Assembly (NCBI GenBank): GCA_029933125.1
Contig: JAOZOU010000011.1
Location: 1 to 48,563 of the forward strand
Length of the DNA stretch: 48,563 nt
Direction: 5' to 3'
DNA from: a bacterium
Lineage (GTDB): Bacteria > Arandabacterota > Arandabacteria > Arandabacterales > Arandabacteraceae
The position numbers and the translations under genes were made by a program. The notes beneath the pieces are model-generated. The model saw nothing but the letters and a program-made list of their open reading frames with translations. It made no database searches and was not told where the DNA came from. Numbering within the stretch: position 1 is the first letter of the stretch; every line of letters starts with the position of its first letter. Shown here in pieces: positions 1-48,563 of this stretch.

Positions 1-268
1 AGAACGTGGGCACAGCGCAGCTGATGTCTGCGCGCGCAAGCTCCTCAGCAACCACTCCGACGGTGACTGGATCAGGGTCGGAGCCTCCGTATTGCTCTGA
101 AACAGTCATTCCAAGGACACCGATCTCAGCAAGCCCTGAGATAACGTCGTCAGGAATTCGCTTCTTATCATCGATCTGGCGCAGGGTGGGAGCAATTCTT
201 TCCCTGCCGAAGCTTCCTAGAGTCTGCCTTATGAGGTCCTGTTCTTGCGTGAACTCAAATGAAAGCAT
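1..268 (-). CDS. Acyl-CoA dehydrogenase, N-terminal part (cut by window edge)
   Basis: An open frame begins at an ATG at 268 and runs off the left edge, giving 89 visible residues. They read as the N-terminal helical domain of an acyl-CoA dehydrogenase: an opening MLSFEFTQEQDLIRQTLGSF, then IAPTLRQIDDKKRIPDDVIS, then the family signature around GVLGMTVSEQYGGSDPDP, which corresponds to the PExxGGxG region. A GGAGG ribosome site lies 6 bases before the ATG. The family oxidises acyl-CoA thioesters with FAD and passes electrons to ETF, in the cytoplasm. The catalytic Glu and FAD-binding C-terminal half lie outside the window, so chain-length specificity cannot be judged. It is divergent from the GEVED-protein gene. 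Its presence fits the acyl-CoA metabolism implied by the butyrate kinase at 29960. Confidence 0.88.
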   Translation of the reverse strand, partial: MLSFEFTQEQDLIRQTLGSFGRERIAPTLRQIDDKKRIPDDVISGLAEIGVLGMTVSEQYGGSDPDPVTVGVVAEELARADISCAVPTF

Positions 269-327
269 AGCTGTACCTCCGGGATTTGACCTCCACCGAA
301 TCTGTTGTGCATGCCATAATCCCCCTT

Positions 328-356
328 AGCATACCAGAGCGCACTGCTTTGCTAAA
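328..356 (-). promoter_or_regulatory. Candidate sigma70-like promoter for acyl-CoA dehydrogenase
   Basis: On the minus strand TTTAGC (351-356) is followed after 17 bases by TATGCT (328-333). A TG one base upstream of the -10 gives an extended -10. The -35 match is weak (3 of 6) and the -10 is 4 of 6. The implied leader is about 55 bases. Confidence 0.3.
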
Positions 357-475
357 AGATCTGATTTGGTGGTGGAGACGGTAACCAGAGGGACAATCAC
401 GGGGCAAGATGGGCTGGTAAGCTCCTCAATTGGTGACCCTTTCGCTTCCTAATGGGTCTCTGCCGCGCTTTCTAG

Positions 476-504
476 TTGAATCGAGCGTGTCAGTCTGATA
501 CAAT
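476..504 (+). promoter_or_regulatory. Candidate sigma70-like promoter for the GEVED protein gene
   Basis: TTGAAT (476-481), a 17-base spacer and TACAAT (499-504), with TG one base upstream of the -10. The -10 matches 5 of 6 and the -35 4 of 6. The implied leader before the ATG at 630 is about 120 bases. Confidence 0.5.
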
Positions 505-629
505 AGCAGTGTCGCGGGGTGCGACGCAGCGATTCCTCGAGACGGTGTAGCGAATCATCCTGCCACGCTGACTCCCGAAGGAATCCTACACCAAGTAGTA
601 AGGCTGGTCTTTTCGCAAGGAGGTGGCTC

Positions 630-2390
630 ATGGGGAAGCAGCTATGGGTGCTTGCGGTTGGCTTTTGCTTGGGTGCGGGGATCATGTTTGAGCCTGCTTT
701 GGCAGGATCAACTACTGGAGATACTGGAGATTGGGGAGATGCTCCCGATGGTGTATTGGCATATCCTGCATCCGGGGTTGCAGGACAGTTTCCAACGTGT
801 TCAGATCCTCTCGGAAAATACGTCTGGCACGCAGCTGTTGTCGGCGTATATTTCGGCCAACAAGTGGACTACGAATCCGATGGCAATGGAGGCATCTGTC
901 CCTCGTTCACCCCACATAACTTTGACGAGTGCTTTCGGGATAATGATGCCGGTCTCCTTTTTCCTGAGCCGTTTACCATCCTGGGTGACAGCATTGGGCT
1001 CTGTCCCGCTGACACCCAAGGTCAAGCCGTTCAGGACACTTGCAAAATGGCCATATGGGGAGTCGATATTGATATTGATCTCGCTCGCAGCGCATATGGC
1101 GAGGCCTATGTGAGTGTTTTGTTTGACTGGAACCAGGATGGAGTCTGGGGTGACACTGTTCACTGCGGTACGACATCTGTTCCTGAGCTGGTTTTGCGCA
1201 ATCTGTATGTGCCACCATCCTACAGCGGGCCACTGTCTGTGCTCGGTCCACCCAATTTCAGAGTAGGTCCCAAGCGTGGCTATGTCTGGGCAAGGTTCAC
1301 GGTGAGCCCGAGTCCGGTCCTGGCCAACTGGGACGGATCAGGCGTTTTTGAGAGCGGCGAAACCGAAGACTATCTGTTGCTGATAGCCGAGCCATCTTTT
1401 CTCTACGATTATGGAGATGCCCCTGAAGGTGAACTCGCATACCCTTCACTCGGGAGAGAGGGACAGTTCCCTACCTGCATGCACATCGGGCGGTATGGGT
1501 TCATACAGCATGCTGTGAGCGGCGTGGCCTGGTTTGGTGGGGGAGTTGATGGTGAAGCTGATGGAAACGCAGGTTATTGTCAGCAACCCGTGCCATTTCC
1601 ACCCTATGATTTGGACGAATGCTTTAAGGACGGCGATGCAGGACTTATCAGACCAGCAGCATACACGATCGCGGGTGGCAATGTTGTACGCTGTAACGAC
1701 AACTATAACCGTCCGCTTGGTCCGCCCTGTGGGCATGTAGAGTGGGGTAGGGACATCGACGTCTATGCTACAAATAACTCGGGTCCTGAGATGTATGTCA
1801 ATTTGCTCGTGGATTGGAATCGTGATGGTGTCTGGGGAGGGCAGGATTCATGTGGGGCAATTCCAGTGCCTGAACATGTCCTCGTTGATTTTCTCGTTCC
1901 TCCTGGATTCAACCAGCCGCTTTCCGCACTCAATCCACCGTCATTTGTGATTGGACCGGATACGGGCTATTTCTGGACGAGATTCACGATCTGCTCGACG
2001 CCTGTCGGTGCTGATTGGAATGGGGAAGGGCAGTTTGAAGATGGCGAAACAGAGGACTACCTTCTCTGGGTGAGCGAGTCATTTGCGGGTGCAGGCAGAG
2101 GCTACGAGCCGGGGCAGTTCAAGCTGGGTACGAGCAATCCCAATCCGTTTACTGGGAAGACCTCGATATCCTTTGAGATTCCTTATGACCAGTGGGTCAG
2201 GCTTGCCGTCTATGATGCTCTGGGTCGGCAGGTAAAACTCCTGTTTGATACGGTGAAGTTGGCAGGAAAGCATGAGATTGTCTGGGACGGAACAGACGCT
2301 TGGGGTCATCAGGTCACTCCAGGTATATATTTCCTCAGGCTGGAATCAGCTGGCTACACAAGAACTCAAAGGCTCGTGCTCATAAGATAA
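630..2390 (+). CDS. Secreted protein with two GEVED-like repeats and a C-terminal FlgD-like sorting domain
   Basis: The frame is open from 519, but the ATG at 630 is preceded by AAGGAGGTG at 617-625 and starts a clean signal peptide (MGKQLWVLAVGFCLGAG, then ALA), so I start there; 586 residues. Two homologous units follow, about residues 34-256 and 258-480. Each opens with a GDAP(D/E)G..AYP motif, contains DWN(Q/R)DGVWG and ends GETEDYLL, the pattern of GEVED domains in surface proteins. Residues about 498-586 form a FlgD-Ig-like module (SNPNPFTGKT, YDALGRQV, WDGTDAWG, GIYFLRLE) ending in LVLIR. Modules of this type act as C-terminal secretion and anchoring signals in FCB bacteria. No catalytic domain is visible; an adhesin or surface structural role is inferred. 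Many paired cysteines in both repeats suggest disulfides. Confidence 0.82.
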   Translation: MGKQLWVLAVGFCLGAGIMFEPALAGSTTGDTGDWGDAPDGVLAYPASGVAGQFPTCSDPLGKYVWHAAVVGVYFGQQVDYESDGNGGICPSFTPHNFDECFRDNDAGLLFPEPFTILGDSIGLCPADTQGQAVQDTCKMAIWGVDIDIDLARSAYGEAYVSVLFDWNQDGVWGDTVHCGTTSVPELVLRNLYVPPSYSGPLSVLGPPNFRVGPKRGYVWARFTVSPSPVLANWDGSGVFESGETEDYLLLIAEPSFLYDYGDAPEGELAYPSLGREGQFPTCMHIGRYGFIQHAVSGVAWFGGGVDGEADGNAGYCQQPVPFPPYDLDECFKDGDAGLIRPAAYTIAGGNVVRCNDNYNRPLGPPCGHVEWGRDIDVYATNNSGPEMYVNLLVDWNRDGVWGGQDSCGAIPVPEHVLVDFLVPPGFNQPLSALNPPSFVIGPDTGYFWTRFTICSTPVGADWNGEGQFEDGETEDYLLWVSESFAGAGRGYEPGQFKLGTSNPNPFTGKTSISFEIPYDQWVRLAVYDALGRQVKLLFDTVKLAGKHEIVWDGTDAWGHQVTPGIYFLRLESAGYTRTQRLVLIR

Positions 2391-2447
2391 GAGCAGACGG
2401 CTTTTTGTGAGGGAAGGATGGGCAGGGAGAATATCCCTATTGTCCAG

Positions 2448-2477
2448 TTGACTTGTGAGCCTAGTTGTGTCTATTAT
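2448..2477 (+). promoter_or_regulatory. Candidate sigma70-like promoter
   Basis: TTGACT (2448-2453), an 18-base spacer and TATTAT (2472-2477). Both hexamers match consensus at 5 of 6. It lies about 355 bases before the kinase start, so it implies a long leader or an unseen small transcript. Confidence 0.4.
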
Positions 2478-2654
2478 TGTTGTAGATAGGGTGAGCAACC
2501 TGGCGAAGACATGGTGGAGGTTGCTCCGGTCGGAGGGCAGTTGCAAGCCCCAGTGAAAACTTATTGGGCTGCGACGAAACTGCCGGTGTCGCAAAGCCGG
2601 AACCAAGGGCTATAGAGTCCTGCTGGCGAAGGATAGCCAATGCCTCGTCTGAGA

Positions 2655-2672
2655 TGTCGATTCGCATCGACA
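2655..2672. repeat. Perfect 7-bp hairpin with TCGC loop
   Basis: TGTCGAT, then TCGC, then ATCGACA. It lies in the putative leader of the kinase gene, about 160 bases before its start. There is no T-run after it, so it is not a typical terminator. Confidence 0.5.
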
Positions 2673-2833
2673 CAGCGTGAATGTCCCCAAGGGTTGGTAA
2701 GCGCCGCTACCTTCTTCATCTGCTCCTTCAGAATCAAGAGGAATATTGGCATCATCTGATGCCAGGTTGACAATGCATCCTTTTGCTCTCTCACCTCGGA
2801 TATTGCTGTCACTTCGGAAGGGGGTGAGCTGCA

Positions 2834-5581
2834 ATGAAGTGTCCGAGATGCGATTCTGAGAACTCACCTTCGAATCGTTTCTGCACCGTGTGCGGATCTG
2901 AGCTTGACCTAGCGGACGAGATGGACCTGCCAACACGTGCACGGGCGTCGCAGTCTTCCCCTGGCGTACCTTCCGTCGGGGACATAGTGGCCGGTAAGTA
3001 TCGCATCATTGCCCAGCTCGGTAGAGGTGGTATGGGGGTCGTATTTGAAGCTTTTGATATCACACTCAAGCGTCGTGTTGCCCTAAAGTTTCTCCCCTCT
3101 AACCTTACTTCGAGTCTGGAAGCAAAACAGCGTTTTGCTCGGGAAGCTCAGGCTGTCTCGAAGCTCGATCATCCCAACATTTGCACCATCCATGAGATCG
3201 ATGAAACCCCGGCTGGTAACACCTTCCTGGCAATGGCGTGTTATGACGGTCAAACGCTTGATCGTCGCATCAAGGAGGCTCCGATAAAGCCTGAGCAGGC
3301 GACTGATATTGCCATTCATATTGCCAGTGCTCTCAAAGCTGCGCATGCCAAGGGTATTGTACATCGCGACATAAAACCTGCGAATATCTTTCTGACTGAA
3401 GATGGACAGGTTAAGGTGCTTGATTTTGGACTCGCGAAGCTGGCCTCGGAGCTAAGCATCACCAGAGCGGGTACAGTTGTGGGTACAGTGATCTACATGT
3501 CACCTGAGCAGGCTGGTGGTGGAGTGGTCGATCGCCGAACGGATATCTGGTCGCTTGGTGTTGTCCTCTATGAGATGCTTACGGGCCAGCGACCCTTTAG
3601 GGGGGCGAACGAGCAGGTAGTTATTCGCTCGATTCTTCATGAAGAGCCAAGACCCGTTTCGCGGTCTGTGCGCAAGCCGCCCTCGGGACTTGATCGGATA
3701 GTTGGGAGATGTCTGAGGAAGAATCCATCCGACCGATTCGCTTCAGCCGAAGTTCTTCTTGAGGAACTCGAAGCAGTCAAAGAGAACCTTTCTTTCGGGT
3801 CAATACTCAGAAGGCACTTTAGGCTGACACCAGGGTCACTTCGTCGGGGAGTGCTGCTGGGTGCAGCCGGTCTTGCTCTTGGGCTTGCAATTCTGCTTGG
3901 CATGAGTCCGGCACTGCGGCAACAGCTGCTCCAATCCTTCGGCTACAAGGTATTGCCTCGTGTGAAGTATGTGGCAGTGCTGCCGTTTCGTGTGGAGGGG
4001 ACAAATCCCGGGAGACGAGCTTTCTGCGATGGACTGACCCATGTGTTGACGGGCTACCTGGGCAGGCTTGCCACTTTCGATGAATCCTTCCATGTTGTTC
4101 CGGCGGCTGAGATTCAAAGTCACAATGTCACGGTCGCTGGTCAGGCACAGCGTGAGGTGAGTGCCAATCTTGCCATCGAAGGGACTTTCGAATCAGCAAC
4201 GGGTGGTGACGTGCTCACGCTCAATCTGCTCGATACGAAGACCTTCAATGAGCTCGAGTCAATCAGACTCGAGGGTCCAATTGCCAATCTCTCAACCTGG
4301 CAGGATAGCCTGGTAGCAAGGGTCGCCGGAATGCTCGGGGTGAGGATAAGGCCGGAGGCTCTAGCTAGTCTCGATGCCCTCAGAACGACTGTGCCAACTG
4401 CATATGAATACTACCTTGCCGGCACGGGCTATCTCCACCCCTTTGGGGGTGAACCTCGCATAGATAGCGCCATCGTCTCATTCAGGCGATCAATTGAAGA
4501 TGACCCATCCTACCCACTGCCGTATGCGGGACTTGCACTGAGTTATCTCGAAAGATTCAAGGCGGGTGGTGATACGGTAGCCCTTGCTCAAAGCATAGAT
4601 CTCTGCCAAAAGGCGATTGCTCTTGATTCCGGGATTGCTGACTTCTATGTTGCGCTGGCTGAGGCATACTCCGCTCAGGGTTGGTTTGAACTGTGCCTCA
4701 CTATCCTCGAAGAGGCAGCATCTGTTGACTCGGGCAGTTTCGAAGTAAACCGTGATCTAGCGCGTGCATATGCGAAAGCGGGCAAGCCTGAGGATGCTGT
4801 TGGCGCTTACAAGCGTGCCATAGCTGCATATCCTACGAGTTATCGCACCTATCACGAGCTTGCTGCCCTTTACATAACTCATGGGCTCTATGATGACGCC
4901 ATACCGCAACTAGAGCGTATGATAGAGCTCGGGCCTGATCGAACGGCCGGCTACACCAATCTTGGTGTTGTCTATTTTCAACTCGAACGCTGGAAAGACG
5001 CTGAGGAGATGTTTCTACTTTCTCTCAAGATTAGCCCAACTCTTTTCGTATACTCCAACCTTGGAACAATCTATTTCTTCCAGGCACGCTATGCGGATGC
5101 TGCAAGAATGTATCAGAAAGCCCTTGAGATCTCAGATGGCAACTACCTCTACTGGGCCCACTATGCGGAAGCCTGCTACTGGACGCCGGGTCAGCGGGAT
5201 AAAGCGATTGCTATCTATCGGGTTGCCGCATCTCTTGCAGAGGCAAAGCTCGAGGCGAGCCCGCAGGACCCTGCAATCCTTGCCGATCTTGCAAGCTACT
5301 ACGCGATGATGGGTGAGGATTCGAAGTCTTTTGCGCTGCTTGATAGTCTCATAGCACTTGATCCTTCGACCACCAATACTGTCTTTCGGATTGCGGAAAC
5401 CTACGAGCAGCTTGGCATGCGCGATGAGGCTCTCAAGTGGATCAGGAAGGCTCTCGAGGTGGGCTATCCGGTTATCCTGGTTGATCGTTATCCCGGGCTC
5501 AGATTGCTGAGGGCCGATGAGCGTTTTCGGAGGCTAAGGCAGGAGTTTCAGCAGCTCCATACGAGGAATACGAGTGAGTGA
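2834..5581 (+). CDS. Membrane-anchored Ser/Thr protein kinase with zinc ribbon and TPR repeats
   Basis: This is a 915-residue protein starting at an ATG behind GGGGTG. Residues 1-22 form a zinc ribbon with C3, C6, C17 and C20. The kinase domain spans about 56-315: glycine loop LGRGGMGVVFEA, VALK lysine at 85, HRDIKPAN with Asp179, DFG with Asp197, and the APE-equivalent YMSPEQ. One membrane helix at about 339-357 separates the kinase from a periplasmic half. That half begins with a VAVLPFRVEG segment like the NTPase-like or FlgO-like modules common in such kinases. From about 500 to 890 it carries several TPR units (e.g. YTNLGVVYFQLERWKDAEEM). Hanks-type kinases of this layout are thought to sense extracytoplasmic signals and phosphorylate cytoplasmic targets. 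The substrate is unknown. The gene stands alone, and the next gene begins 57 bp later. Confidence 0.92.
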   Translation: MKCPRCDSENSPSNRFCTVCGSELDLADEMDLPTRARASQSSPGVPSVGDIVAGKYRIIAQLGRGGMGVVFEAFDITLKRRVALKFLPSNLTSSLEAKQRFAREAQAVSKLDHPNICTIHEIDETPAGNTFLAMACYDGQTLDRRIKEAPIKPEQATDIAIHIASALKAAHAKGIVHRDIKPANIFLTEDGQVKVLDFGLAKLASELSITRAGTVVGTVIYMSPEQAGGGVVDRRTDIWSLGVVLYEMLTGQRPFRGANEQVVIRSILHEEPRPVSRSVRKPPSGLDRIVGRCLRKNPSDRFASAEVLLEELEAVKENLSFGSILRRHFRLTPGSLRRGVLLGAAGLALGLAILLGMSPALRQQLLQSFGYKVLPRVKYVAVLPFRVEGTNPGRRAFCDGLTHVLTGYLGRLATFDESFHVVPAAEIQSHNVTVAGQAQREVSANLAIEGTFESATGGDVLTLNLLDTKTFNELESIRLEGPIANLSTWQDSLVARVAGMLGVRIRPEALASLDALRTTVPTAYEYYLAGTGYLHPFGGEPRIDSAIVSFRRSIEDDPSYPLPYAGLALSYLERFKAGGDTVALAQSIDLCQKAIALDSGIADFYVALAEAYSAQGWFELCLTILEEAASVDSGSFEVNRDLARAYAKAGKPEDAVGAYKRAIAAYPTSYRTYHELAALYITHGLYDDAIPQLERMIELGPDRTAGYTNLGVVYFQLERWKDAEEMFLLSLKISPTLFVYSNLGTIYFFQARYADAARMYQKALEISDGNYLYWAHYAEACYWTPGQRDKAIAIYRVAASLAEAKLEASPQDPAILADLASYYAMMGEDSKSFALLDSLIALDPSTTNTVFRIAETYEQLGMRDEALKWIRKALEVGYPVILVDRYPGLRLLRADERFRRLRQEFQQLHTRNTSE

Positions 5582-5638
5582 TTCGTAAAGCGGGGGCGTC
5601 AGGGTCGAGTCAACCAGTGAGCGAGAGGAGGGATCAAA

Positions 5639-6052
5639 GTGCCAGAAGTCAGGATCATAAGCCACGGTAGCAAGAATATCGTCTGGCCACCATGTGTCAT
5701 CGTAAAGGAGGGTGAAACTGTAACCTTCAAAGCAGTCAACACCGAAGCTAAGGTCTTCTTACCAAGGCCTGAGCTATTCGAGTTCGAAGATAATCCACGA
5801 CCTTCGGGAGGTGGAAGCATGGCTGCGTCCCGAGGGGTCTTAAAGGTCAAAGACAGACCTGTTGCTGTCAAGGTGAAGTTGCGCTCAGCATCTGCCGGCG
5901 TTGCACCTGGAGGGAAGGAGCCCCCTGAGGAAGTCCGGGTTGCTTCGTCGTTGCCCACGATCTATCCATATGCCGTCTACTGTGAGAACGGTAACGACTT
6001 TGCCGAGGGAAACAGTGCTCCTTTCATGGTGATTGAGCCCCCCGGTGGCTAA
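5639..6052 (+). CDS. Small beta-sandwich protein, cupredoxin-like, function unknown
   Basis: This is 137 residues from a GTG start at 5639, chosen because GAGGAGGG sits 5-12 bases upstream. The opening (MPEVRIISHGSKNIVWPPC, then VKEGETVTFKAVNTE) and the ending (YPYAVYCENGNDFAEGNSAP, then MVIE) resemble a cupredoxin-type beta sandwich. The usual His/Cys/Met copper ligand set is not evident: there is one His (in ISHG) and two Cys. No signal peptide is present, so it is probably cytoplasmic. A Gly/Pro-rich segment interrupts the middle. It lies 57 bp after the kinase on the same strand and could be co-transcribed with it. I do not recognise a named family. Confidence 0.6.
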   Translation: MPEVRIISHGSKNIVWPPCVIVKEGETVTFKAVNTEAKVFLPRPELFEFEDNPRPSGGGSMAASRGVLKVKDRPVAVKVKLRSASAGVAPGGKEPPEEVRVASSLPTIYPYAVYCENGNDFAEGNSAPFMVIEPPGG

Positions 6053-6058
6053 TGTTTG

Positions 6059-6727
6059 TCAGTGTTCTAGAGACTTCGTCGCAGTAACCGAGATGAAGAA
6101 TGGGAAGGTCTGCTCGATAGAGGGGTTGACTATATGACACTGGTTTAGGAGCGAAGCAAGTTCCGACCCGGTAAATGACACTTTTACGGATTCTGTCACC
6201 TCGTCGTGTGAAGGAATCAGGCGGATCCACCATACTCTTCTGGTGTCAACGATATAGAGAGTTCCTCCTGGCCTAACAGCCTGCCACAGGTTTTGAAGTG
6301 CCTGCCTTGGTCTTTCCCAGTGATGCAGAGCGTATGTTGAATACACCAGATCGAATTCTCCAAGACCTTCAAATGTAGCTCGATCAGCTACGTCTCCAAT
6401 CACGAAGTCGAATCTGTTGGCCAAGCCCAGCGCATGGATATGCTCCTCAGCGAGCTCCATCATTTCACTGGATATGTCGAGACAAACTATCGTGATTTCG
6501 CTCATTGCTTCTGCCAGCATTCCAGCCAGTATCCCGGGTCCACAACCGGCATCCAGGTAGCGACCCGAGATCTTGAGTCTCAATATGCGCTTGAAGGCAG
6601 ATCGATAGGCAACAATGGCTAGCTTCTTCATCATGCGGGTATAGGCAAAGGGGTCGGCAATTGCACCCTTATGCCCTTGTCTTGATAGTGTTGTTTTCAT
6701 ATTAGGTCGTGTCATGTCAGGTTTCAT
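6059..6727 (-). CDS. Class I SAM-dependent methyltransferase
   Basis: About 222 residues with a Rossmann methyltransferase core: motif I YLDAGCGPGILAGML, motif II acidic strand IVCLDISSEMMELA, then FDFVIGDVAD, motif IV FDLVYSTYALHHW and post-motif RPGGTLYIVDTRR. The HHW motif is typical of the Methyltransf_11 group, which acts on small molecules, quinones or lipids; the substrate cannot be told. The frame is open upstream to 6757, but that start lies deep inside the preceding gene. I place the start at the ATG at 6727, overlapping the upstream stop by 11 bp, with AAGG 4 bases before it. ATGs at 6715 and 6700 are alternatives. It is coupled to the creatininase-family gene and converges with the 5639 gene with a 6-bp gap. 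Confidence 0.82.
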   Translation of the reverse strand: MKPDMTRPNMKTTLSRQGHKGAIADPFAYTRMMKKLAIVAYRSAFKRILRLKISGRYLDAGCGPGILAGMLAEAMSEITIVCLDISSEMMELAEEHIHALGLANRFDFVIGDVADRATFEGLGEFDLVYSTYALHHWERPRQALQNLWQAVRPGGTLYIVDTRRVWWIRLIPSHDEVTESVKVSFTGSELASLLNQCHIVNPSIEQTFPFFISVTATKSLEH

Positions 6728-7439
6728 GAGCCTTAAGGCAGCTCCTGATCCAGGCAAGACTGCGTTGCTTCATACGCCTGACTATTGCTTGCCCCTTTTC
6801 TTTGCTTGCCGCTGAGGGATAGCCCTGGCAACCAGGCGAACCTGGAATAGCGTTTGTGCACTCATGAGTCAGATAAGCCTTCATCTGTTCTTCTGGGATC
6901 TCGAAGTCTTCGATTTTTTCTATTCGTACTTTATCAGGAAAAAGATACAGCATAACGGATGTCTCAACTTCGCAAACATGCTTGACCGTCTCTTGCCTCT
7001 CAAGGATGCCGGTCAGGTCGATGTCGTAGAGATCAAGCACGAATACCCCTCCGCATCCAGTCTCCCTGAGAGCCTTGAGATGGAAGGGGTCCCCATGGGC
7101 TGTAATAAGGAAGAAACTCTTAAAACCCTGTGATTTCCACCAATCAAGGATCGTTGCAAGCAGGTTTCGCAGATCCTCCCAGCCGACCGTTGTCGAACCC
7201 GGGAAGACCCTGTCACAGGGAAGGCCTACACCGTAGTTAAAGGTTGGAGCAACGAGCACCCCAGTTTCTTGTGAAGGATAATTTGCAATATGTTCGGCAA
7301 CAAGCGTATCCGTCGCAAGCGGCAGATGCTTTGAGTGCTGTTCGCACACTCCAAGGGGCACAATGAGGGATTCATTCTGCTCAAGATAGATCCTCACTTC
7401 TTCCCAGGTGAGCTCCGAAAGATACATAGTGCGCAGCAA
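6717..7439 (-). CDS. Creatininase-family amidohydrolase-like protein
   Basis: This is 240 residues. The creatininase fold shows in LIVPLGVCEQHSKHLPLATD, which carries the Glu33, His35 and Asp44 metal ligands, then FNYGVG, FPGSTTVG, FFLITAHGDPFH and EVETSVMLYLFPDKV. The usual NGHGGN is TAHGDP here, so His115 is kept while the following residues differ. Family members open cyclic amides (creatinine) or formamides (MftE, FAPy deformylases) with Zn or Mn in the cytoplasm; the substrate is open. The TTG at 7439 is favoured because GAGAAGG lies 5 bases upstream, while the ATG at 7427 has no well-spaced site. The methyltransferase follows with an 11-bp overlap, suggesting a common small-molecule pathway. 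Confidence 0.82.
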   Translation of the reverse strand: MLRTMYLSELTWEEVRIYLEQNESLIVPLGVCEQHSKHLPLATDTLVAEHIANYPSQETGVLVAPTFNYGVGLPCDRVFPGSTTVGWEDLRNLLATILDWWKSQGFKSFFLITAHGDPFHLKALRETGCGGVFVLDLYDIDLTGILERQETVKHVCEVETSVMLYLFPDKVRIEKIEDFEIPEEQMKAYLTHECTNAIPGSPGCQGYPSAASKEKGQAIVRRMKQRSLAWIRSCLKAHET

Positions 7440-7499
7440 CTTGGCCTTCTCGGAAGTTTAATTGGGCACTTGGCGTAATCCAATGAGTTCTTCTCCTTG

Positions 7500-7528
7500 A
7501 GCCTATTAACTTGGCATGCGAATGTCAA
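7500..7528 (-). promoter_or_regulatory. Candidate promoter for the creatininase/methyltransferase operon
   Basis: On the minus strand a consensus TTGACA (7523-7528) is followed after 17 bases by TAGGCT (7500-7505). The -35 is perfect and the -10 weak (3 of 6). The leader to the TTG start would be about 55 bases. Confidence 0.4.
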
Positions 7529-7585
7529 TCCCTTCGACGATGGTTCTCGATTTCAACAAACTTCTGAGCTTCCAGTTACCCCTTT

Positions 7586-7595
7586 CCAGCGCTGG
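7586..7595. repeat. Palindrome CCAGCGCTGG, copy 1
   Basis: A 10-bp perfect palindrome, identical to the copy at 7762-7771 and 176 bp from it. It could be a dimeric repressor site. Confidence 0.4.
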
Positions 7596-7761
7596 TCAAT
7601 CTGCGTGCCTTGGGATATGCGCATTCTTCGCTAATTGTGCCCCGGGGAAACGTGATCCGCTCAAGAGGCTTCTCCTGCACACACGCTATTCTCTTAAAAC
7701 ATAAGGTCCTGGCTACACCTCCTTTTGGATTGCCCATTTGTCGGTGCCTAAGCTAGGCTCC

Positions 7762-7771
7762 CCAGCGCTGG
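7762..7771. repeat. Palindrome CCAGCGCTGG, copy 2
   Basis: Second copy of the 10-bp palindrome in the same noncoding stretch. Confidence 0.4.
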
Positions 7772-8277
7772 AGATTGTAAAGCCTGTATAGCTTAATGGA
7801 TAAGCCAGGATCCTTCATAATCTCGAGGGGTAGCAGTGAATTCCGCATGCACCGTCCGAGTTATTTCCGTCTCGCAGGCAGCCAGTTATTTCGGCGATAT
7901 CGCATGTTGCTCTGCATTCGCAGGGGGTTGAAAAAAATCAAGACACTGAAAAAATGCTTGAACAGGTCCGCATGCTATGATACGGTAGTCATGAGATAGT
8001 AATTGGTCTGCCGGAGCGGGGCGCACCTACACCTTTGGCTCGTAAGCAGAATTCGCCTCCCGGGTAGGAATCGTTTGATAGGGGTGGGAAGCATTTCATT
8101 CACCCTGAGCCTGGTGGATCACAATTTCCAGGACAAGCTTCGTTCCGGATAGCTGAAGGAGGTGGTGAGCCGACCCTAAAGAAGCTTGCGGGGCATCCCT
8201 TCCTATTGGGATTGCCACACGACTTCAGAGTATGATGCTTCTGCGAGGCATCGCCAGAAGATCGCAAGGAGGGTGTC

Positions 8278-11200
8278 ATGAACATACGTTTTCTTGCAGC
8301 AATTTTCATTGGTTTATCTGCTTTCTTGCTTATCTGCCAAGTGTCATGGGCTGAAAGAGCCACGGATGAGGAGATGAGGTGGGTTTGCCAGAACTGGCTT
8401 TCCTACATTGTCCATGAAACTGGAGACTGGGCGGGTTCACAGACGCCATCTATATCTGGGGTTCAGGAGATCTCCTCGGATGGGAATGTAATCGCTCACT
8501 ACTTCGAAGTCTCACCAAATGGGTACGTCGTAGTGCCTGTTCTTAAAGAGCTTCCCCCTGTGAAGGCATACTCTGAGGATTATCAGCTCGACCTTGGGGT
8601 AAATGTCGGGTTCCCTCAGTTGCTTCGTCAGGACTTAGCTCGCAAGATCCATAAATGGTTAGAGATTTATGGGAGCCTTGACGCCACGCGCCCCTCTACG
8701 GGCGACCTTCACTTTGGTCCAGACCACAAGCCAGTGTGGAGTCTCTTTGCGGCTGACCCCGCCATATTCCGGTCAAAGCTTCGCCAGGGCAGACTGGCAA
8801 CACTTTCTGAGGTAGGTCCCTTGCTCACAACCTCCTGGCATCAGCGTGCACCGTATAACAATCTGTGCCCAATGGGGGATGGAGGACGCTGTCTCGTAGG
8901 CTGTGTAGCAACAGCAGCCGCCCAGATACTGAACTACCACCGATGTCCCACTAACGGAATAGGTAGCCATTCATACGGCTGGGATGGTGATCAGAGTTGT
9001 GGCGGCAATGTTGGAGGAGGTACTTTGAGTGCTGACTTTAGCGATGCCTACGACTGGGCCCATATGCCAGATAGTTGCACGGGTGGCTGCACACCTGAGG
9101 AGGAAACCGCTGTTGCTGAGCTTTGTTACGAGGTTGGTGTAGCGTTCAACATGGACTATGGAGTTTGTGGATCAGGAGCAAATACTGCTTACGCTCTTAC
9201 GGTTTTTCCAACGTACTTCGGTTACGACGGAAGTATTGATCGTGAGGATCGTGACGAGCATACAGCTGATGAGTGGTTCAACATAATCAAGGATCAGATC
9301 AACGCGAATCAGCCAATGCAGTACAGAATAATCAGACACTCCATAGTATGTGATGGGTGGAGAGATACCGGTGGGATGAAGCAGTATCACATAAACTATG
9401 GATGGGGAGGACCTAATACAGGGTGGTTTACCATAGACAATATTCCGGGGACTCAAGACCCTGATGAGGAGTACCTTATCCGGAACATAATACCAGGTTG
9501 CATTCCCAACAATCCTCCAGTTGCACTGTGCAAGGATGTGACGGTTTCCGCAGACCACAACTGTAAGGCAAATGCATCTGTTGACAATGGCTCGTATGAT
9601 CCGGACGGGGATCCTATCACGCTTACCCAATCTCCTGCGGGTCCCTATTCACTTGGTGTAACTGTGGTCACCTTAAGAGTAGAGGATGACCACGGCTTGC
9701 AGGATGAATGCACTGCGACTGTGACCGTGCTTGACAACACTCCTCCAGCTATCACATGTCCGACAGACGTAACAGTTGAGGCAACCGATGGCTGTGGGAC
9801 TCCAGCTAACGATCCACAGCTTGCTGGTTTCTTCAGTAGCGTTTCAGCCTCAGACAACTGCGATGCGAGTGTTGATATCGTTGACAACCGTCCTGCTTGT
9901 TTTCCTCTTGGCACGACGGCGGTCACTTTCACTGCAACCGATGATGCTGGGAACCACGCATCATGTACTGCTGATGTGACGGTTGAGGATACCACGCCAC
10001 CCGACATCTTTTGTCCCGACAACATCACAGTTGACTGTAATGGACCAGGTGGTACATATGCGAGTGATCCCCAACTTGCGGATTTCTTTGCGGGGGTTTC
10101 AGCCACCGACATTGTTGATCCCAATCCAGTTATCACAAATGATGCACCATCGTTTTTCCCTCTTGGCACCACCGCAGTGACATTTACCGCAACAGATTTT
10201 TCTGGCAATTCGAGTACGTGTGTCGCACAGGTGACAGTTGTTGATAGAGGGATAGACGTATGGCTTGAGAACTTGAGAGCGAACCCTGGCGAGACAGTTC
10301 TAGTTCCGGTTAGGATTCAGGATGTGACAGGTTGGGGAGTTATGGGTTTTGACATGGAGATCTGCTGGTGTGACATACCGGCTGGGCTGCTTCAATATCA
10401 AGAATGCCTGCCAGGTGAGGTTATGAGCAATTCAGGCTGGGGCGATCCTGTATGTGGTTCATGTGATGGTAGTTGCATACATGTAGCTGGTGCTGGTGCG
10501 GAGCCACTCGAGGGCGAGGGAGTACTTTTCTATCTCAAGTTTAGGGTGAGTGCTAATGGCAAGCCCTGCATGTGCTGTGATATCTGGTTTAGGGACATTG
10601 ACCTGTATGATCCTGAAAGCCCTCTTCAGGTTTGCTGGCAGAATGGCTCGGTGTGCGTTGACTGGTGCGAGATAGCAGGTGTCGTAAACTACTGGAAGTG
10701 TTGTTATGACGAGTGTGGAGAGCCGTACTATCCCATGCAGTTACCTGACGCTTTTCTGCATCTTATGGACTGCAGTGGCAATCACCTAGCGAGCCAGCAT
10801 ACAGATGAAGATGGTCATTATCTCTTCGACTGTCTTGACCCCTTGTCTGAGGCAGAGGAGTGCTACTGTGTTGACGTAGCATATTGCCCTATTCTGGACG
10901 TTATCTCAGCCTTAGACGCTTCGCTTGTGCTTAGGAATATAGTTTGTCTCGATGATCTTGATGATTGTCCATTTGAGTCGTGTGGAGAGGTGGTCTATCC
11001 TCAGCGGGTTGCTGCTGATGTTAATTGTTCTGGTATGATATCGGCCATGGATGCTTCCTTGATCTTACAGTACGTGGTCGGTCTCATAGATGTATTCCCA
11101 TGTCCGAGCATGTGGGAATTCTACGCTCTCCCGTGCGACTGTGTCCATTACTGTTCGGCTGAAGTGGACTGGATTGGTGTGATGCGAGGTGATGTGACGG

Positions 11201-11907
11201 GACCGCCATGCCCGCCGGGTGCTCCCCTGCTTGCAGCAGCAAGCGGTACGAAGGTCTCATTTGGCAATCCCACTCACTTCGGAAATAGGATAGAATTGCC
11301 TGTAAGAGTCGAGGGAGCAAGGGATGTGATGGCTGTTGAGCTTACGATGAGATATACCCTTGAGGATTTCTCAATTGTTTCAGTTGAGGCAACAGGTCTC
11401 TCGGATGGCTTCTCAATAGCATATAACCCCTCAGGAGGTCTGCTGCGTATAGCTATGGCCGGTATGAACTCCTTTAGCGGTGACGGAGCGATTGCGACCA
11501 TCGTGCTTGAGAGGAAGCGCAGTCGTGGTGCACCGGCTCTTGGTACAGTTAAGATTATTGAGGCTAAGCTCAACGATGTGCCTGTGGCGGTTGAGGGATT
11601 CATGCGGAACCGCAAGATGGCGTTAGCACTTGGGCCTATTGTGCCTAATCCTTTCGCTGATGCTACCGTGATTAAGTTCAACATGGCAGAGGAAGGACCA
11701 GTGACTGTGAGTATTTACAATGTCAGTGGTCGGCTTGTGGCCACTCTTGTTGATGGCTCTTTGTCTGCAGGTGAGCACCGTGTGATGTGGGATGGGAAGG
11801 ACGCAGGAGGACAGAAGGTAGCGAGAGGTGTTTACTTCTGCCGCATGACAACAGATAGGGGAACACAGATGCGGAAGGTGGTCCTTATCGATGGAGCCAC
11901 GCATTAG
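8278..11907 (+). CDS. Secreted C10-family cysteine protease with HYR, cohesin, dockerin-like and sorting domains
   Basis: This is 1209 residues from an ATG behind AAGGAGGGTGTC. After a signal peptide (about 1-25) and a propeptide, the streptopain-like domain shows LLTTSWHQRAPYN, GCVATAAAQILNYH with catalytic Cys209, RHSIVCDGW with His354, and INYGWGG. The Cys-His distance (145) is close to that of SpeB. Three HYR-type beta repeats follow (about 412-658; NTPPAITCP, PLGTTAVTFTATD). Then come a cohesin-like domain (about 659-796), an SdrD-like module (about 797-870), a dockerin-like pair (DVISALDASLVLRNIV and AADVNCSGMISAMDASLILQ, about 870-940), a second cohesin-like domain (about 987-1081) and a FlgD-like sorting module (about 1114-1208). 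The protein is very cysteine-rich. It probably acts at the surface or in a secreted assembly. Terminator 11965-12008 follows. Confidence 0.9.
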   Translation: MNIRFLAAIFIGLSAFLLICQVSWAERATDEEMRWVCQNWLSYIVHETGDWAGSQTPSISGVQEISSDGNVIAHYFEVSPNGYVVVPVLKELPPVKAYSEDYQLDLGVNVGFPQLLRQDLARKIHKWLEIYGSLDATRPSTGDLHFGPDHKPVWSLFAADPAIFRSKLRQGRLATLSEVGPLLTTSWHQRAPYNNLCPMGDGGRCLVGCVATAAAQILNYHRCPTNGIGSHSYGWDGDQSCGGNVGGGTLSADFSDAYDWAHMPDSCTGGCTPEEETAVAELCYEVGVAFNMDYGVCGSGANTAYALTVFPTYFGYDGSIDREDRDEHTADEWFNIIKDQINANQPMQYRIIRHSIVCDGWRDTGGMKQYHINYGWGGPNTGWFTIDNIPGTQDPDEEYLIRNIIPGCIPNNPPVALCKDVTVSADHNCKANASVDNGSYDPDGDPITLTQSPAGPYSLGVTVVTLRVEDDHGLQDECTATVTVLDNTPPAITCPTDVTVEATDGCGTPANDPQLAGFFSSVSASDNCDASVDIVDNRPACFPLGTTAVTFTATDDAGNHASCTADVTVEDTTPPDIFCPDNITVDCNGPGGTYASDPQLADFFAGVSATDIVDPNPVITNDAPSFFPLGTTAVTFTATDFSGNSSTCVAQVTVVDRGIDVWLENLRANPGETVLVPVRIQDVTGWGVMGFDMEICWCDIPAGLLQYQECLPGEVMSNSGWGDPVCGSCDGSCIHVAGAGAEPLEGEGVLFYLKFRVSANGKPCMCCDIWFRDIDLYDPESPLQVCWQNGSVCVDWCEIAGVVNYWKCCYDECGEPYYPMQLPDAFLHLMDCSGNHLASQHTDEDGHYLFDCLDPLSEAEECYCVDVAYCPILDVISALDASLVLRNIVCLDDLDDCPFESCGEVVYPQRVAADVNCSGMISAMDASLILQYVVGLIDVFPCPSMWEFYALPCDCVHYCSAEVDWIGVMRGDVTGPPCPPGAPLLAAASGTKVSFGNPTHFGNRIELPVRVEGARDVMAVELTMRYTLEDFSIVSVEATGLSDGFSIAYNPSGGLLRIAMAGMNSFSGDGAIATIVLERKRSRGAPALGTVKIIEAKLNDVPVAVEGFMRNRKMALALGPIVPNPFADATVIKFNMAEEGPVTVSIYNVSGRLVATLVDGSLSAGEHRVMWDGKDAGGQKVARGVYFCRMTTDRGTQMRKVVLIDGATH

Positions 11908-11964
11908 GGTCTGGCACAGCCCGGGGTAATAGTGCGAAATGACCTCGGTTGGATGATCGAAGAC

Positions 11965-12008
11965 AAGATGGGAGAGGGGGCTCACTGCGAGCCCCTGATC
12001 CTCATCTT
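11965..12008 (+). terminator. Extended hairpin after the C10 protease gene
   Basis: The inner 7-bp stem GGGGCTC/GAGCCCC has an ACTGC loop. It is enclosed, after an internal loop, by the outer stem AAGATG/CATCTT. Only a short T-containing tail follows, so it is a probable rather than textbook terminator. Confidence 0.5.
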
Positions 12009-12110
12009 GCTTATCTGGGACGGTGGAACTTGAGGTGCTGACCAAGAACAGACCATCCTGTTGGTGAACAAATCGCTACCGAGAGACACACATAAAACCA
12101 TCTAAAAACC

Positions 12111-12140
12111 TTGACAAAGGTTGGGTTCCCCTGCCAATAT
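12111..12140 (+). promoter_or_regulatory. Candidate promoter for the CPBP protease gene
   Basis: Consensus TTGACA (12111-12116), an 18-base spacer and CAATAT (12135-12140). The leader before the GTG at 12190 would be about 43 bases. Confidence 0.4.
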
Positions 12141-12189
12141 CGCTGCATCCTCAGACGCCAGCTGACATAATTTCCTCGAGGGGACTCAA

Positions 12190-12948
12190 GTGATCGGTGG
12201 TCGTAAGCAGATCTTGGTACTCGCGCTCCTGATTCTAACGTGTGCGATACTTGCCTTCTTATCATTTGCTACTGGCTTGTATGAGCAAGCCGGAACTTCT
12301 CAGGGACTGGTGGCAACTCTCCCATCGGTAGCACCATGGCTACTTGGGCTGGCGAATGCGGGTATCGTAGTTGCGCTCTATGGTTTGCTGGGAATTCTGG
12401 GGCTGTACCTTGCGAGTAAGGCGGGCCTGCCAGGTGTCTTTAGAGCGCAAGCCGGTTGGAAAAGATGGATTGGGCTTCCCATGACCATAGGTTTGGCTGT
12501 GGGCGGCGTGATAAGCTTGCTCGATCTAATCTTCCGCTTAGGTTGGGCTGGCTTTGAACATCCAGCCTTGCCCATGTCACTCATCGCCTCAGTGACCGCT
12601 GGCATTGGAGAGGAGATAATCTATCGAGGATTGGTGATGGCTTTGCTTGCCACGCTTCTTGGTTCGATAATGCGGGGCTCAACAGCATCCTTATCCATAT
12701 GGCTCGCGAATGCAATTGCAGCGATCGCCTTTGCAGCAGCTCACCTTCCAGGTGTAATGATGATGCTCGGGGTTAGCAGTGTGAGCGAGATACCTAGAAT
12801 TGCAATCACAGAGCTTTTCGTACTCAATGGAATGGTTGGCATCACGGCGGGTGAGCGCTATATGCGAGATGGATTGGTGGCGGCAATTGGTGTCCACTTC
12901 TGGGCTGATATCGTCTGGCACGTTATCTATCCCGCTATCTGGGCCTGA
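12190..12948 (+). CDS. CPBP-family intramembrane metalloprotease
   Basis: This is 252 residues from a GTG start with GAGGGG 6 bases upstream. About eight hydrophobic segments run through the protein. The three conserved CPBP/Rce1-like motifs are present: GIGEEIIYRG with Glu141, Glu142 and Arg146; FAAAH with His185; and HFWAD with His236 and Asp240. Family members are glutamate-dependent membrane endopeptidases related to CAAX processing enzymes and bacteriocin-immunity proteins. The substrate here is unknown. It stands alone between a terminator and a convergent gene. Confidence 0.88.
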   Translation: MIGGRKQILVLALLILTCAILAFLSFATGLYEQAGTSQGLVATLPSVAPWLLGLANAGIVVALYGLLGILGLYLASKAGLPGVFRAQAGWKRWIGLPMTIGLAVGGVISLLDLIFRLGWAGFEHPALPMSLIASVTAGIGEEIIYRGLVMALLATLLGSIMRGSTASLSIWLANAIAAIAFAAAHLPGVMMMLGVSSVSEIPRIAITELFVLNGMVGITAGERYMRDGLVAAIGVHFWADIVWHVIYPAIWA

Positions 12949-12981
12949 TATATACCTTCACAACCCCCAGGATGGAGCAAA

Positions 12982-12996
12982 TACCTCGTTGAGGTA
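12982..12996. terminator. Short hairpin between convergent genes
   Basis: TACCTC-GTT-GAGGTA, a perfect 6-bp stem with a 3-base loop in the 86-bp gap between the CPBP gene and the minus-strand YVTN gene. There is no T-run on the plus strand and a short T-rich tail on the minus strand. A weak terminator at best. Confidence 0.3.
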
Positions 12997-13034
12997 AACA
13001 TCTCACGGAGCATACTTGGAAAAGCTCAAGCGTC

Positions 13035-15227
13035 CTATCTCAGCTTGCAAGCTTTGCTGACAATTCTACTTGTAGGCGCTTCGAGGATAATTAGATAAAT
13101 ACCGGGAGCAACAGATTTTCCCGAAGTGTCGGTGCCATCCCAAGTCAAGGTCATCTGTCTGCCGTAGGGGTGAGTATAGCCCGACGAACCATGTGTGAGC
13201 ATTCTTACAAGACGCCCCTCAATGTCAAAGATTGCAAGATGGCTATTGCTTAAGCCAGGGCCGTATACGCATATCGAGGTGGAGTTGCCAAATGGGCTTG
13301 GTGAGACCACAATTCTGGGACTTGAACCTTCATGAGGTTCTTGCACTGACGCTATGGCTTCATCGTAAAGGAGAATGACACTTTCATCTTCAGGGCAGCC
13401 AACATAGATGAAGCTACTCTCCGCATCAACAGCGCATCCTCTGCCGTGGAGTTTGATGAGCCAGACGCTCTCACCAATCGTGTTGTCAGGATCAATCACT
13501 GTGAGATACCGATCCGTGGCTACATAGGCTCGACCAAGCACTTCACTGACAGCAACCTGGTCAGGAAAATCGGTTGTGGGGAGGTCAGCTTCGACCGTAA
13601 GCTCGGTGCCATTTACTACCCAGATCTCGGTCGTGTTAAGTCCGGTAACGTAGATTCTATTGGTTTGCTCGTTGATGGCAATATAGTTTGGCTCCCAGGT
13701 ACCACTTAGACAGATGGAGTCGGTTATCGTATTGGTTGCACCATCCACAGCATAGAGCATCCCCATCCATGTCGTAACATATATCATGTTGGTCTCGTGG
13801 TTAACTTCGACGTCGAGAGGTGACCATGGAAATGCGATTGTCTCAAGCGATGTGCCTGTAGATGCTTCAAGGACGCTCACACTGCGGCTGGCATTGTTTG
13901 CAACATAGAGTCTATCAGTGACTTCATTGACAGTGACTCCTCGCGGTGAAGAACCCACAATGAGGGTGTCGAGTGGATTGCCTGTCGCAAGATCAAGAAC
14001 AACGAGCGTGTTGGTATCCGGCAAGGTCACATAGAGTCGATCCACAGTTACCCCGGCAACGGAATTACATGCTCTGATTTCACCTGGGCTGTAGCCCACG
14101 GTTTGATCCCAGACGAGCGTTGCAGTGGCAGGCTCATAGCATCTTACATTGTTTCCAAGCCAATTTGTTACATACCATCTGCGACCAGTCTGGTCGACTG
14201 CGACCTCTCTAGCATAGAAGGCGAGCCTTATGGTTGCAACAGCTGCGATGGTAGCACCATCAACAACTGAGATGTCGTTGCTCCCATAGTTGGTGACATA
14301 GATCTCATTGCTATCTGGATCGATAGCGATTCCACCTACCGGATCACGCCCAACTTCAACTGAATCAATCGGGACATCATTCGAACCATCGATAGCGTAG
14401 ACCAGTCTGCTACCTGCACACACCACGTGGATCATGTTCCTCACGCTATCGACACAGATATTGTGAGGAGCCGCACCCACAGGGATGGTGGCAATGACTT
14501 GGTTAGTGCTACCGTCGATGACTGATACCGAATTGTCATCCCTCTCGGCAACGTAGATAAGGTTGCGCAGGGGATCTACGCAGATGCCTCGGGGGTAGGC
14601 TCCAACCGCTATGGTGGCAATCACCTGGTTTGTGTACCCATCTATAACTGAGACCGTTGACTCGCTGAGATTCGCGGTATAGATGCGGTTGGTCACGGGG
14701 TTGACACAGATTCCGTAGGGGAGAGCACCTACTGTGATCGTATCGACAGACGTGTTCGAAGATGCATCTATCACCTGAACGCAATTGTCAACGTCACAAG
14801 CTACATAGACAAGGCCTGTCGAGGGATTGACACAGATTGCAACCGGAGACGAGCATGCTGGTATTGTTGTGATTTCCCTAAAGAGATCGGTATCGACAAC
14901 TGAAATTTTGGGTCCGCCCGTGTTGGTGACATAGACCCGGTTGAGATCGCTATAGACTGCGACTGCGTGTGGGAAGTCACCGGTGAGCTGAACGTTAGCT
15001 ATGACCTCACGAGTTGTGGCGTTAATAACAGCTAGCCTGTAAGGATCCTCCAGACCTGCAACGTAGACTCTTCGTTCGACCTGGTCAACGTCTATCCCCC
15101 AGGGACCTTTCGCCATTCCCGGAGGCATCATCGGCATTACCTGGCGGATTGAGACACTTGAATTTGAGGGACCTGCGAAACATAGAACGCAAGCCAGCGT
15201 AAGGCATAGCAGTGAAAGAGCTCTCAT
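13035..15227 (-). CDS. Secreted YVTN-type beta-propeller protein with C-terminal sorting domain
   Basis: This is 730 residues, ATG behind GGGGTGATC. It has a signal peptide (MRALSLLCLTLACVLCFAG). The body is a run of about 42-residue blades of the YVTN/surface-layer type, for example VYVTNTGGPKISVVD, IYTANLSESTVSVIDG, NQVIATIPVGAAPHNICVD and LYVANNASRSVSV. Roughly a dozen blades suggest one or two propellers. The last 90 residues form the FlgD-like module (SPSPFGNSTS, FDIEGRLVRML, WDGTDTSGKSVAPGIYL) as in three other secreted proteins here. Such propellers are usually binding or scaffold proteins on the cell surface; no catalytic residues are evident. It is transcribed toward the CPBP gene. 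Confidence 0.9.
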   Translation of the reverse strand: MRALSLLCLTLACVLCFAGPSNSSVSIRQVMPMMPPGMAKGPWGIDVDQVERRVYVAGLEDPYRLAVINATTREVIANVQLTGDFPHAVAVYSDLNRVYVTNTGGPKISVVDTDLFREITTIPACSSPVAICVNPSTGLVYVACDVDNCVQVIDASSNTSVDTITVGALPYGICVNPVTNRIYTANLSESTVSVIDGYTNQVIATIAVGAYPRGICVDPLRNLIYVAERDDNSVSVIDGSTNQVIATIPVGAAPHNICVDSVRNMIHVVCAGSRLVYAIDGSNDVPIDSVEVGRDPVGGIAIDPDSNEIYVTNYGSNDISVVDGATIAAVATIRLAFYAREVAVDQTGRRWYVTNWLGNNVRCYEPATATLVWDQTVGYSPGEIRACNSVAGVTVDRLYVTLPDTNTLVVLDLATGNPLDTLIVGSSPRGVTVNEVTDRLYVANNASRSVSVLEASTGTSLETIAFPWSPLDVEVNHETNMIYVTTWMGMLYAVDGATNTITDSICLSGTWEPNYIAINEQTNRIYVTGLNTTEIWVVNGTELTVEADLPTTDFPDQVAVSEVLGRAYVATDRYLTVIDPDNTIGESVWLIKLHGRGCAVDAESSFIYVGCPEDESVILLYDEAIASVQEPHEGSSPRIVVSPSPFGNSTSICVYGPGLSNSHLAIFDIEGRLVRMLTHGSSGYTHPYGRQMTLTWDGTDTSGKSVAPGIYLIILEAPTSRIVSKACKLR

Positions 15228-15337
15228 TACTGATCACCCCCCAGGCTGTGCCAAGAATTCTCAACATTGATCTAATCGATGGTTGAGGTGGATCGCGGGG
15301 TGCATACCACTGCCTCTGGTTTTCTCCTGATCTCATC

Positions 15338-15360
15338 ATACCCCGCATACCTGCGGGTAT
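15338..15360 (-). terminator. Hairpin just after the CDP-alcohol phosphatidyltransferase stop
   Basis: ATACCCGCA and TGCGGGGTAT form a 9-bp stem with one bulged base and a short loop, starting 3 bp past the stop codon on the minus strand. No clear U-run follows. Confidence 0.4.
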
Positions 15361-15362
15361 AG

Positions 15363-16049
15363 CTACTTAAGCGTATTTACTCTATGGCTCTGGGATACAC
15401 TCCCACGAAAAGTCGTGTCGGCAGTTGGCGCTGCAACGTGAGAGGCTAAAATCCAGATCACCGAGAAATGAGAGATGATGCCCAGAATGATGATTGCAGC
15501 ATAGGCATGGCCTACGATTGCGCCGAGCATAATCCCAAAAAGTCTGAGATCACGCTTGCTCATTTTGGCAATCGTACTCGCTGGAGGTGGTGCTCCATTC
15601 CTTATCTGGTACTCTTTACGGACGTAGCTTGCAAGGATGAAACCTGTAAGGGGTATGAGAGCAAGACCAGCTATCCAGATTTCATGCTGCCTCATGAAAT
15701 AGGCATAAGTGATGCCAGCCACGAGTGCAGCGTCGCCATAGCGGTCAAGAATGGTATCGAGGCAGGCGCCAAAGGGTGATTGCTCACCTCGGATTCTTGC
15801 TATCTCACCATCGCAGCCATCGAGAATTGAGCTCAATTGAACTATGAGACCCGCTATTGCCCCAAGGAAATAACTTCCCCGGCCCAAGAGGAAAGAGGCT
15901 GCAATGCACATGATGAAGCTTATAATCGTAACTGTGTTCGGGCTAAGAGGCGTCCTTGCCAGGCGAGTTGATATGCGGCTGGACAACTTGCGATTAAGCA
16001 CGGTTGCAATGAGACCGTCTTCTGATGGTTTCGAAAGTTGACTAGCCAC
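15363..16049 (-). CDS. CDP-alcohol phosphatidyltransferase, similar to DIPP-synthase domain
   Basis: This is 228 residues from a GTG at 16049 with AGGAGGTG 5 bases upstream. The family motif is complete: Asp77, Asp80, Gly81, Ala84, Arg85, Gly94, Asp98 and Asp102 fit D-x2-DG-x2-AR-x8-G-x3-D-x3-D. Several membrane helices follow. The N-terminal stretch (DGLIATVLNRKLSSRISTRL, then TPLSPNTVT) resembles the membrane domain of bifunctional IPCT/DIPP synthases, which join CDP-inositol and inositol phosphate into di-myo-inositol phosphate, a solute typical of thermophiles. The nucleotidyltransferase half is absent and no neighbour supplies it. It could equally make another inositol-type or glycerol phospholipid. 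The family call is firm, the DIPP link tentative. Confidence 0.82.
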   Translation of the reverse strand: MASQLSKPSEDGLIATVLNRKLSSRISTRLARTPLSPNTVTIISFIMCIAASFLLGRGSYFLGAIAGLIVQLSSILDGCDGEIARIRGEQSPFGACLDTILDRYGDAALVAGITYAYFMRQHEIWIAGLALIPLTGFILASYVRKEYQIRNGAPPPASTIAKMSKRDLRLFGIMLGAIVGHAYAAIIILGIISHFSVIWILASHVAAPTADTTFRGSVSQSHRVNTLK

Positions 16050-16389
16050 GTTATCACCTCCTGTTCACTAAGCTCTCAGTCCTAACGCACAAAAGATAAC
16101 GGGTGACTAACCCTTGTGGAGAGCGTGAGCAACTTTGTAGCGAGTCTGGTAGCGATGAATTGAGGTGAGCAGCTTCACCGAGTCTCCACCAATTGATACT
16201 CGCATTCCTGCTCTCCCATCCATATGATACAGTGGAACCACTCGAGGCGTCAAGTCCTCATTGGCATTGATAGCTTAATAAATAGATGCGTGGGTGCAAA
16301 GCTTTGTCAGCAGGCGCTGCGGAGTGCCTAAATTGATACAAATTACGACATTATATGTACCCACTCAGGCGTTTGCCTCGTGCAAAGCT
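16050..16389. other. Intergenic region between divergent genes
   Basis: This 340-bp stretch separates the minus-strand phosphatidyltransferase from the plus-strand DUF488 gene. It contains a possible promoter at 16333-16360 and two copies of GTGCAAAGCT (16294 and about 16379), the second just before the DUF488 start. I see no gene in it; the in-frame upstream extension to the GTG at 16294 is not supported by homology. Confidence 0.5.
16333..16360 (+). promoter_or_regulatory. Weak candidate promoter for DUF488 gene
   Basis: TTGATA (16333-16338), a 16-base spacer and TATGTA (16355-16360). If real, the leader to the ATG at 16390 is about 23 bases, which supports the downstream start. Confidence 0.3.
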
Positions 16390-16836
16390 ATGAAGCCCAA
16401 GAAGATTGCTTCTGGTCCTATTTACACGCTTGGGACTAGCAAGCGCACACTGGCTGAATTCCTTGCTATCCTCAAAGCCAGCTCAATATCCACCGTAGTG
16501 GATGTGCGCCGTTTTCCTACCAGTCATCTCGAGCATTTTCGACAGGAGAATCTCAAGAAGGCGCTTGAGGATGCAGGGATAGGGTATTGCTATGCTGGTC
16601 ATGAGCTTGGTGGCTACCGCAGGGGTGGCTATGAGGAATATACGAAGAAGGAGGCTTTCAGGGCGGGTATAGAAAGGATCGAAAACCTTGCTCGCCGTGG
16701 AAGCGTCGCTATCGTATGCGCCGAGAGATTCCCCTGGCGGTGTCACCGTCGCTTCATCGCGGCGCAACTTACACGGTGTGGCTGGCAAGTAGTTCATATC
16801 ATCGATCCAGATAGATTCTGGACGCCTAAGGCGTGA
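16390..16836 (+). CDS. DUF488 family protein
   Basis: About 148 residues from the ATG at 16390. The frame extends to a GTG at 16294, but the extra residues do not fit the family. Conserved DUF488 features are IYTLGTSKRTLAEFLAIL, VVDVRRFPTSHLEHF, GIGYCYAGHELGGYRRGG and the CAERFPWRCHRRFIA motif with two Cys and one His. The family's role is not established. The strictly conserved Cys/His residues suggest an enzymatic or nucleic-acid role. A DUF2835 gene follows 47 bp later, but the two are not known partners. Confidence 0.85.
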   Translation: MKPKKIASGPIYTLGTSKRTLAEFLAILKASSISTVVDVRRFPTSHLEHFRQENLKKALEDAGIGYCYAGHELGGYRRGGYEEYTKKEAFRAGIERIENLARRGSVAIVCAERFPWRCHRRFIAAQLTRCGWQVVHIIDPDRFWTPKA

Positions 16837-16883
16837 TTTAAGTTGGCACGCCCCTCATCAAGATGCTATGCTCTCGTGCGGCT

Positions 16884-17120
16884 ATGAGTGGGCACAGGAA
16901 GATAAGGTTTAGCCTCAAAATACCCGCTCGAAGATATCTCCGATACTACGAGGGTACTGTAAAGTGGATTCAGGTCAAGGCATTTGATGGCACTAGGGTG
17001 CGTTTTCCAGCTTCGGTTCTCAGGCAATTTGTAACCCAGGATGGCATCGAAGGGACATTTGAGATAACGGTTGATGAGAACAACAAACTCATTAGGATCG
17101 AGAAGCTTGGCATGGGTTAG
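16884..17120 (+). CDS. DUF2835 family small protein
   Basis: About 78 residues from the ATG at 16884; an ATG at 16863 in the same frame would add 7 residues. Neither has a strong ribosome site. The sequence matches DUF2835 from end to end: FSLKIPARRYLRYYEGTVKW, then RVRFPASVLRQFVTQDGIEG and DENNKLIRIEKL. The family is small, probably a beta-barrel protein, of unknown function. Predicted cytoplasmic. Confidence 0.85.
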   Translation: MSGHRKIRFSLKIPARRYLRYYEGTVKWIQVKAFDGTRVRFPASVLRQFVTQDGIEGTFEITVDENNKLIRIEKLGMG

Positions 17121-17184
17121 TGCATTTAGCTCTAGCATTGCAATCAGGCTGATCTTAGGCAAGTGATACGGGAGAAATGACAAG

Positions 17185-18483
17185 ATGAATATGGCTGGTG
17201 AGTCCTGGACGCACCCTGCTCGCAAACCCTACCGCTTCACTGTTCTGTTTGTCGTCTGCTTCATGATCTATGGGAGCTATTTCGCCTACGACAGCGTCGG
17301 GGCCATAGAGGATTATCTCATGGTGACACTCGGAGTTGGTCAGAAGGCTATTGGCTTGATGTACTCGATGTACAGCTGGGGTGCCATAGCCACACTGCTC
17401 TTTTGTGGCTGGCTAATAGACAGACTTGGAACCCGTAGATCGAGTCTCATCTTCTCAGGCGTGGTGACGGCAGGAGCAGCTTTGGTCGCCGCAGCTTCGG
17501 AAATAACAACAATACACATAGGCAGACTGATTTTTGGAGCCGGCTCTGAGGCTCTTATAGTTGCTCAAAGTGCAATCCTTGCTCGCTGGTTCAAGGGGAA
17601 GGAGCTCGCCTTCGCCTTCGGTGCTGCCATCACAATCGGGCGTCTTGGTACCCTGTTTTCCTTCAACACGGAAGCCCTCATAGCAGAGACCAGGGGTCCG
17701 ACGTTTGCGCTCTGGGTTGCAGCAGGCCTTTGCCTTTCTAGCATGGTTGCCAATGCCGTCTATTTCCTTATGGACCGCCACGCTGAGCCTATCCTTGGCT
17801 TAGCTGAAAAGGGCACTGACAAGGTTGTTCTGAAGGATATCTTCGGGTTCGGAAAGGGCTTCTGGTATCTCACCCTCATCTGCCTTTGCTTCTATTCGGC
17901 TATTTTCCCTTTCACTGCTCTTTCAACAAACTTCTTCCACGAAAAATGGAATCTTCCACTTACAGCTGGTGGGGGGGAAGGTTTCTTTGCAAGTGTTTTT
18001 GCCAACTTCAGGCACATGTTCTCAACAGCCCCCGGAACGACCTCAATAATCGTCTTTGCATCGATGGTATTTGCTCCGCTTGCAGGTGCGCTGATCGATC
18101 GTGTAGGTAAAAGGACTTCTCTAGTTGTTTGGGGATGTGCTCTTATGATACCCGCTTATCTGATGCTTGGCTTCACTCCTTTTGCCCCTGCAGGTCCCAT
18201 GCTTATACTGGGTGCGGCATTTGTAATTGTGCCCGCAGCTCTCTGGCCTGCTGTTCCCCTTATCGTTGAAGAATCGAGACTTGGAACTGCTTACGGGCTT
18301 ATGACTCTCATACAGAATGTCGGACTCATGGCTTTTCCCTGGCTTAATGGACTCTTGAGGGAGCATACGGGGACGTACTCAGCAAGCATGCTCATGTTTG
18401 CAGGTTTAGGCGCGCTCGCTTTCATCTTTGCGGTCGCCTTGAGGTATTTTGCCACGAGTCAGCGAGCTCTCGAGTTGCCATGA
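17185..18483 (+). CDS. Major facilitator superfamily transporter, MFSD1-like
   Basis: This is 432 residues with about 12 membrane segments. The N-terminal half is close in pattern to eukaryotic MFSD1, a lysosomal dipeptide uniporter: GSYFAYDSVGAIEDYL, YSWGAIATLLFCGWLIDRLG, GRLIFGAGSEALIVAQ and WFKGKELAFAFG. The MFS loop motif appears as GWLIDRLGTRRSS, with a second copy GALIDRVGKRTSL in the C-terminal half. Uptake or efflux of short peptides is inferred from that resemblance and not shown. The start ATG has GGGAGAA about 8-14 bases upstream. It stands between DUF2835 and a secreted protein gene on the same strand. Confidence 0.85.
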   Translation: MNMAGESWTHPARKPYRFTVLFVVCFMIYGSYFAYDSVGAIEDYLMVTLGVGQKAIGLMYSMYSWGAIATLLFCGWLIDRLGTRRSSLIFSGVVTAGAALVAAASEITTIHIGRLIFGAGSEALIVAQSAILARWFKGKELAFAFGAAITIGRLGTLFSFNTEALIAETRGPTFALWVAAGLCLSSMVANAVYFLMDRHAEPILGLAEKGTDKVVLKDIFGFGKGFWYLTLICLCFYSAIFPFTALSTNFFHEKWNLPLTAGGGEGFFASVFANFRHMFSTAPGTTSIIVFASMVFAPLAGALIDRVGKRTSLVVWGCALMIPAYLMLGFTPFAPAGPMLILGAAFVIVPAALWPAVPLIVEESRLGTAYGLMTLIQNVGLMAFPWLNGLLREHTGTYSASMLMFAGLGALAFIFAVALRYFATSQRALELP

Positions 18484-18587
18484 GGTCCGGGATGTGATAA
18501 GATTCGGTCGTAATGCTTTATGAATCTATTTCCCTCTGCGGCAGACGGGGGGCGTTCTTAGACCTTCTCGAGGATAAGGAGCGGAAA

Positions 18588-19187
18588 GTGACACTTCTAA
18601 GAGCCATCATGCTTCTTTTGATTCTGTGTCTCATGATTTCAACAGGCTTTGGAGAGGGCAAGAGTGTTTACATCAATCGCACCCATGGATTCATGATGTC
18701 ACGTCCAAGTTCATGGAGAGTCATGCCAGCTCGTGCGGCAGGTACATTTTTTCTTGTCGATTCTGCAAAGGATACGCTTATAGACCTTCTTGTTGTGAAG
18801 CTCAAGAGCAGGAGTGACTACGAGGGATCGCTTGATATTTGGCGTGACTTTGTCCTTGATAGGTTGCTTGCCTGGACCCTCAGCGACGGGGCAGATAGAA
18901 GCAAGCTTTTAAGGCTTGATCAGTTTAGAAACGAGCATGAAACTCGCATCATGGAGATATATCTTAAGGGTGGTGCTGACAGTCTAGACGGTGCAAAGCG
19001 CCCATACTTTGCGGTGGATATCTCTACCCCAGAGACACCATCTGCCGTGCTTGTAGCTATCCATGGGAAGAGCGATGAGGGGAAGATTGAGCTCGTAAGA
19101 AACCTCTTAGCAAACATGAGACCAATGGGTTCCCATTCCCCTTATGAGCGTGGTAGTAAGGTCTCACAGAGAAAGCGCCGAAAATAA
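18588..19187 (+). CDS. Secreted protein of unknown function (PsbP-like fold suspected)
   Basis: About 199 residues from the GTG at 18588, chosen because AAGGAG sits 6 bases upstream and a signal peptide follows at once (MTLLRAIMLLLILCLMISTG). The mature part opens YINRTHGFMMSRPSSWRV, a pattern seen in PsbP-like or DUF1795-like proteins. It continues with FFLVDSAKDTLIDLLVVKL and a C-terminal basic tail (SQRKRRK). Predicted periplasmic. The OmpA lipoprotein gene follows 49 bp later, probably in the same transcript. No enzyme motif is visible. Confidence 0.7.
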   Translation: MTLLRAIMLLLILCLMISTGFGEGKSVYINRTHGFMMSRPSSWRVMPARAAGTFFLVDSAKDTLIDLLVVKLKSRSDYEGSLDIWRDFVLDRLLAWTLSDGADRSKLLRLDQFRNEHETRIMEIYLKGGADSLDGAKRPYFAVDISTPETPSAVLVAIHGKSDEGKIELVRNLLANMRPMGSHSPYERGSKVSQRKRRK

Positions 19188-19236
19188 GGGTGAGGATATG
19201 AAAGATGGTCATTCGTCTGGCTAAAGGGGGATCCCG

Positions 19237-19905
19237 ATGAGAAGATCTGTCATTGTATGTCTTATCTGCCTCCTGGTTTTGGGTTTGCTTTCGTGTTCGT
19301 CGTGGAGTCGCAAGCAGAAGGGTGCAGCGATTGGTGCGGCCGCTGGAGCCGTTGTAGGCGGGGTAATAGGTAAGCAGTCGGACAATACTGCCGTTGGTGC
19401 CATCCTCGGTGCAGCTATCGGCGGTGCAGCTGGCGCATATATCGGTCACTACATGGACAAACAGGCAGCCGAACTTGAGCGTGACCTTGAGGGTGCAAAG
19501 GTGGAACGCATTGGGGAGGGCATAAAGATAACATTCGATTCGGGTATTCTTTTCGATTTTGATAAGGCAACACTCAAGGACGAAAGCAAGCGCAACCTTG
19601 AGAAGCTCGCAGTCATACTAACCAAGTATCCTGATACCAACATTCTGCTTGAAGGGCATACTGATGCGAAGGGCTCGGAGGAATACAACCTTGAACTGTC
19701 TCGCAGACGTGCACAGGCTGTTGCTAACTATCTTTCAAGCCTCGGAGTCAATCCGATGAGATTCACAATCATGGGTTATGGTGAGTCCCAACCTGTTGCG
19801 AGCAATGAAACTGAAGAGGGAAGACGCCTTAATCGAAGGGTTGAGGTAGCAATCTTCGCAAATGATCGCCTCAAGGCTATTGCCCGCCAGAAGGCAGAAG
19901 GCTAA
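19237..19905 (+). CDS. OmpA-family lipoprotein with glycine-zipper region
   Basis: This is 222 residues. It has a lipoprotein signal with lipobox LLSC. A glycine-zipper membrane segment (GAAIGAAAGAVVGGVIG and GAILGAAIGGAAGAYIG) is followed by an OmpA_C domain from about 95 to 205: FDSGILFDFDKATL, LEGHTDAKGSEEYN, RRRAQAVANYL and RRLNRRVEV. This is the YiaD/PA-type layout: outer-membrane lipoprotein whose C-terminal domain binds peptidoglycan. The ATG has AAAGGGGG upstream. It is distinct from the true Pal at 34586. Confidence 0.92.
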   Translation: MRRSVIVCLICLLVLGLLSCSSWSRKQKGAAIGAAAGAVVGGVIGKQSDNTAVGAILGAAIGGAAGAYIGHYMDKQAAELERDLEGAKVERIGEGIKITFDSGILFDFDKATLKDESKRNLEKLAVILTKYPDTNILLEGHTDAKGSEEYNLELSRRRAQAVANYLSSLGVNPMRFTIMGYGESQPVASNETEEGRRLNRRVEVAIFANDRLKAIARQKAEG

Positions 19906-19943
19906 GGAAGTGAACCAGACTTTTTTAAGGTATCATGTGAAGG

Positions 19944-21770
19944 CTAGTCTATATATCCTAAAGCCTTGGGCTTGCGTTTAAGCTCTGCCTGATGCTTCTC
20001 CTTGGCCGTGGGCTCAGTCCCGGGCGGCAGCCAGAAGATGACCAGTTCAGCCTTTTGCTGATCAAAGAGCTTATCCAGTGTTCTTCGGTCAACTGTCGCC
20101 TCACCTGGTGTTATCATCGCCGGGAAGGAGACTTGCTTAACATCTTTTCCGACGATTGCTTTAATCTTATGTTTGCCACCAGCGCTCACATCAATTCTAA
20201 TGCGTTGGTCAGATGGCATTCTCACCTCAACACCTTTCCAGGTAGCATCTAGGCGCGTCTTGAAGGAGACCACATGATTGTCATGGCTTATGGTGAGTGA
20301 ATCAAGTGGTGCATCGAAGTCAGGATAGAATCCATGTGCAACAACCTCTATCAAGCCTCCAGCAACGTTTAGGCTTCCCCTTATGAACTCTCCCTTGCTC
20401 CCACGCCAGGCGATGCACCAGCCACCTGGCCAGTAGGAAGAGAAGGTGGAAACGAGAAGGTCTGTCATGTTTGATGCAATATCAGGATGAACCTTGATGA
20501 AATTATGGATCTCACCTGGATCACTTTCAAGATTGTAGAGAGCCTTGGCGCCAAAGAAAGGATCATAGATGAGCTTCCAGGGTGGGAGTCGCAAAGCCTT
20601 CTTCTCAGGCCGGTGCGCCAGGGATTCGGAGACGAGGCACGTCCGTGGTAGGCCACAGGGTCTGAGCTCGTCAGATCTTAGCTCAACGTTGTCCCTAACA
20701 ATAGGGATGAGGTCTGTACCCTCATATGTTTGCGGAACATCTATACCTACTGCATGCAGAATTGTTGGAGCAATATCAATAAGACCAACCTGTGTAGATA
20801 TGTGCTTTGAAGTGGGGAAGAGTGAGGGACAGGAAAGTACCAGCGGAACACGAATGCTCTCATCATAGACACTTTGGCCATGGTCGAGGCTTCCCCTTTC
20901 AAGAAATTCCTCACCATGGTCAGCTGAGATGAATATCATGGATCTATCGAGGCATCCCCAGGTGCCAAGCGAGTCTATTAGCATCCCTATTGCCTTATCG
21001 GTCCTGACGATTTCGCAATCATAGAGGGTCTTGATTTGTTCCACATCTGCATCGCTAAGCTTCACTGCTTCGCTGAATCTTCCAATGCGTACGAATTTCA
21101 AGATGCGCATGGAGCTGTCGCCGAAGCGCAACCTGTATGGTCCTTCATAGTCTGGATTGAATTTCTGAACGCATGGTTCTTCGGCTTTGTAAGGATAATG
21201 GGTGTCATAATGATGGATGAAGAGGAAGCATTTGTCCTTACGATGCTTGCTCAGCCAATCGATTGCGGCCCTTGAAAGCTCAAGTGCAGCTACTTTCTCA
21301 AGAATGTGAGGCTCACGACCGATGATGTATGATTCACCAAAGCCTTTGGCGAGCCCAAGCTGGGGGACAAAGAGCCGAGCTGTGCTCATGGCACACGTTT
21401 TGTAGCCGTTGGCTGCCAGGAGCTCGACGAAGGTCTGAGCTTTGCTTTTCATCGGTACATTCTTGCCTGCAACTCGGCTTGCTCCGTGCTGGCTTGGGAA
21501 GGTTGAAGACAGGATTGTTGCAAGCGAGGGCAACGTCCACGGAGCCTGTGAGACAGCGTTCTCGAACAGGATGCCTTCTCCTGCAAGCTCATCTATGTTG
21601 GGGGTCGTTGTGCGCTCATAGCCGTAGCAGCTTAAATGATCAGGGCGCACCGCATCCATAAGGATGATGAGAATGTATTGTGGACGCTTCTGCCGCCCAC
21701 ACTGCCCAAGACTTAGTATCAAGCCGGCAAGCAACAAAAGCGCAAAGAACTTCAAAATTGTGGCTTTCAT
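19944..21770 (-). CDS. Sulfatase/alkaline-phosphatase-superfamily lipoprotein with Thr nucleophile
   Basis: This is 608 residues. A signal peptide ends near Cys24 (LGQC, an imperfect lipobox). The sulfatase fold shows in YILIILMDAVRPDHLSCYGY with metal Asp39, TTTPNIDELA, FPSQHG and MIFISADHGEEF. The position that carries the formylglycine-forming Cys/Ser in true sulfatases (C/S-x-P-S-R) reads APWTLPSLATI, with Thr79. It therefore cannot be activated in the usual way and more likely resembles Thr-based phospho-transferases or phosphodiesterases of the same superfamily. The C-terminal about 170 residues form a beta-rich domain. The start has only a weak ribosome site and a promoter lies almost on top of it. 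It converges with the OmpA gene. Confidence 0.85.
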   Translation of the reverse strand: MKATILKFFALLLLAGLILSLGQCGRQKRPQYILIILMDAVRPDHLSCYGYERTTTPNIDELAGEGILFENAVSQAPWTLPSLATILSSTFPSQHGASRVAGKNVPMKSKAQTFVELLAANGYKTCAMSTARLFVPQLGLAKGFGESYIIGREPHILEKVAALELSRAAIDWLSKHRKDKCFLFIHHYDTHYPYKAEEPCVQKFNPDYEGPYRLRFGDSSMRILKFVRIGRFSEAVKLSDADVEQIKTLYDCEIVRTDKAIGMLIDSLGTWGCLDRSMIFISADHGEEFLERGSLDHGQSVYDESIRVPLVLSCPSLFPTSKHISTQVGLIDIAPTILHAVGIDVPQTYEGTDLIPIVRDNVELRSDELRPCGLPRTCLVSESLAHRPEKKALRLPPWKLIYDPFFGAKALYNLESDPGEIHNFIKVHPDIASNMTDLLVSTFSSYWPGGWCIAWRGSKGEFIRGSLNVAGGLIEVVAHGFYPDFDAPLDSLTISHDNHVVSFKTRLDATWKGVEVRMPSDQRIRIDVSAGGKHKIKAIVGKDVKQVSFPAMITPGEATVDRRTLDKLFDQQKAELVIFWLPPGTEPTAKEKHQAELKRKPKALGYID

Positions 21771-21779
21771 AGCTCGACA

Positions 21780-21808
21780 ATCTTAGAGGTAGCTGGCCCG
21801 CAAGTCAA
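21780..21808 (-). promoter_or_regulatory. Candidate promoter for the sulfatase-like gene
   Basis: On the minus strand TTGACT (21803-21808), a 17-base spacer and TAAGAT (21780-21785). The expected start of transcription is within a few bases of the ATG at 21770, so the mRNA would be nearly leaderless. Confidence 0.45.
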
Positions 21809-21837
21809 GTCCAACCATACAAGGTGGGGGAATGGGT

Positions 21838-21867
21838 GGGGACAAGGTGTGTTTGGAGCTTGTCCCC
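21838..21867. repeat. Perfect 9-bp inverted repeat
   Basis: GGGGACAAG and CTTGTCCCC separated by 12 bases, placed between the two divergent promoters. It could be a dimer operator or an RNA hairpin. Confidence 0.6.
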
Positions 21868-21993
21868 TTGATGGAGATCGGGGTGAGCTCGCCTCCAGAT
21901 CTATCCTCACAAGCCAAACAGGCGCGGCTCACATCAGGTGGCACAAAGTCTAGAAAAAATAGTGCAAGGCTCTCCACTTATTAGCATTAGGGC

Positions 21994-22022
21994 GTGCCAA
22001 ACGTCGGCAGATATGGTAAAAT
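21994..22022 (+). promoter_or_regulatory. Candidate promoter for the C25 protease gene
   Basis: GTGCCA (21994-21999), a 17-base spacer and TAAAAT (22017-22022). The -10 matches 5 of 6 and the -35 4 of 6. The leader before the ATG at 22080 would be about 50 bases. Confidence 0.4.
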
Positions 22023-22079
22023 GTATTAGTTGTGCTGAAATCAAAAACCTGGGGATTGACCTTCTAAGGAGTTAGAACG

Positions 22080-25000
22080 ATGAAGCGAGCCACTTCCACT
22101 ACGTGCCTCTTGCTTTTTGTGCTGATGAACCTGGCTGCATGGCAGCCAGTCGATGCTAAGGTTGCTTGCACTGCCCATATCGGCAAAGACGATATTGTCC
22201 TCACGCTGGAGTTTGACTCGCACGACTTTACAATTGAGCAGGTTGGAAGCTATGACTACATCGTGGGTGAGGACCTCATCTATCCATGTAAGGCGGGCCT
22301 GCCGGCTTTGCCGCAAAGGATCTTCCACGTTGCGATTCCGCCTGAAATGAGACCTGTTGGACTCCAAGCACGCTGCCTCGAAAGCGAAAGCATGGGGACT
22401 CACAATATCGCACCCACACAGCCTCCAGCTGTTCTTGGCACACAACCCAAGAGTTGGACTGATGGCAGGGAGGATATCTACGGGATCGATGCTTTCTATC
22501 CACCCGATATAGCCCGTGATCTCCATGCTGGATATATGGGGGCAAATAGGATTGTGAGCTTTTGTGTTACACCTTTTGAGTGGAATCCATTAACCCAGGA
22601 GCTCATTCTTCGCAAACACATTGAGGTACGAATAAGCACATCCCGGGAAAGCGTGTCTGAGGCGTGCCAGACCAGGGTTGCCGGGTCGGTTGTAAGGGCT
22701 CTTAGGCGGGTGGTTGTCAATCCTGGGGATGTTGAGACATTTGCCGCGGGACGAAAACTTTTGCAAGGCTACCAGACGCAACTTAGCCCTGGTGAGTTTG
22801 AATACGTCGTCGTCACTTGTGATTCGCTTGCTCCCATCTTCGCTCCACTTGTTGAATGGAAAACCTCAAAAGGTGTGCGTGCTACGTGCGTTACGCGCGA
22901 ATGGATAGAGACAAACTACCCTGGAGAGGATGTTCAGGCGCAGATCAGGAATTTCATAAGGGATGCGTATGAGAACTGGGGCACTGTGTGGTTTCTGTTG
23001 GGTGGGGATACTCAAATAATCCCGAGCCGAACAGTCTATGCGATGGATTGTGAGATGGGTGGTGTGGCTGGAAACCGTATAAGATGTGATCTCTACTATG
23101 GTGATCTCGATGGAACATGGAATGCCAACGGGGTGAAGCCGTATGGCGAGGTTGCAGACAGTGTGGACATGTATCCCGATGTTTTCGTTGGAAGAGCACC
23201 TGCTGAGAATATTGCTGAAGCTCAGGTTTTTGTTAACAAGGTCATCACCTATGAGAAGAATCCACCTGCTGGCTATGCGCTTGATATGCTCATGGCTGGT
23301 GAGGTTATGTGGCTTGATCCCTATACCGATGGTGGGGCAGGGCTTGACATGATTGATGAGGATTACATTCCACCACGCTTCGATCCTATCCTCAAGCTTT
23401 ACGAATCACTCGGAAATGAAAGTAGGGAATCTGTGCTTGCAGCCATGTCAGCGGGAAAGAATTTCATCTTCCACGATGGACATTGTAGCGAATATGCGAT
23501 GGGTGCAGGTGAGGGTTACATTTACTCTGAAGATGCGGATACGCTTTCAAACGGTTCACGCACCTTTATCCTCAATTCCATCGGTTGCTGGCCAGCAGCA
23601 ATCGATCGTGATTGCATAGCAGAGCATTTCCTCAACAATCCGAATGGTGGTTGCGTTGCCTTTATTGGCAATAGTCGCTACGGCTGGGGTTCACCAGGTA
23701 ATCCTGGCTTGGGCTATTCAGACAAGTTCCAGCATGAATTTGCCAGGAAGGTCTTTGTTGACAGTCTTCTCCACATTGGCGAAGCCCATGCCCTGAGCAA
23801 AGCCGTCTTCGTAGCTTTTGCTCAAGATGAGAACGTCTATCGCTGGAATGAGTATCAGCTCAATCTGCTGGGAGATCCTGAGATGCCCATGTGGACAGAC
23901 GAACCCCCGATGCTCTATGTTTCCCTTCCTGAGAGCGTGATGGCTGGCGGGCAGCAAGTTTGTTTTACCGTTGATGATGGCAGTGGATGCGTTCGTGATG
24001 CTCGTGTTTGCATAACAAATGGGGATGACGTTTACGAAGTCGCAACTACAGATGTATCGGGTAAGGCGACACTATGGGTTTCAACTTCCAGTTCTGATTC
24101 GCTTGAGGTTACGGTCGCAGCCTTCAATCACAGAGCATTTCGGAAAAGGATTCCGGTTGTAAGCAATGGTGTCCTCCTCGGATTGACTGACTTCAGCGTT
24201 ATCGATAGCGACGATAGCCTTGCCAACCCAGGTGAAACGGTCTATCTCAGGTTGAAGATCAGGAATTTCGGAAACACAGATGCATCAGGTGTGATGGGCA
24301 TCCTGAGAGATTCAGATCGATGCCAGATTGTTGACAGTCTTATCTATTTTGGTTCAGTAGGTGGTGGGTCTGAGGTGAGCCCTGAAGATTTCTTCGAGAT
24401 TGTCTTTGATAGTACGCTTGCGAATGCTGAGACAGTGACCTTCGATCTCATCCTTAAAGACACAACCTCAGCCACATGGACTGAGAAAGTACCAGTAGTT
24501 ATGGCAACACCTGTCTTTAGTGTTAGTTCGCACGGGCTTGATGATCGGCTGGGTGGTGATGGTGACTACATTCCCGAACCGGGTGAGGAGATTGAGCTCA
24601 CCGTTGAGATTGCCAACAGTGGTCTAACTTCTGGTTCATGCGATGTGAACCTAGTAAGTCTTGATCCTTACTATACAGTTGTTGACACGGGTGGCTATGT
24701 GGAAGAGGTCGGATCAGGTGATTTTGGCTATACATCACACAGGATTTCAATCTCTGGAGCATGCCCTCAAAGTCACATCGGAGCAATCGGCGTTACGGTT
24801 GTAAGCAACCCATATGTTTTCACTGACACTGTCTATCTTGCAGTTGGAGATCTCTACTACTTTGAGGATTTTGAAGCAGGCGAGGGCTCATGGACCCATA
24901 CTGGCACCCCAGATGTATGGCATCTTTCAAACCGGCGTTCCCATTCGGATTCTCTGAGTTGGTACTTCGGCATAGATTCAACTCATACCTATCCGGCAAA

Positions 25001-25634
25001 CGCCAATGCAAGCCTTAGGTCTCAAAAGCTTATCGCAGGTGAGCACAGCATGCTCTCCTTCTGGTTCTGGTATGACTTTACCACTTATGGGACCGATGGC
25101 ATCTATGTTGTGGTCTATCGCAATGGCGTACCTGATACGCTCGATTTCATTGGTAGTGGCGGTGCACTTGGGACTGATGTGGGTGCGCTCAACATCTACT
25201 CACACTGGGTGAAGTGGGAACGTCTGCTTGATGACTTTGAGCCAGGCGATACACTCGAAATTGAGTTTGGCTTCATAAGTGATGATAGTGATCAGGCCGA
25301 AGGCATCTATATTGACGATGTTGCCTTTGCTTCAAGGGAACCTGTCAGAACAGGAGTGAAGGAGCCCCAAAGCCAAGTCGCTCTAACTATATTCCCAAGC
25401 CCTGCCGCAACCTCACTTACCATCGGTTTTGGCGAGGGTGCGGGAAGCGACAGAGTGGATATCTATTCCGTGGATGGAAGACTCGTTAGGAGCATAAAGA
25501 AGACCGAGGGGCAGAAGAAGCTTCTGTGGGATCTTACTGACAGCCGTGGCAGGCGTGTTGCGCCCGGGATTTATCTTGTAAGGGCAGGCGCTCAAGGTTA
25601 TGCTTTCTCAGGTAAGATTGTAGTTCTTCGATGA
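22080..25634 (+). CDS. Secreted C25-family (gingipain-like) cysteine protease with C-terminal sorting domain
   Basis: This is 1184 residues from an ATG behind AAGGAG. A signal peptide (about 1-26) and a propeptide with an IPPEM motif precede the catalytic region (about 235-610): VTCDSLAPIFAPLVEWKTSK, VWFLLGGDTQIIPSR, DVFVGRAPA, FIFHDGHCSE with His465 or His468, and NSIGCWPAAID with the likely nucleophile Cys503. The fold then ends with YQLNLLGDPEMPMW. Beyond lie Ig-like domains, a MAM/jelly-roll-like segment (YFEDFEAGEGSWTH) and a FlgD-like sorting module (about 1095-1184; FPSPAATSLT, YSVDGRLVRS, GIYLVRAG). Gingipain relatives are exported by type IX secretion and degrade proteins or process other exported proteins. 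A small membrane protein gene follows 10 bp later. Confidence 0.92.
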   Translation: MKRATSTTCLLLFVLMNLAAWQPVDAKVACTAHIGKDDIVLTLEFDSHDFTIEQVGSYDYIVGEDLIYPCKAGLPALPQRIFHVAIPPEMRPVGLQARCLESESMGTHNIAPTQPPAVLGTQPKSWTDGREDIYGIDAFYPPDIARDLHAGYMGANRIVSFCVTPFEWNPLTQELILRKHIEVRISTSRESVSEACQTRVAGSVVRALRRVVVNPGDVETFAAGRKLLQGYQTQLSPGEFEYVVVTCDSLAPIFAPLVEWKTSKGVRATCVTREWIETNYPGEDVQAQIRNFIRDAYENWGTVWFLLGGDTQIIPSRTVYAMDCEMGGVAGNRIRCDLYYGDLDGTWNANGVKPYGEVADSVDMYPDVFVGRAPAENIAEAQVFVNKVITYEKNPPAGYALDMLMAGEVMWLDPYTDGGAGLDMIDEDYIPPRFDPILKLYESLGNESRESVLAAMSAGKNFIFHDGHCSEYAMGAGEGYIYSEDADTLSNGSRTFILNSIGCWPAAIDRDCIAEHFLNNPNGGCVAFIGNSRYGWGSPGNPGLGYSDKFQHEFARKVFVDSLLHIGEAHALSKAVFVAFAQDENVYRWNEYQLNLLGDPEMPMWTDEPPMLYVSLPESVMAGGQQVCFTVDDGSGCVRDARVCITNGDDVYEVATTDVSGKATLWVSTSSSDSLEVTVAAFNHRAFRKRIPVVSNGVLLGLTDFSVIDSDDSLANPGETVYLRLKIRNFGNTDASGVMGILRDSDRCQIVDSLIYFGSVGGGSEVSPEDFFEIVFDSTLANAETVTFDLILKDTTSATWTEKVPVVMATPVFSVSSHGLDDRLGGDGDYIPEPGEEIELTVEIANSGLTSGSCDVNLVSLDPYYTVVDTGGYVEEVGSGDFGYTSHRISISGACPQSHIGAIGVTVVSNPYVFTDTVYLAVGDLYYFEDFEAGEGSWTHTGTPDVWHLSNRRSHSDSLSWYFGIDSTHTYPANANASLRSQKLIAGEHSMLSFWFWYDFTTYGTDGIYVVVYRNGVPDTLDFIGSGGALGTDVGALNIYSHWVKWERLLDDFEPGDTLEIEFGFISDDSDQAEGIYIDDVAFASREPVRTGVKEPQSQVALTIFPSPAATSLTIGFGEGAGSDRVDIYSVDGRLVRSIKKTEGQKKLLWDLTDSRGRRVAPGIYLVRAGAQGYAFSGKIVVLR

Positions 25635-25644
25635 GAGGGCATAC

Positions 25645-26046
25645 TTGAGTACATGCGCAAGACTTCGCCCGTTGTGTCCATTTGTGCTAAGCATCTTTAT
25701 GATCTCCCTGCTTAGTGCTGCCCGGGTGTTTGCTCAGCCTGAGACTGCGGATTCTACATCAATGGACGTTGGAAAGTCCCTCAACCTGCCAACCTTTATG
25801 TTCGATATGTCGAAGTCTGAGAAGCAACCTTCTCAGGATGAGGCTGGGATACAAAGATCATGCAAGATAGCTGCTGGTTCCCTCCTTGTAAGCGGACTTC
25901 TGCTTTGTTCTTGGGGCATCACATCATGGCAGGTTGAAGAGTACCAGTGCTGCCCGGCTCGCAACACTGACAATGTGATAAAGATAGTAGCCGGGGTCTT
26001 GCTCATCAACGCAGGTTTGCTCTACTTGATCGAAGGCTGTGATTGA
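25645..26046 (+). CDS. Small exported membrane protein, unknown function
   Basis: This is 133 residues. The frame opens at a TTG at 25645 with GAGAGGG 5 bases upstream and only 10 bp after the C25 stop, so it is probably coupled to the protease. The N-terminus is a signal peptide (LCPFVLSIFMISLLSAARVF, then AQ). Two more hydrophobic segments follow (IAAGSLLVSGLLLCSWGI and IKIVAGVLLINAGLLYLI), separated by a CC-containing loop. I do not recognise a family. Position suggests a role near the protease, for example in anchoring, but that is inference. Confidence 0.55.
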   Translation: MSTCARLRPLCPFVLSIFMISLLSAARVFAQPETADSTSMDVGKSLNLPTFMFDMSKSEKQPSQDEAGIQRSCKIAAGSLLVSGLLLCSWGITSWQVEEYQCCPARNTDNVIKIVAGVLLINAGLLYLIEGCD

Positions 26047-26099
26047 GACTTACAAGATGGTCCAATGCAAGTGTCTCGATTGTGGAGGAATTCATACCC

Positions 26100-27761
26100 T
26101 TGAGTTCCTCATCTGATATGAAGCCAATCAAGTCTTCAAAATCCTCAATTGAACTTGTGATTCTTGCCCTCTGCTGTGGGCTTGCCTTTTTTCTCACATA
26201 TTTGTCGGGCGGGCGAGGTTTCTTCGCTTTTGATCAATCGATCGTTTTCGATGGAGGCTATCGCATTTTCTCGGGGCAGATCCCATATAAGGACTTTGTT
26301 TTCCCCTTCGGTCCTGTGACTTTCTACCTGCAGGCTATCTTTTTCAAAGTACTCGGGATCTCGTTCAGGAGCTATCTCATCTGCGCTGCAACGATAGCAT
26401 GTGTGGCTGCAGGCATTGCTATGGTTATTGTAAGATTCATTCTCGGGAGAAATCTTCTGGCAGAACTCATTGCAGGCATATTCACTGCCGTCTGGTTCTA
26501 CGCACCCTTTGGTACACCATGGGTTGATCAGACAGCTTTCTTCTTTGCGTTGATTGCTATCCTGGCTCTTGTGACATCCACGCTTGCTAAGAGCTCCCGC
26601 CTTAAGGTGCTGCTGGTCCTTGGCTGTGGGGTGGCCTGGCTTGCTTCATTCTTAAGCAAACAGAATGTCGGAGCATTCATTGGTCCACTCTTCCCAATAG
26701 CTTTCTTTGTGGGTGAGATTCATCAACCTCACAGGGCTTTCAGGGCGATCGGATTCTTTGTCCTTGGCATTGTTGCAGGCTCAGCATGTTTTCTTGGCTG
26801 GCTTTTTCTGTGTTCAGATCCGGGAGCTTTCGTCAACCACTTTTTTCATCTCCCTTCGAGACTTGGATCTCAGAGACTTGCATCACTCCTTGACACAGGC
26901 TTTGGCTTTCTCAAGCCCTACTTTGATGGTAGGGGTCCATGGATTGTAAATCTTATGATGGTGATTTCAGTGATCATAGGGATAGGTGGACTGCAGAGGA
27001 GCTCGAGGATTGCATCAGGCTTGAGACTGGGCTCCATTAGATTGGGGTCTCTTCTTTGCATCTACTTGCCGTGTTTTCAGCACATTTTCATAAATACGAC
27101 CCTCAATCAAGCAGACAATGGTTTTGCCTTTGCGGGTGTCTCTTTTGCCTTGGCAACGGGCATTGGAACCAGACTTCTCAAATCTCATCCTGAGCAATCC
27201 ACTTGTTCAAGCAAAAGAATCCAGACGGTTATCCAGCTCATGGCTATTCTCATGTTGGTTCTTGCCTCGATGAGTGGCATAAGGGTTTCACTTGAGCGAA
27301 GAGTGCATGATATCTTCGAGAAGCCGGCATTTGCCAATCCTATTGAGATTGAGAATCTGAAGCCTCTGCACTGGGCACACCCCACTGCGATGGGGACCTA
27401 TGAGATAAGTGAGGCAAGCATTGTAAATCTCTATGAGTATCTCAAGCGAAGCAATTGCAATTTCTTTATCTTCCCAGATTTTACTATCTTTTATGGGCTT
27501 CTTGGTGTGCCTTCACCTCAGCCTCTCCTTTGGTTCCACCGAGGCGTTACCTATGACCGAGACAACAATTCTCAGCTTGATAGCGCCATCGTCGCTTCAC
27601 TTGAGGCTAATAGGGTTCAACTCCTCGTCCTTGAGCAAGTCTCGTGGTTCAACACAGGCGAACGCCTCAATGATTTTCCCAAGACTAAGGCCTATCTCAT
27701 GGCAAATTTCGCTAAATCTGGTCAAATAGGTACGTTTCTCATTTATCGCAAGCACAGGTAG
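26100..27761 (+). CDS. Polytopic membrane glycosyltransferase-like protein (GT-C type)
   Basis: About 553 residues with some ten membrane helices. The N-terminal region after the first helix (FDGGYRIFSGQIPYKDFVFP, then GPVTFYLQAIFFKVLG) has the layout of GT39/ArnT-type lipid-linked sugar transferases, where an acidic residue in the first large loop is catalytic. The soluble C-terminal part is about 130 residues. The frame reaches back to 26043. The TTG at 26100 has GGAGG 11 bases before it; the ATG at 26118 is the conservative alternative. It lies downstream of the C25 protease and might glycosylate exported proteins. The family assignment rests on layout, not on a sure signature. Confidence 0.65.
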   Translation: MSSSSDMKPIKSSKSSIELVILALCCGLAFFLTYLSGGRGFFAFDQSIVFDGGYRIFSGQIPYKDFVFPFGPVTFYLQAIFFKVLGISFRSYLICAATIACVAAGIAMVIVRFILGRNLLAELIAGIFTAVWFYAPFGTPWVDQTAFFFALIAILALVTSTLAKSSRLKVLLVLGCGVAWLASFLSKQNVGAFIGPLFPIAFFVGEIHQPHRAFRAIGFFVLGIVAGSACFLGWLFLCSDPGAFVNHFFHLPSRLGSQRLASLLDTGFGFLKPYFDGRGPWIVNLMMVISVIIGIGGLQRSSRIASGLRLGSIRLGSLLCIYLPCFQHIFINTTLNQADNGFAFAGVSFALATGIGTRLLKSHPEQSTCSSKRIQTVIQLMAILMLVLASMSGIRVSLERRVHDIFEKPAFANPIEIENLKPLHWAHPTAMGTYEISEASIVNLYEYLKRSNCNFFIFPDFTIFYGLLGVPSPQPLLWFHRGVTYDRDNNSQLDSAIVASLEANRVQLLVLEQVSWFNTGERLNDFPKTKAYLMANFAKSGQIGTFLIYRKHR

Positions 27762-27774
27762 GGATGATGGGTGA

Positions 27775-28569
27775 CTATGGAATGAGGGTTTGCTCGAACC
27801 ATCGTGATGTCTCTTCAATCACCTGATTTTCCCAGACGCCTGAGCTGAAGCTATGGTCGGCATTGTCAATGAGCACAAGACGTCTTCGCCCACTGACATT
27901 GTCATAGATGAGTTCAGAGTTGAGTGGGGAGACAATGCTATCTTCTCCACCATGGATGATGAGAACCGGTCCCTGGTATTTTGCGAGAGCCTCGAGAGGA
28001 TCAATGCGTTTGAGGCTCTCAAAGAAAGCTTTTCCCCTTGTAAAACCACCGATATCCACCCTGCCAGCTTTCTTAAGCACCTCCTTATGGGTCGGCGGGA
28101 GCCAGGCATATGGATCCTTAAAGACCTCACCATCTCTTTCAACGAGATAGTCGACAAAAACCGAAGGTGCCCAGAGAACAAGCGAATCAATCCCTGCATC
28201 AGCTGCAACACAAATTGCGACTGAGCCACCGAGGCTCTGTCCAAGAAGTCCAATGCGTGTTATCTCTACATCAACCGAGTTGGAGATGAAATTGATGGCA
28301 GCAAAGGTGTCGCTTATCTCGCTATCGAGGGTCATTTCCGCAAAGTCTCCTTCGCTTTCGCCCGATCCTCTGAAATCAAAACGAAGGCAAGCGAAACCCT
28401 GATTACAAAGGTAGCGTGCAGCTTTGACAAGGATGCGATGTTCGCCAATTCTATCGGAAGTATAGTCGTGAAGAAGGATGACGCAGGGATATCTTTCTCC
28501 GACTTCCGGCAAATGGAGCATACCGTGCAGGATCTGACCCTCATTTTGAAAAGCAACACCTATCTCCAC
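27775..28569 (-). CDS. Alpha/beta hydrolase (dienelactone hydrolase/acyl-peptidase-like)
   Basis: This is 264 residues from a GTG at 28569 with GAGGTGG 6 bases upstream. The catalytic triad is visible: Ser112 in GLLGQSLGG, Asp210 in HGGEDSIVSP and His239 in NADHSFS. The oxyanion-hole strand is CVILLHDYTSDR and the DFRGSGESEG loop is typical of the family. The lid region about 135-195 is moderately long. An esterase or peptidase on small substrates in the cytoplasm is likely; substrate unknown. It is convergent with the glycosyltransferase (13-bp gap) and divergent from the flavoprotein operon. Confidence 0.88.
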   Translation of the reverse strand: MEIGVAFQNEGQILHGMLHLPEVGERYPCVILLHDYTSDRIGEHRILVKAARYLCNQGFACLRFDFRGSGESEGDFAEMTLDSEISDTFAAINFISNSVDVEITRIGLLGQSLGGSVAICVAADAGIDSLVLWAPSVFVDYLVERDGEVFKDPYAWLPPTHKEVLKKAGRVDIGGFTRGKAFFESLKRIDPLEALAKYQGPVLIIHGGEDSIVSPLNSELIYDNVSGRRRLVLIDNADHSFSSGVWENQVIEETSRWFEQTLIP

Positions 28570-28626
28570 AATTTTCCACCTCAGCGATATTGTCTGTCAC
28601 TAAGCTGCAAGTTGTCCAGCAATTAG

Positions 28627-28655
28627 TTGACACACGATAGCAAATCTGGAAAACT
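28627..28655 (+). promoter_or_regulatory. Possible promoter for the flavoprotein-usp-buk operon
   Basis: A consensus TTGACA (28627-28632) with a 17-base spacer to AAAACT (28650-28655), a poor -10. The implied leader to the ATG at 28688 is about 26 bases. Confidence 0.3.
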
Positions 28656-28687
28656 CGACATTCGGTTGTCTTTTGAGGTTACCTCTT

Positions 28688-29527
28688 ATGCATATCCTGG
28701 GCATATCTGGATCGACGAGAGTCTGGGGCAATTGTGATGCTGCAGTGAAGACAGTCCTTGCTGCCTCAGCCGGTAAAGGTGCAATGATCGACTTTGTTCG
28801 GCTTACCGATTTGAAGATCGAGGCCTGTCGGGGTTGCTTCAAATGCATTCCAGAAAGGGGAAGATGTCCTCTCGATGATGATCTCTACAGTCTGATCACC
28901 AAGACGACTTCTTCAGATGCACTTGTCTTTGGGATTCCGGTTTACTTCATGGCGCCGGCAGCTTCATGTGTTGCATTGCTTGATAGGTTGCTGACGATGG
29001 GGAACGTACCCGTCAAGGGAAAGCGCCCGGGGATCACAATTACTGTCATGGGGAACAGGAAGTGGAGAGGCATTGCCGAGCCGATTGTCAATATGACAGC
29101 TAGCCTTCTTGGATTTGAGGTATCACACAGCCTGGCAATTGAAGCCCAAGGTCCAGGCGAGCTCCTTCTCGACAAAGCAAATGTCAGCCAACTGCGCCAC
29201 CTGGGGAGGCTCCTTGCCGAGGGAAGACCAATTCAACCTGAAGAGCGTGAACCTCTCTGCCCTGTCTGCCGAAGCGATTTTTTTAGGCTGAGCAGTGGAG
29301 GTCTGCTATGCCCGATTTGTGCGACGATCATCGATAGTGAGCGTTATGAGAAGGCCGGGGAGGTTGTTGTACATCCAGGTGAGACAAGGTGGGGGCATGT
29401 CTGGCTTAAAAAGCATATAATGGCCTGGATAAGGCCTTCGATTGAGAACTATAAGCGGAGGCGGCGCGATTGTCTGAAGGCAATTAGTGAGCTTAAGAAG
29501 ATCTATGAAGAGTCAGGAGGGAATTAG
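28688..29527 (+). CDS. Iron-sulfur flavoprotein (NADPH-dependent FMN reductase fold) with C-terminal zinc ribbon
   Basis: About 279 residues. The ATG at 28688 is preferred to the TTG at 28673 because GAGGTT lies 7 bases before it. The flavodoxin-like fold starts MHILGISGSTRVWGN with an FMN phosphate loop. The compact cluster motif C47-x2-C50-x2-C53-x6-C60 matches iron-sulfur flavoproteins of the Isf type and should hold a 4Fe-4S cluster. FGIPVYFMAP is the second flavin loop. A zinc ribbon (CPVCRSDFF and LLCPIC) and a basic helical tail follow at about 200-279, which is not usual for Isf. It is probably a cytoplasmic electron-transfer protein. It heads an operon with usp (3-bp gap), buk and an EamA transporter. 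Confidence 0.82.
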   Translation: MHILGISGSTRVWGNCDAAVKTVLAASAGKGAMIDFVRLTDLKIEACRGCFKCIPERGRCPLDDDLYSLITKTTSSDALVFGIPVYFMAPAASCVALLDRLLTMGNVPVKGKRPGITITVMGNRKWRGIAEPIVNMTASLLGFEVSHSLAIEAQGPGELLLDKANVSQLRHLGRLLAEGRPIQPEEREPLCPVCRSDFFRLSSGGLLCPICATIIDSERYEKAGEVVVHPGETRWGHVWLKKHIMAWIRPSIENYKRRRRDCLKAISELKKIYEESGGN

Positions 29528-29530
29528 GAA

Positions 29531-29950
29531 ATGTATAGCAAGATATTGGTTGCATCGGATGGTTCGGGTCCAGCCATAAAAGCTGCGACGATTGCAGCAA
29601 GCCTTGCAAGGGCTATGAACTCCTCGCTGACGGTCGCAACTGTAGCCTACATGCCACGAGCCTATGCTGGTGACGTAGGCTCCGAGATGCAGGAGGCCTA
29701 TCTTGATGAGTGGCACAGTGTTCTCAATGACACTGTTGATGTTGCAAAGAAGCAAGGTGTGGAGCCGAAGAGCAAGCTAATTGAGGGCGAAAATCCTGCC
29801 CTTGTGCTTCTTGATGAAATAAAAGCAAATTCCTATGATTTGGTCGTTGTTGGCAGAACAGGAGCCGGCAGTAAGGGGCTGGATATCATGGGTGGAGTCA
29901 GTCGCAAAATAGCCGAGGCGGCTCCATGCTCAGTTCTAATTGTTCGGTGA
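29531..29950 (+). CDS. Universal stress protein (UspA family)
   Basis: This is 139 residues, the usual length. It starts MYSKILVASDGSGPA and ends with the ATP-binding signature GRTGAGSKGLDIMGGVS (G-x2-G-x9-G-S-type) and CSVLIVR. It is therefore likely to belong to the nucleotide-binding Usp class. A ribosome site (AGGAGG) overlaps the end of the flavoprotein gene. Cytoplasmic; probably a metabolic or stress regulator of the operon it sits in. Confidence 0.92.
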   Translation: MYSKILVASDGSGPAIKAATIAASLARAMNSSLTVATVAYMPRAYAGDVGSEMQEAYLDEWHSVLNDTVDVAKKQGVEPKSKLIEGENPALVLLDEIKANSYDLVVVGRTGAGSKGLDIMGGVSRKIAEAAPCSVLIVR

Positions 29951-29959
29951 GGTGATGGA

Positions 29960-31030
29960 ATGGGTTTGATTCTTGTCATAAATCCAGGTGGTGGCTCAAC
30001 CAAGATAGCCATTTTTGAAGATGAGAAATGCCTTCTTAAACATACTATTGCTCACCCCCATAGTGAGATATCGAGATTCAAGGACGTTCTCTCCCAACGC
30101 GCCTACCGGGAGGAAGCCATAAGGGAAGCTCTTAAGAGGGAAAGGATTGACCTCAAATCGCTTACTGCAATTGTTGGAAGGGGAGGGGCACTCAAGCCTC
30201 TTGCGAGCGGAACTTATCGTGTCAACAGACTTCTGGCTGATGACATACGAAGTGGACGAGTCCAAACTGAGCATGCTTCAAACCTTGGAGCACTCATCGC
30301 TTATGAACTTGCCGAGGAGCTGGGCATCCCTGCGTTCATGGTTGATCCTGTATCAGTTGATGAATTCATTCCCGAGGCTCGCATATCCGGTATGCCTGAG
30401 ATCGAACGCAGGAGTCTCGATCATCCCCTCAATGCAAAGATAGTAGCACGCAAGGCAGCAGATGAGATCGGCAAAAAGTATGAGGAAGCAAATTTCATCG
30501 TAGCGCATCTTGGCACAGGAATCTCCATAAGTGCACATTTGCGAGGAAGGATGATTGATGTTAACAATGCTCATGACGGAGGTCCTTTTTCGACACAACG
30601 AACTGGCAGCTTGCCTGTCACCCAGCTCGTTGACCTGTGTTATAGCGGCAGATATACACGTGAGGAGATGTTTGCCAAGATCACCCGCGAGGGTGGGCTT
30701 AAGGCTTATCTTGGCACTGATGACCTCCGAGAAATCGAGAAGATGATAGATAACGGTGACAAACGTGCAGAGCTCATTGTCAGGGCAATGACTTATCAGA
30801 TAGCAAAGGAAATCGGAGCGTGTGCGACAACGCTCTGTGGCGATGTTGATGCGATCGTCTTGACGGGTGGTATAGCTTATTCCCAAAGGGTGGTCGACCT
30901 CGTTATAGAGCGAGTAGGTTTCGTGTCTAAGAATATCAAGATATATCCAGGCGAGCATGAGATGGAGGCAATGGCGGTTGGTGCTCTGAGAGTGCTGCGA
31001 GGACTTGAGCAGCCTAAGGAGTACACATGA
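29960..31030 (+). CDS. buk: Butyrate kinase
   Basis: This is 356 residues, the normal length for Buk. The ASKHA phosphate loop reads LVINPGGGSTKIAIFED. Other landmarks are VGRGGALKPLASGTY, DPVSVDEFIPEARISG, FIVAHLGTGISISAH and DAIVLTGGIAYS. The enzyme interconverts butyrate (or branched short-chain acids) plus ATP with the acyl phosphate. The usual partner phosphotransbutyrylase gene is not next to it, which is noteworthy. A ribosome site GAGGTG lies just after the usp stop. The stop overlaps the next start by 4 bp. Confidence 0.93.
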   Translation: MGLILVINPGGGSTKIAIFEDEKCLLKHTIAHPHSEISRFKDVLSQRAYREEAIREALKRERIDLKSLTAIVGRGGALKPLASGTYRVNRLLADDIRSGRVQTEHASNLGALIAYELAEELGIPAFMVDPVSVDEFIPEARISGMPEIERRSLDHPLNAKIVARKAADEIGKKYEEANFIVAHLGTGISISAHLRGRMIDVNNAHDGGPFSTQRTGSLPVTQLVDLCYSGRYTREEMFAKITREGGLKAYLGTDDLREIEKMIDNGDKRAELIVRAMTYQIAKEIGACATTLCGDVDAIVLTGGIAYSQRVVDLVIERVGFVSKNIKIYPGEHEMEAMAVGALRVLRGLEQPKEYT

Positions 31031-31902
31031 GGCGGCGGAGGTTTCTGCCGATAGCACTTACCACTCTCGCTGCGTTACTCTGGGGTTCTTCTTTTACTGT
31101 GGTAAAGATCGGTCTCAGGTATTTTGATCCCTATGTATTTGTACTCCTGAGGTTTGCTGTTGCAACCACAATCCTGGTAGGGATCGTTGCGGTTGCAAGA
31201 AAACTTGATGAATTCACAAAGGCACTTGGTGACAGATATGTCATCCTGCTTGGCGTTGTTCTTGCTGCCAGTTTTGGTTTTCAATTCAGGGGTCAAGCTG
31301 AAACCACTGCCTCAAAGGCAGCCATGATAATTAATTCGAGTGTTGTCCTGGTTGCTCCCCTCAGCTTGGTTTTGTTAAAAGAGAAGTTTGGATGGCGTGA
31401 GATTGGAGCTCTACTGCTTGGTTTGTTCGGAGTCTATCTCATAACGGCCGAAAGATCCGCAACTGCGTCTTCCCACGAAACACTGTTTGGCAATTTTCTC
31501 GTTTCAATTTCAGCCCTATGCTATGCTCTCTATGTTGTACTGACCAAAATGACCGTGACACGAAGATCCTACAGCGAGCTGCCCCTTATCACAGCTATAT
31601 TTACCTGGTCCTTACCACTATTTCTTGTAAGTAGCTTGAAAAGTACATATGCTGGAGCTTCTGGGGTTGCTTATCTGGCAATTGTCTACCTTGCCATCTT
31701 CTGCAGCATTATCCCCTTCATACTCTGGACTGCTGCTATAAAGTATCTCAGTGCTCTCACCTCTGCGGTAGTGCTCCTGGCTGAGCTCGTCTTCGGTGTG
31801 CTGATTGCAGCCCACTTTCTCAAGGAATCCTTACCACTTCAGGTTATCGCTGGATGCGTTTTGGTTTGTGGCGGTATTGTGATGGTTGGGTCAAAGCACT
31901 AA
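31027..31902 (+). CDS. EamA/DMT-superfamily transporter
   Basis: This is 291 residues with ten membrane segments in two EamA repeats. It starts LTTLAALLWGSSFTVVKIGL, has FRGQAETTASKAAMI before helix 4, and its second half ends with LAELVFGVLIAAHFLKE. The ATGA overlap with buk shows translational coupling. Members export or import amino acids and other small metabolites; the substrate cannot be told, but a short-chain acid or amino acid linked to Buk is possible. Confidence 0.88.
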   Translation: MRRRRFLPIALTTLAALLWGSSFTVVKIGLRYFDPYVFVLLRFAVATTILVGIVAVARKLDEFTKALGDRYVILLGVVLAASFGFQFRGQAETTASKAAMIINSSVVLVAPLSLVLLKEKFGWREIGALLLGLFGVYLITAERSATASSHETLFGNFLVSISALCYALYVVLTKMTVTRRSYSELPLITAIFTWSLPLFLVSSLKSTYAGASGVAYLAIVYLAIFCSIIPFILWTAAIKYLSALTSAVVLLAELVFGVLIAAHFLKESLPLQVIAGCVLVCGGIVMVGSKH

Positions 31903-31910
31903 GCGGTGCA

Positions 31911-33803
31911 TCACTGATTGGCTTTTTGTGAAAGAATTGGTTCAATTGCTTTGATAAGACTCTCGATCTCCGTGGTTTTAAGTGAGCGACCTTGGTGAGA
32001 CAGTCTAAACATGAGAAGTGTATAATCAGCTCCGTCTACGACGGTGAAACTCTCGAGTCCGAAACGGGTTGCTTCCTCGATAATGTCTGGCAAGAACTTT
32101 TTCTTTGGTGGATGCACGATTGTCAAAACTGTGTAGGAGGCACCTCGCCCGCTCGGACCAAGCTCAATCGAGCGCGTGGCTATCAATGGTTTTCCATCGG
32201 ACTGCCTTCTCCACTTTTCAATAGTTTCGATTCCTGCTTCTACTTGCCCAAGGATCTCCTCATCGGATACGGTTGGTGAGATTATCTGTTTATCACCAAA
32301 CCTGGCGACTATTTGCCTTGCAAGTTCGGGATCGTAGCCTTTCTGAGTCACCATTGAACATATCCGCTCAGTACGTGCCTGGCGTAGCTGCCTTCCTGTG
32401 CGATCAAAAATGCGAATCTTCGGGCCAATAGGTTTGACTGCACGTATAGCATCCTCGATCTTGTTGAATATCAATTCATCACGATATGGTCCCTTCGGTG
32501 TACCAAAGAAGGTTTCGAAATCAACCCAGACATCTATTATTGCAATCTCTTGGACACTTGCCTGATCTGCTGTTGCAGAGGTTACAAGTGAAGGCGGATC
32601 TGGCATGGCTGCCTCAAGCCCCGGAATCCTGTTTATCTCTTCAATGAGATCGAATGCATGGCCACGATCAGAGCCGGAAGTCACAAGCACAACCTTTATA
32701 TTGGAACGGCTGTGGGGATGCATGTAGACCTGAGGTATGCGCAGGTGCCGCTCCTCCTCGAGCATGACGGGGCATATCTTTCTGCCAATCAGTTCGACTC
32801 CTGGGGAGAGTCTGTCGCAAACCGGCACATCCTTGACTTCAATCAGTTTGCGCTCTAGCTCGACTTGCTGATCATTTGTAAGAGCTCTACCTTTGGCATC
32901 AACGATCTCTATCCTGAAGACATTTATGCCATCACCGGTAATAAAGGCTTTATCATATTTGCGCTGATATCCAGGGACAGTCTCATCGATTACCCTGAAG
33001 ACATCACCCATTGACAGATCATGTTCGTAGCCAGCAATCGATATTCCTGTTAGCTCGCCTCCAGCAGTTTTGAGATTAGTCACCTTAGCATAGATGCGAC
33101 CTGTCTCTCTGACCTTTTTCTGGAAGGTGTAGTTGGTGTAGACTTGCTCAGCCAGATCCTTCGGGCTACGCTCAGCTAGGTAGGCAAAGGTTCTCGCAAG
33201 AAAGAATCTCACAGCCTCACCCTTCTCACCAAAAAGATCTGGATACTCAGATGGATCGGCGAGCTTCCGCAGTTCCTTCCTCACAAGTGAGTATTGTTCA
33301 GCCTTCTTCGTAGCCATGATTAGTAGGTCACGTTTGCCTGTTTCTTCAGCTGCTCGGAGCGTGAGGGCTTCACTGATCTCGGGCTCAAGGCGGAGGAGGT
33401 TTTCGAAAGTTCCTTCGTCGCTGACATCAATTTCCATGAAGATGAGACCAACCTTGCGATCCTGTTCATCGATTAGCACAGCTTCGCAGAAGGCTATGTT
33501 GAAACCTTTCTCGTGCAAGGTGCCAGTGCAACTATCAATCAAGCCAGGCCAATCCAAGGCGAGTACTGCAAAAGTGACTGATGGACGCCCGAGCGCATAA
33601 CGCAAGGGCTTTGGACTTATGTATATGTGCACACGACCTGAATTCTGACGATCCCTTTCGATGAGCTCTATTGCAATTGCAAGGTAATGGGAAGGCATAC
33701 GAGCAGGGTATCTGCCCGAATTCTTAATCATGTGGTATGCTTCTTCTATCCTTTCATCGGGGATTCCTTTGTCAGCAAGTAGTTTCTTTACTTTCTCAAG
33801 CAC
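31911..33803 (-). CDS. Multi-ACT-domain protein of unknown function, last gene of the Tol-Pal operon
   Basis: This is 630 residues from a GTG at 33803 with GAGGAG 5 bases upstream, inside the end of cpoB. I see at least three ACT-like modules: about 73-127 (TFAVLALDWPGLIDSCTGTL), about 368-428 (IKVVLVTSGSDRGHAFDLIE) and about 556-600 (LTIVHPPKKKFLPDIIEEAT, then GADYTLLMF). The first looks like ACT units that precede catalytic domains in GlnD and in large NAD-dependent glutamate dehydrogenases. Charged helical segments join the modules. No kinase, nucleotidyltransferase or dehydrogenase signature is visible, and there is no signal peptide, so it is cytoplasmic. ACT domains usually bind amino acids. 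A link between amino-acid state and envelope function is inferred only from its operon position. Confidence 0.72.
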   Translation of the reverse strand: MLEKVKKLLADKGIPDERIEEAYHMIKNSGRYPARMPSHYLAIAIELIERDRQNSGRVHIYISPKPLRYALGRPSVTFAVLALDWPGLIDSCTGTLHEKGFNIAFCEAVLIDEQDRKVGLIFMEIDVSDEGTFENLLRLEPEISEALTLRAAEETGKRDLLIMATKKAEQYSLVRKELRKLADPSEYPDLFGEKGEAVRFFLARTFAYLAERSPKDLAEQVYTNYTFQKKVRETGRIYAKVTNLKTAGGELTGISIAGYEHDLSMGDVFRVIDETVPGYQRKYDKAFITGDGINVFRIEIVDAKGRALTNDQQVELERKLIEVKDVPVCDRLSPGVELIGRKICPVMLEEERHLRIPQVYMHPHSRSNIKVVLVTSGSDRGHAFDLIEEINRIPGLEAAMPDPPSLVTSATADQASVQEIAIIDVWVDFETFFGTPKGPYRDELIFNKIEDAIRAVKPIGPKIRIFDRTGRQLRQARTERICSMVTQKGYDPELARQIVARFGDKQIISPTVSDEEILGQVEAGIETIEKWRRQSDGKPLIATRSIELGPSGRGASYTVLTIVHPPKKKFLPDIIEEATRFGLESFTVVDGADYTLLMFRLSHQGRSLKTTEIESLIKAIEPILSQKANQ

Positions 33804-33805
33804 AA

Positions 33806-34576
33806 CTACTCCTCTTGCTCGGGTGGTGGAGGTAGGGTCTTAAGCTGCTCCTCCGCCTGCTTTGCCTCGACACTCGTTGGATAACGACTGATGAGGAGCT
33901 CAAAGTACTGACGTGCAGTCAGCACATCATCAATAGCAGCATAGGATAGTGCTAGCTTATACATCGCTTCAGGCACACGGTCAGCTGTTGGATAATTATC
34001 GATAACTTTGCGAAGTTCCTCTATTGCATTTTCATATTCACCGAGTGCATAGAAGGATTGGCCTATCATAAACTGTGCATCGTCTGAAAAATCTGTCATG
34101 GGATAGCGCTTGACGAAATCTCGGAAGCCTGTTATCGCTTCCTGGAAATTGCCCTTCATGAAATCAGCATAAGCAGTCTGATAGAGGTGAGTTGCAAGGG
34201 AAGCGGTTGCAACTGATGTGTCAACAATTGCAGGGAGGGTATCGCGCCTGGATCGAGAAGCTCTACCCATGCTCAATTGAGAAAGTTTGTAACGATTCTC
34301 CTTAACAAGTGACTCGAGGATCTCGATACGGGTCTGAAGTTCATCAAGTCTACTCTCAAGCATCGCTCTATTTGCTCTGACAGGTGTTGACTTTCTTCCA
34401 ACCGTTGAATCGAGATGACTTACGACATAGGTTACGGCTGCAAGTGAGTCTCTGAGGCTTTCAAGCTCACGATGGTTTTCCTCAAGCTCGAGCTCCATCT
34501 CACTTATCCTTCTGGCATAACATCCTGGAAGTAGAACCACGCCGAGGAAAAGCACAAAAATATGCCTAAGCCTCAT
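33806..34576 (-). CDS. cpoB: Tol-Pal system protein CpoB/YbgF, lipoprotein form
   Basis: This is 256 residues, ATG behind GGAGTACGAA. The N-terminus has a lipobox (LLPGC), unlike E. coli CpoB, which is soluble. A trimer-forming coiled coil spans about 25-105 (ELEENHRELESLRDSLAAV). Three TPR units form the C-terminal half, about 125-250 (LYQTAYADFMKGNFQEAITG, MIGQSFYALGEYENAIEEL, YKLALSYAAIDDVLTARQY). It coordinates peptidoglycan synthesis and outer-membrane constriction in known bacteria. Gene order after pal is canonical. Confidence 0.9.
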   Translation of the reverse strand: MRLRHIFVLFLGVVLLPGCYARRISEMELELEENHRELESLRDSLAAVTYVVSHLDSTVGRKSTPVRANRAMLESRLDELQTRIEILESLVKENRYKLSQLSMGRASRSRRDTLPAIVDTSVATASLATHLYQTAYADFMKGNFQEAITGFRDFVKRYPMTDFSDDAQFMIGQSFYALGEYENAIEELRKVIDNYPTADRVPEAMYKLALSYAAIDDVLTARQYFELLISRYPTSVEAKQAEEQLKTLPPPPEQEE

Positions 34577-34585
34577 TTCGTACTC

Positions 34586-35110
34586 CTATCTTAGGACAAA
34601 TTCCGCTCGTCTGTTCTTAGCCCACGCCTCCTCATTGTGCCTGGGATCTATCGGGCGCTCCTCTCCATAGCTTACTATCGAAATGCGCGATTTTTCAATA
34701 CCGAATCGAACAAGAAAGTCTCGTGCAGCCATTGCTCTTTTCTCACCAAGAGCAAGGTTATACTCTTCTGTTCCCCTTTCATCACAATGTCCCTCTATTG
34801 TGATCTTAACATCAGGATTGTTCATCAGGATTTCCGCATTCTTGGTTAGGATTGCGATTGCTTCATCCGTCAAGTTGTACTTGTCGAAGTCGAAATGAAT
34901 GCTCTCGAGTACTATTTTCTTCTCTTCGGCAGGCTCAAGGGGTTTTATGGGAGTTACCTCTTGTTCAATCTTCTTCTCAGGAGGAGGGGCTTGGGATTTC
35001 TTCTCCACCTGTGTTTGCTCCTGTCCTTCAAGAGGTCTCATTTTTTTGGGATGGCATGCGCCAAAAAGGATAAGACTTACAACGATAAGGCACAAAATGA
35101 AAAACTTCAT
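34586..35110 (-). CDS. pal: Peptidoglycan-associated lipoprotein Pal
   Basis: This is 174 residues. Signal peptide and lipobox LFGAC are at the start. A Pro/Glu/Lys-rich linker (about 25-65) precedes the OmpA_C domain with FDFDKYNLTDEA, ITIEGHCDERGTEEYN and the conserved AKNRRAEFVLR. Tethers the outer membrane to peptidoglycan and binds TolB. 12 bp separate it from tolB and 9 bp from cpoB. Confidence 0.95.
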   Translation of the reverse strand: MKFFILCLIVVSLILFGACHPKKMRPLEGQEQTQVEKKSQAPPPEKKIEQEVTPIKPLEPAEEKKIVLESIHFDFDKYNLTDEAIAILTKNAEILMNNPDVKITIEGHCDERGTEEYNLALGEKRAMAARDFLVRFGIEKSRISIVSYGEERPIDPRHNEEAWAKNRRAEFVLR

Positions 35111-35122
35111 AGGACGACCCTC

Positions 35123-36379
35123 CTAACGGCTTGCTTCATTCATTGTGATCGAATATGCTGACCCACTCCATGATGGGTTCCTTGCATATTCATAGCTGTC
35201 AAGAATTAGACGTTTCCCACCGCCGTCTTTCCTCATAATGTAGATACCTGTCTTGCCGCCTATTGTCGAGGAAAAAGCTATATGCATCCCATCAGGTGAC
35301 CAGGTAGGATCTTCATTGTTTCCAGCCTGAGTGAGAACGTTCACCTCAGTTCCGAATGGATCGGTTGTGCATATCTGAAAGCGTCCATCTATGCGTGAGA
35401 CAAAGGCAATGAGGTCACCTTGGGGTGACCAGGCTGGAGAGGTATTGTAACTGCCTTCGTGCGTTAAGCGCCTGACTGAGATACCTTCGATGTCAGTCAC
35501 GAAGATCTGAGGTGAGCCGGCGCGGTCGGAGGTAAAAGCCAGCTCGAGGCCATTAGGTGCCCAGGTTGGTGAGCAGTCGATGCCTGAGTAAAACGTCACC
35601 CTTCTTATGGACTTTCCATCAGTAGCTATCACATAGATCTCTGGATTGCCGTCCTTGCTCAAGGTGACTGCAAGGTATCGTCCATCAGGTGACCAAGCAG
35701 GTGTTGCATTTAGACCCTCAAATGCAAGGAATCTTGTTGTCTCGAAGCTCGTGATATCTGTGACATAGAGATCGGGCTTGCCCTGGCTGTAGGAGACATA
35801 AGCAAGGAGATTCCCATCAGGTGACCAGGCAGGGCTCATGACTATTCCAGGAACCCTTGTCACCTGCTTCACCCATCTCCCATCGATTGTTGCAACATAA
35901 AGATGTGATTGAGATCTTTTGCCAGCTACAAAAGCAATTCTTGTATTGGCGATTCCGTGTCTTCCCGTCAGTGCAAAAATCACGTCATCAGCAGCAAGAT
36001 AAGCTGTATGCCTTAGAGTTTCGCTCGAGCTGGTATAACGCCTCCTGAAGATTGTTGCCTTTGAGGAATAATCGTCAAGTTTTATCTCATATCCTATCCC
36101 ATCACTTGCTGCTTTTGCCTTGATCTCAACCACGGCTTCCGGCTGTCCACTGGATGAATTCACAATCTCCGCATAGCCTGTTATCTCAATAGCCCACTTG
36201 AAGTAGCTGAGAAAATCGTGGTGTGCCTCCAACAGCGGCGTTAGGAGATCGCCTGTTGAGTCAGCTATTGCGATTGGTATAGCTCGATATTCCTGCTTTG
36301 TTACCTTGAGGTGAACGTCAGGCTGACTGTTGGCAGGACCAACAAGCACTATAAGTAGAAGCCATAGTAGATTACGCAT
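35123..36379 (-). CDS. tolB: TolB, periplasmic beta-propeller of the Tol-Pal system
   Basis: 418 residues from the ATG at 36379. The upstream in-frame ATG at 36421 lies inside the TolA gene and gives no signal peptide at the end, whereas the chosen start does (MRNLLWLLLIVLVGPANS). The start overlaps the preceding stop as TAATG. The N-terminal domain (about 20-140) is followed by six WD40-like PD40 blades with repeated (T/S)PAWSPDG and LAY/IAF motifs, for example MSPAWSPDGNLLAYVS and DPTWSPDGMHIAFSS. It shuttles between Pal and TolA in the periplasm. Confidence 0.94.
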   Translation of the reverse strand: MRNLLWLLLIVLVGPANSQPDVHLKVTKQEYRAIPIAIADSTGDLLTPLLEAHHDFLSYFKWAIEITGYAEIVNSSSGQPEAVVEIKAKAASDGIGYEIKLDDYSSKATIFRRRYTSSSETLRHTAYLAADDVIFALTGRHGIANTRIAFVAGKRSQSHLYVATIDGRWVKQVTRVPGIVMSPAWSPDGNLLAYVSYSQGKPDLYVTDITSFETTRFLAFEGLNATPAWSPDGRYLAVTLSKDGNPEIYVIATDGKSIRRVTFYSGIDCSPTWAPNGLELAFTSDRAGSPQIFVTDIEGISVRRLTHEGSYNTSPAWSPQGDLIAFVSRIDGRFQICTTDPFGTEVNVLTQAGNNEDPTWSPDGMHIAFSSTIGGKTGIYIMRKDGGGKRLILDSYEYARNPSWSGSAYSITMNEASR

Positions 36380-37008
36380 TAACTTGACCTGTGCTCGAAT
36401 TCGAAGTGCACACCCAACCACTTGCCTTTAAAGCCAGCTGGCAAGGGAGGCAAGGGAGCCACTTCGGAAACAGCACGAAGAGCGGACTTGTCGAACATTT
36501 CGGAGCCTGAGCTTTGCTCGAGCTTCAGATCTGAAACATCTCCGTTTCTGGTTATCCTGAAATAGACTGTTGCTACTGTCTTGCCTCCTACAGGAGGGGG
36601 AGACCAGGCATTGCTTATTCGTTCCTTTATGAGCTCAAGATAGTATCCGAATTTGAAATCCTCGTCGACTCGAACACCAGCAGTTCCTTTTGTGCTGGTG
36701 GTAGCTGGTTTGTGTTGTGATTTCTCTTTTCGCGATCTGGTCGACTTTTTTGCTTTTGATGTCTTCTGTTTGGATTTCGCCTTAGGCTTGGTTGACCTGT
36801 ACTTCATTTTCGAATCAGGTGCTTTCTTTGGCTGGGCTTTCTCCTCAACCTTGGCAGGAGCAGTGACTCTTGGCTGTGGCTTGGGTGCAACAAGGTTTAC
36901 TGTGATAACGCTGTTGGAGCTAAGGCGGATTGTTGCGTTTGAGGTGACCATTATTATTGAAAGCAGGGCAAGATGTGCGACTGAAGAGATTGCGAACGAT
37001 TTCTTCAC
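36379..37008 (-). CDS. tolA: TolA/TonB-type energy transducer
   Basis: 209 residues from a GTG at 37008, overlapping the tolR stop (GTGA). One N-terminal membrane anchor (about 5-25), a Lys/Pro-rich linker (about 40-110; KPKAKSKQKTSKAKKS) and a TonB_C domain (about 120-205; YYLELIKERISNAWSPPP, VYFRITRNGDVSDLKLEQSS). The gene position between tolR and tolB indicates a TolA role, although the C-terminal domain has the TonB-like pattern common outside Proteobacteria. It spans the periplasm to TolB or Pal. Confidence 0.88.
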   Translation of the reverse strand: MKKSFAISSVAHLALLSIIMVTSNATIRLSSNSVITVNLVAPKPQPRVTAPAKVEEKAQPKKAPDSKMKYRSTKPKAKSKQKTSKAKKSTRSRKEKSQHKPATTSTKGTAGVRVDEDFKFGYYLELIKERISNAWSPPPVGGKTVATVYFRITRNGDVSDLKLEQSSGSEMFDKSALRAVSEVAPLPPLPAGFKGKWLGVHFEFEHRSS

Positions 37009-37412
37009 CGTCGCCTCGCCTCTTGGTCAGGTTCTGTAACAAGACCAATTCTTGATATACCTGACTTACGAGCAATGTCGAGAACCTTGACAACCGCCCC
37101 GTAGGGAATAGCTTTATCCGCTCTTATAAGGACACCTTTCTTACCAGCACCAGCTGCTTTCTCAAGCTCTCGGGATAGTGCGCCGAGGGGCAAGGTTTTC
37201 GAATCAAGCGTGACCGTTCCATCCTTCTGGATGGTTATTGTTATATTCTCCTTGGTCTCTATCGCCTTGGCTGTGGCTTTTGGTAGATTCACCCTGAGTC
37301 CCATCTGCATGAGAGGAGAGGTTATCATGAAGATGATCAGCAACACCAGTGTGACATCAACAAGCGATGTCACATTTATCTCAGACAGAGACTTTCGCTG
37401 AGTTAAGTTCAC
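37005..37412 (-). CDS. tolR: TolR/ExbD-family proton channel subunit
   Basis: 135 residues from a GTG at 37412; the frame extends to 37541 but that part overlaps tolQ and has no family similarity. AGGG lies 9 bases before the chosen start. The single membrane helix carries the essential Asp19 (INVTSLVDVTLVLLIIFMI). The periplasmic domain ends with GISRIGLVTEP. It overlaps tolQ by 32 bp, longer than usual, which points to tight coupling. Confidence 0.9.
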   Translation of the reverse strand: MNLTQRKSLSEINVTSLVDVTLVLLIIFMITSPLMQMGLRVNLPKATAKAIETKENITITIQKDGTVTLDSKTLPLGALSRELEKAAGAGKKGVLIRADKAIPYGAVVKVLDIARKSGISRIGLVTEPDQEARRR

Positions 37413-38106
37413 GCAGGATTTCCCTCTCGATACGTTCGCCAATTTCGGATGCAAAATTGTCCATCTGAATGGTTTCTCGTCTTGTGAAATTGATAAGCCA
37501 ATTGTATGCGACAAGCGCAGGGATTGCTGCCCCCAGACCAAAAACGGTTGTTATCAGGGCTTCAGCCACTCCTGGTCCCACAACCGTAAGACTGGCTGAA
37601 CCCATCTCACCCATACTCAAGAACGAGTTCATCACTCCCCAAACTGTGCCAAAGAGACCAAGGAAGGGGGAGACACTTGCTGTTGTAGCAAGCACACCGA
37701 GGTGGCGTTCCATCTCATCAAGGCGTTTCAAAGCAAGCCTTTCCATGGCGGATCTTGCTTTGCTTGCAATGACAGGCGCATCTTGAGGAGCAACACTAGA
37801 AAGCACATCAAGGTCGCGCTCAACCGAGTCGGCGGCGGCAAGCAGGAGATGGGGTAAGTTTGAGTTTGAGCAAGTTGAGCCATAACGCTTGGCATCGAAT
37901 ATTGATATTTCATTTGGAAGCTTAGCAAGAAAGCGAATTGTATCGCGCTGGCAAGCTCTAAAGGCTCTTATCTTTTCAATTGCTATTGCCCAGGAGATAA
38001 TCGAAAGCAGAGTGAGGACTGCAAGTATGAGCTTAGCTACCGTACCCGATCCCGATATTATGCTTCCTACATTGGCATTGAGTATGAAGGCAAGAATAAT
38101 TGTCAC
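37381..38106 (-). CDS. tolQ: TolQ/ExbB-family proton channel subunit
   Basis: 241 residues from a GTG at 38106. Three membrane helices: about 20-40, about 138-160 (ASVSPFLGLFGTVWGVMNSF) and about 170-192 (LITTVFGLGAAIPALVAYNW). The MotA/TolQ/ExbB signature is clear. With TolR it forms the proton-driven motor in the inner membrane. It is the first gene of a seven-gene operon and sits behind a strong promoter at 38169-38196. Confidence 0.93.
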   Translation of the reverse strand: MTIILAFILNANVGSIISGSGTVAKLILAVLTLLSIISWAIAIEKIRAFRACQRDTIRFLAKLPNEISIFDAKRYGSTCSNSNLPHLLLAAADSVERDLDVLSSVAPQDAPVIASKARSAMERLALKRLDEMERHLGVLATTASVSPFLGLFGTVWGVMNSFLSMGEMGSASLTVVGPGVAEALITTVFGLGAAIPALVAYNWLINFTRRETIQMDNFASEIGERIEREILRELNSAKVSV

Positions 38107-38168
38107 AGTCTGGTGCCCTTACCCTTTCCTCGGGGTCTTGCAGGCGCCACTTCGAAGGACTATCTTAG

Positions 38169-38196
38169 ATTATTGAGAGGGGATGGGAATTGTCAA
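38169..38196 (-). promoter_or_regulatory. Strong sigma70-like promoter of the Tol-Pal operon
   Basis: On the minus strand a consensus TTGACA (38191-38196), a 16-base spacer and AATAAT (38169-38174; 5 of 6). The leader to the tolQ GTG would be about 55 bases. Confidence 0.6.
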
Positions 38197-38272
38197 GACA
38201 ATAAAGCTAGGGCGCCAAAACTTTATGTTCGGCATCGCAACATCTCGGACAAAGATAGCAGTTATAAAGCAG

Positions 38273-38300
38273 TTGACAAACGCAGCGGGAGCGTGATAAC
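38273..38300 (+). promoter_or_regulatory. Sigma70-like promoter of the hdrCBA-frd operon
   Basis: Consensus TTGACA (38273-38278), a 16-base spacer and GATAAC (38295-38300; 4 of 6). The leader to the hdrC ATG would be about 52 bases. It lies about 77 bp from the opposing tolQ promoter. Confidence 0.5.
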
Positions 38301-38358
38301 TTCACGTGAATAGCTTTCCCAAAACCGGAGTCGCTATTGAACGGGGGAGAACTGACTT

Positions 38359-38778
38359 ATGAGCCCAGTAAGAGTTAGGATCTCAAGAGACAAAGTGCGC
38401 AGTGATTTCGTGCGCCTCGTAAACGAGATAAGCGGTCAGAACGTCCTCAACTGTTACCAATGTGGACGCTGCTCGGCTGGCTGTCCGTTGACCTTCGCGA
38501 TGGACATTCTTCCAAGCCAGGTTATAAGACTTGTCCAGCTCGGACTTGAGGAAGAAGCTCTAGGTACGAATACACCTTGGGTTTGCGCCTCATGTATGAC
38601 TTGCTTTGCAAGGTGTCCTAGAGGTGTCGATCTTGCCAAGGTTATGGAGGCTTTGAGGGCAATAAAGCTGCGACCCGGTGACGCAGACAGAATCAGGCTG
38701 AATCAATTCCCACGGGAAGCTCTGGCGAGACTACCTCAGCAAGGGCTTGTCAGTGGCCTTCGTAAGTTTACTGGATAG
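38359..38778 (+). CDS. hdrC: HdrC-like heterodisulfide reductase iron-sulfur subunit
   Basis: 139 residues, ATG behind GGGGGAGAA. Two complete 4Fe-4S motifs: C32-x2-C35-x2-C38-x3-C42 and C76-x2-C79-x2-C82-x3-C86 (NCYQCGRCSAGCPLTF and VCASCMTCFARCPRG). The spacing and the short alpha-helical frame match HdrC, which passes electrons between HdrA and HdrB. Cytoplasmic, with no membrane segment. First gene of a five-gene operon, with gaps of 24, 16, 21 and 20 bp. Confidence 0.92.
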   Translation: MSPVRVRISRDKVRSDFVRLVNEISGQNVLNCYQCGRCSAGCPLTFAMDILPSQVIRLVQLGLEEEALGTNTPWVCASCMTCFARCPRGVDLAKVMEALRAIKLRPGDADRIRLNQFPREALARLPQQGLVSGLRKFTG

Positions 38779-38802
38779 CATGTTGAGGCTGAGGAGGGCA
38801 AG

Positions 38803-39720
38803 ATGGAGATAGCTTACTTTCCTGGCTGTACCCTCAGGACTAAAGCCATCGGTTTTGACAATTCGGTTAGGGATACAGCTAAAGTTTTCGGTTATGATCT
38901 TGTTGAAGTCCCTGACTGGACATGTTGTGGCGCCACTTTTAACCTCTCAGTTGACAATGTTATGGCTCTTGCTCCTCCGATCCGAATCCTTGCCAATGCA
39001 AGAAAGTTAGGTAATGAGGTTATTACCGTTTGCTCAGGATGCTACAATGTTCTTAAACGTGCCAACTACACAGTCAGAAATGATTCGGAGAAGCTTGCAA
39101 AGATAACAGACTTCATTGAAATGGAATATGATGGAGATGTAGAAGTAATTCATTATCTTGAATTCCTCAGAGATAGGGTTGGATATGAAACGATAAAGAC
39201 TAACATCAAACGCAATCTTGAAGGACTCAAAGTTGTTCCCTACTACGGGTGTCAGCTCTTGAGACCATATGATGAAATCCAGCTAGACGATCCTGAGGCA
39301 CCGACCATTCTGGATGAAGTCCTTGATGCTATGGGATGCACTGTTGTCGATTTTCCCCATAAGGCTGAATGCTGCGGCAATTTTCTATCTGTGTGCACAG
39401 ATCTTACACCTGAAGGACGCCAGGCAGTTGGCGAGGAAGCAGCGACTGCTGTAAGTGAATGTTCCTTCACCATACTTGATGCTGCAGCCAGAGCAGGGGC
39501 TGATCTCGTTGCACTATCCTGTCCACTCTGTCTATACAATCTTGACGTTGCTCAAGATCAAATAGAGAAGATTCACTTTGGCTTTCGAAAGATGCCCATT
39601 GTCTATTTCAGCCAATTGCTTGCGATTGCACTCGGTCTGGACACTGACAAGTACGCTCTCGATAGTGAGCACCACTTTGTCGATCCTTCAGCAGTTGTGC
39701 GATCGGTAGCTAAAGAATGA
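38803..39720 (+). CDS. hdrB: HdrB-like heterodisulfide reductase catalytic subunit
   Basis: 305 residues, ATG behind GAGGAGGG. Two CCG modules that in methanogen HdrB hold the noncubane 4Fe-4S clusters. Module 1: C9, C41-C42, C77, C80 (CX31-CC-X34-CX2C). Module 2: C150, C190-C191, C240, C243 (CX39-CC-X48-CX2C). The second CC-to-CxxC distance is about 12 residues longer than the usual 35-36. HdrB reduces a disulfide; the physiological disulfide in bacteria is generally unknown. It lies between hdrC and hdrA. Confidence 0.93.
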   Translation: MEIAYFPGCTLRTKAIGFDNSVRDTAKVFGYDLVEVPDWTCCGATFNLSVDNVMALAPPIRILANARKLGNEVITVCSGCYNVLKRANYTVRNDSEKLAKITDFIEMEYDGDVEVIHYLEFLRDRVGYETIKTNIKRNLEGLKVVPYYGCQLLRPYDEIQLDDPEAPTILDEVLDAMGCTVVDFPHKAECCGNFLSVCTDLTPEGRQAVGEEAATAVSECSFTILDAAARAGADLVALSCPLCLYNLDVAQDQIEKIHFGFRKMPIVYFSQLLAIALGLDTDKYALDSEHHFVDPSAVVRSVAKE

Positions 39721-39736
39721 TGTGCGAGGTGGCCAA

Positions 39737-41710
39737 ATGAAGCGCATAGGGGTTTTCGTCTGTTGGTGTGGATCCAACATTGCAAGTACAGTTGATGTGG
39801 GACGGGTTGTAGAGGAGGCTGGCAAGCTCCCTGGCGTTGTGCATGCTGAGGATTACAAGTATCTGTGTTCTGATCCGGGACAGAACATCGTCCAGAAGGC
39901 GATAGAGGACTACAGCCTTGATGCCGTCGTGATAAGTGCGTGCACCCCGAGTCTGCATGAGCCTACGTTCAGAAAGGCTGTAGAGATGAAGGGTATGAAT
40001 CCCTATCAGTGTGAGATAGCCAATATACGTGAGCAATGTAGTTGGGTCCATGAGGATAAGGAAGCAGCAACCGAGAAAGCTATTAAGATCATCCGTAGCA
40101 TTGTTGAGAAGGTAAGAAGAAATGAGTCGCTCGAACCCATCACGGCACCTCTCACCAAGCGTGCCCTTGTGATTGGAGCTGGCATAAGCGGCATCCAAGC
40201 TGCTCTTGACATTGCAAATTCCGGCTATGAGGTCTTGCTTGTTGAGAAGCAACCATCCATTGGTGGACACATGGCTCAGCTTTCTGAAACCTTCCCGACT
40301 CTGGATTGCTCCCAGTGTATCTTGACTCCCAAGATGGTTGAGGTGAGCCGCCATCCCAAGATAAGACTTCTAACCTACAGTGAAGTCCTTGAGATCAGTG
40401 GCTTCCTTGGCAATTTCAATGTCAAAATTCTTAAGAAGCCACGCTATGTTGATGAAACGCTTTGCAACAGCTGCGGTGAGTGCAGTGAAGTTTGCCCCGT
40501 TGTCGTTCCGAATGAATTCGAGCGTGGGCTGAGCTCGCGCCACGCTATATATGTTCCATTCCCGCAGGCGGTCCCCTCAGTCTATACCCTTGATGCTGAA
40601 GCATGTTTGGGGCTTTTCCCACTTGCCTGTGAGAAGTGCAGCAAGGTTTGTGAGACAAATGCCATCAACTACGACATGGAACCAGAGATTATAGAGGAAA
40701 CGGTTGGTGCTGTTGTGGTTGCAACCGGTTACGATCTTTACCCGATAGATGAGATAAAGGAATATGGCAATGGCAAGATCCCTGATGTGATTGACGGTCT
40801 TCATTTTGAGCGTCTGCTTTCGGCTTCAGGTCCAACGGAGGGTGTCGTCAGAAGACCATCTGATCACAAGATTCCAAAGGAAGTGGTCTTTGTTCAGTGT
40901 GCAGGCTCAAGGGATACTGAACGAGGTAAGCCGTATTGCTCAAAGATCTGCTGTATGTACACGGCAAAGCATGCGATGCTTTACAAACATAAGGTGCCTG
41001 ATGGTCAAGCCTATATCTTCTATATAGATGTAAGGGCTGGTGGAAAGGGCTATGAGGAGTTCTACCAGCGCGGCATTGAGGAGGATGGTACAGTTTATCT
41101 GCGTGGAAAGGTCTCAAGGATTTTCCAAGACGGTGACAAGGTCATTGTCTGGGGATCTGACACGTTGACAGGCAAGAAGATCGAGATTGCAGCCGACATG
41201 GTCGTTCTGGCAGCACCGATAGTGCCGTGTGAGGGCAGTGATGATCTCGCGCGAAGGCTCAAGATTCAGACAGATGCAAATGGATTCCTTTCAGAGGTTC
41301 ATCCCAAGCTCAGACCGGTCGAGAGCATCACTGCGGGATTCTTCCTGGCTGGAGCCGGGCAGGCTCCAAAGGACATACCTGAAGCGGTTGCTCAGGCAAG
41401 CGGGGCGGCCAGCAAGGTTGTTGCTCTGTTTGCCAACGATGTCGTTGAGCATGATCCGATGATAGTAGGGGTAACCGAAGATATGTGTAGTGGCTGTGGT
41501 GTCTGTGTTGGCGTATGCCCATTTGGTGCTAGGGAACTTGATACTGAAAGAAAGAAGGTTAAGGTTCTTGAAGTGCTCTGTGAAGGCTGTGGCGCTTGCA
41601 GCGCAGCCTGTCCAACAGGTGCAGCTCAGCAGAGAAATCTTAATGATGAACAGTTGACAAGTATGGTTGGGGCAACTCTCGCCGAAGCCTTAGAGGGCTC
41701 GGACTCTTAA
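39737..41710 (+). CDS. hdrA: HdrA-like flavin- and iron-sulfur subunit
   Basis: 657 residues. The ATG at 39737 follows GAGGTGG by 4 bases and gives the family's usual opening KRIGVFVCWCG. The thioredoxin-reductase-like FAD domain has VIGAGISGIQAALDIA (145-152 for the glycine motif) and EKQPSIGGHMAQL. Cluster motifs lie at C243/246/249/253, C290/298/301/305 and in two C-terminal ferredoxin units (CSGCGVCVGVCPFGA and CEGCGACSAACPTGA). In methanogens HdrA performs flavin-based bifurcation. No MvhD, Flox or hydrogenase gene is next to it, so its electron partner is unknown. Confidence 0.93.
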   Translation: MKRIGVFVCWCGSNIASTVDVGRVVEEAGKLPGVVHAEDYKYLCSDPGQNIVQKAIEDYSLDAVVISACTPSLHEPTFRKAVEMKGMNPYQCEIANIREQCSWVHEDKEAATEKAIKIIRSIVEKVRRNESLEPITAPLTKRALVIGAGISGIQAALDIANSGYEVLLVEKQPSIGGHMAQLSETFPTLDCSQCILTPKMVEVSRHPKIRLLTYSEVLEISGFLGNFNVKILKKPRYVDETLCNSCGECSEVCPVVVPNEFERGLSSRHAIYVPFPQAVPSVYTLDAEACLGLFPLACEKCSKVCETNAINYDMEPEIIEETVGAVVVATGYDLYPIDEIKEYGNGKIPDVIDGLHFERLLSASGPTEGVVRRPSDHKIPKEVVFVQCAGSRDTERGKPYCSKICCMYTAKHAMLYKHKVPDGQAYIFYIDVRAGGKGYEEFYQRGIEEDGTVYLRGKVSRIFQDGDKVIVWGSDTLTGKKIEIAADMVVLAAPIVPCEGSDDLARRLKIQTDANGFLSEVHPKLRPVESITAGFFLAGAGQAPKDIPEAVAQASGAASKVVALFANDVVEHDPMIVGVTEDMCSGCGVCVGVCPFGARELDTERKKVKVLEVLCEGCGACSAACPTGAAQQRNLNDEQLTSMVGATLAEALEGSDS

Positions 41711-41731
41711 TAGGAGAAGGTGAGGTAAGCC

Positions 41732-42541
41732 ATGGCTGAGAAGAAAGCAAGTAAGAGGTCAAAGAAGGGATCGAAAGCATCGGGTCAAGCTTCACTGGGC
41801 TCAACTGCAGTTGCTGAGCCGAGAACCGAGATGGTCAGAATCTACATTATGGGGAAGCAGTATGAGGTTCCCAAAGGCTTGACTATTCAGAAGGCACTTG
41901 AGTATGCGGGTATGCGCCTTCTGAGAGGATGTGGTTGTCGAGGTGGCTTCTGCGGTGCGTGCGGGACGGTTTACAGGACAGAGGGTGACTATAAGCTCAA
42001 AGTCGCACTTGCCTGCCAAACGGTCGTTGAGGATGGAATGTATCTTACGCAGATACCCTTCTATCCCGCCAATAAAGCGACCTATGACCTTGAGAAGCTC
42101 ACACCATCCCTTGAAGCAATTGTCGAGAACTACCCCGAAGTGATGAGATGTGTGCAGTGTAATACATGCAGGAAGGTCTGCCCTCAGGACTTAGAGGTAA
42201 TGCAATATATTGCAGCGGCAATGCGTGGGGATATAGCTCGGCTGGCTGACCTTTCTTTTGATTGCATAATGTGTGGTCTCTGTGCAAGCAGATGCCCTGG
42301 AGAGCTTGTTCAGTACTATATCGCTATTCTCGGTCGAAGACTCTACGGCAAGTATATGATGCCCAAGGCTAAGCATCTTGCTGAGCGGCTTGAAGAGATA
42401 GAGCAGGGCAAGTTTGACCAAGAGATTGAAGAACTCATGAAGATGAGCAAGGAGGATCTTAAACGCCTCTACGATTCACGAGATATTGAGCCAGAAGAGG
42501 AGTTGGGAGAAGCATTAAGAGTAGGTGAAATTAATGACTGA
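41732..42541 (+). CDS. SdhB/FrdB-like iron-sulfur subunit
   Basis: 269 residues, ATG behind GGTGAGG. A Lys/Ser-rich leader of about 32 residues precedes a plant-type 2Fe-2S domain (C69, C74, C77 and C95; GCRGGFCGACG). Then come two 4Fe-4S motifs, C140/143/146/150 and C178/181/184/188. Both have full C-x2-C-x2-C-x3-C spacing, whereas classical SdhB/FrdB carries one 3Fe-4S site. No membrane-anchor partner is encoded nearby. It probably carries electrons between the flavoprotein and HdrABC, like the C-terminal-CCG-containing TfrB of methanogens but with the CCG protein supplied by HdrB. A charged tail of about 50 residues follows. Confidence 0.85.
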   Translation: MAEKKASKRSKKGSKASGQASLGSTAVAEPRTEMVRIYIMGKQYEVPKGLTIQKALEYAGMRLLRGCGCRGGFCGACGTVYRTEGDYKLKVALACQTVVEDGMYLTQIPFYPANKATYDLEKLTPSLEAIVENYPEVMRCVQCNTCRKVCPQDLEVMQYIAAAMRGDIARLADLSFDCIMCGLCASRCPGELVQYYIAILGRRLYGKYMMPKAKHLAERLEEIEQGKFDQEIEELMKMSKEDLKRLYDSRDIEPEEELGEALRVGEIND

Positions 42542-42561
42542 TAGATTGAGGAGGAAGTAAG

Positions 42562-44226
42562 ATGCCAATCCAGCCAGGAGTCGATCCTTATCCTGATTAC
42601 ATGAGAGAATCCATCAAGAAGGTCGAAGCCACTCGCTCCCAGAGAATACATCAGGACTATCCGATGCTGAGTGCTGATGAGAAGACCGAGCTGCTTAAGA
42701 AGTATCACCCCGATCACAAGGAGGGGCAACTGGTTGAGATAAAGGTGGGACCGAGCAAAGGTGAGAAGACCTTCAAAGAGGTGGAACGCATAATACAGGC
42801 ATATAGCCGTGTCGATCCTGAATCCTTTGATCTTTCCCAGATCGACTACGATGTGGATGTGCTCGTTATCGGTGGAGGTGGAGGTGGTTCGTCGGCTGCG
42901 CTTCTTGCGCATGAGGCGGGTGCCAAGGTCTTGATGGTTACAAAGCTCAGACTTGGTGATGCCAATACCATGATGGCTCAGGGCGGAATACAGGCGGCAG
43001 ACAAGAAGACCGATAGCCCATCGAGGCACTTTCTGGACGTTATTGGTGGCGGAGGCTATTACAATTTCCCTGAGCTCGTGAGAGCACTCGTTCTCGATGC
43101 GCCCTATGTGATGGATTGGCTTCAGAACTTGGGGACGATGTTTGATAAAGAAGAGGACGGAACCTACATAACCATTCATGGCGGGGGTACTTCGCGCAAG
43201 CGCATGCACGCCGCACGCGATTACAGTGGCGCAGAGATAATGCGGACACTGAGAGATGAGGTGAGAAATCGAGGCATTGAAGTTCTTGAATTTACCTCAG
43301 CCATCGAGTTGCTCAAGGACGATAAGGGTCAGTGCGCAGGTGCCATACTATACAACATGGAAACTGAGGAGCACTTCGTATGTCGTGCCAAAACAACCAT
43401 CATAGCAACGGGTGGTGCTGGGAGATTGCACGTGCAGGGATTCCCCACAACGAACCATTACGGTGCCACAGCTGATGGGCTTGTACTTGCCTACCGAGCA
43501 GGCGCTCCTTTCGTATATATGGATGCTATCCAGTATCATCCAACCGGTGCAGCCTATCCTGAGCAGATCCTTGGACTGCTCGTTACTGAGAAGGTAAGAG
43601 GTCTCGGTGCACAGGTGGTAAATGTTGATGGTGAGCAGTTTGTCTATCCTCTTGAAACCCGGGATGTCGAGTCAGCTGCCATAATCAGAGAATGTAGGGA
43701 GCGTAACAAGGGCGTTGTGACACCTACGGGAATGGTAGGTGTCTGGCTTGACTCACCACTCATTGAGCTCAAGCATGGCAAGGGCACAATTAAGCGCATG
43801 CTGCCAGCGATGGTGCGACAGTATGAGCGATGCAACATAGACATGACGAAGGATCCCATCCTTATCTATCCGACTCAGCATTATCAGAATGGCGGCATAA
43901 AGATAAATGCGGATTCTGAAAGCGAAGTTCCCAACCTCTTTGTAGCAGGGGAGGCATCTGGCGGTGTGCACGGAAGGAATCGCCTTATGGGCAACTCTTT
44001 GCTTGACATTCTCGTCTTCGGGCGGAGAGCCGGTCGCAATGCAGCCGCAAGAGCAAAGCAGACGAAGGTGGGCAAGCTCACCCTTGAGCACGTTGTAGCC
44101 TATCATGAGGAGCTCAGAAAGGCTGGAATACCTGAGGATCGCATATCACCGATGCTCTTGCCAGACTATAGGCGACCTGAGACAAAGGAGCGCCAGAAAG
44201 GACAGATTCCGCTCGGCAGAGTCTGA
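42562..44226 (+). CDS. SdhA/FrdA-like flavoprotein subunit, atypical ends
   Basis: 554 residues, ATG behind GAGGAGG. The FAD motif VLVIGGGGGGSSAALLAHEA starts near residue 100. The family's substrate loop QYHPTG, HGRNRLMGNSLLDILVFGRR and RDVESAAI are present, consistent with fumarate reduction or succinate oxidation. Two features are odd: about 95 residues precede the FAD domain (typical is under 20), and the protein ends about 65 residues after the LVFGRRAG motif, so the C-terminal helical domain with its ESRG motif is missing. It may act on fumarate, succinate or a related dicarboxylate. Last gene of the hdr operon. Confidence 0.85.
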   Translation: MPIQPGVDPYPDYMRESIKKVEATRSQRIHQDYPMLSADEKTELLKKYHPDHKEGQLVEIKVGPSKGEKTFKEVERIIQAYSRVDPESFDLSQIDYDVDVLVIGGGGGGSSAALLAHEAGAKVLMVTKLRLGDANTMMAQGGIQAADKKTDSPSRHFLDVIGGGGYYNFPELVRALVLDAPYVMDWLQNLGTMFDKEEDGTYITIHGGGTSRKRMHAARDYSGAEIMRTLRDEVRNRGIEVLEFTSAIELLKDDKGQCAGAILYNMETEEHFVCRAKTTIIATGGAGRLHVQGFPTTNHYGATADGLVLAYRAGAPFVYMDAIQYHPTGAAYPEQILGLLVTEKVRGLGAQVVNVDGEQFVYPLETRDVESAAIIRECRERNKGVVTPTGMVGVWLDSPLIELKHGKGTIKRMLPAMVRQYERCNIDMTKDPILIYPTQHYQNGGIKINADSESEVPNLFVAGEASGGVHGRNRLMGNSLLDILVFGRRAGRNAAARAKQTKVGKLTLEHVVAYHEELRKAGIPEDRISPMLLPDYRRPETKERQKGQIPLGRV

Positions 44227-44232
44227 TTCTTG

Positions 44233-44269
44233 CCAAGCTTGACACTCCTAATCAGGTATGTTAGCTTGG
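44233..44269. repeat. 7-bp inverted repeat across a possible promoter
   Basis: CCAAGCT (44233-44239) and AGCTTGG (44263-44269), 23 bases apart. It lies 7 bp after the flavoprotein stop and could be a terminator-like hairpin or an operator. The stretch downstream is T-rich (CCTTTTTCTCT). Confidence 0.4.
44239..44267 (+). promoter_or_regulatory. Candidate promoter for the EF-G paralogue
   Basis: Consensus TTGACA (44239-44244), a 17-base spacer and TAGCTT (44262-44267; 3 of 6). The leader would be about 58 bases. Confidence 0.35.
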
Positions 44270-44331
44270 TTCGAGATTTCACGTGTTTCCTTTTTCTCTA
44301 GTTTTGGTTCACTCAACGGGGGGATAAGCGT

Positions 44332-46425
44332 GTGAGGGAGTACGAGAGCACCGACATAAGAAATGTGGTATTGGTTTCCCACGGAGGGGCTGGCAAGACA
44401 TCTCTTGCCGAATGTATGTTCTATACTGCAAAGGCAACGCAGCGTTTGGGGAGGGTTGATGAGGGCAGCTCGCTGCTTGACTATGCCGATGATGAGATCG
44501 AGCGCAAGATAACCATAAACCTCTCGGTTGCCCACCTTGACTGGCGCAATACCCGTATCAACATCATTGATACACCCGGATATGCAGATTTCTACGGTGA
44601 TACCAAGGCAGGAATAAGGGCTGCTGACGCGGCTCTGGTTCTCATCCGGGCGGATGCGGGCGTGGAGGTCGGAACTGAGAAGGTATGGGAATTCCTGGAT
44701 GAGCATGATCTGCCTCGTGCAATTGTTGTGACGCGTATGGATAAAGAGTATGCAGACTTTGACAAAACCGTTGGCCAGGCTCGTGATCTCTTGGGTGGTC
44801 CTATTGTACCTGTCCAGATTCCCGTTGGCTCACATGATGCCTTCTCAGGGGTTGTCGATCTTCTCACAATGAAGTTCTACAGGTATGATCGCAGTGGTTC
44901 GGGTGCCGGTATGATGCAGGAGATTCCAGATGACTTAAGGGACAGAGCCAAGGAGTTGCGGGAGAAGCTCATCGAGAGTATTGCTGAGTGCGATGATACA
45001 TTGCTCGAGGCATATCTTGAAGGCAAGGAGGTCAAGCCTGAAGCGATTCAGGCTGCATACAGGGACGGAATAAGAGGCAAGAAGATAATTCCGGTTCTCT
45101 GTGCCTCTTCGTATTTCAGCATAGGCACCCAGCAGATTCTTGACACCATTGCCTCTGCCTTCCCCAATCCTTTAGAAATGCCCGGCGTCAAGGGTAGAAA
45201 ACCTGGTTCTGACGAAGTGATTGAGATCAAGCCCAATCCTAATGAACCCTTTGCTGCTCTTGTTTTCAAGACAATCTCTGAGCCACATGTGGGTGACATG
45301 TCGATATTCCGGGTTTTCAGGGGTTCCGCAAGCGAAGGAACAGAAGTGCTTAATTCAACAAAGAACATCACCGAGAAGTTTACTCAGCTCTATAGCCTCA
45401 TGGGGCGCGAGCGCCGTGAGGTTAATAAAGTTATCACTGGGGACATAGGTGCTACAGTCAAGCTCAGGGATACGGCGACGAATGACACACTTTGTGACAG
45501 AGCCGATCCGGTCATCATTGAACCCATCTCTTTCCCCAAGCCTGTTGTTCATGATGCTATCAGGGCTTTGGCCAAAGGCGATGAAGAGAAGATTTCAAGT
45601 GGTCTGGCAAGACTCCAGCAGGAGGATCCAACTTTCACTGTCGTTGTAGATAGTGAGACTAAACAGACAATCATATCGGGACTTGGTGAGCTTCATCTTG
45701 ACGTCGTGCTCAAACGCCTCAAGGATCGCTTCAATGTTGATGTGGAGCTCACGAAGCCACGCATAGCCTATCGTGAAACTATTCGGGGCAGGGCTGAGGC
45801 GCAGGGCAAGTACAAGAAACAGACAGGTGGAAGAGGGCAATACGGTGATGTCTGGCTGCGCATCGAGCCCCTTGAACGTTCCAAGGGCTTCGAATTTGTT
45901 GATGCGATTGTCGGCGGTGTTGTTCCTTCGAAGTATATTCCTGCCGTTGAGAAGGGGATTGTTGAGGCGATGGACGAGGGTGTGCTTGCGGGTTATAAGG
46001 TTGTTGACATTAAGGCTACCCTTTATGATGGCTCTTATCACGAAGTTGATTCCTCGGATATGGCCTTCAAGATTGCCGCTTCAATGGCTTTCAAAAAGGC
46101 TTTTCTTGAGGCTAAGCCAGTTCTACTTGAGCCGATAATGAACGTTACGGTAACTGTGCCTGAGGAATATCTTGGAGATGTTATGGGAGATCTCTCAGGT
46201 AAGCGTGGCAAGATCCAGGGTATTGATTCGAAGGGGCATCTGCAAGTTGTAAGAGCTCAGGTTCCTCTTGCTGAGCTTTATAAGTATTCAACCACTCTGA
46301 GATCTATGACTCAGGGCAGGGGTATGTTCGAAAGCGAATTCTCCCACTATGAAGAAGTCCCAAGGGAGATTGCTCAGAGGATAATCGATGAAGCCAAGGC
46401 AGCCAAGGAAGAGGCTAAGAAGTAG
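44332..46425 (+). CDS. Elongation factor G-like GTPase (EF-G paralogue)
   Basis: 697 residues from a GTG at 44332 with GGGGGGATAA upstream. G1 loop SHGGAGKTSLAE, G2 region ERKITINLSVAHL, G3 DTPGYADFY and G4 VVTRMDKEYAD are visible. Domains II to V follow, with GGRGQYGDVWLR and ITAERV-like ends to EESEF-type tail. The switch I motif of canonical EF-G (RGITI) reads RKITI, and G4 is TRMD instead of NKMD, both as in the EF-G2/FusA2-like group. These paralogues are often stress or ribosome-rescue factors with weak translocase activity. A housekeeping fusA would be expected elsewhere, beside rpsL and rpsG. A strong hairpin follows at 46441. Confidence 0.88.
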   Translation: MREYESTDIRNVVLVSHGGAGKTSLAECMFYTAKATQRLGRVDEGSSLLDYADDEIERKITINLSVAHLDWRNTRINIIDTPGYADFYGDTKAGIRAADAALVLIRADAGVEVGTEKVWEFLDEHDLPRAIVVTRMDKEYADFDKTVGQARDLLGGPIVPVQIPVGSHDAFSGVVDLLTMKFYRYDRSGSGAGMMQEIPDDLRDRAKELREKLIESIAECDDTLLEAYLEGKEVKPEAIQAAYRDGIRGKKIIPVLCASSYFSIGTQQILDTIASAFPNPLEMPGVKGRKPGSDEVIEIKPNPNEPFAALVFKTISEPHVGDMSIFRVFRGSASEGTEVLNSTKNITEKFTQLYSLMGRERREVNKVITGDIGATVKLRDTATNDTLCDRADPVIIEPISFPKPVVHDAIRALAKGDEEKISSGLARLQQEDPTFTVVVDSETKQTIISGLGELHLDVVLKRLKDRFNVDVELTKPRIAYRETIRGRAEAQGKYKKQTGGRGQYGDVWLRIEPLERSKGFEFVDAIVGGVVPSKYIPAVEKGIVEAMDEGVLAGYKVVDIKATLYDGSYHEVDSSDMAFKIAASMAFKKAFLEAKPVLLEPIMNVTVTVPEEYLGDVMGDLSGKRGKIQGIDSKGHLQVVRAQVPLAELYKYSTTLRSMTQGRGMFESEFSHYEEVPREIAQRIIDEAKAAKEEAKK

Positions 46426-46440
46426 TCATATTTGTTGTCG

Positions 46441-46481
46441 AGCCATCCTGAAGCATTTGCGCAAAGCTGATCAGGATGGCT
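46441..46481 (+). terminator. Perfect 11-bp hairpin after the EF-G-like gene
   Basis: AGCCATCCTGA (46441-46451) and TCAGGATGGCT (46471-46481) with a 19-base loop, 15 bp after the stop. It has no long T-run but is the strongest stem in the area. It also covers the upstream ATG of the next frame, which argues against that start. Confidence 0.55.
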
Positions 46482-46511
46482 CTTGAATTCTCTGTTGCGA
46501 AGGATGAAGTG

Positions 46512-47435
46512 ATGCGGATAGATGATCTTGGGATTTCAACCTCCTGGAATGCAAGTGGTGTCCTCGGCGGGAAACGCATAATCGAGGAGATGATGGCTCT
46601 CGGATTCAGGAGAGTTGAGGTAGATTATCGCGTTCGTGAGGAAGCGGTCGATGGGATAGAGGAGGCTGTTCGCAATGGCGCAATCAGCGTGACCAGCATT
46701 CATAATTTCTCACCTTTGGGCAGAGATGAGAAACCATCGTCATGCGGCGGTGATAAGCTTTCGCTTGCCTCGCTAGACGAAGGTGAGAGACGTGAAGCCG
46801 TAGGTCTTACCCTCAAGTCGATTGAGCTTGCTCACAGGCTCGGTGCCAGAGCTCTTGTTCTCCATACCGGTGAAGTTGAAGGTATTGGGAGGAGCTATTT
46901 TCGGGAGTTGGCTGAGATCGTCAAGGCGAAAGGTGTCAAGGCAGAGGCGGCAAGGCGTCTGAGAGACGCTATAATTGAAGCAAGGATGCGCACTAAGGCT
47001 GGGTATCTTGAGGCTGTAGTCGGGAGTCTTAAGGATCTCCTTCCCAGTGCGATCGATGCAAAGGTGAAGCTTTGTATCGAGAATCGCTACTTCTATCACC
47101 AAATACCGATTTTCGAGGATGTGCTTTTTCTGCTTAAGGCTGTTGACTCTGATTTCGTTGGTTACTGGCATGACATTGGGCATGGTCATGTGCTCGAGGT
47201 TCTGGGTTTCGTGCAGCATCTTGAGTGGTTTGAGATGTTGAGACCCTATGTTATTGGTCTTCATATACACGATGCCATCTTCACAGATGACCATTTGGCA
47301 CCGGGAAAAGGTGAGATTGACCTTGGTGGCATCCTCGCAAAAGCGCCTGATAGTGCAATCAAGGTGCTTGAGCTCTCGTCTAAGGTGACAAGTGAAGAAA
47401 TTCGGCAGGGTCTTGCCTTTCTTTCCGGTCTTTGA
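46512..47435 (+). CDS. Sugar phosphate isomerase/epimerase-like TIM-barrel protein
   Basis: About 307 residues. The ATG at 46512 has AAGG 9 bases upstream. The frame also contains an ATG at 46476, but that lies in the hairpin and lacks a ribosome site. The AP_endonuc_2 TIM-barrel signature shows in SIELAHRLGARALVLHTGEV, KLCIENRYFY, VGYWHDIGHGHV and VIGLHIHD. Glu, His and Asp residues at these strand ends are usual metal ligands. Members include xylose isomerase-like, endonuclease IV-like and hydroxypyruvate isomerase-like enzymes. The substrate is unknown. Confidence 0.8.
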   Translation: MRIDDLGISTSWNASGVLGGKRIIEEMMALGFRRVEVDYRVREEAVDGIEEAVRNGAISVTSIHNFSPLGRDEKPSSCGGDKLSLASLDEGERREAVGLTLKSIELAHRLGARALVLHTGEVEGIGRSYFRELAEIVKAKGVKAEAARRLRDAIIEARMRTKAGYLEAVVGSLKDLLPSAIDAKVKLCIENRYFYHQIPIFEDVLFLLKAVDSDFVGYWHDIGHGHVLEVLGFVQHLEWFEMLRPYVIGLHIHDAIFTDDHLAPGKGEIDLGGILAKAPDSAIKVLELSSKVTSEEIRQGLAFLSGL

Positions 47436-47471
47436 GTGCTCTGCAAGTCTGGATGACTGATCACGAGGGCA

Positions 47472-48203
47472 TCACTGGAACTTTTCCTCTGTGAAGTTCT
47501 GAATCCTCGTGCGCATTATTTCAAGATTAGGGACGATGAGGAGTTGTCTGTCATCGGTTTCCATTCTGATCTTGGTATTCCTCAAACCTATGTATTTGAC
47601 GATTCCCATCTCACCGCTTGGGAGCTTTATCCTGTCGCCTATTGTAAAGGGCCTATCGATAAGGAGTATGAAGCCGGCAAGTGTATTTTCAATTATCTCC
47701 TTTGATGCCAGTGCGATTGCCAAGGAGCTGACTCCGAGGGCAGCGATTATTGCGGAGATGTTCTGGCCGAAATGGGCAAGGATCATGACAAGTGCAATCG
47801 TATATATGCCAATGCTTATGAGACGCTGGAAGAGGGGTAGAAATTCATCATCAATCCTCGTCTGTGTTCTTGCTGCCACGTTTGATGAATACCAAAGAAG
47901 AAGTACCTTGAAGATGGTTATCACGAGATAGGCTGATGCCAGCACAATTGCGACGTACGCTGCTGAATCTAGCAATTTGGCCATATTCTCGCGCACACCC
48001 AGTCTTCTCAAACCAGCGAAGATCGAAATCGAAAAGGCAAGAATGTAGATGGGCTTACTCACATGACTCAAGGATGTGCGCATACGAACAAGTATTGCTG
48101 AAATGACTTTCGCGGCGATTCCTGACGCAACCACTATTGCGGTGGATACGAGAATGTCGCGACTTGTCACAGTGGTGAGCAAAGTTGGAGTATCGACTGC
48201 CAT
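47472..48203 (-). CDS. Small-conductance mechanosensitive channel, MscS family, short form
   Basis: 243 residues, ATG behind GGAGGTGATAGT. About four membrane helices are followed by the conserved pore helix and beta domain (LGVSSLAIALASKEIIENTL, FILLIDRPFTIGDRI and GIVKYIGLRNTKIRM). E. coli MscS is 286 residues and carries a C-terminal alpha/beta cage domain. Here the chain stops just after the beta domain (VPNLEIMRTRIQNF), so the cage is missing or very short. Opens under membrane tension to release solutes. Convergent with the TIM-barrel gene (36-bp gap); promoter at 48239-48266. Confidence 0.88.
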   Translation of the reverse strand: MAVDTPTLLTTVTSRDILVSTAIVVASGIAAKVISAILVRMRTSLSHVSKPIYILAFSISIFAGLRRLGVRENMAKLLDSAAYVAIVLASAYLVITIFKVLLLWYSSNVAARTQTRIDDEFLPLFQRLISIGIYTIALVMILAHFGQNISAIIAALGVSSLAIALASKEIIENTLAGFILLIDRPFTIGDRIKLPSGEMGIVKYIGLRNTKIRMETDDRQLLIVPNLEIMRTRIQNFTEEKFQ

Positions 48204-48238
48204 ACTATCACCTCCGCAGAAGATGCTTGTCTAATCTG

Positions 48239-48266
48239 TTTATATACCTATGGGTGATTCATTCAA
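48239..48266 (-). promoter_or_regulatory. Sigma70-like promoter of the MscS gene
   Basis: On the minus strand TTGAAT (48261-48266), a 16-base spacer and TATAAA (48239-48244; 5 of 6). The leader to the ATG at 48203 is about 30 bases. Confidence 0.5.
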
Positions 48267-48404
48267 GTGGAATCCGCACGTGGTGGGGGTAGCTGGGGTC
48301 GATCTTGAGGCAGCAGATGGAGATGTATGGTCTGGAGTTCGGTGCTCAGACAACGTGACTGCATGCGTTTCTACTCGCATGAATCTGACATTTGACGGAG
48401 TGCG

Positions 48405-48498
48405 GATTTTTAGCTCCGACCCCAAATTGCGCGGTTTGCCGATTTTTGGCTCCGACCCCGAATTGAGCGATTTGGAGATTTTTAGCCCCGACCCCGCG
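48405..48498. repeat. 36-bp imperfect tandem repeat, about 2.6 copies
   Basis: Units start at 48405, 48441 and 48477 with GATTTTTAGCTCCGACCCC, GATTTTTGGCTCCGACCCC and GATTTTTAGCCCCGACCCC. The second half of each unit is more variable. The unit length is a multiple of three, so every frame shows a 12-residue periodicity (for example GVGAKN on the minus strand). No spacers separate the units. Confidence 0.8.
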
Positions 48499-48563
48499 AG
48501 GTGGTAGCGTCAAGGTTTGTTCGCAAATTCTTTGAGGGGTGATCTCCTCCATTGCATATTCAA

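Follow-up and report, generated by a model that had tools for sequence, protein, structure and literature searches.

A conserved family of stand-alone bacterial proteins with four predicted ACT-like modules, encoded in the tol-pal operon in one order

Results and Discussion

Organisation of the locus

The window (the whole stretch of 48,563 nucleotides that was analysed) contains on its minus strand an open reading frame of 630 amino acids with a GTG start codon (31911-33803), here called the multi-ACT gene. Its start lies 2 bp past the stop codon of cpoB (ybgF; 33806-34576), and an AGAGGAG ribosome site is located within the final codons of cpoB (...gagcaagaggagTAGttGTGcttgag). Pfam searches identified the genes upstream on the same strand as cpoB (TPR_6, E = 9e-23), pal (34586-35110; OmpA, E = 3e-23), tolB (35123-36421; PD40, E = 2e-53), tolA (36379-37008; TonB_2, E = 5e-18), tolR (37005-37541; ExbD, E = 1e-31) and tolQ (37381-38106; MotA_ExbB, E = 1e-32). 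The multi-ACT gene is the final gene of this tolQRAB-pal-cpoB operon and its seventh, as the original prediction had stated along with the length of the frame, the 2-bp spacing and the ribosome site in cpoB; all of this was confirmed, and the strand, which had not been given, is minus. With its listed start, the tolR frame shares about 160 bp with tolQ; the length of its relatives (133-135 aa) suggests an internal start, and the true start is probably near 37412. A promoter-like site (TTGACA-16-AATAAT, 11 of 12 positions matching) is present upstream of tolQ at 38169-38196 of the minus strand, although sites of this kind are no more frequent in the region than chance would give.

The next gene after the multi-ACT gene is convergent and encodes an EamA transporter. 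A butyrate-kinase-like gene (29960-31030), also convergent, lies two genes from the multi-ACT gene. In genome G136, a butyrate-kinase-like gene that is 52% identical to that of the window adjoins the ACT gene in divergent orientation (L057:7871-8947), and the proximity in these two genomes may be chance. On the tolQ side, from 38359 to 41710 and beyond, a divergent cluster was recognised by eye as Fe-S/heterodisulfide-reductase-like; it is syntenic with the tol-pal operon in the order to which the window belongs (the home order).

Distribution of the family

Homologues of the window protein were detected in 21 other genomes at 22-80% identity, thus the reading frame is not a chance one. A profile search of 386 genomes returned 21 carriers, each with a single copy, which in one carrier is split over two contigs. 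In a second search of 289 genomes, all ten genomes of family f133 were positive. A homologue was present in every examined genome of the home family and order (G000-G006) and in four of four genomes of the phylum of G037; no family member was found in the class-mate G007 (96% complete). Altogether, the family comprises about 30 carriers from 11 GTDB families and several phyla, with identities down to 22% and a single copy per genome. Carriers outside the home order include one Cloacimonadota MAG and one MAG labelled Desulfuromonas sp. SDB. Related contigs occur in the Meg22/M3-30 MAGs and the 'Eisenbacteria' CSMAG MAGs of a named collection. A paper that describes the phylum Joyebacterota draws on Guaymas Basin MAGs of the Meg22 type, refers to genomes from cold seeps and states that its MAGs were earlier assigned to Eisenbacteriota (PMC9727166); the home phylum is thus probably Joyebacterota. 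Members are stand-alone proteins of 556-635 aa, and a fused catalytic domain (PF05088 or PF00208) is found in none of them. In a quick tree with midpoint root and some long branches, the home sequences group together in a single clade, and those of f133 are closest to it. Single in-frame stops (TGA, TAA or TAG) interrupt otherwise conserved genes in four MAGs (G060:C35:9-1676, G062:C302, G158:C212 and G140:C1) and are probably assembly errors or matches that overrun the true start.

Predicted domain layout

The predicted structure of the window protein contains four ACT-like modules (pLDDT 80). The same four-module layout was obtained for a relative that is 27% identical to it (L028; pLDDT 75); the alignments behind the two models share sequences, therefore the models are not wholly independent. 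Every predicted domain in both models is an ACT-like module or a helical linker. In the window protein (all positions on the minus strand), ACT1 spans residues 59-138 (33390-33629) and is indicated by the model, by conservation and by profile matching; it also coincides with the one module hinted at by a single-sequence Pfam search (ACT_AHAS_ss, E = 0.038, residues 79-130, sub-threshold). It is followed by a helical linker with the invariant residues E196, F200, R204 and Y208 (residues 156-234; 33102-33338), ACT2 (32841-33092), ACT3 (residues 358-454; 32442-32732), the conserved motif R464-x-F466-D467-xxx-R471 (32391-32414), which reads RDFDEGMR in most relatives, and ACT4 (residues 540-628; 31920-32186). 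In module-against-module profile comparisons, ACT2 was weakly similar to ACT1 and ACT4, and no similarity of ACT3 to the other modules was obtained.

The window protein does not reach the Pfam cut-off of the ACT clan (14.6 bits vs 27; best family member E = 0.0037), and the family passes no Pfam or NCBIfam cut-off. The multi-ACT architecture that the original prediction had proposed is supported by the models, with four modules in place of the "at least three" counted there. Two of its other claims, that no catalytic domain is visible and that the protein is cytoplasmic, are likewise supported: Pfam, NCBIfam and PDB sequence searches and both models gave no catalytic domain, and no signal peptide and no transmembrane or other hydrophobic segment was detected. 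Three groups of other matches were discarded, namely a RecX-like match of residues 471-501 (E 0.008-0.1), which involves helices only, PDB matches to an endoxylanase and an Ile-tRNA ligase at chance level, and Foldseek matches to LAGLIDADG endonucleases, which have low probability and reflect a generic alpha/beta likeness. By its predicted fold, with four modules in both models, the protein would be an ACT-domain regulatory protein. The family is real, conserved and uncharacterised, with four ACT-like modules predicted for its members.

Conserved residues and possible amino-acid sensing

Within ACT1, residues D84, W85, G87, H97 and N102 are invariant in all 21-22 members aligned. Over ACT1, the profile matches the regulatory subunit of acetohydroxyacid synthase (AHAS; PDB 6u9h) with E = 0.0058, and D84 and N102 align to the positions that contact the bound amino acid in ACT domains (SerA, IlvH). 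Judged from this invariant signature, putative amino-acid sensing by the multi-ACT protein is a reasonable inference.

Nineteen columns are invariant across 21 sequences whose identity between lineages is no more than about 22-30%. Outside ACT1 these are E196, F200, R204, Y208, E299, G335, E337, R341 and P345 between residues 196 and 345, and E350, Q358, G395, R464 and F466 between residues 350 and 466. A pure sensor would not usually keep polar residues outside ACT1 so strictly (E196, R204, Y208, E299, E337, R341, E350, Q358 and R464), and catalysis could be the reason. Potentially, the protein is an enzyme with an active site between the ACT-like modules, which would then act as scaffold or feedback sensors. 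The many charged positions among the invariant columns are consistent with this; however, a catalytic fold appears in neither model, and sequence and profile searches revealed no similarity of the family to any enzyme family. We regard an enzymatic role as unlikely and favour the sensor role.

Likeness to large glutamate dehydrogenases

In Foldseek searches against the PDB, the top match of both models was the large glutamate dehydrogenase (GDH) L-GDH180 of Mycobacterium smegmatis (7jsr), with a probability of 1.00 and E-values of 7e-11 for the window protein and 2e-11 for L028. The TM-scores are low (0.15), with the aligned part of 7jsr not reported, which indicates a different or flexible arrangement of the modules and a likeness that lies in their type and order but not in a rigid layout. 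The ACT-like modules of L-GDH180 have been described with the same changed topology as those modelled here (PMC8175468). The predicted structures thus appear to match the fold of the N-terminal segment of L-GDH. In HHalign comparisons with sequences of large GDHs (four L-GDH115-like and 13 L-GDH180, the latter set lacking part of the N-terminus), the probability stayed under 1%, so the profiles give no support for common descent. The resemblance to large GDHs that was originally proposed stands for the fold, in two distant members, and fails for the sequence profiles.

The protein might be the regulatory half of a large GDH that has become detached and acts in trans on the cell's own small GDH. 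The best structural match fits this idea, as does the absence of any detected L-GDH from the home genome and the home phylum; a small GDH is present in the home genome, and an ELFV dehydrogenase match was found in 21 of 22 carriers, nearly always in a frame of small-GDH size. However, ELFV dehydrogenases are near-universal (14/14 controls), so their co-occurrence with the multi-ACT protein is uninformative. The lack of profile similarity to L-GDH180 and L-GDH115 also argues against it, as does genome G089, where the multi-ACT protein occurs alongside a 974-aa L-GDH115-like enzyme (G089:C112), and no gdh gene was noticed adjoining the ACT gene in the loci read. Regulation of GDH in trans is therefore improbable in our view. 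L-GDH115-like proteins of about 1000 aa with a weak PF05088 match (L075-L078 and G089:C112) were observed in several uncultured lineages.

Linkage to Tol-Pal across lineages

In seven of seven genomes of the home order (in G005 with a split contig), the ACT gene comes directly after cpoB in the same orientation, with a gap of 2-58 bp. This linkage spans two families at 55-80% identity, while the downstream side is variable. In none of the lineages examined outside the home order is the ACT gene linked to tol-pal: the complete tolQRAB-pal-cpoB operons of G037, G140 and G276 stop at cpoB and are followed by unrelated genes, and the TolB homologues of non-home carriers are on contigs other than that of the ACT gene. 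G007 possesses tolQ/A/B and lacks the ACT gene. Outside the home order the neighbours of the ACT gene, some of them named by eye, vary: family f151 has TatD-like and radical SAM proteins there, G376 and G249 have tilS-hpt-ftsH-like genes, f133 has a HAD hydrolase, and G136 has butyrate kinase and fructose-bisphosphatase. No consistent gene of amino-acid metabolism was found beside the ACT gene across the neighbourhoods. Directly upstream, and sometimes overlapping, a DUF4159 protein is encoded at L029:7171-7797, L017:5345-5977, L047:10704-11462, L048:1420-2076 and L045:10653-11282 (PF13709; two of these proteins were tested, with E = 1e-59 and 1e-71). It is an alternative conserved neighbour; as these are just five genomes of two lineages, it was rejected as a universal partner. 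A search of one literature collection on ACT domains with Tol-Pal or DUF4159, or on stand-alone ACT sensors, found nothing relevant there.

In the envelope role of the original prediction, the protein would work with Tol-Pal: sensing amino acids in the cytoplasm, it would adjust envelope growth, or the constriction driven by TolQRA, to their supply. The close and constant linkage to cpoB in two families, retained while the downstream side changes, is in favour of such a role. However, the home sequences form one clade, hence the linkage was probably gained once, in the home order, and the neighbours on the tolQ side are also syntenic, so the conserved block adds little as evidence. The protein also has no hydrophobic segment or signal peptide that would place it in the inner membrane, the periplasm or the outer membrane with Tol-Pal, and its gene is associated with tol-pal in the home order only. 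The original prediction had accepted that homologues lying mostly away from tol-pal would speak against it; this is the case in all non-home loci read, and the envelope link is thus unsupported as a general one. With operons lacking the gene in other carriers, and tolQ/A/B without any family member in a class-mate, we give a Tol-Pal role little credence, and the case illustrates how a tidy operon can mislead when its link fails in a wider survey. Finally, a decaying L-GDH fragment or functionless operon passenger might explain the missing catalytic domain, but this is in effect already refuted by the presence of a single, full-length copy in almost all genomes of its lineages (10/10 in f133, 4/4 in the phylum of G037) and by the invariant ligand signature. 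A truncated or degenerate GDH, which the original prediction had named as a second ground against itself, was likewise rejected as recent decay, since conservation of the stand-alone form is ancient and L-GDH was found in neither the home genome nor the home phylum.

PII in carriers

A focused search detected PII (PF00543) in 6 of 22 carriers, most matches being weak. In the wide search, PII was present in 4/21 carriers vs 231/365 non-carriers, and outside the home phylum in one carrier of 14 (Fisher p for the deficit 9e-5 and 3e-5, shared ancestry ignored). No PF00543 match was obtained in G037, G060-G062, G089, G114, G136, G140, G146, G249, G276, G282, G295 and G376. As these p-values ignore ancestry and G007, which has no ACT gene, also has no PII, the pattern is a lead only. 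That the multi-ACT protein serves where PII is missing is an unproven hint, and the pattern may reflect shared ancestry or lifestyle.

Proposed function and comparison with known systems

Relatives in many uncultured phyla are nowhere near Tol-Pal, and the multi-ACT protein is therefore probably no part of the envelope but a metabolic sensor that stands by itself. We propose a cytosolic allosteric amino-acid sensor that acts in trans on a partner and is co-expressed with tol-pal in one order, a reading to which we give about an even chance. By likeness to L-GDH180, the four modules might bring copies of the protein together as dimers or larger oligomers. An amino acid would bind at the ACT1 interface by D84/W85/G87, H97 and N102, as the invariant signature suggests, and the resulting change in quaternary shape could alter the partner protein, with an enzyme from amino-acid or nitrogen metabolism as the natural candidate. 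In the home order, the gene would have joined the tol-pal operon once, as its last member, which would provide growth-linked co-expression but probably no physical role in envelope constriction.

The sensor reading is consistent with the four modules in both models, the best PDB match, the invariant ACT1 signature and its alignment with the AHAS profile, and with a stand-alone single-copy protein that lacks signal and transmembrane segments. Neighbours that vary by lineage, as for a general regulator without a fixed operon, and the under-representation of PII in carriers also fit. ACT3 without profile similarity to the other modules, the low TM-scores and the missing steady neighbour from amino-acid metabolism count against it. 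It is tempting to speculate further that an undescribed family of stand-alone, L-GDH-like four-ACT sensors is the main amino-acid/nitrogen sensor of several PII-less uncultured phyla, wired in one order to tol-pal expression, although we consider this a long shot. An ancient, conserved single-copy family of several uncultured phyla, recognised by no domain library tried, clearly resembles in its predicted structure the sensory part of a giant glutamate dehydrogenase from which the enzyme is missing. Should the family sense amino acids, it would show how PII-less lineages read their nitrogen state and offer stand-alone sensor modules for the study of large-GDH regulation.

Known ACT proteins provide several points of comparison. 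IlvH/IlvN are free regulatory subunits that act on acetohydroxyacid synthase in trans. The AHAS regulatory subunit (PDB 6u9h) is likewise a free-standing ACT protein, and the D..G and G-x-N-I elements of ACT1 align with it at the E-value given above; in contrast, the multi-ACT protein has four modules and more than 600 aa, with no significant family match and no ilvB adjacency in the home order. Tandem ACT proteins of the GlnD, GcvR and ACR type share the D-x-P-G-L signature with it, but they differ in module number and spacing, and it has no nucleotidyltransferase or HD domain. The two-ACT-like Galdieria protein 2nyi is among the structural matches of both models, and the L028 model also matches the SerA-type Ser33. 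Unlike L-GDH180, the multi-ACT protein is free-standing, without catalytic or C-terminal domain and without detectable sequence similarity, yet that enzyme, whose N-terminal regulatory segment is the part compared, is the best Foldseek match of both models.

Follow-up and report, generated by a model that had tools for sequence, protein, structure and literature searches.

Five genes lie on one strand of the window, i.e., the whole analysed stretch of 48,563 nucleotides from an uncultured anaerobe, in the order hdrC-hdrB-hdrA-frdB-frdA (Table 1). They are separated by gaps of 24, 16, 21 and 20 bp, and each of the five starts has a purine-rich ribosome-binding-like site upstream, such as GGAGGG for hdrB and GAGGAGG for frdA. 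The start of hdrA was set at the ATG behind GAGGTGG; the mechanical ORF list instead begins at a GTG at 39722. The initial annotation had described these same-strand genes with their short gaps and ribosome sites and had seen neither a membrane anchor nor a hydrogenase, and all of this was found again; its assignment of the five products to families was borne out as well. Indeed, the five-gene run neither contains nor adjoins a gene for a membrane anchor, a hydrogenase, MvhD or Flx. The upstream neighbour is tolQ/exbB-like and lies on the opposite strand (from the ORF translation), and the downstream neighbour is an EF-G gene. Promoter and terminator scans gave a site count not above shuffled expectation, and Rfam and tRNA searches across the window returned no matches.

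Table 1 Genes of the hdrCBA-frdBA run in the window
Gene	Position	Strand	Product length	Basis
hdrC	38359..38778	+	139 aa	ORF list, Pfam Fer4_9
hdrB	38803..39720	+	305 aa	ORF list, Pfam CCG x2
hdrA	39737..41710	+	657 aa	ORF list, NCBIfam HdrA2
frdB-like	41732..42541	+	269 aa	2Fe-2S plus two 4Fe-4S
frdA-like flavoprotein	42562..44226	+	554 aa	Pfam FAD_binding_2

The gene order is conserved. It is kept in two genomes of the same family or order as the host, in four more of that group on shorter contigs, and in identical form in one Fibrobacterota MAG; the host lineage is small and offers few relatives for comparison. Chance adjacency of the five genes is ruled out by this synteny across the host family and the Fibrobacterota MAG. 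The initial annotation would have abandoned its proposal had the order occurred only once. It recurs well beyond one genome, and that objection therefore falls away.

The Hdr subunits are complete in their cluster ligands. HdrC is a Fer4 dicluster protein with two [4Fe-4S] motifs (C32, 35, 38, 42 and C76, 79, 82, 86), and all eight cysteines are conserved in 59/59 HdrC proteins linked to Hdr/Frd; its score against the TIGR03290 model (CoB_CoM_SS_C) is 65 bits, under the cut-off. HdrB has two complete CCG (noncubane cluster) motifs, its ten ligand cysteines are conserved in 61-62 of the 62 Frd-linked HdrB proteins, and it matches the solved methanogen HdrB with an E-value of 4e-40. Its NCBIfam scores for SdhE (169 bits, cut-off 500) and HdrB (165 bits) are both under cut-off. 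As for HdrA, it combines a FAD/thioredoxin-reductase core with intact ferredoxin domains and has no MvhD fusion. Its best NCBIfam matches are HdrA2 (828 bits) and HdrA, and it matches the solved methanogen HdrA over residues 3-650 (E 7e-219). Residues E358 and K411 correspond to E356 and K409 of the Methanothermococcus thermolithotrophicus HdrA, a pair used for telling bifurcating from non-bifurcating HdrA flavins, and the equivalents are present in 57/57 Frd-linked HdrA proteins. By these residues, the HdrA of the window would rank with the bifurcating type I HdrA; the pair is weak evidence for bifurcation because it is kept in most HdrA.

The FrdB-like protein carries a 2Fe-2S motif (C69, 74, 77, 95) and two four-cysteine [4Fe-4S] motifs (C140, 143, 146, 150 and C178, 181, 184, 188), and all 12 cluster cysteines are invariant among 31 family members. 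The [3Fe-4S] motif, a feature of subunit B of complex II (SQR/QFR), is absent from this protein, which has the two four-cysteine motifs, and a complex II identity was rejected. Its AF2 model has a mean pLDDT of 82, and a fold search with the model gave partial ferredoxin-domain matches only.

The FrdA-like flavoprotein has the FAD and capping domains of fumarate reductases behind a conserved N-terminal extension of about 95 aa, and PF02910, the C-terminal domain typical of SdhA, gave no match in it. Its AF2 model (pLDDT 90) finds Sdh1, E. coli FrdA and flavocytochrome c3 as best PDB folds. The catalytic residues H326, T328, E343, R346, R367, H440 and R474 are present and are invariant or almost so among 38 family members. 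The position of the covalent-FAD histidine is occupied by N135; in known enzymes, as in FrdA H44 variants, loss of this histidine lowers succinate oxidation. With the histidine replaced and PF02910 missing, complex II was rejected for FrdA as well, and for the operon there is no nearby anchor gene and no match to MenD or MqnA/D for menaquinone synthesis in the 96.7% complete host genome. The best NCBIfam match is TfrA (337 bits, below its cut-off of 718). L-aspartate oxidase was also rejected, as the NadB score (273 bits) is below the cut-off of 453 and the genome encodes a separate NadB (581 bits). Apart from that NadB and a second Hdr-linked copy, no SdhA/FrdA was found elsewhere in the host genome. 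In the tree, the family forms a clade of its own away from SdhA/NadB-type proteins (SH-aLRT 100). Given its N-terminal extension, the missing PF02910 and this clade support, the FrdA of the window belongs to a clade of Hdr-linked soluble FrdBA proteins.

This clade is found in Bacillota, Chloroflexota, archaea and other phyla, mostly near Hdr and fumarase genes. In a set of 80 named loci that spans about 12 phyla, and whose members are not independent since 61 are Bacillota, FrdB is adjacent in 79, and within about 10 kb there is an hdr gene in 61 and a fumarase gene in 55. Of the 55 loci with at least 9 kb of upstream sequence available, 46 have hdrA, hdrB and hdrC. Genes for malic enzyme, succinyl-CoA ligase and 2-oxoacid oxidoreductase also recur. 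In gut Clostridia, for instance, the operon comprises MDH/LDH, fumarase, HdrBCA, MvhD, FlxCBA, FrdBA and a transporter, and MvhD is present in the nearest lineages. Some relatives have HdrCB-FrdBA alone or FrdBA alone; among the loci examined, the window operon is the smallest version containing hdrABC. In an independent sample ranked by HdrB, with the own family excluded and the similarity cut chosen after data inspection, FrdBA adjoins 9 of the 22 loci with the most window-like HdrB and none of 20 less similar ones. No hdr gene lies near the clade members of Syntrophomonadaceae, WOR-3 and Latescibacterota, where FrdBA may therefore act without Hdr; this counts against the bifurcating scheme set out below. 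In Blautia luti, whose congeners carry the operon at two loci, fumarate reductase activity is strong and frdAB is highly transcribed; its FrdA may belong to the clade.

Fumarate and succinate are likely the substrate pair because fumarase genes recur beside the same FrdBA family, and the chemistry put forward by the initial annotation also fits the intact catalytic residues. That the flavoprotein has aspartate or an unsaturated acid other than fumarate as its substrate, its name being a family-level guess, is very improbable. Solved enzymes of the fumarate reductase and L-aspartate oxidase types share only about 30-38% identity with it, and the host fumarase is encoded away from the operon; against this stand the fumarase and other genes named above that recur beside the clade, the conserved residues of the dicarboxylate site and the separate NadB.

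We infer the complex, its donor, its direction and its bifurcation, and with slightly better than an even chance hdrCBA-frdBA would constitute a single operon for a fumarate reductase that is soluble, needs no quinone and receives its electrons from an electron-bifurcating HdrABC, the FAD of FrdA being non-covalently bound. At this FAD, fumarate would be reduced to succinate. FrdB would link FrdA to HdrB, a wiring suggested by analogy with TfrB, an FrdB-CCG fusion, and HdrB and HdrC would link to HdrA. The FAD of HdrA would split electrons into two branches: the high-potential electron would pass via HdrC, HdrB, FrdB and FrdA to fumarate, and the low-potential one through the ferredoxin domains of HdrA to ferredoxin. 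The donor would most likely be NAD(P)H, either directly at HdrA or via MvhD/Flx made elsewhere in the genome, which has a separate Flx-Hdr. The net reaction would be 2 NADH + fumarate + 2 Fd(ox) -> succinate + 2 Fd(red), with about -33 to -49 kJ/mol as a standard-condition estimate. MvhD is the usual electron entry into HdrA, and its absence, with that of Flx, from the operon counts against this scheme. Tentatively, the five-chain HdrCBA-FrdBA might even bifurcate without MvhD/Flx if NAD(P)H or some other carrier delivered electrons straight to the HdrA flavin; an entire bifurcating fumarate reductase would then consist of five soluble chains. Fumarate reduction is classically membrane- and quinone-bound. 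If a soluble form banked part of the energy in reduced ferredoxin, this would account for the benefit that quinone-free anaerobes, many gut Clostridia included, draw from making succinate.

The lack of MvhD/Flx would suit a soluble fumarate reductase without bifurcation, in which ferredoxin (or NADH) delivers electrons via HdrA, HdrC, HdrB and FrdB to fumarate as an electron sink without energy coupling. The intact ferredoxin domains of HdrA and the relatives with only HdrCB-FrdBA or FrdBA also point that way. This is unlikely, as the E356/K409 equivalents are present throughout the Frd-linked HdrA, relatives have NADH-linked Flx modules, and direct transfer from ferredoxin to fumarate would waste about 87-103 kJ/mol in a cell equipped with Rnf. 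A thiol/disulfide pair, which the initial annotation had included, would make the complex a split thiol:fumarate reductase: HdrB would oxidise a low-molecular or protein dithiol and pass electrons to fumarate (or the reverse), with HdrA adding a ferredoxin link. The CCG site is kept in Frd-linked HdrB, TfrB fuses FrdB and HdrB, and TfrA is the top match of FrdA. DsrC, sought in the host genome as HdrB partner, was not found, no thiol-synthesis gene is linked, and HdrB of complexes without a known disulfide also keeps both motifs, which leaves this reading quite improbable. Slightly less probable again is the reverse process, a confurcation in which succinate and reduced ferredoxin together supply electrons to NAD+ or another mid-potential carrier, serving the oxidation of propionate or fatty acids. 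The genome contains methylmalonyl-CoA mutase, beta-oxidation, Etf and further Hdr genes, the first two of which keep succinate oxidation within reach, and quinone-free cells need a push for this step. The lost histidine, standard energetics of +33 to +49 kJ/mol and succinate production by clostridial relatives stand against it. The mutase and beta-oxidation genes, like the weak residue evidence from HdrA, also count against a bifurcating reduction of fumarate.

Several known systems resemble parts of the operon. Methanogen Tfr is soluble and consists of an FrdA-like protein and of TfrB, an FrdB fused to an HdrB-like CCG protein, and it oxidises CoM-SH and CoB-SH. A bacterial counterpart of Tfr with split parts had been suggested for the operon, and the analogy is apt: TfrB is a single chain, whereas FrdB and HdrB are separate here (order hdrB, hdrA, frdB), with HdrC and HdrA added. 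Tfr membership itself was rejected by the TfrA cut-off and the missing FrdB-CCG fusion. The type E complex II, SdhABE or 8-methylmenaquinol:fumarate reductase, likewise has an HdrB-like CCG subunit beside FrdAB; it was rejected on the SdhE score, and the window differs in the presence of HdrA, with no menaquinone synthesis found in the genome. In MetVF-MvhD-HdrBCA of Moorella and Sporomusa, a flavoprotein substrate module is attached to HdrABC, with another substrate and with MvhD; bifurcation was proposed, and the Hdr part oxidises NADH (PMC9430772). MetVF was purified without Hdr subunits, contact being seen in pulldowns only (PMC9430772), and this counts against a stable complex of the kind favoured here.

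The idea is not new, as Hdr-linked soluble FrdBA has already been proposed in other bacteria (2019-2020 for FrdAB with Flx-Hdr); the literature searched contained neither a complex nor an assay of bifurcation for it. Tubeworm symbionts and Thioflavicoccus carry tfrAB with flxABCD-hdrABC, and direct electron delivery was proposed for vent symbionts (PMC6315080, PMC11636981). Cloacimonadota have a TFR-OGOR-Mvh-Hdr cluster (PMC8542988). In both, fumarate reductase genes are interspersed or clustered with Hdr genes; unlike the window, these clusters are described within reverse-TCA clusters with Kor genes and a donor module. In Pseudoclostridium thermosuccinogenes, a "succinate operon" encodes soluble FrdBA together with Flx-Hdr, and a bifurcation that links the reduction of fumarate to ferredoxin was proposed for this fumarate reductase (Koendjbiharie and van Kranenburg 2019 preprint; PMC7282089). 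Its gene order as described equals that of the clostridial loci of the clade, and its FrdA is therefore presumably of the same family; the FrdA of the window is about 62-65% identical to clostridial members. The window operon was not assigned to this type, as it has no MvhD, FlxABC, fumarase or transporter genes, 21 bp separate hdrA from frdB, and its hdr genes run in the order C-B-A rather than B-C-A. What differs in the window is thus a stripped-down arrangement with neither MvhD nor Flx, which would be the simplest hdrABC version for reconstitution.

The five genes of the operon are separated by gaps of 24, 16, 21 and 20 bp, in order, and a plausible ribosome site is found at all five starts. 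A Tol/Exb-like gene on the opposite strand and a downstream EF-G gene form its borders. Two further genera of the host family (L063, L064) have the same block flanked by the same genes, and the shorter contigs of further relatives carry an agreeing block.

Coordinates of the operon and of related features on other contigs (C) of the same genome
Feature	Contig position (strand)	Locus position
ORFs for HdrC, HdrB, HdrA, FrdB-like and FrdA-like proteins	window, 38359-44226 (+)	
ATG of window HdrA	window, 39737	
Second Hdr-linked FrdBA cluster (HdrA-HdrC-HdrB-FrdB-FrdA)	C76:105149-111314	L004:2150-8315
Rnf operon, then closely HdrCBA-MvhD and FlxC/B/A-like genes	C120	L066:1-14046
HdrA-MvhD fusion with in-frame TGA	C171:136149-138560 (-)	L067:6150-8561

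Window HdrA aligns along its length to solved methanogen HdrA, its E358 and K411 (numbered from the ATG) standing at the positions of M. thermolithotrophicus HdrA E356 and K409. According to published work, these residues separate bifurcating from non-bifurcating flavins. Every one of the 57 aligned rows, 56 of them taken from FrdA loci and one being the C120 copy, keeps both, but the pair is kept in most HdrA and the test is therefore permissive. Both CCG motifs of HdrB and all eight cysteines of HdrC are intact. Besides one 2Fe-2S motif, the FrdB-like protein carries a complete four-cysteine motif twice; all twelve cluster ligands are invariant among 31 family members, and it lacks a complex II-type [3Fe-4S] motif. 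The FrdA-like protein combines an FAD domain, a capping domain and a conserved N-terminal extension of ~95 residues, with no PF02910 domain. Positions aligned to the SdhA/FrdA catalytic set are invariant or nearly so (38 family members), and an asparagine occupies the position of the complex II covalent-FAD histidine. The FrdA-like protein has a confident AF2 model (pLDDT 90), the closest folds being Sdh1, E. coli FrdA and flavocytochrome c3.

The FrdA family forms a single clade (SH-aLRT 100), separate from SdhA/NadB-type proteins. A scan of 84,980 genomes gave at least 589 confirmed FrdA loci, and the best 80 were analysed. Bacillota contribute 61 of them, and the others belong to Chloroflexota, Spirochaetota, Atribacterota, Fibrobacterota, Cloacimonadota, Latescibacterota, WOR-3 and three archaeal phyla. 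Among these 80, in which gut Clostridia dominate and loci are not independent, FrdB adjoins FrdA in 79, and an hdr gene (61) or a fumarase gene (55) lies within about 10 kb. All three hdrABC genes are present in 46 of the 55 with at least 9 kb upstream. In gut Clostridia, HdrBCA-MvhD-FlxCBA-FrdBA is accompanied by fumarase, MDH/LDH and an AspT-like transporter. HdrCBA-MvhD-FrdBA occurs in the tree-nearest lineage to the window's and in others (L055, L219, L223, L226), HdrCB-FrdBA in L071, L072 and L103, and FrdBA with fumarase, in several cases also malic enzyme, and no hdr nearby in Syntrophomonadaceae, L141 and L115. The bare HdrCBA-FrdBA is found in the window and in a Fibrobacterota MAG (L074). 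In clostridial operons, an AspT/YidE-family antiporter gene, likely a succinate or C4-dicarboxylate exporter, recurs directly after frdA or fumB (L095, L112, L122, L126, others).

Independently of that scan, HdrB was searched in 290 genomes across bacterial families, and 40 loci were retrieved. Window-like HdrB adjoins FrdBA of this clade in 9/22 loci outside its own family, and HdrB of lower similarity does so in 0/20 (Fisher p about 0.001, with a cut chosen after viewing the list and some contigs stopping near the gene). Window-type HdrB thus travels with FrdBA, which agrees with an HdrB-FrdB contact, by analogy with the TfrB fusion. In L218, L221 and L230, fumarase subunits directly precede HdrC-HdrB-HdrA, with no FrdBA in the available stretch; this is another link of window-type HdrB to C4 acids.

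Apart from the two Hdr-linked copies, the host MAG (96.7% complete) encodes a single FrdA-like protein, NadB. A two-subunit fumarase is encoded, and searches of this MAG for MenD and MqnA/D found none. C120 encodes a separate NADH-linked Flx-Hdr. In the C76 cluster, HdrA is fused to a weak MvhD domain, and FrdA clusters in the tree with archaeal members (Culexarchaeum and Thermoplasmata), a grouping which suggests gene transfer. The C171 HdrA-MvhD fusion is a probable selenocysteine HdrA, judged from a TGA at codon 196 within the conserved DCSxC motif (DCSIUILGPKM). More in-frame TGA occur in C176 matches to HdrA and MvhD. Genes for methylmalonyl-CoA mutase, acyl-CoA dehydrogenase, thiolase, an HdrA-NuoE fusion, a NuoF-like protein and Etf are grouped on C171 (L068).

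Genes, motifs and linkage are shown for the window system, and we infer a complex, its donor and direction, and bifurcation. In the simplest wiring, a donor would reduce the HdrA FAD, from which one electron would pass to ferredoxin and the other through HdrC, HdrB, FrdB and FrdA to fumarate. With NADH as donor, the overall reaction is computed to be exergonic by about 33-49 kJ/mol. The main difficulty is the missing MvhD. Electrons may enter via MvhD supplied in trans or directly at HdrA; HdrA of the Moorella and Sporomusa complexes has NADH activity (PMC9430772).

The initial annotation suggested that the system would be a bacterial counterpart of Tfr. It works somewhat alike, but two tested features of Tfr are lacking, and on these it does not qualify as a member. 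Bifurcation by FrdAB with Flx-Hdr was already proposed for P. thermosuccinogenes (2019 preprint; PMC7282089), whose described gene order is that of the clostridial loci of the window's FrdA clade. Related clusters are reported from tubeworm symbionts (PMC6315080, PMC11636981) and Cloacimonadota (PMC8542988), and in B. luti frdAB is strongly transcribed and fumarate reductase is active. In light of that proposal and the related clusters, the window operon is therefore a version, without MvhD and Flx, of a known, still unproven FrdAB-Hdr arrangement.
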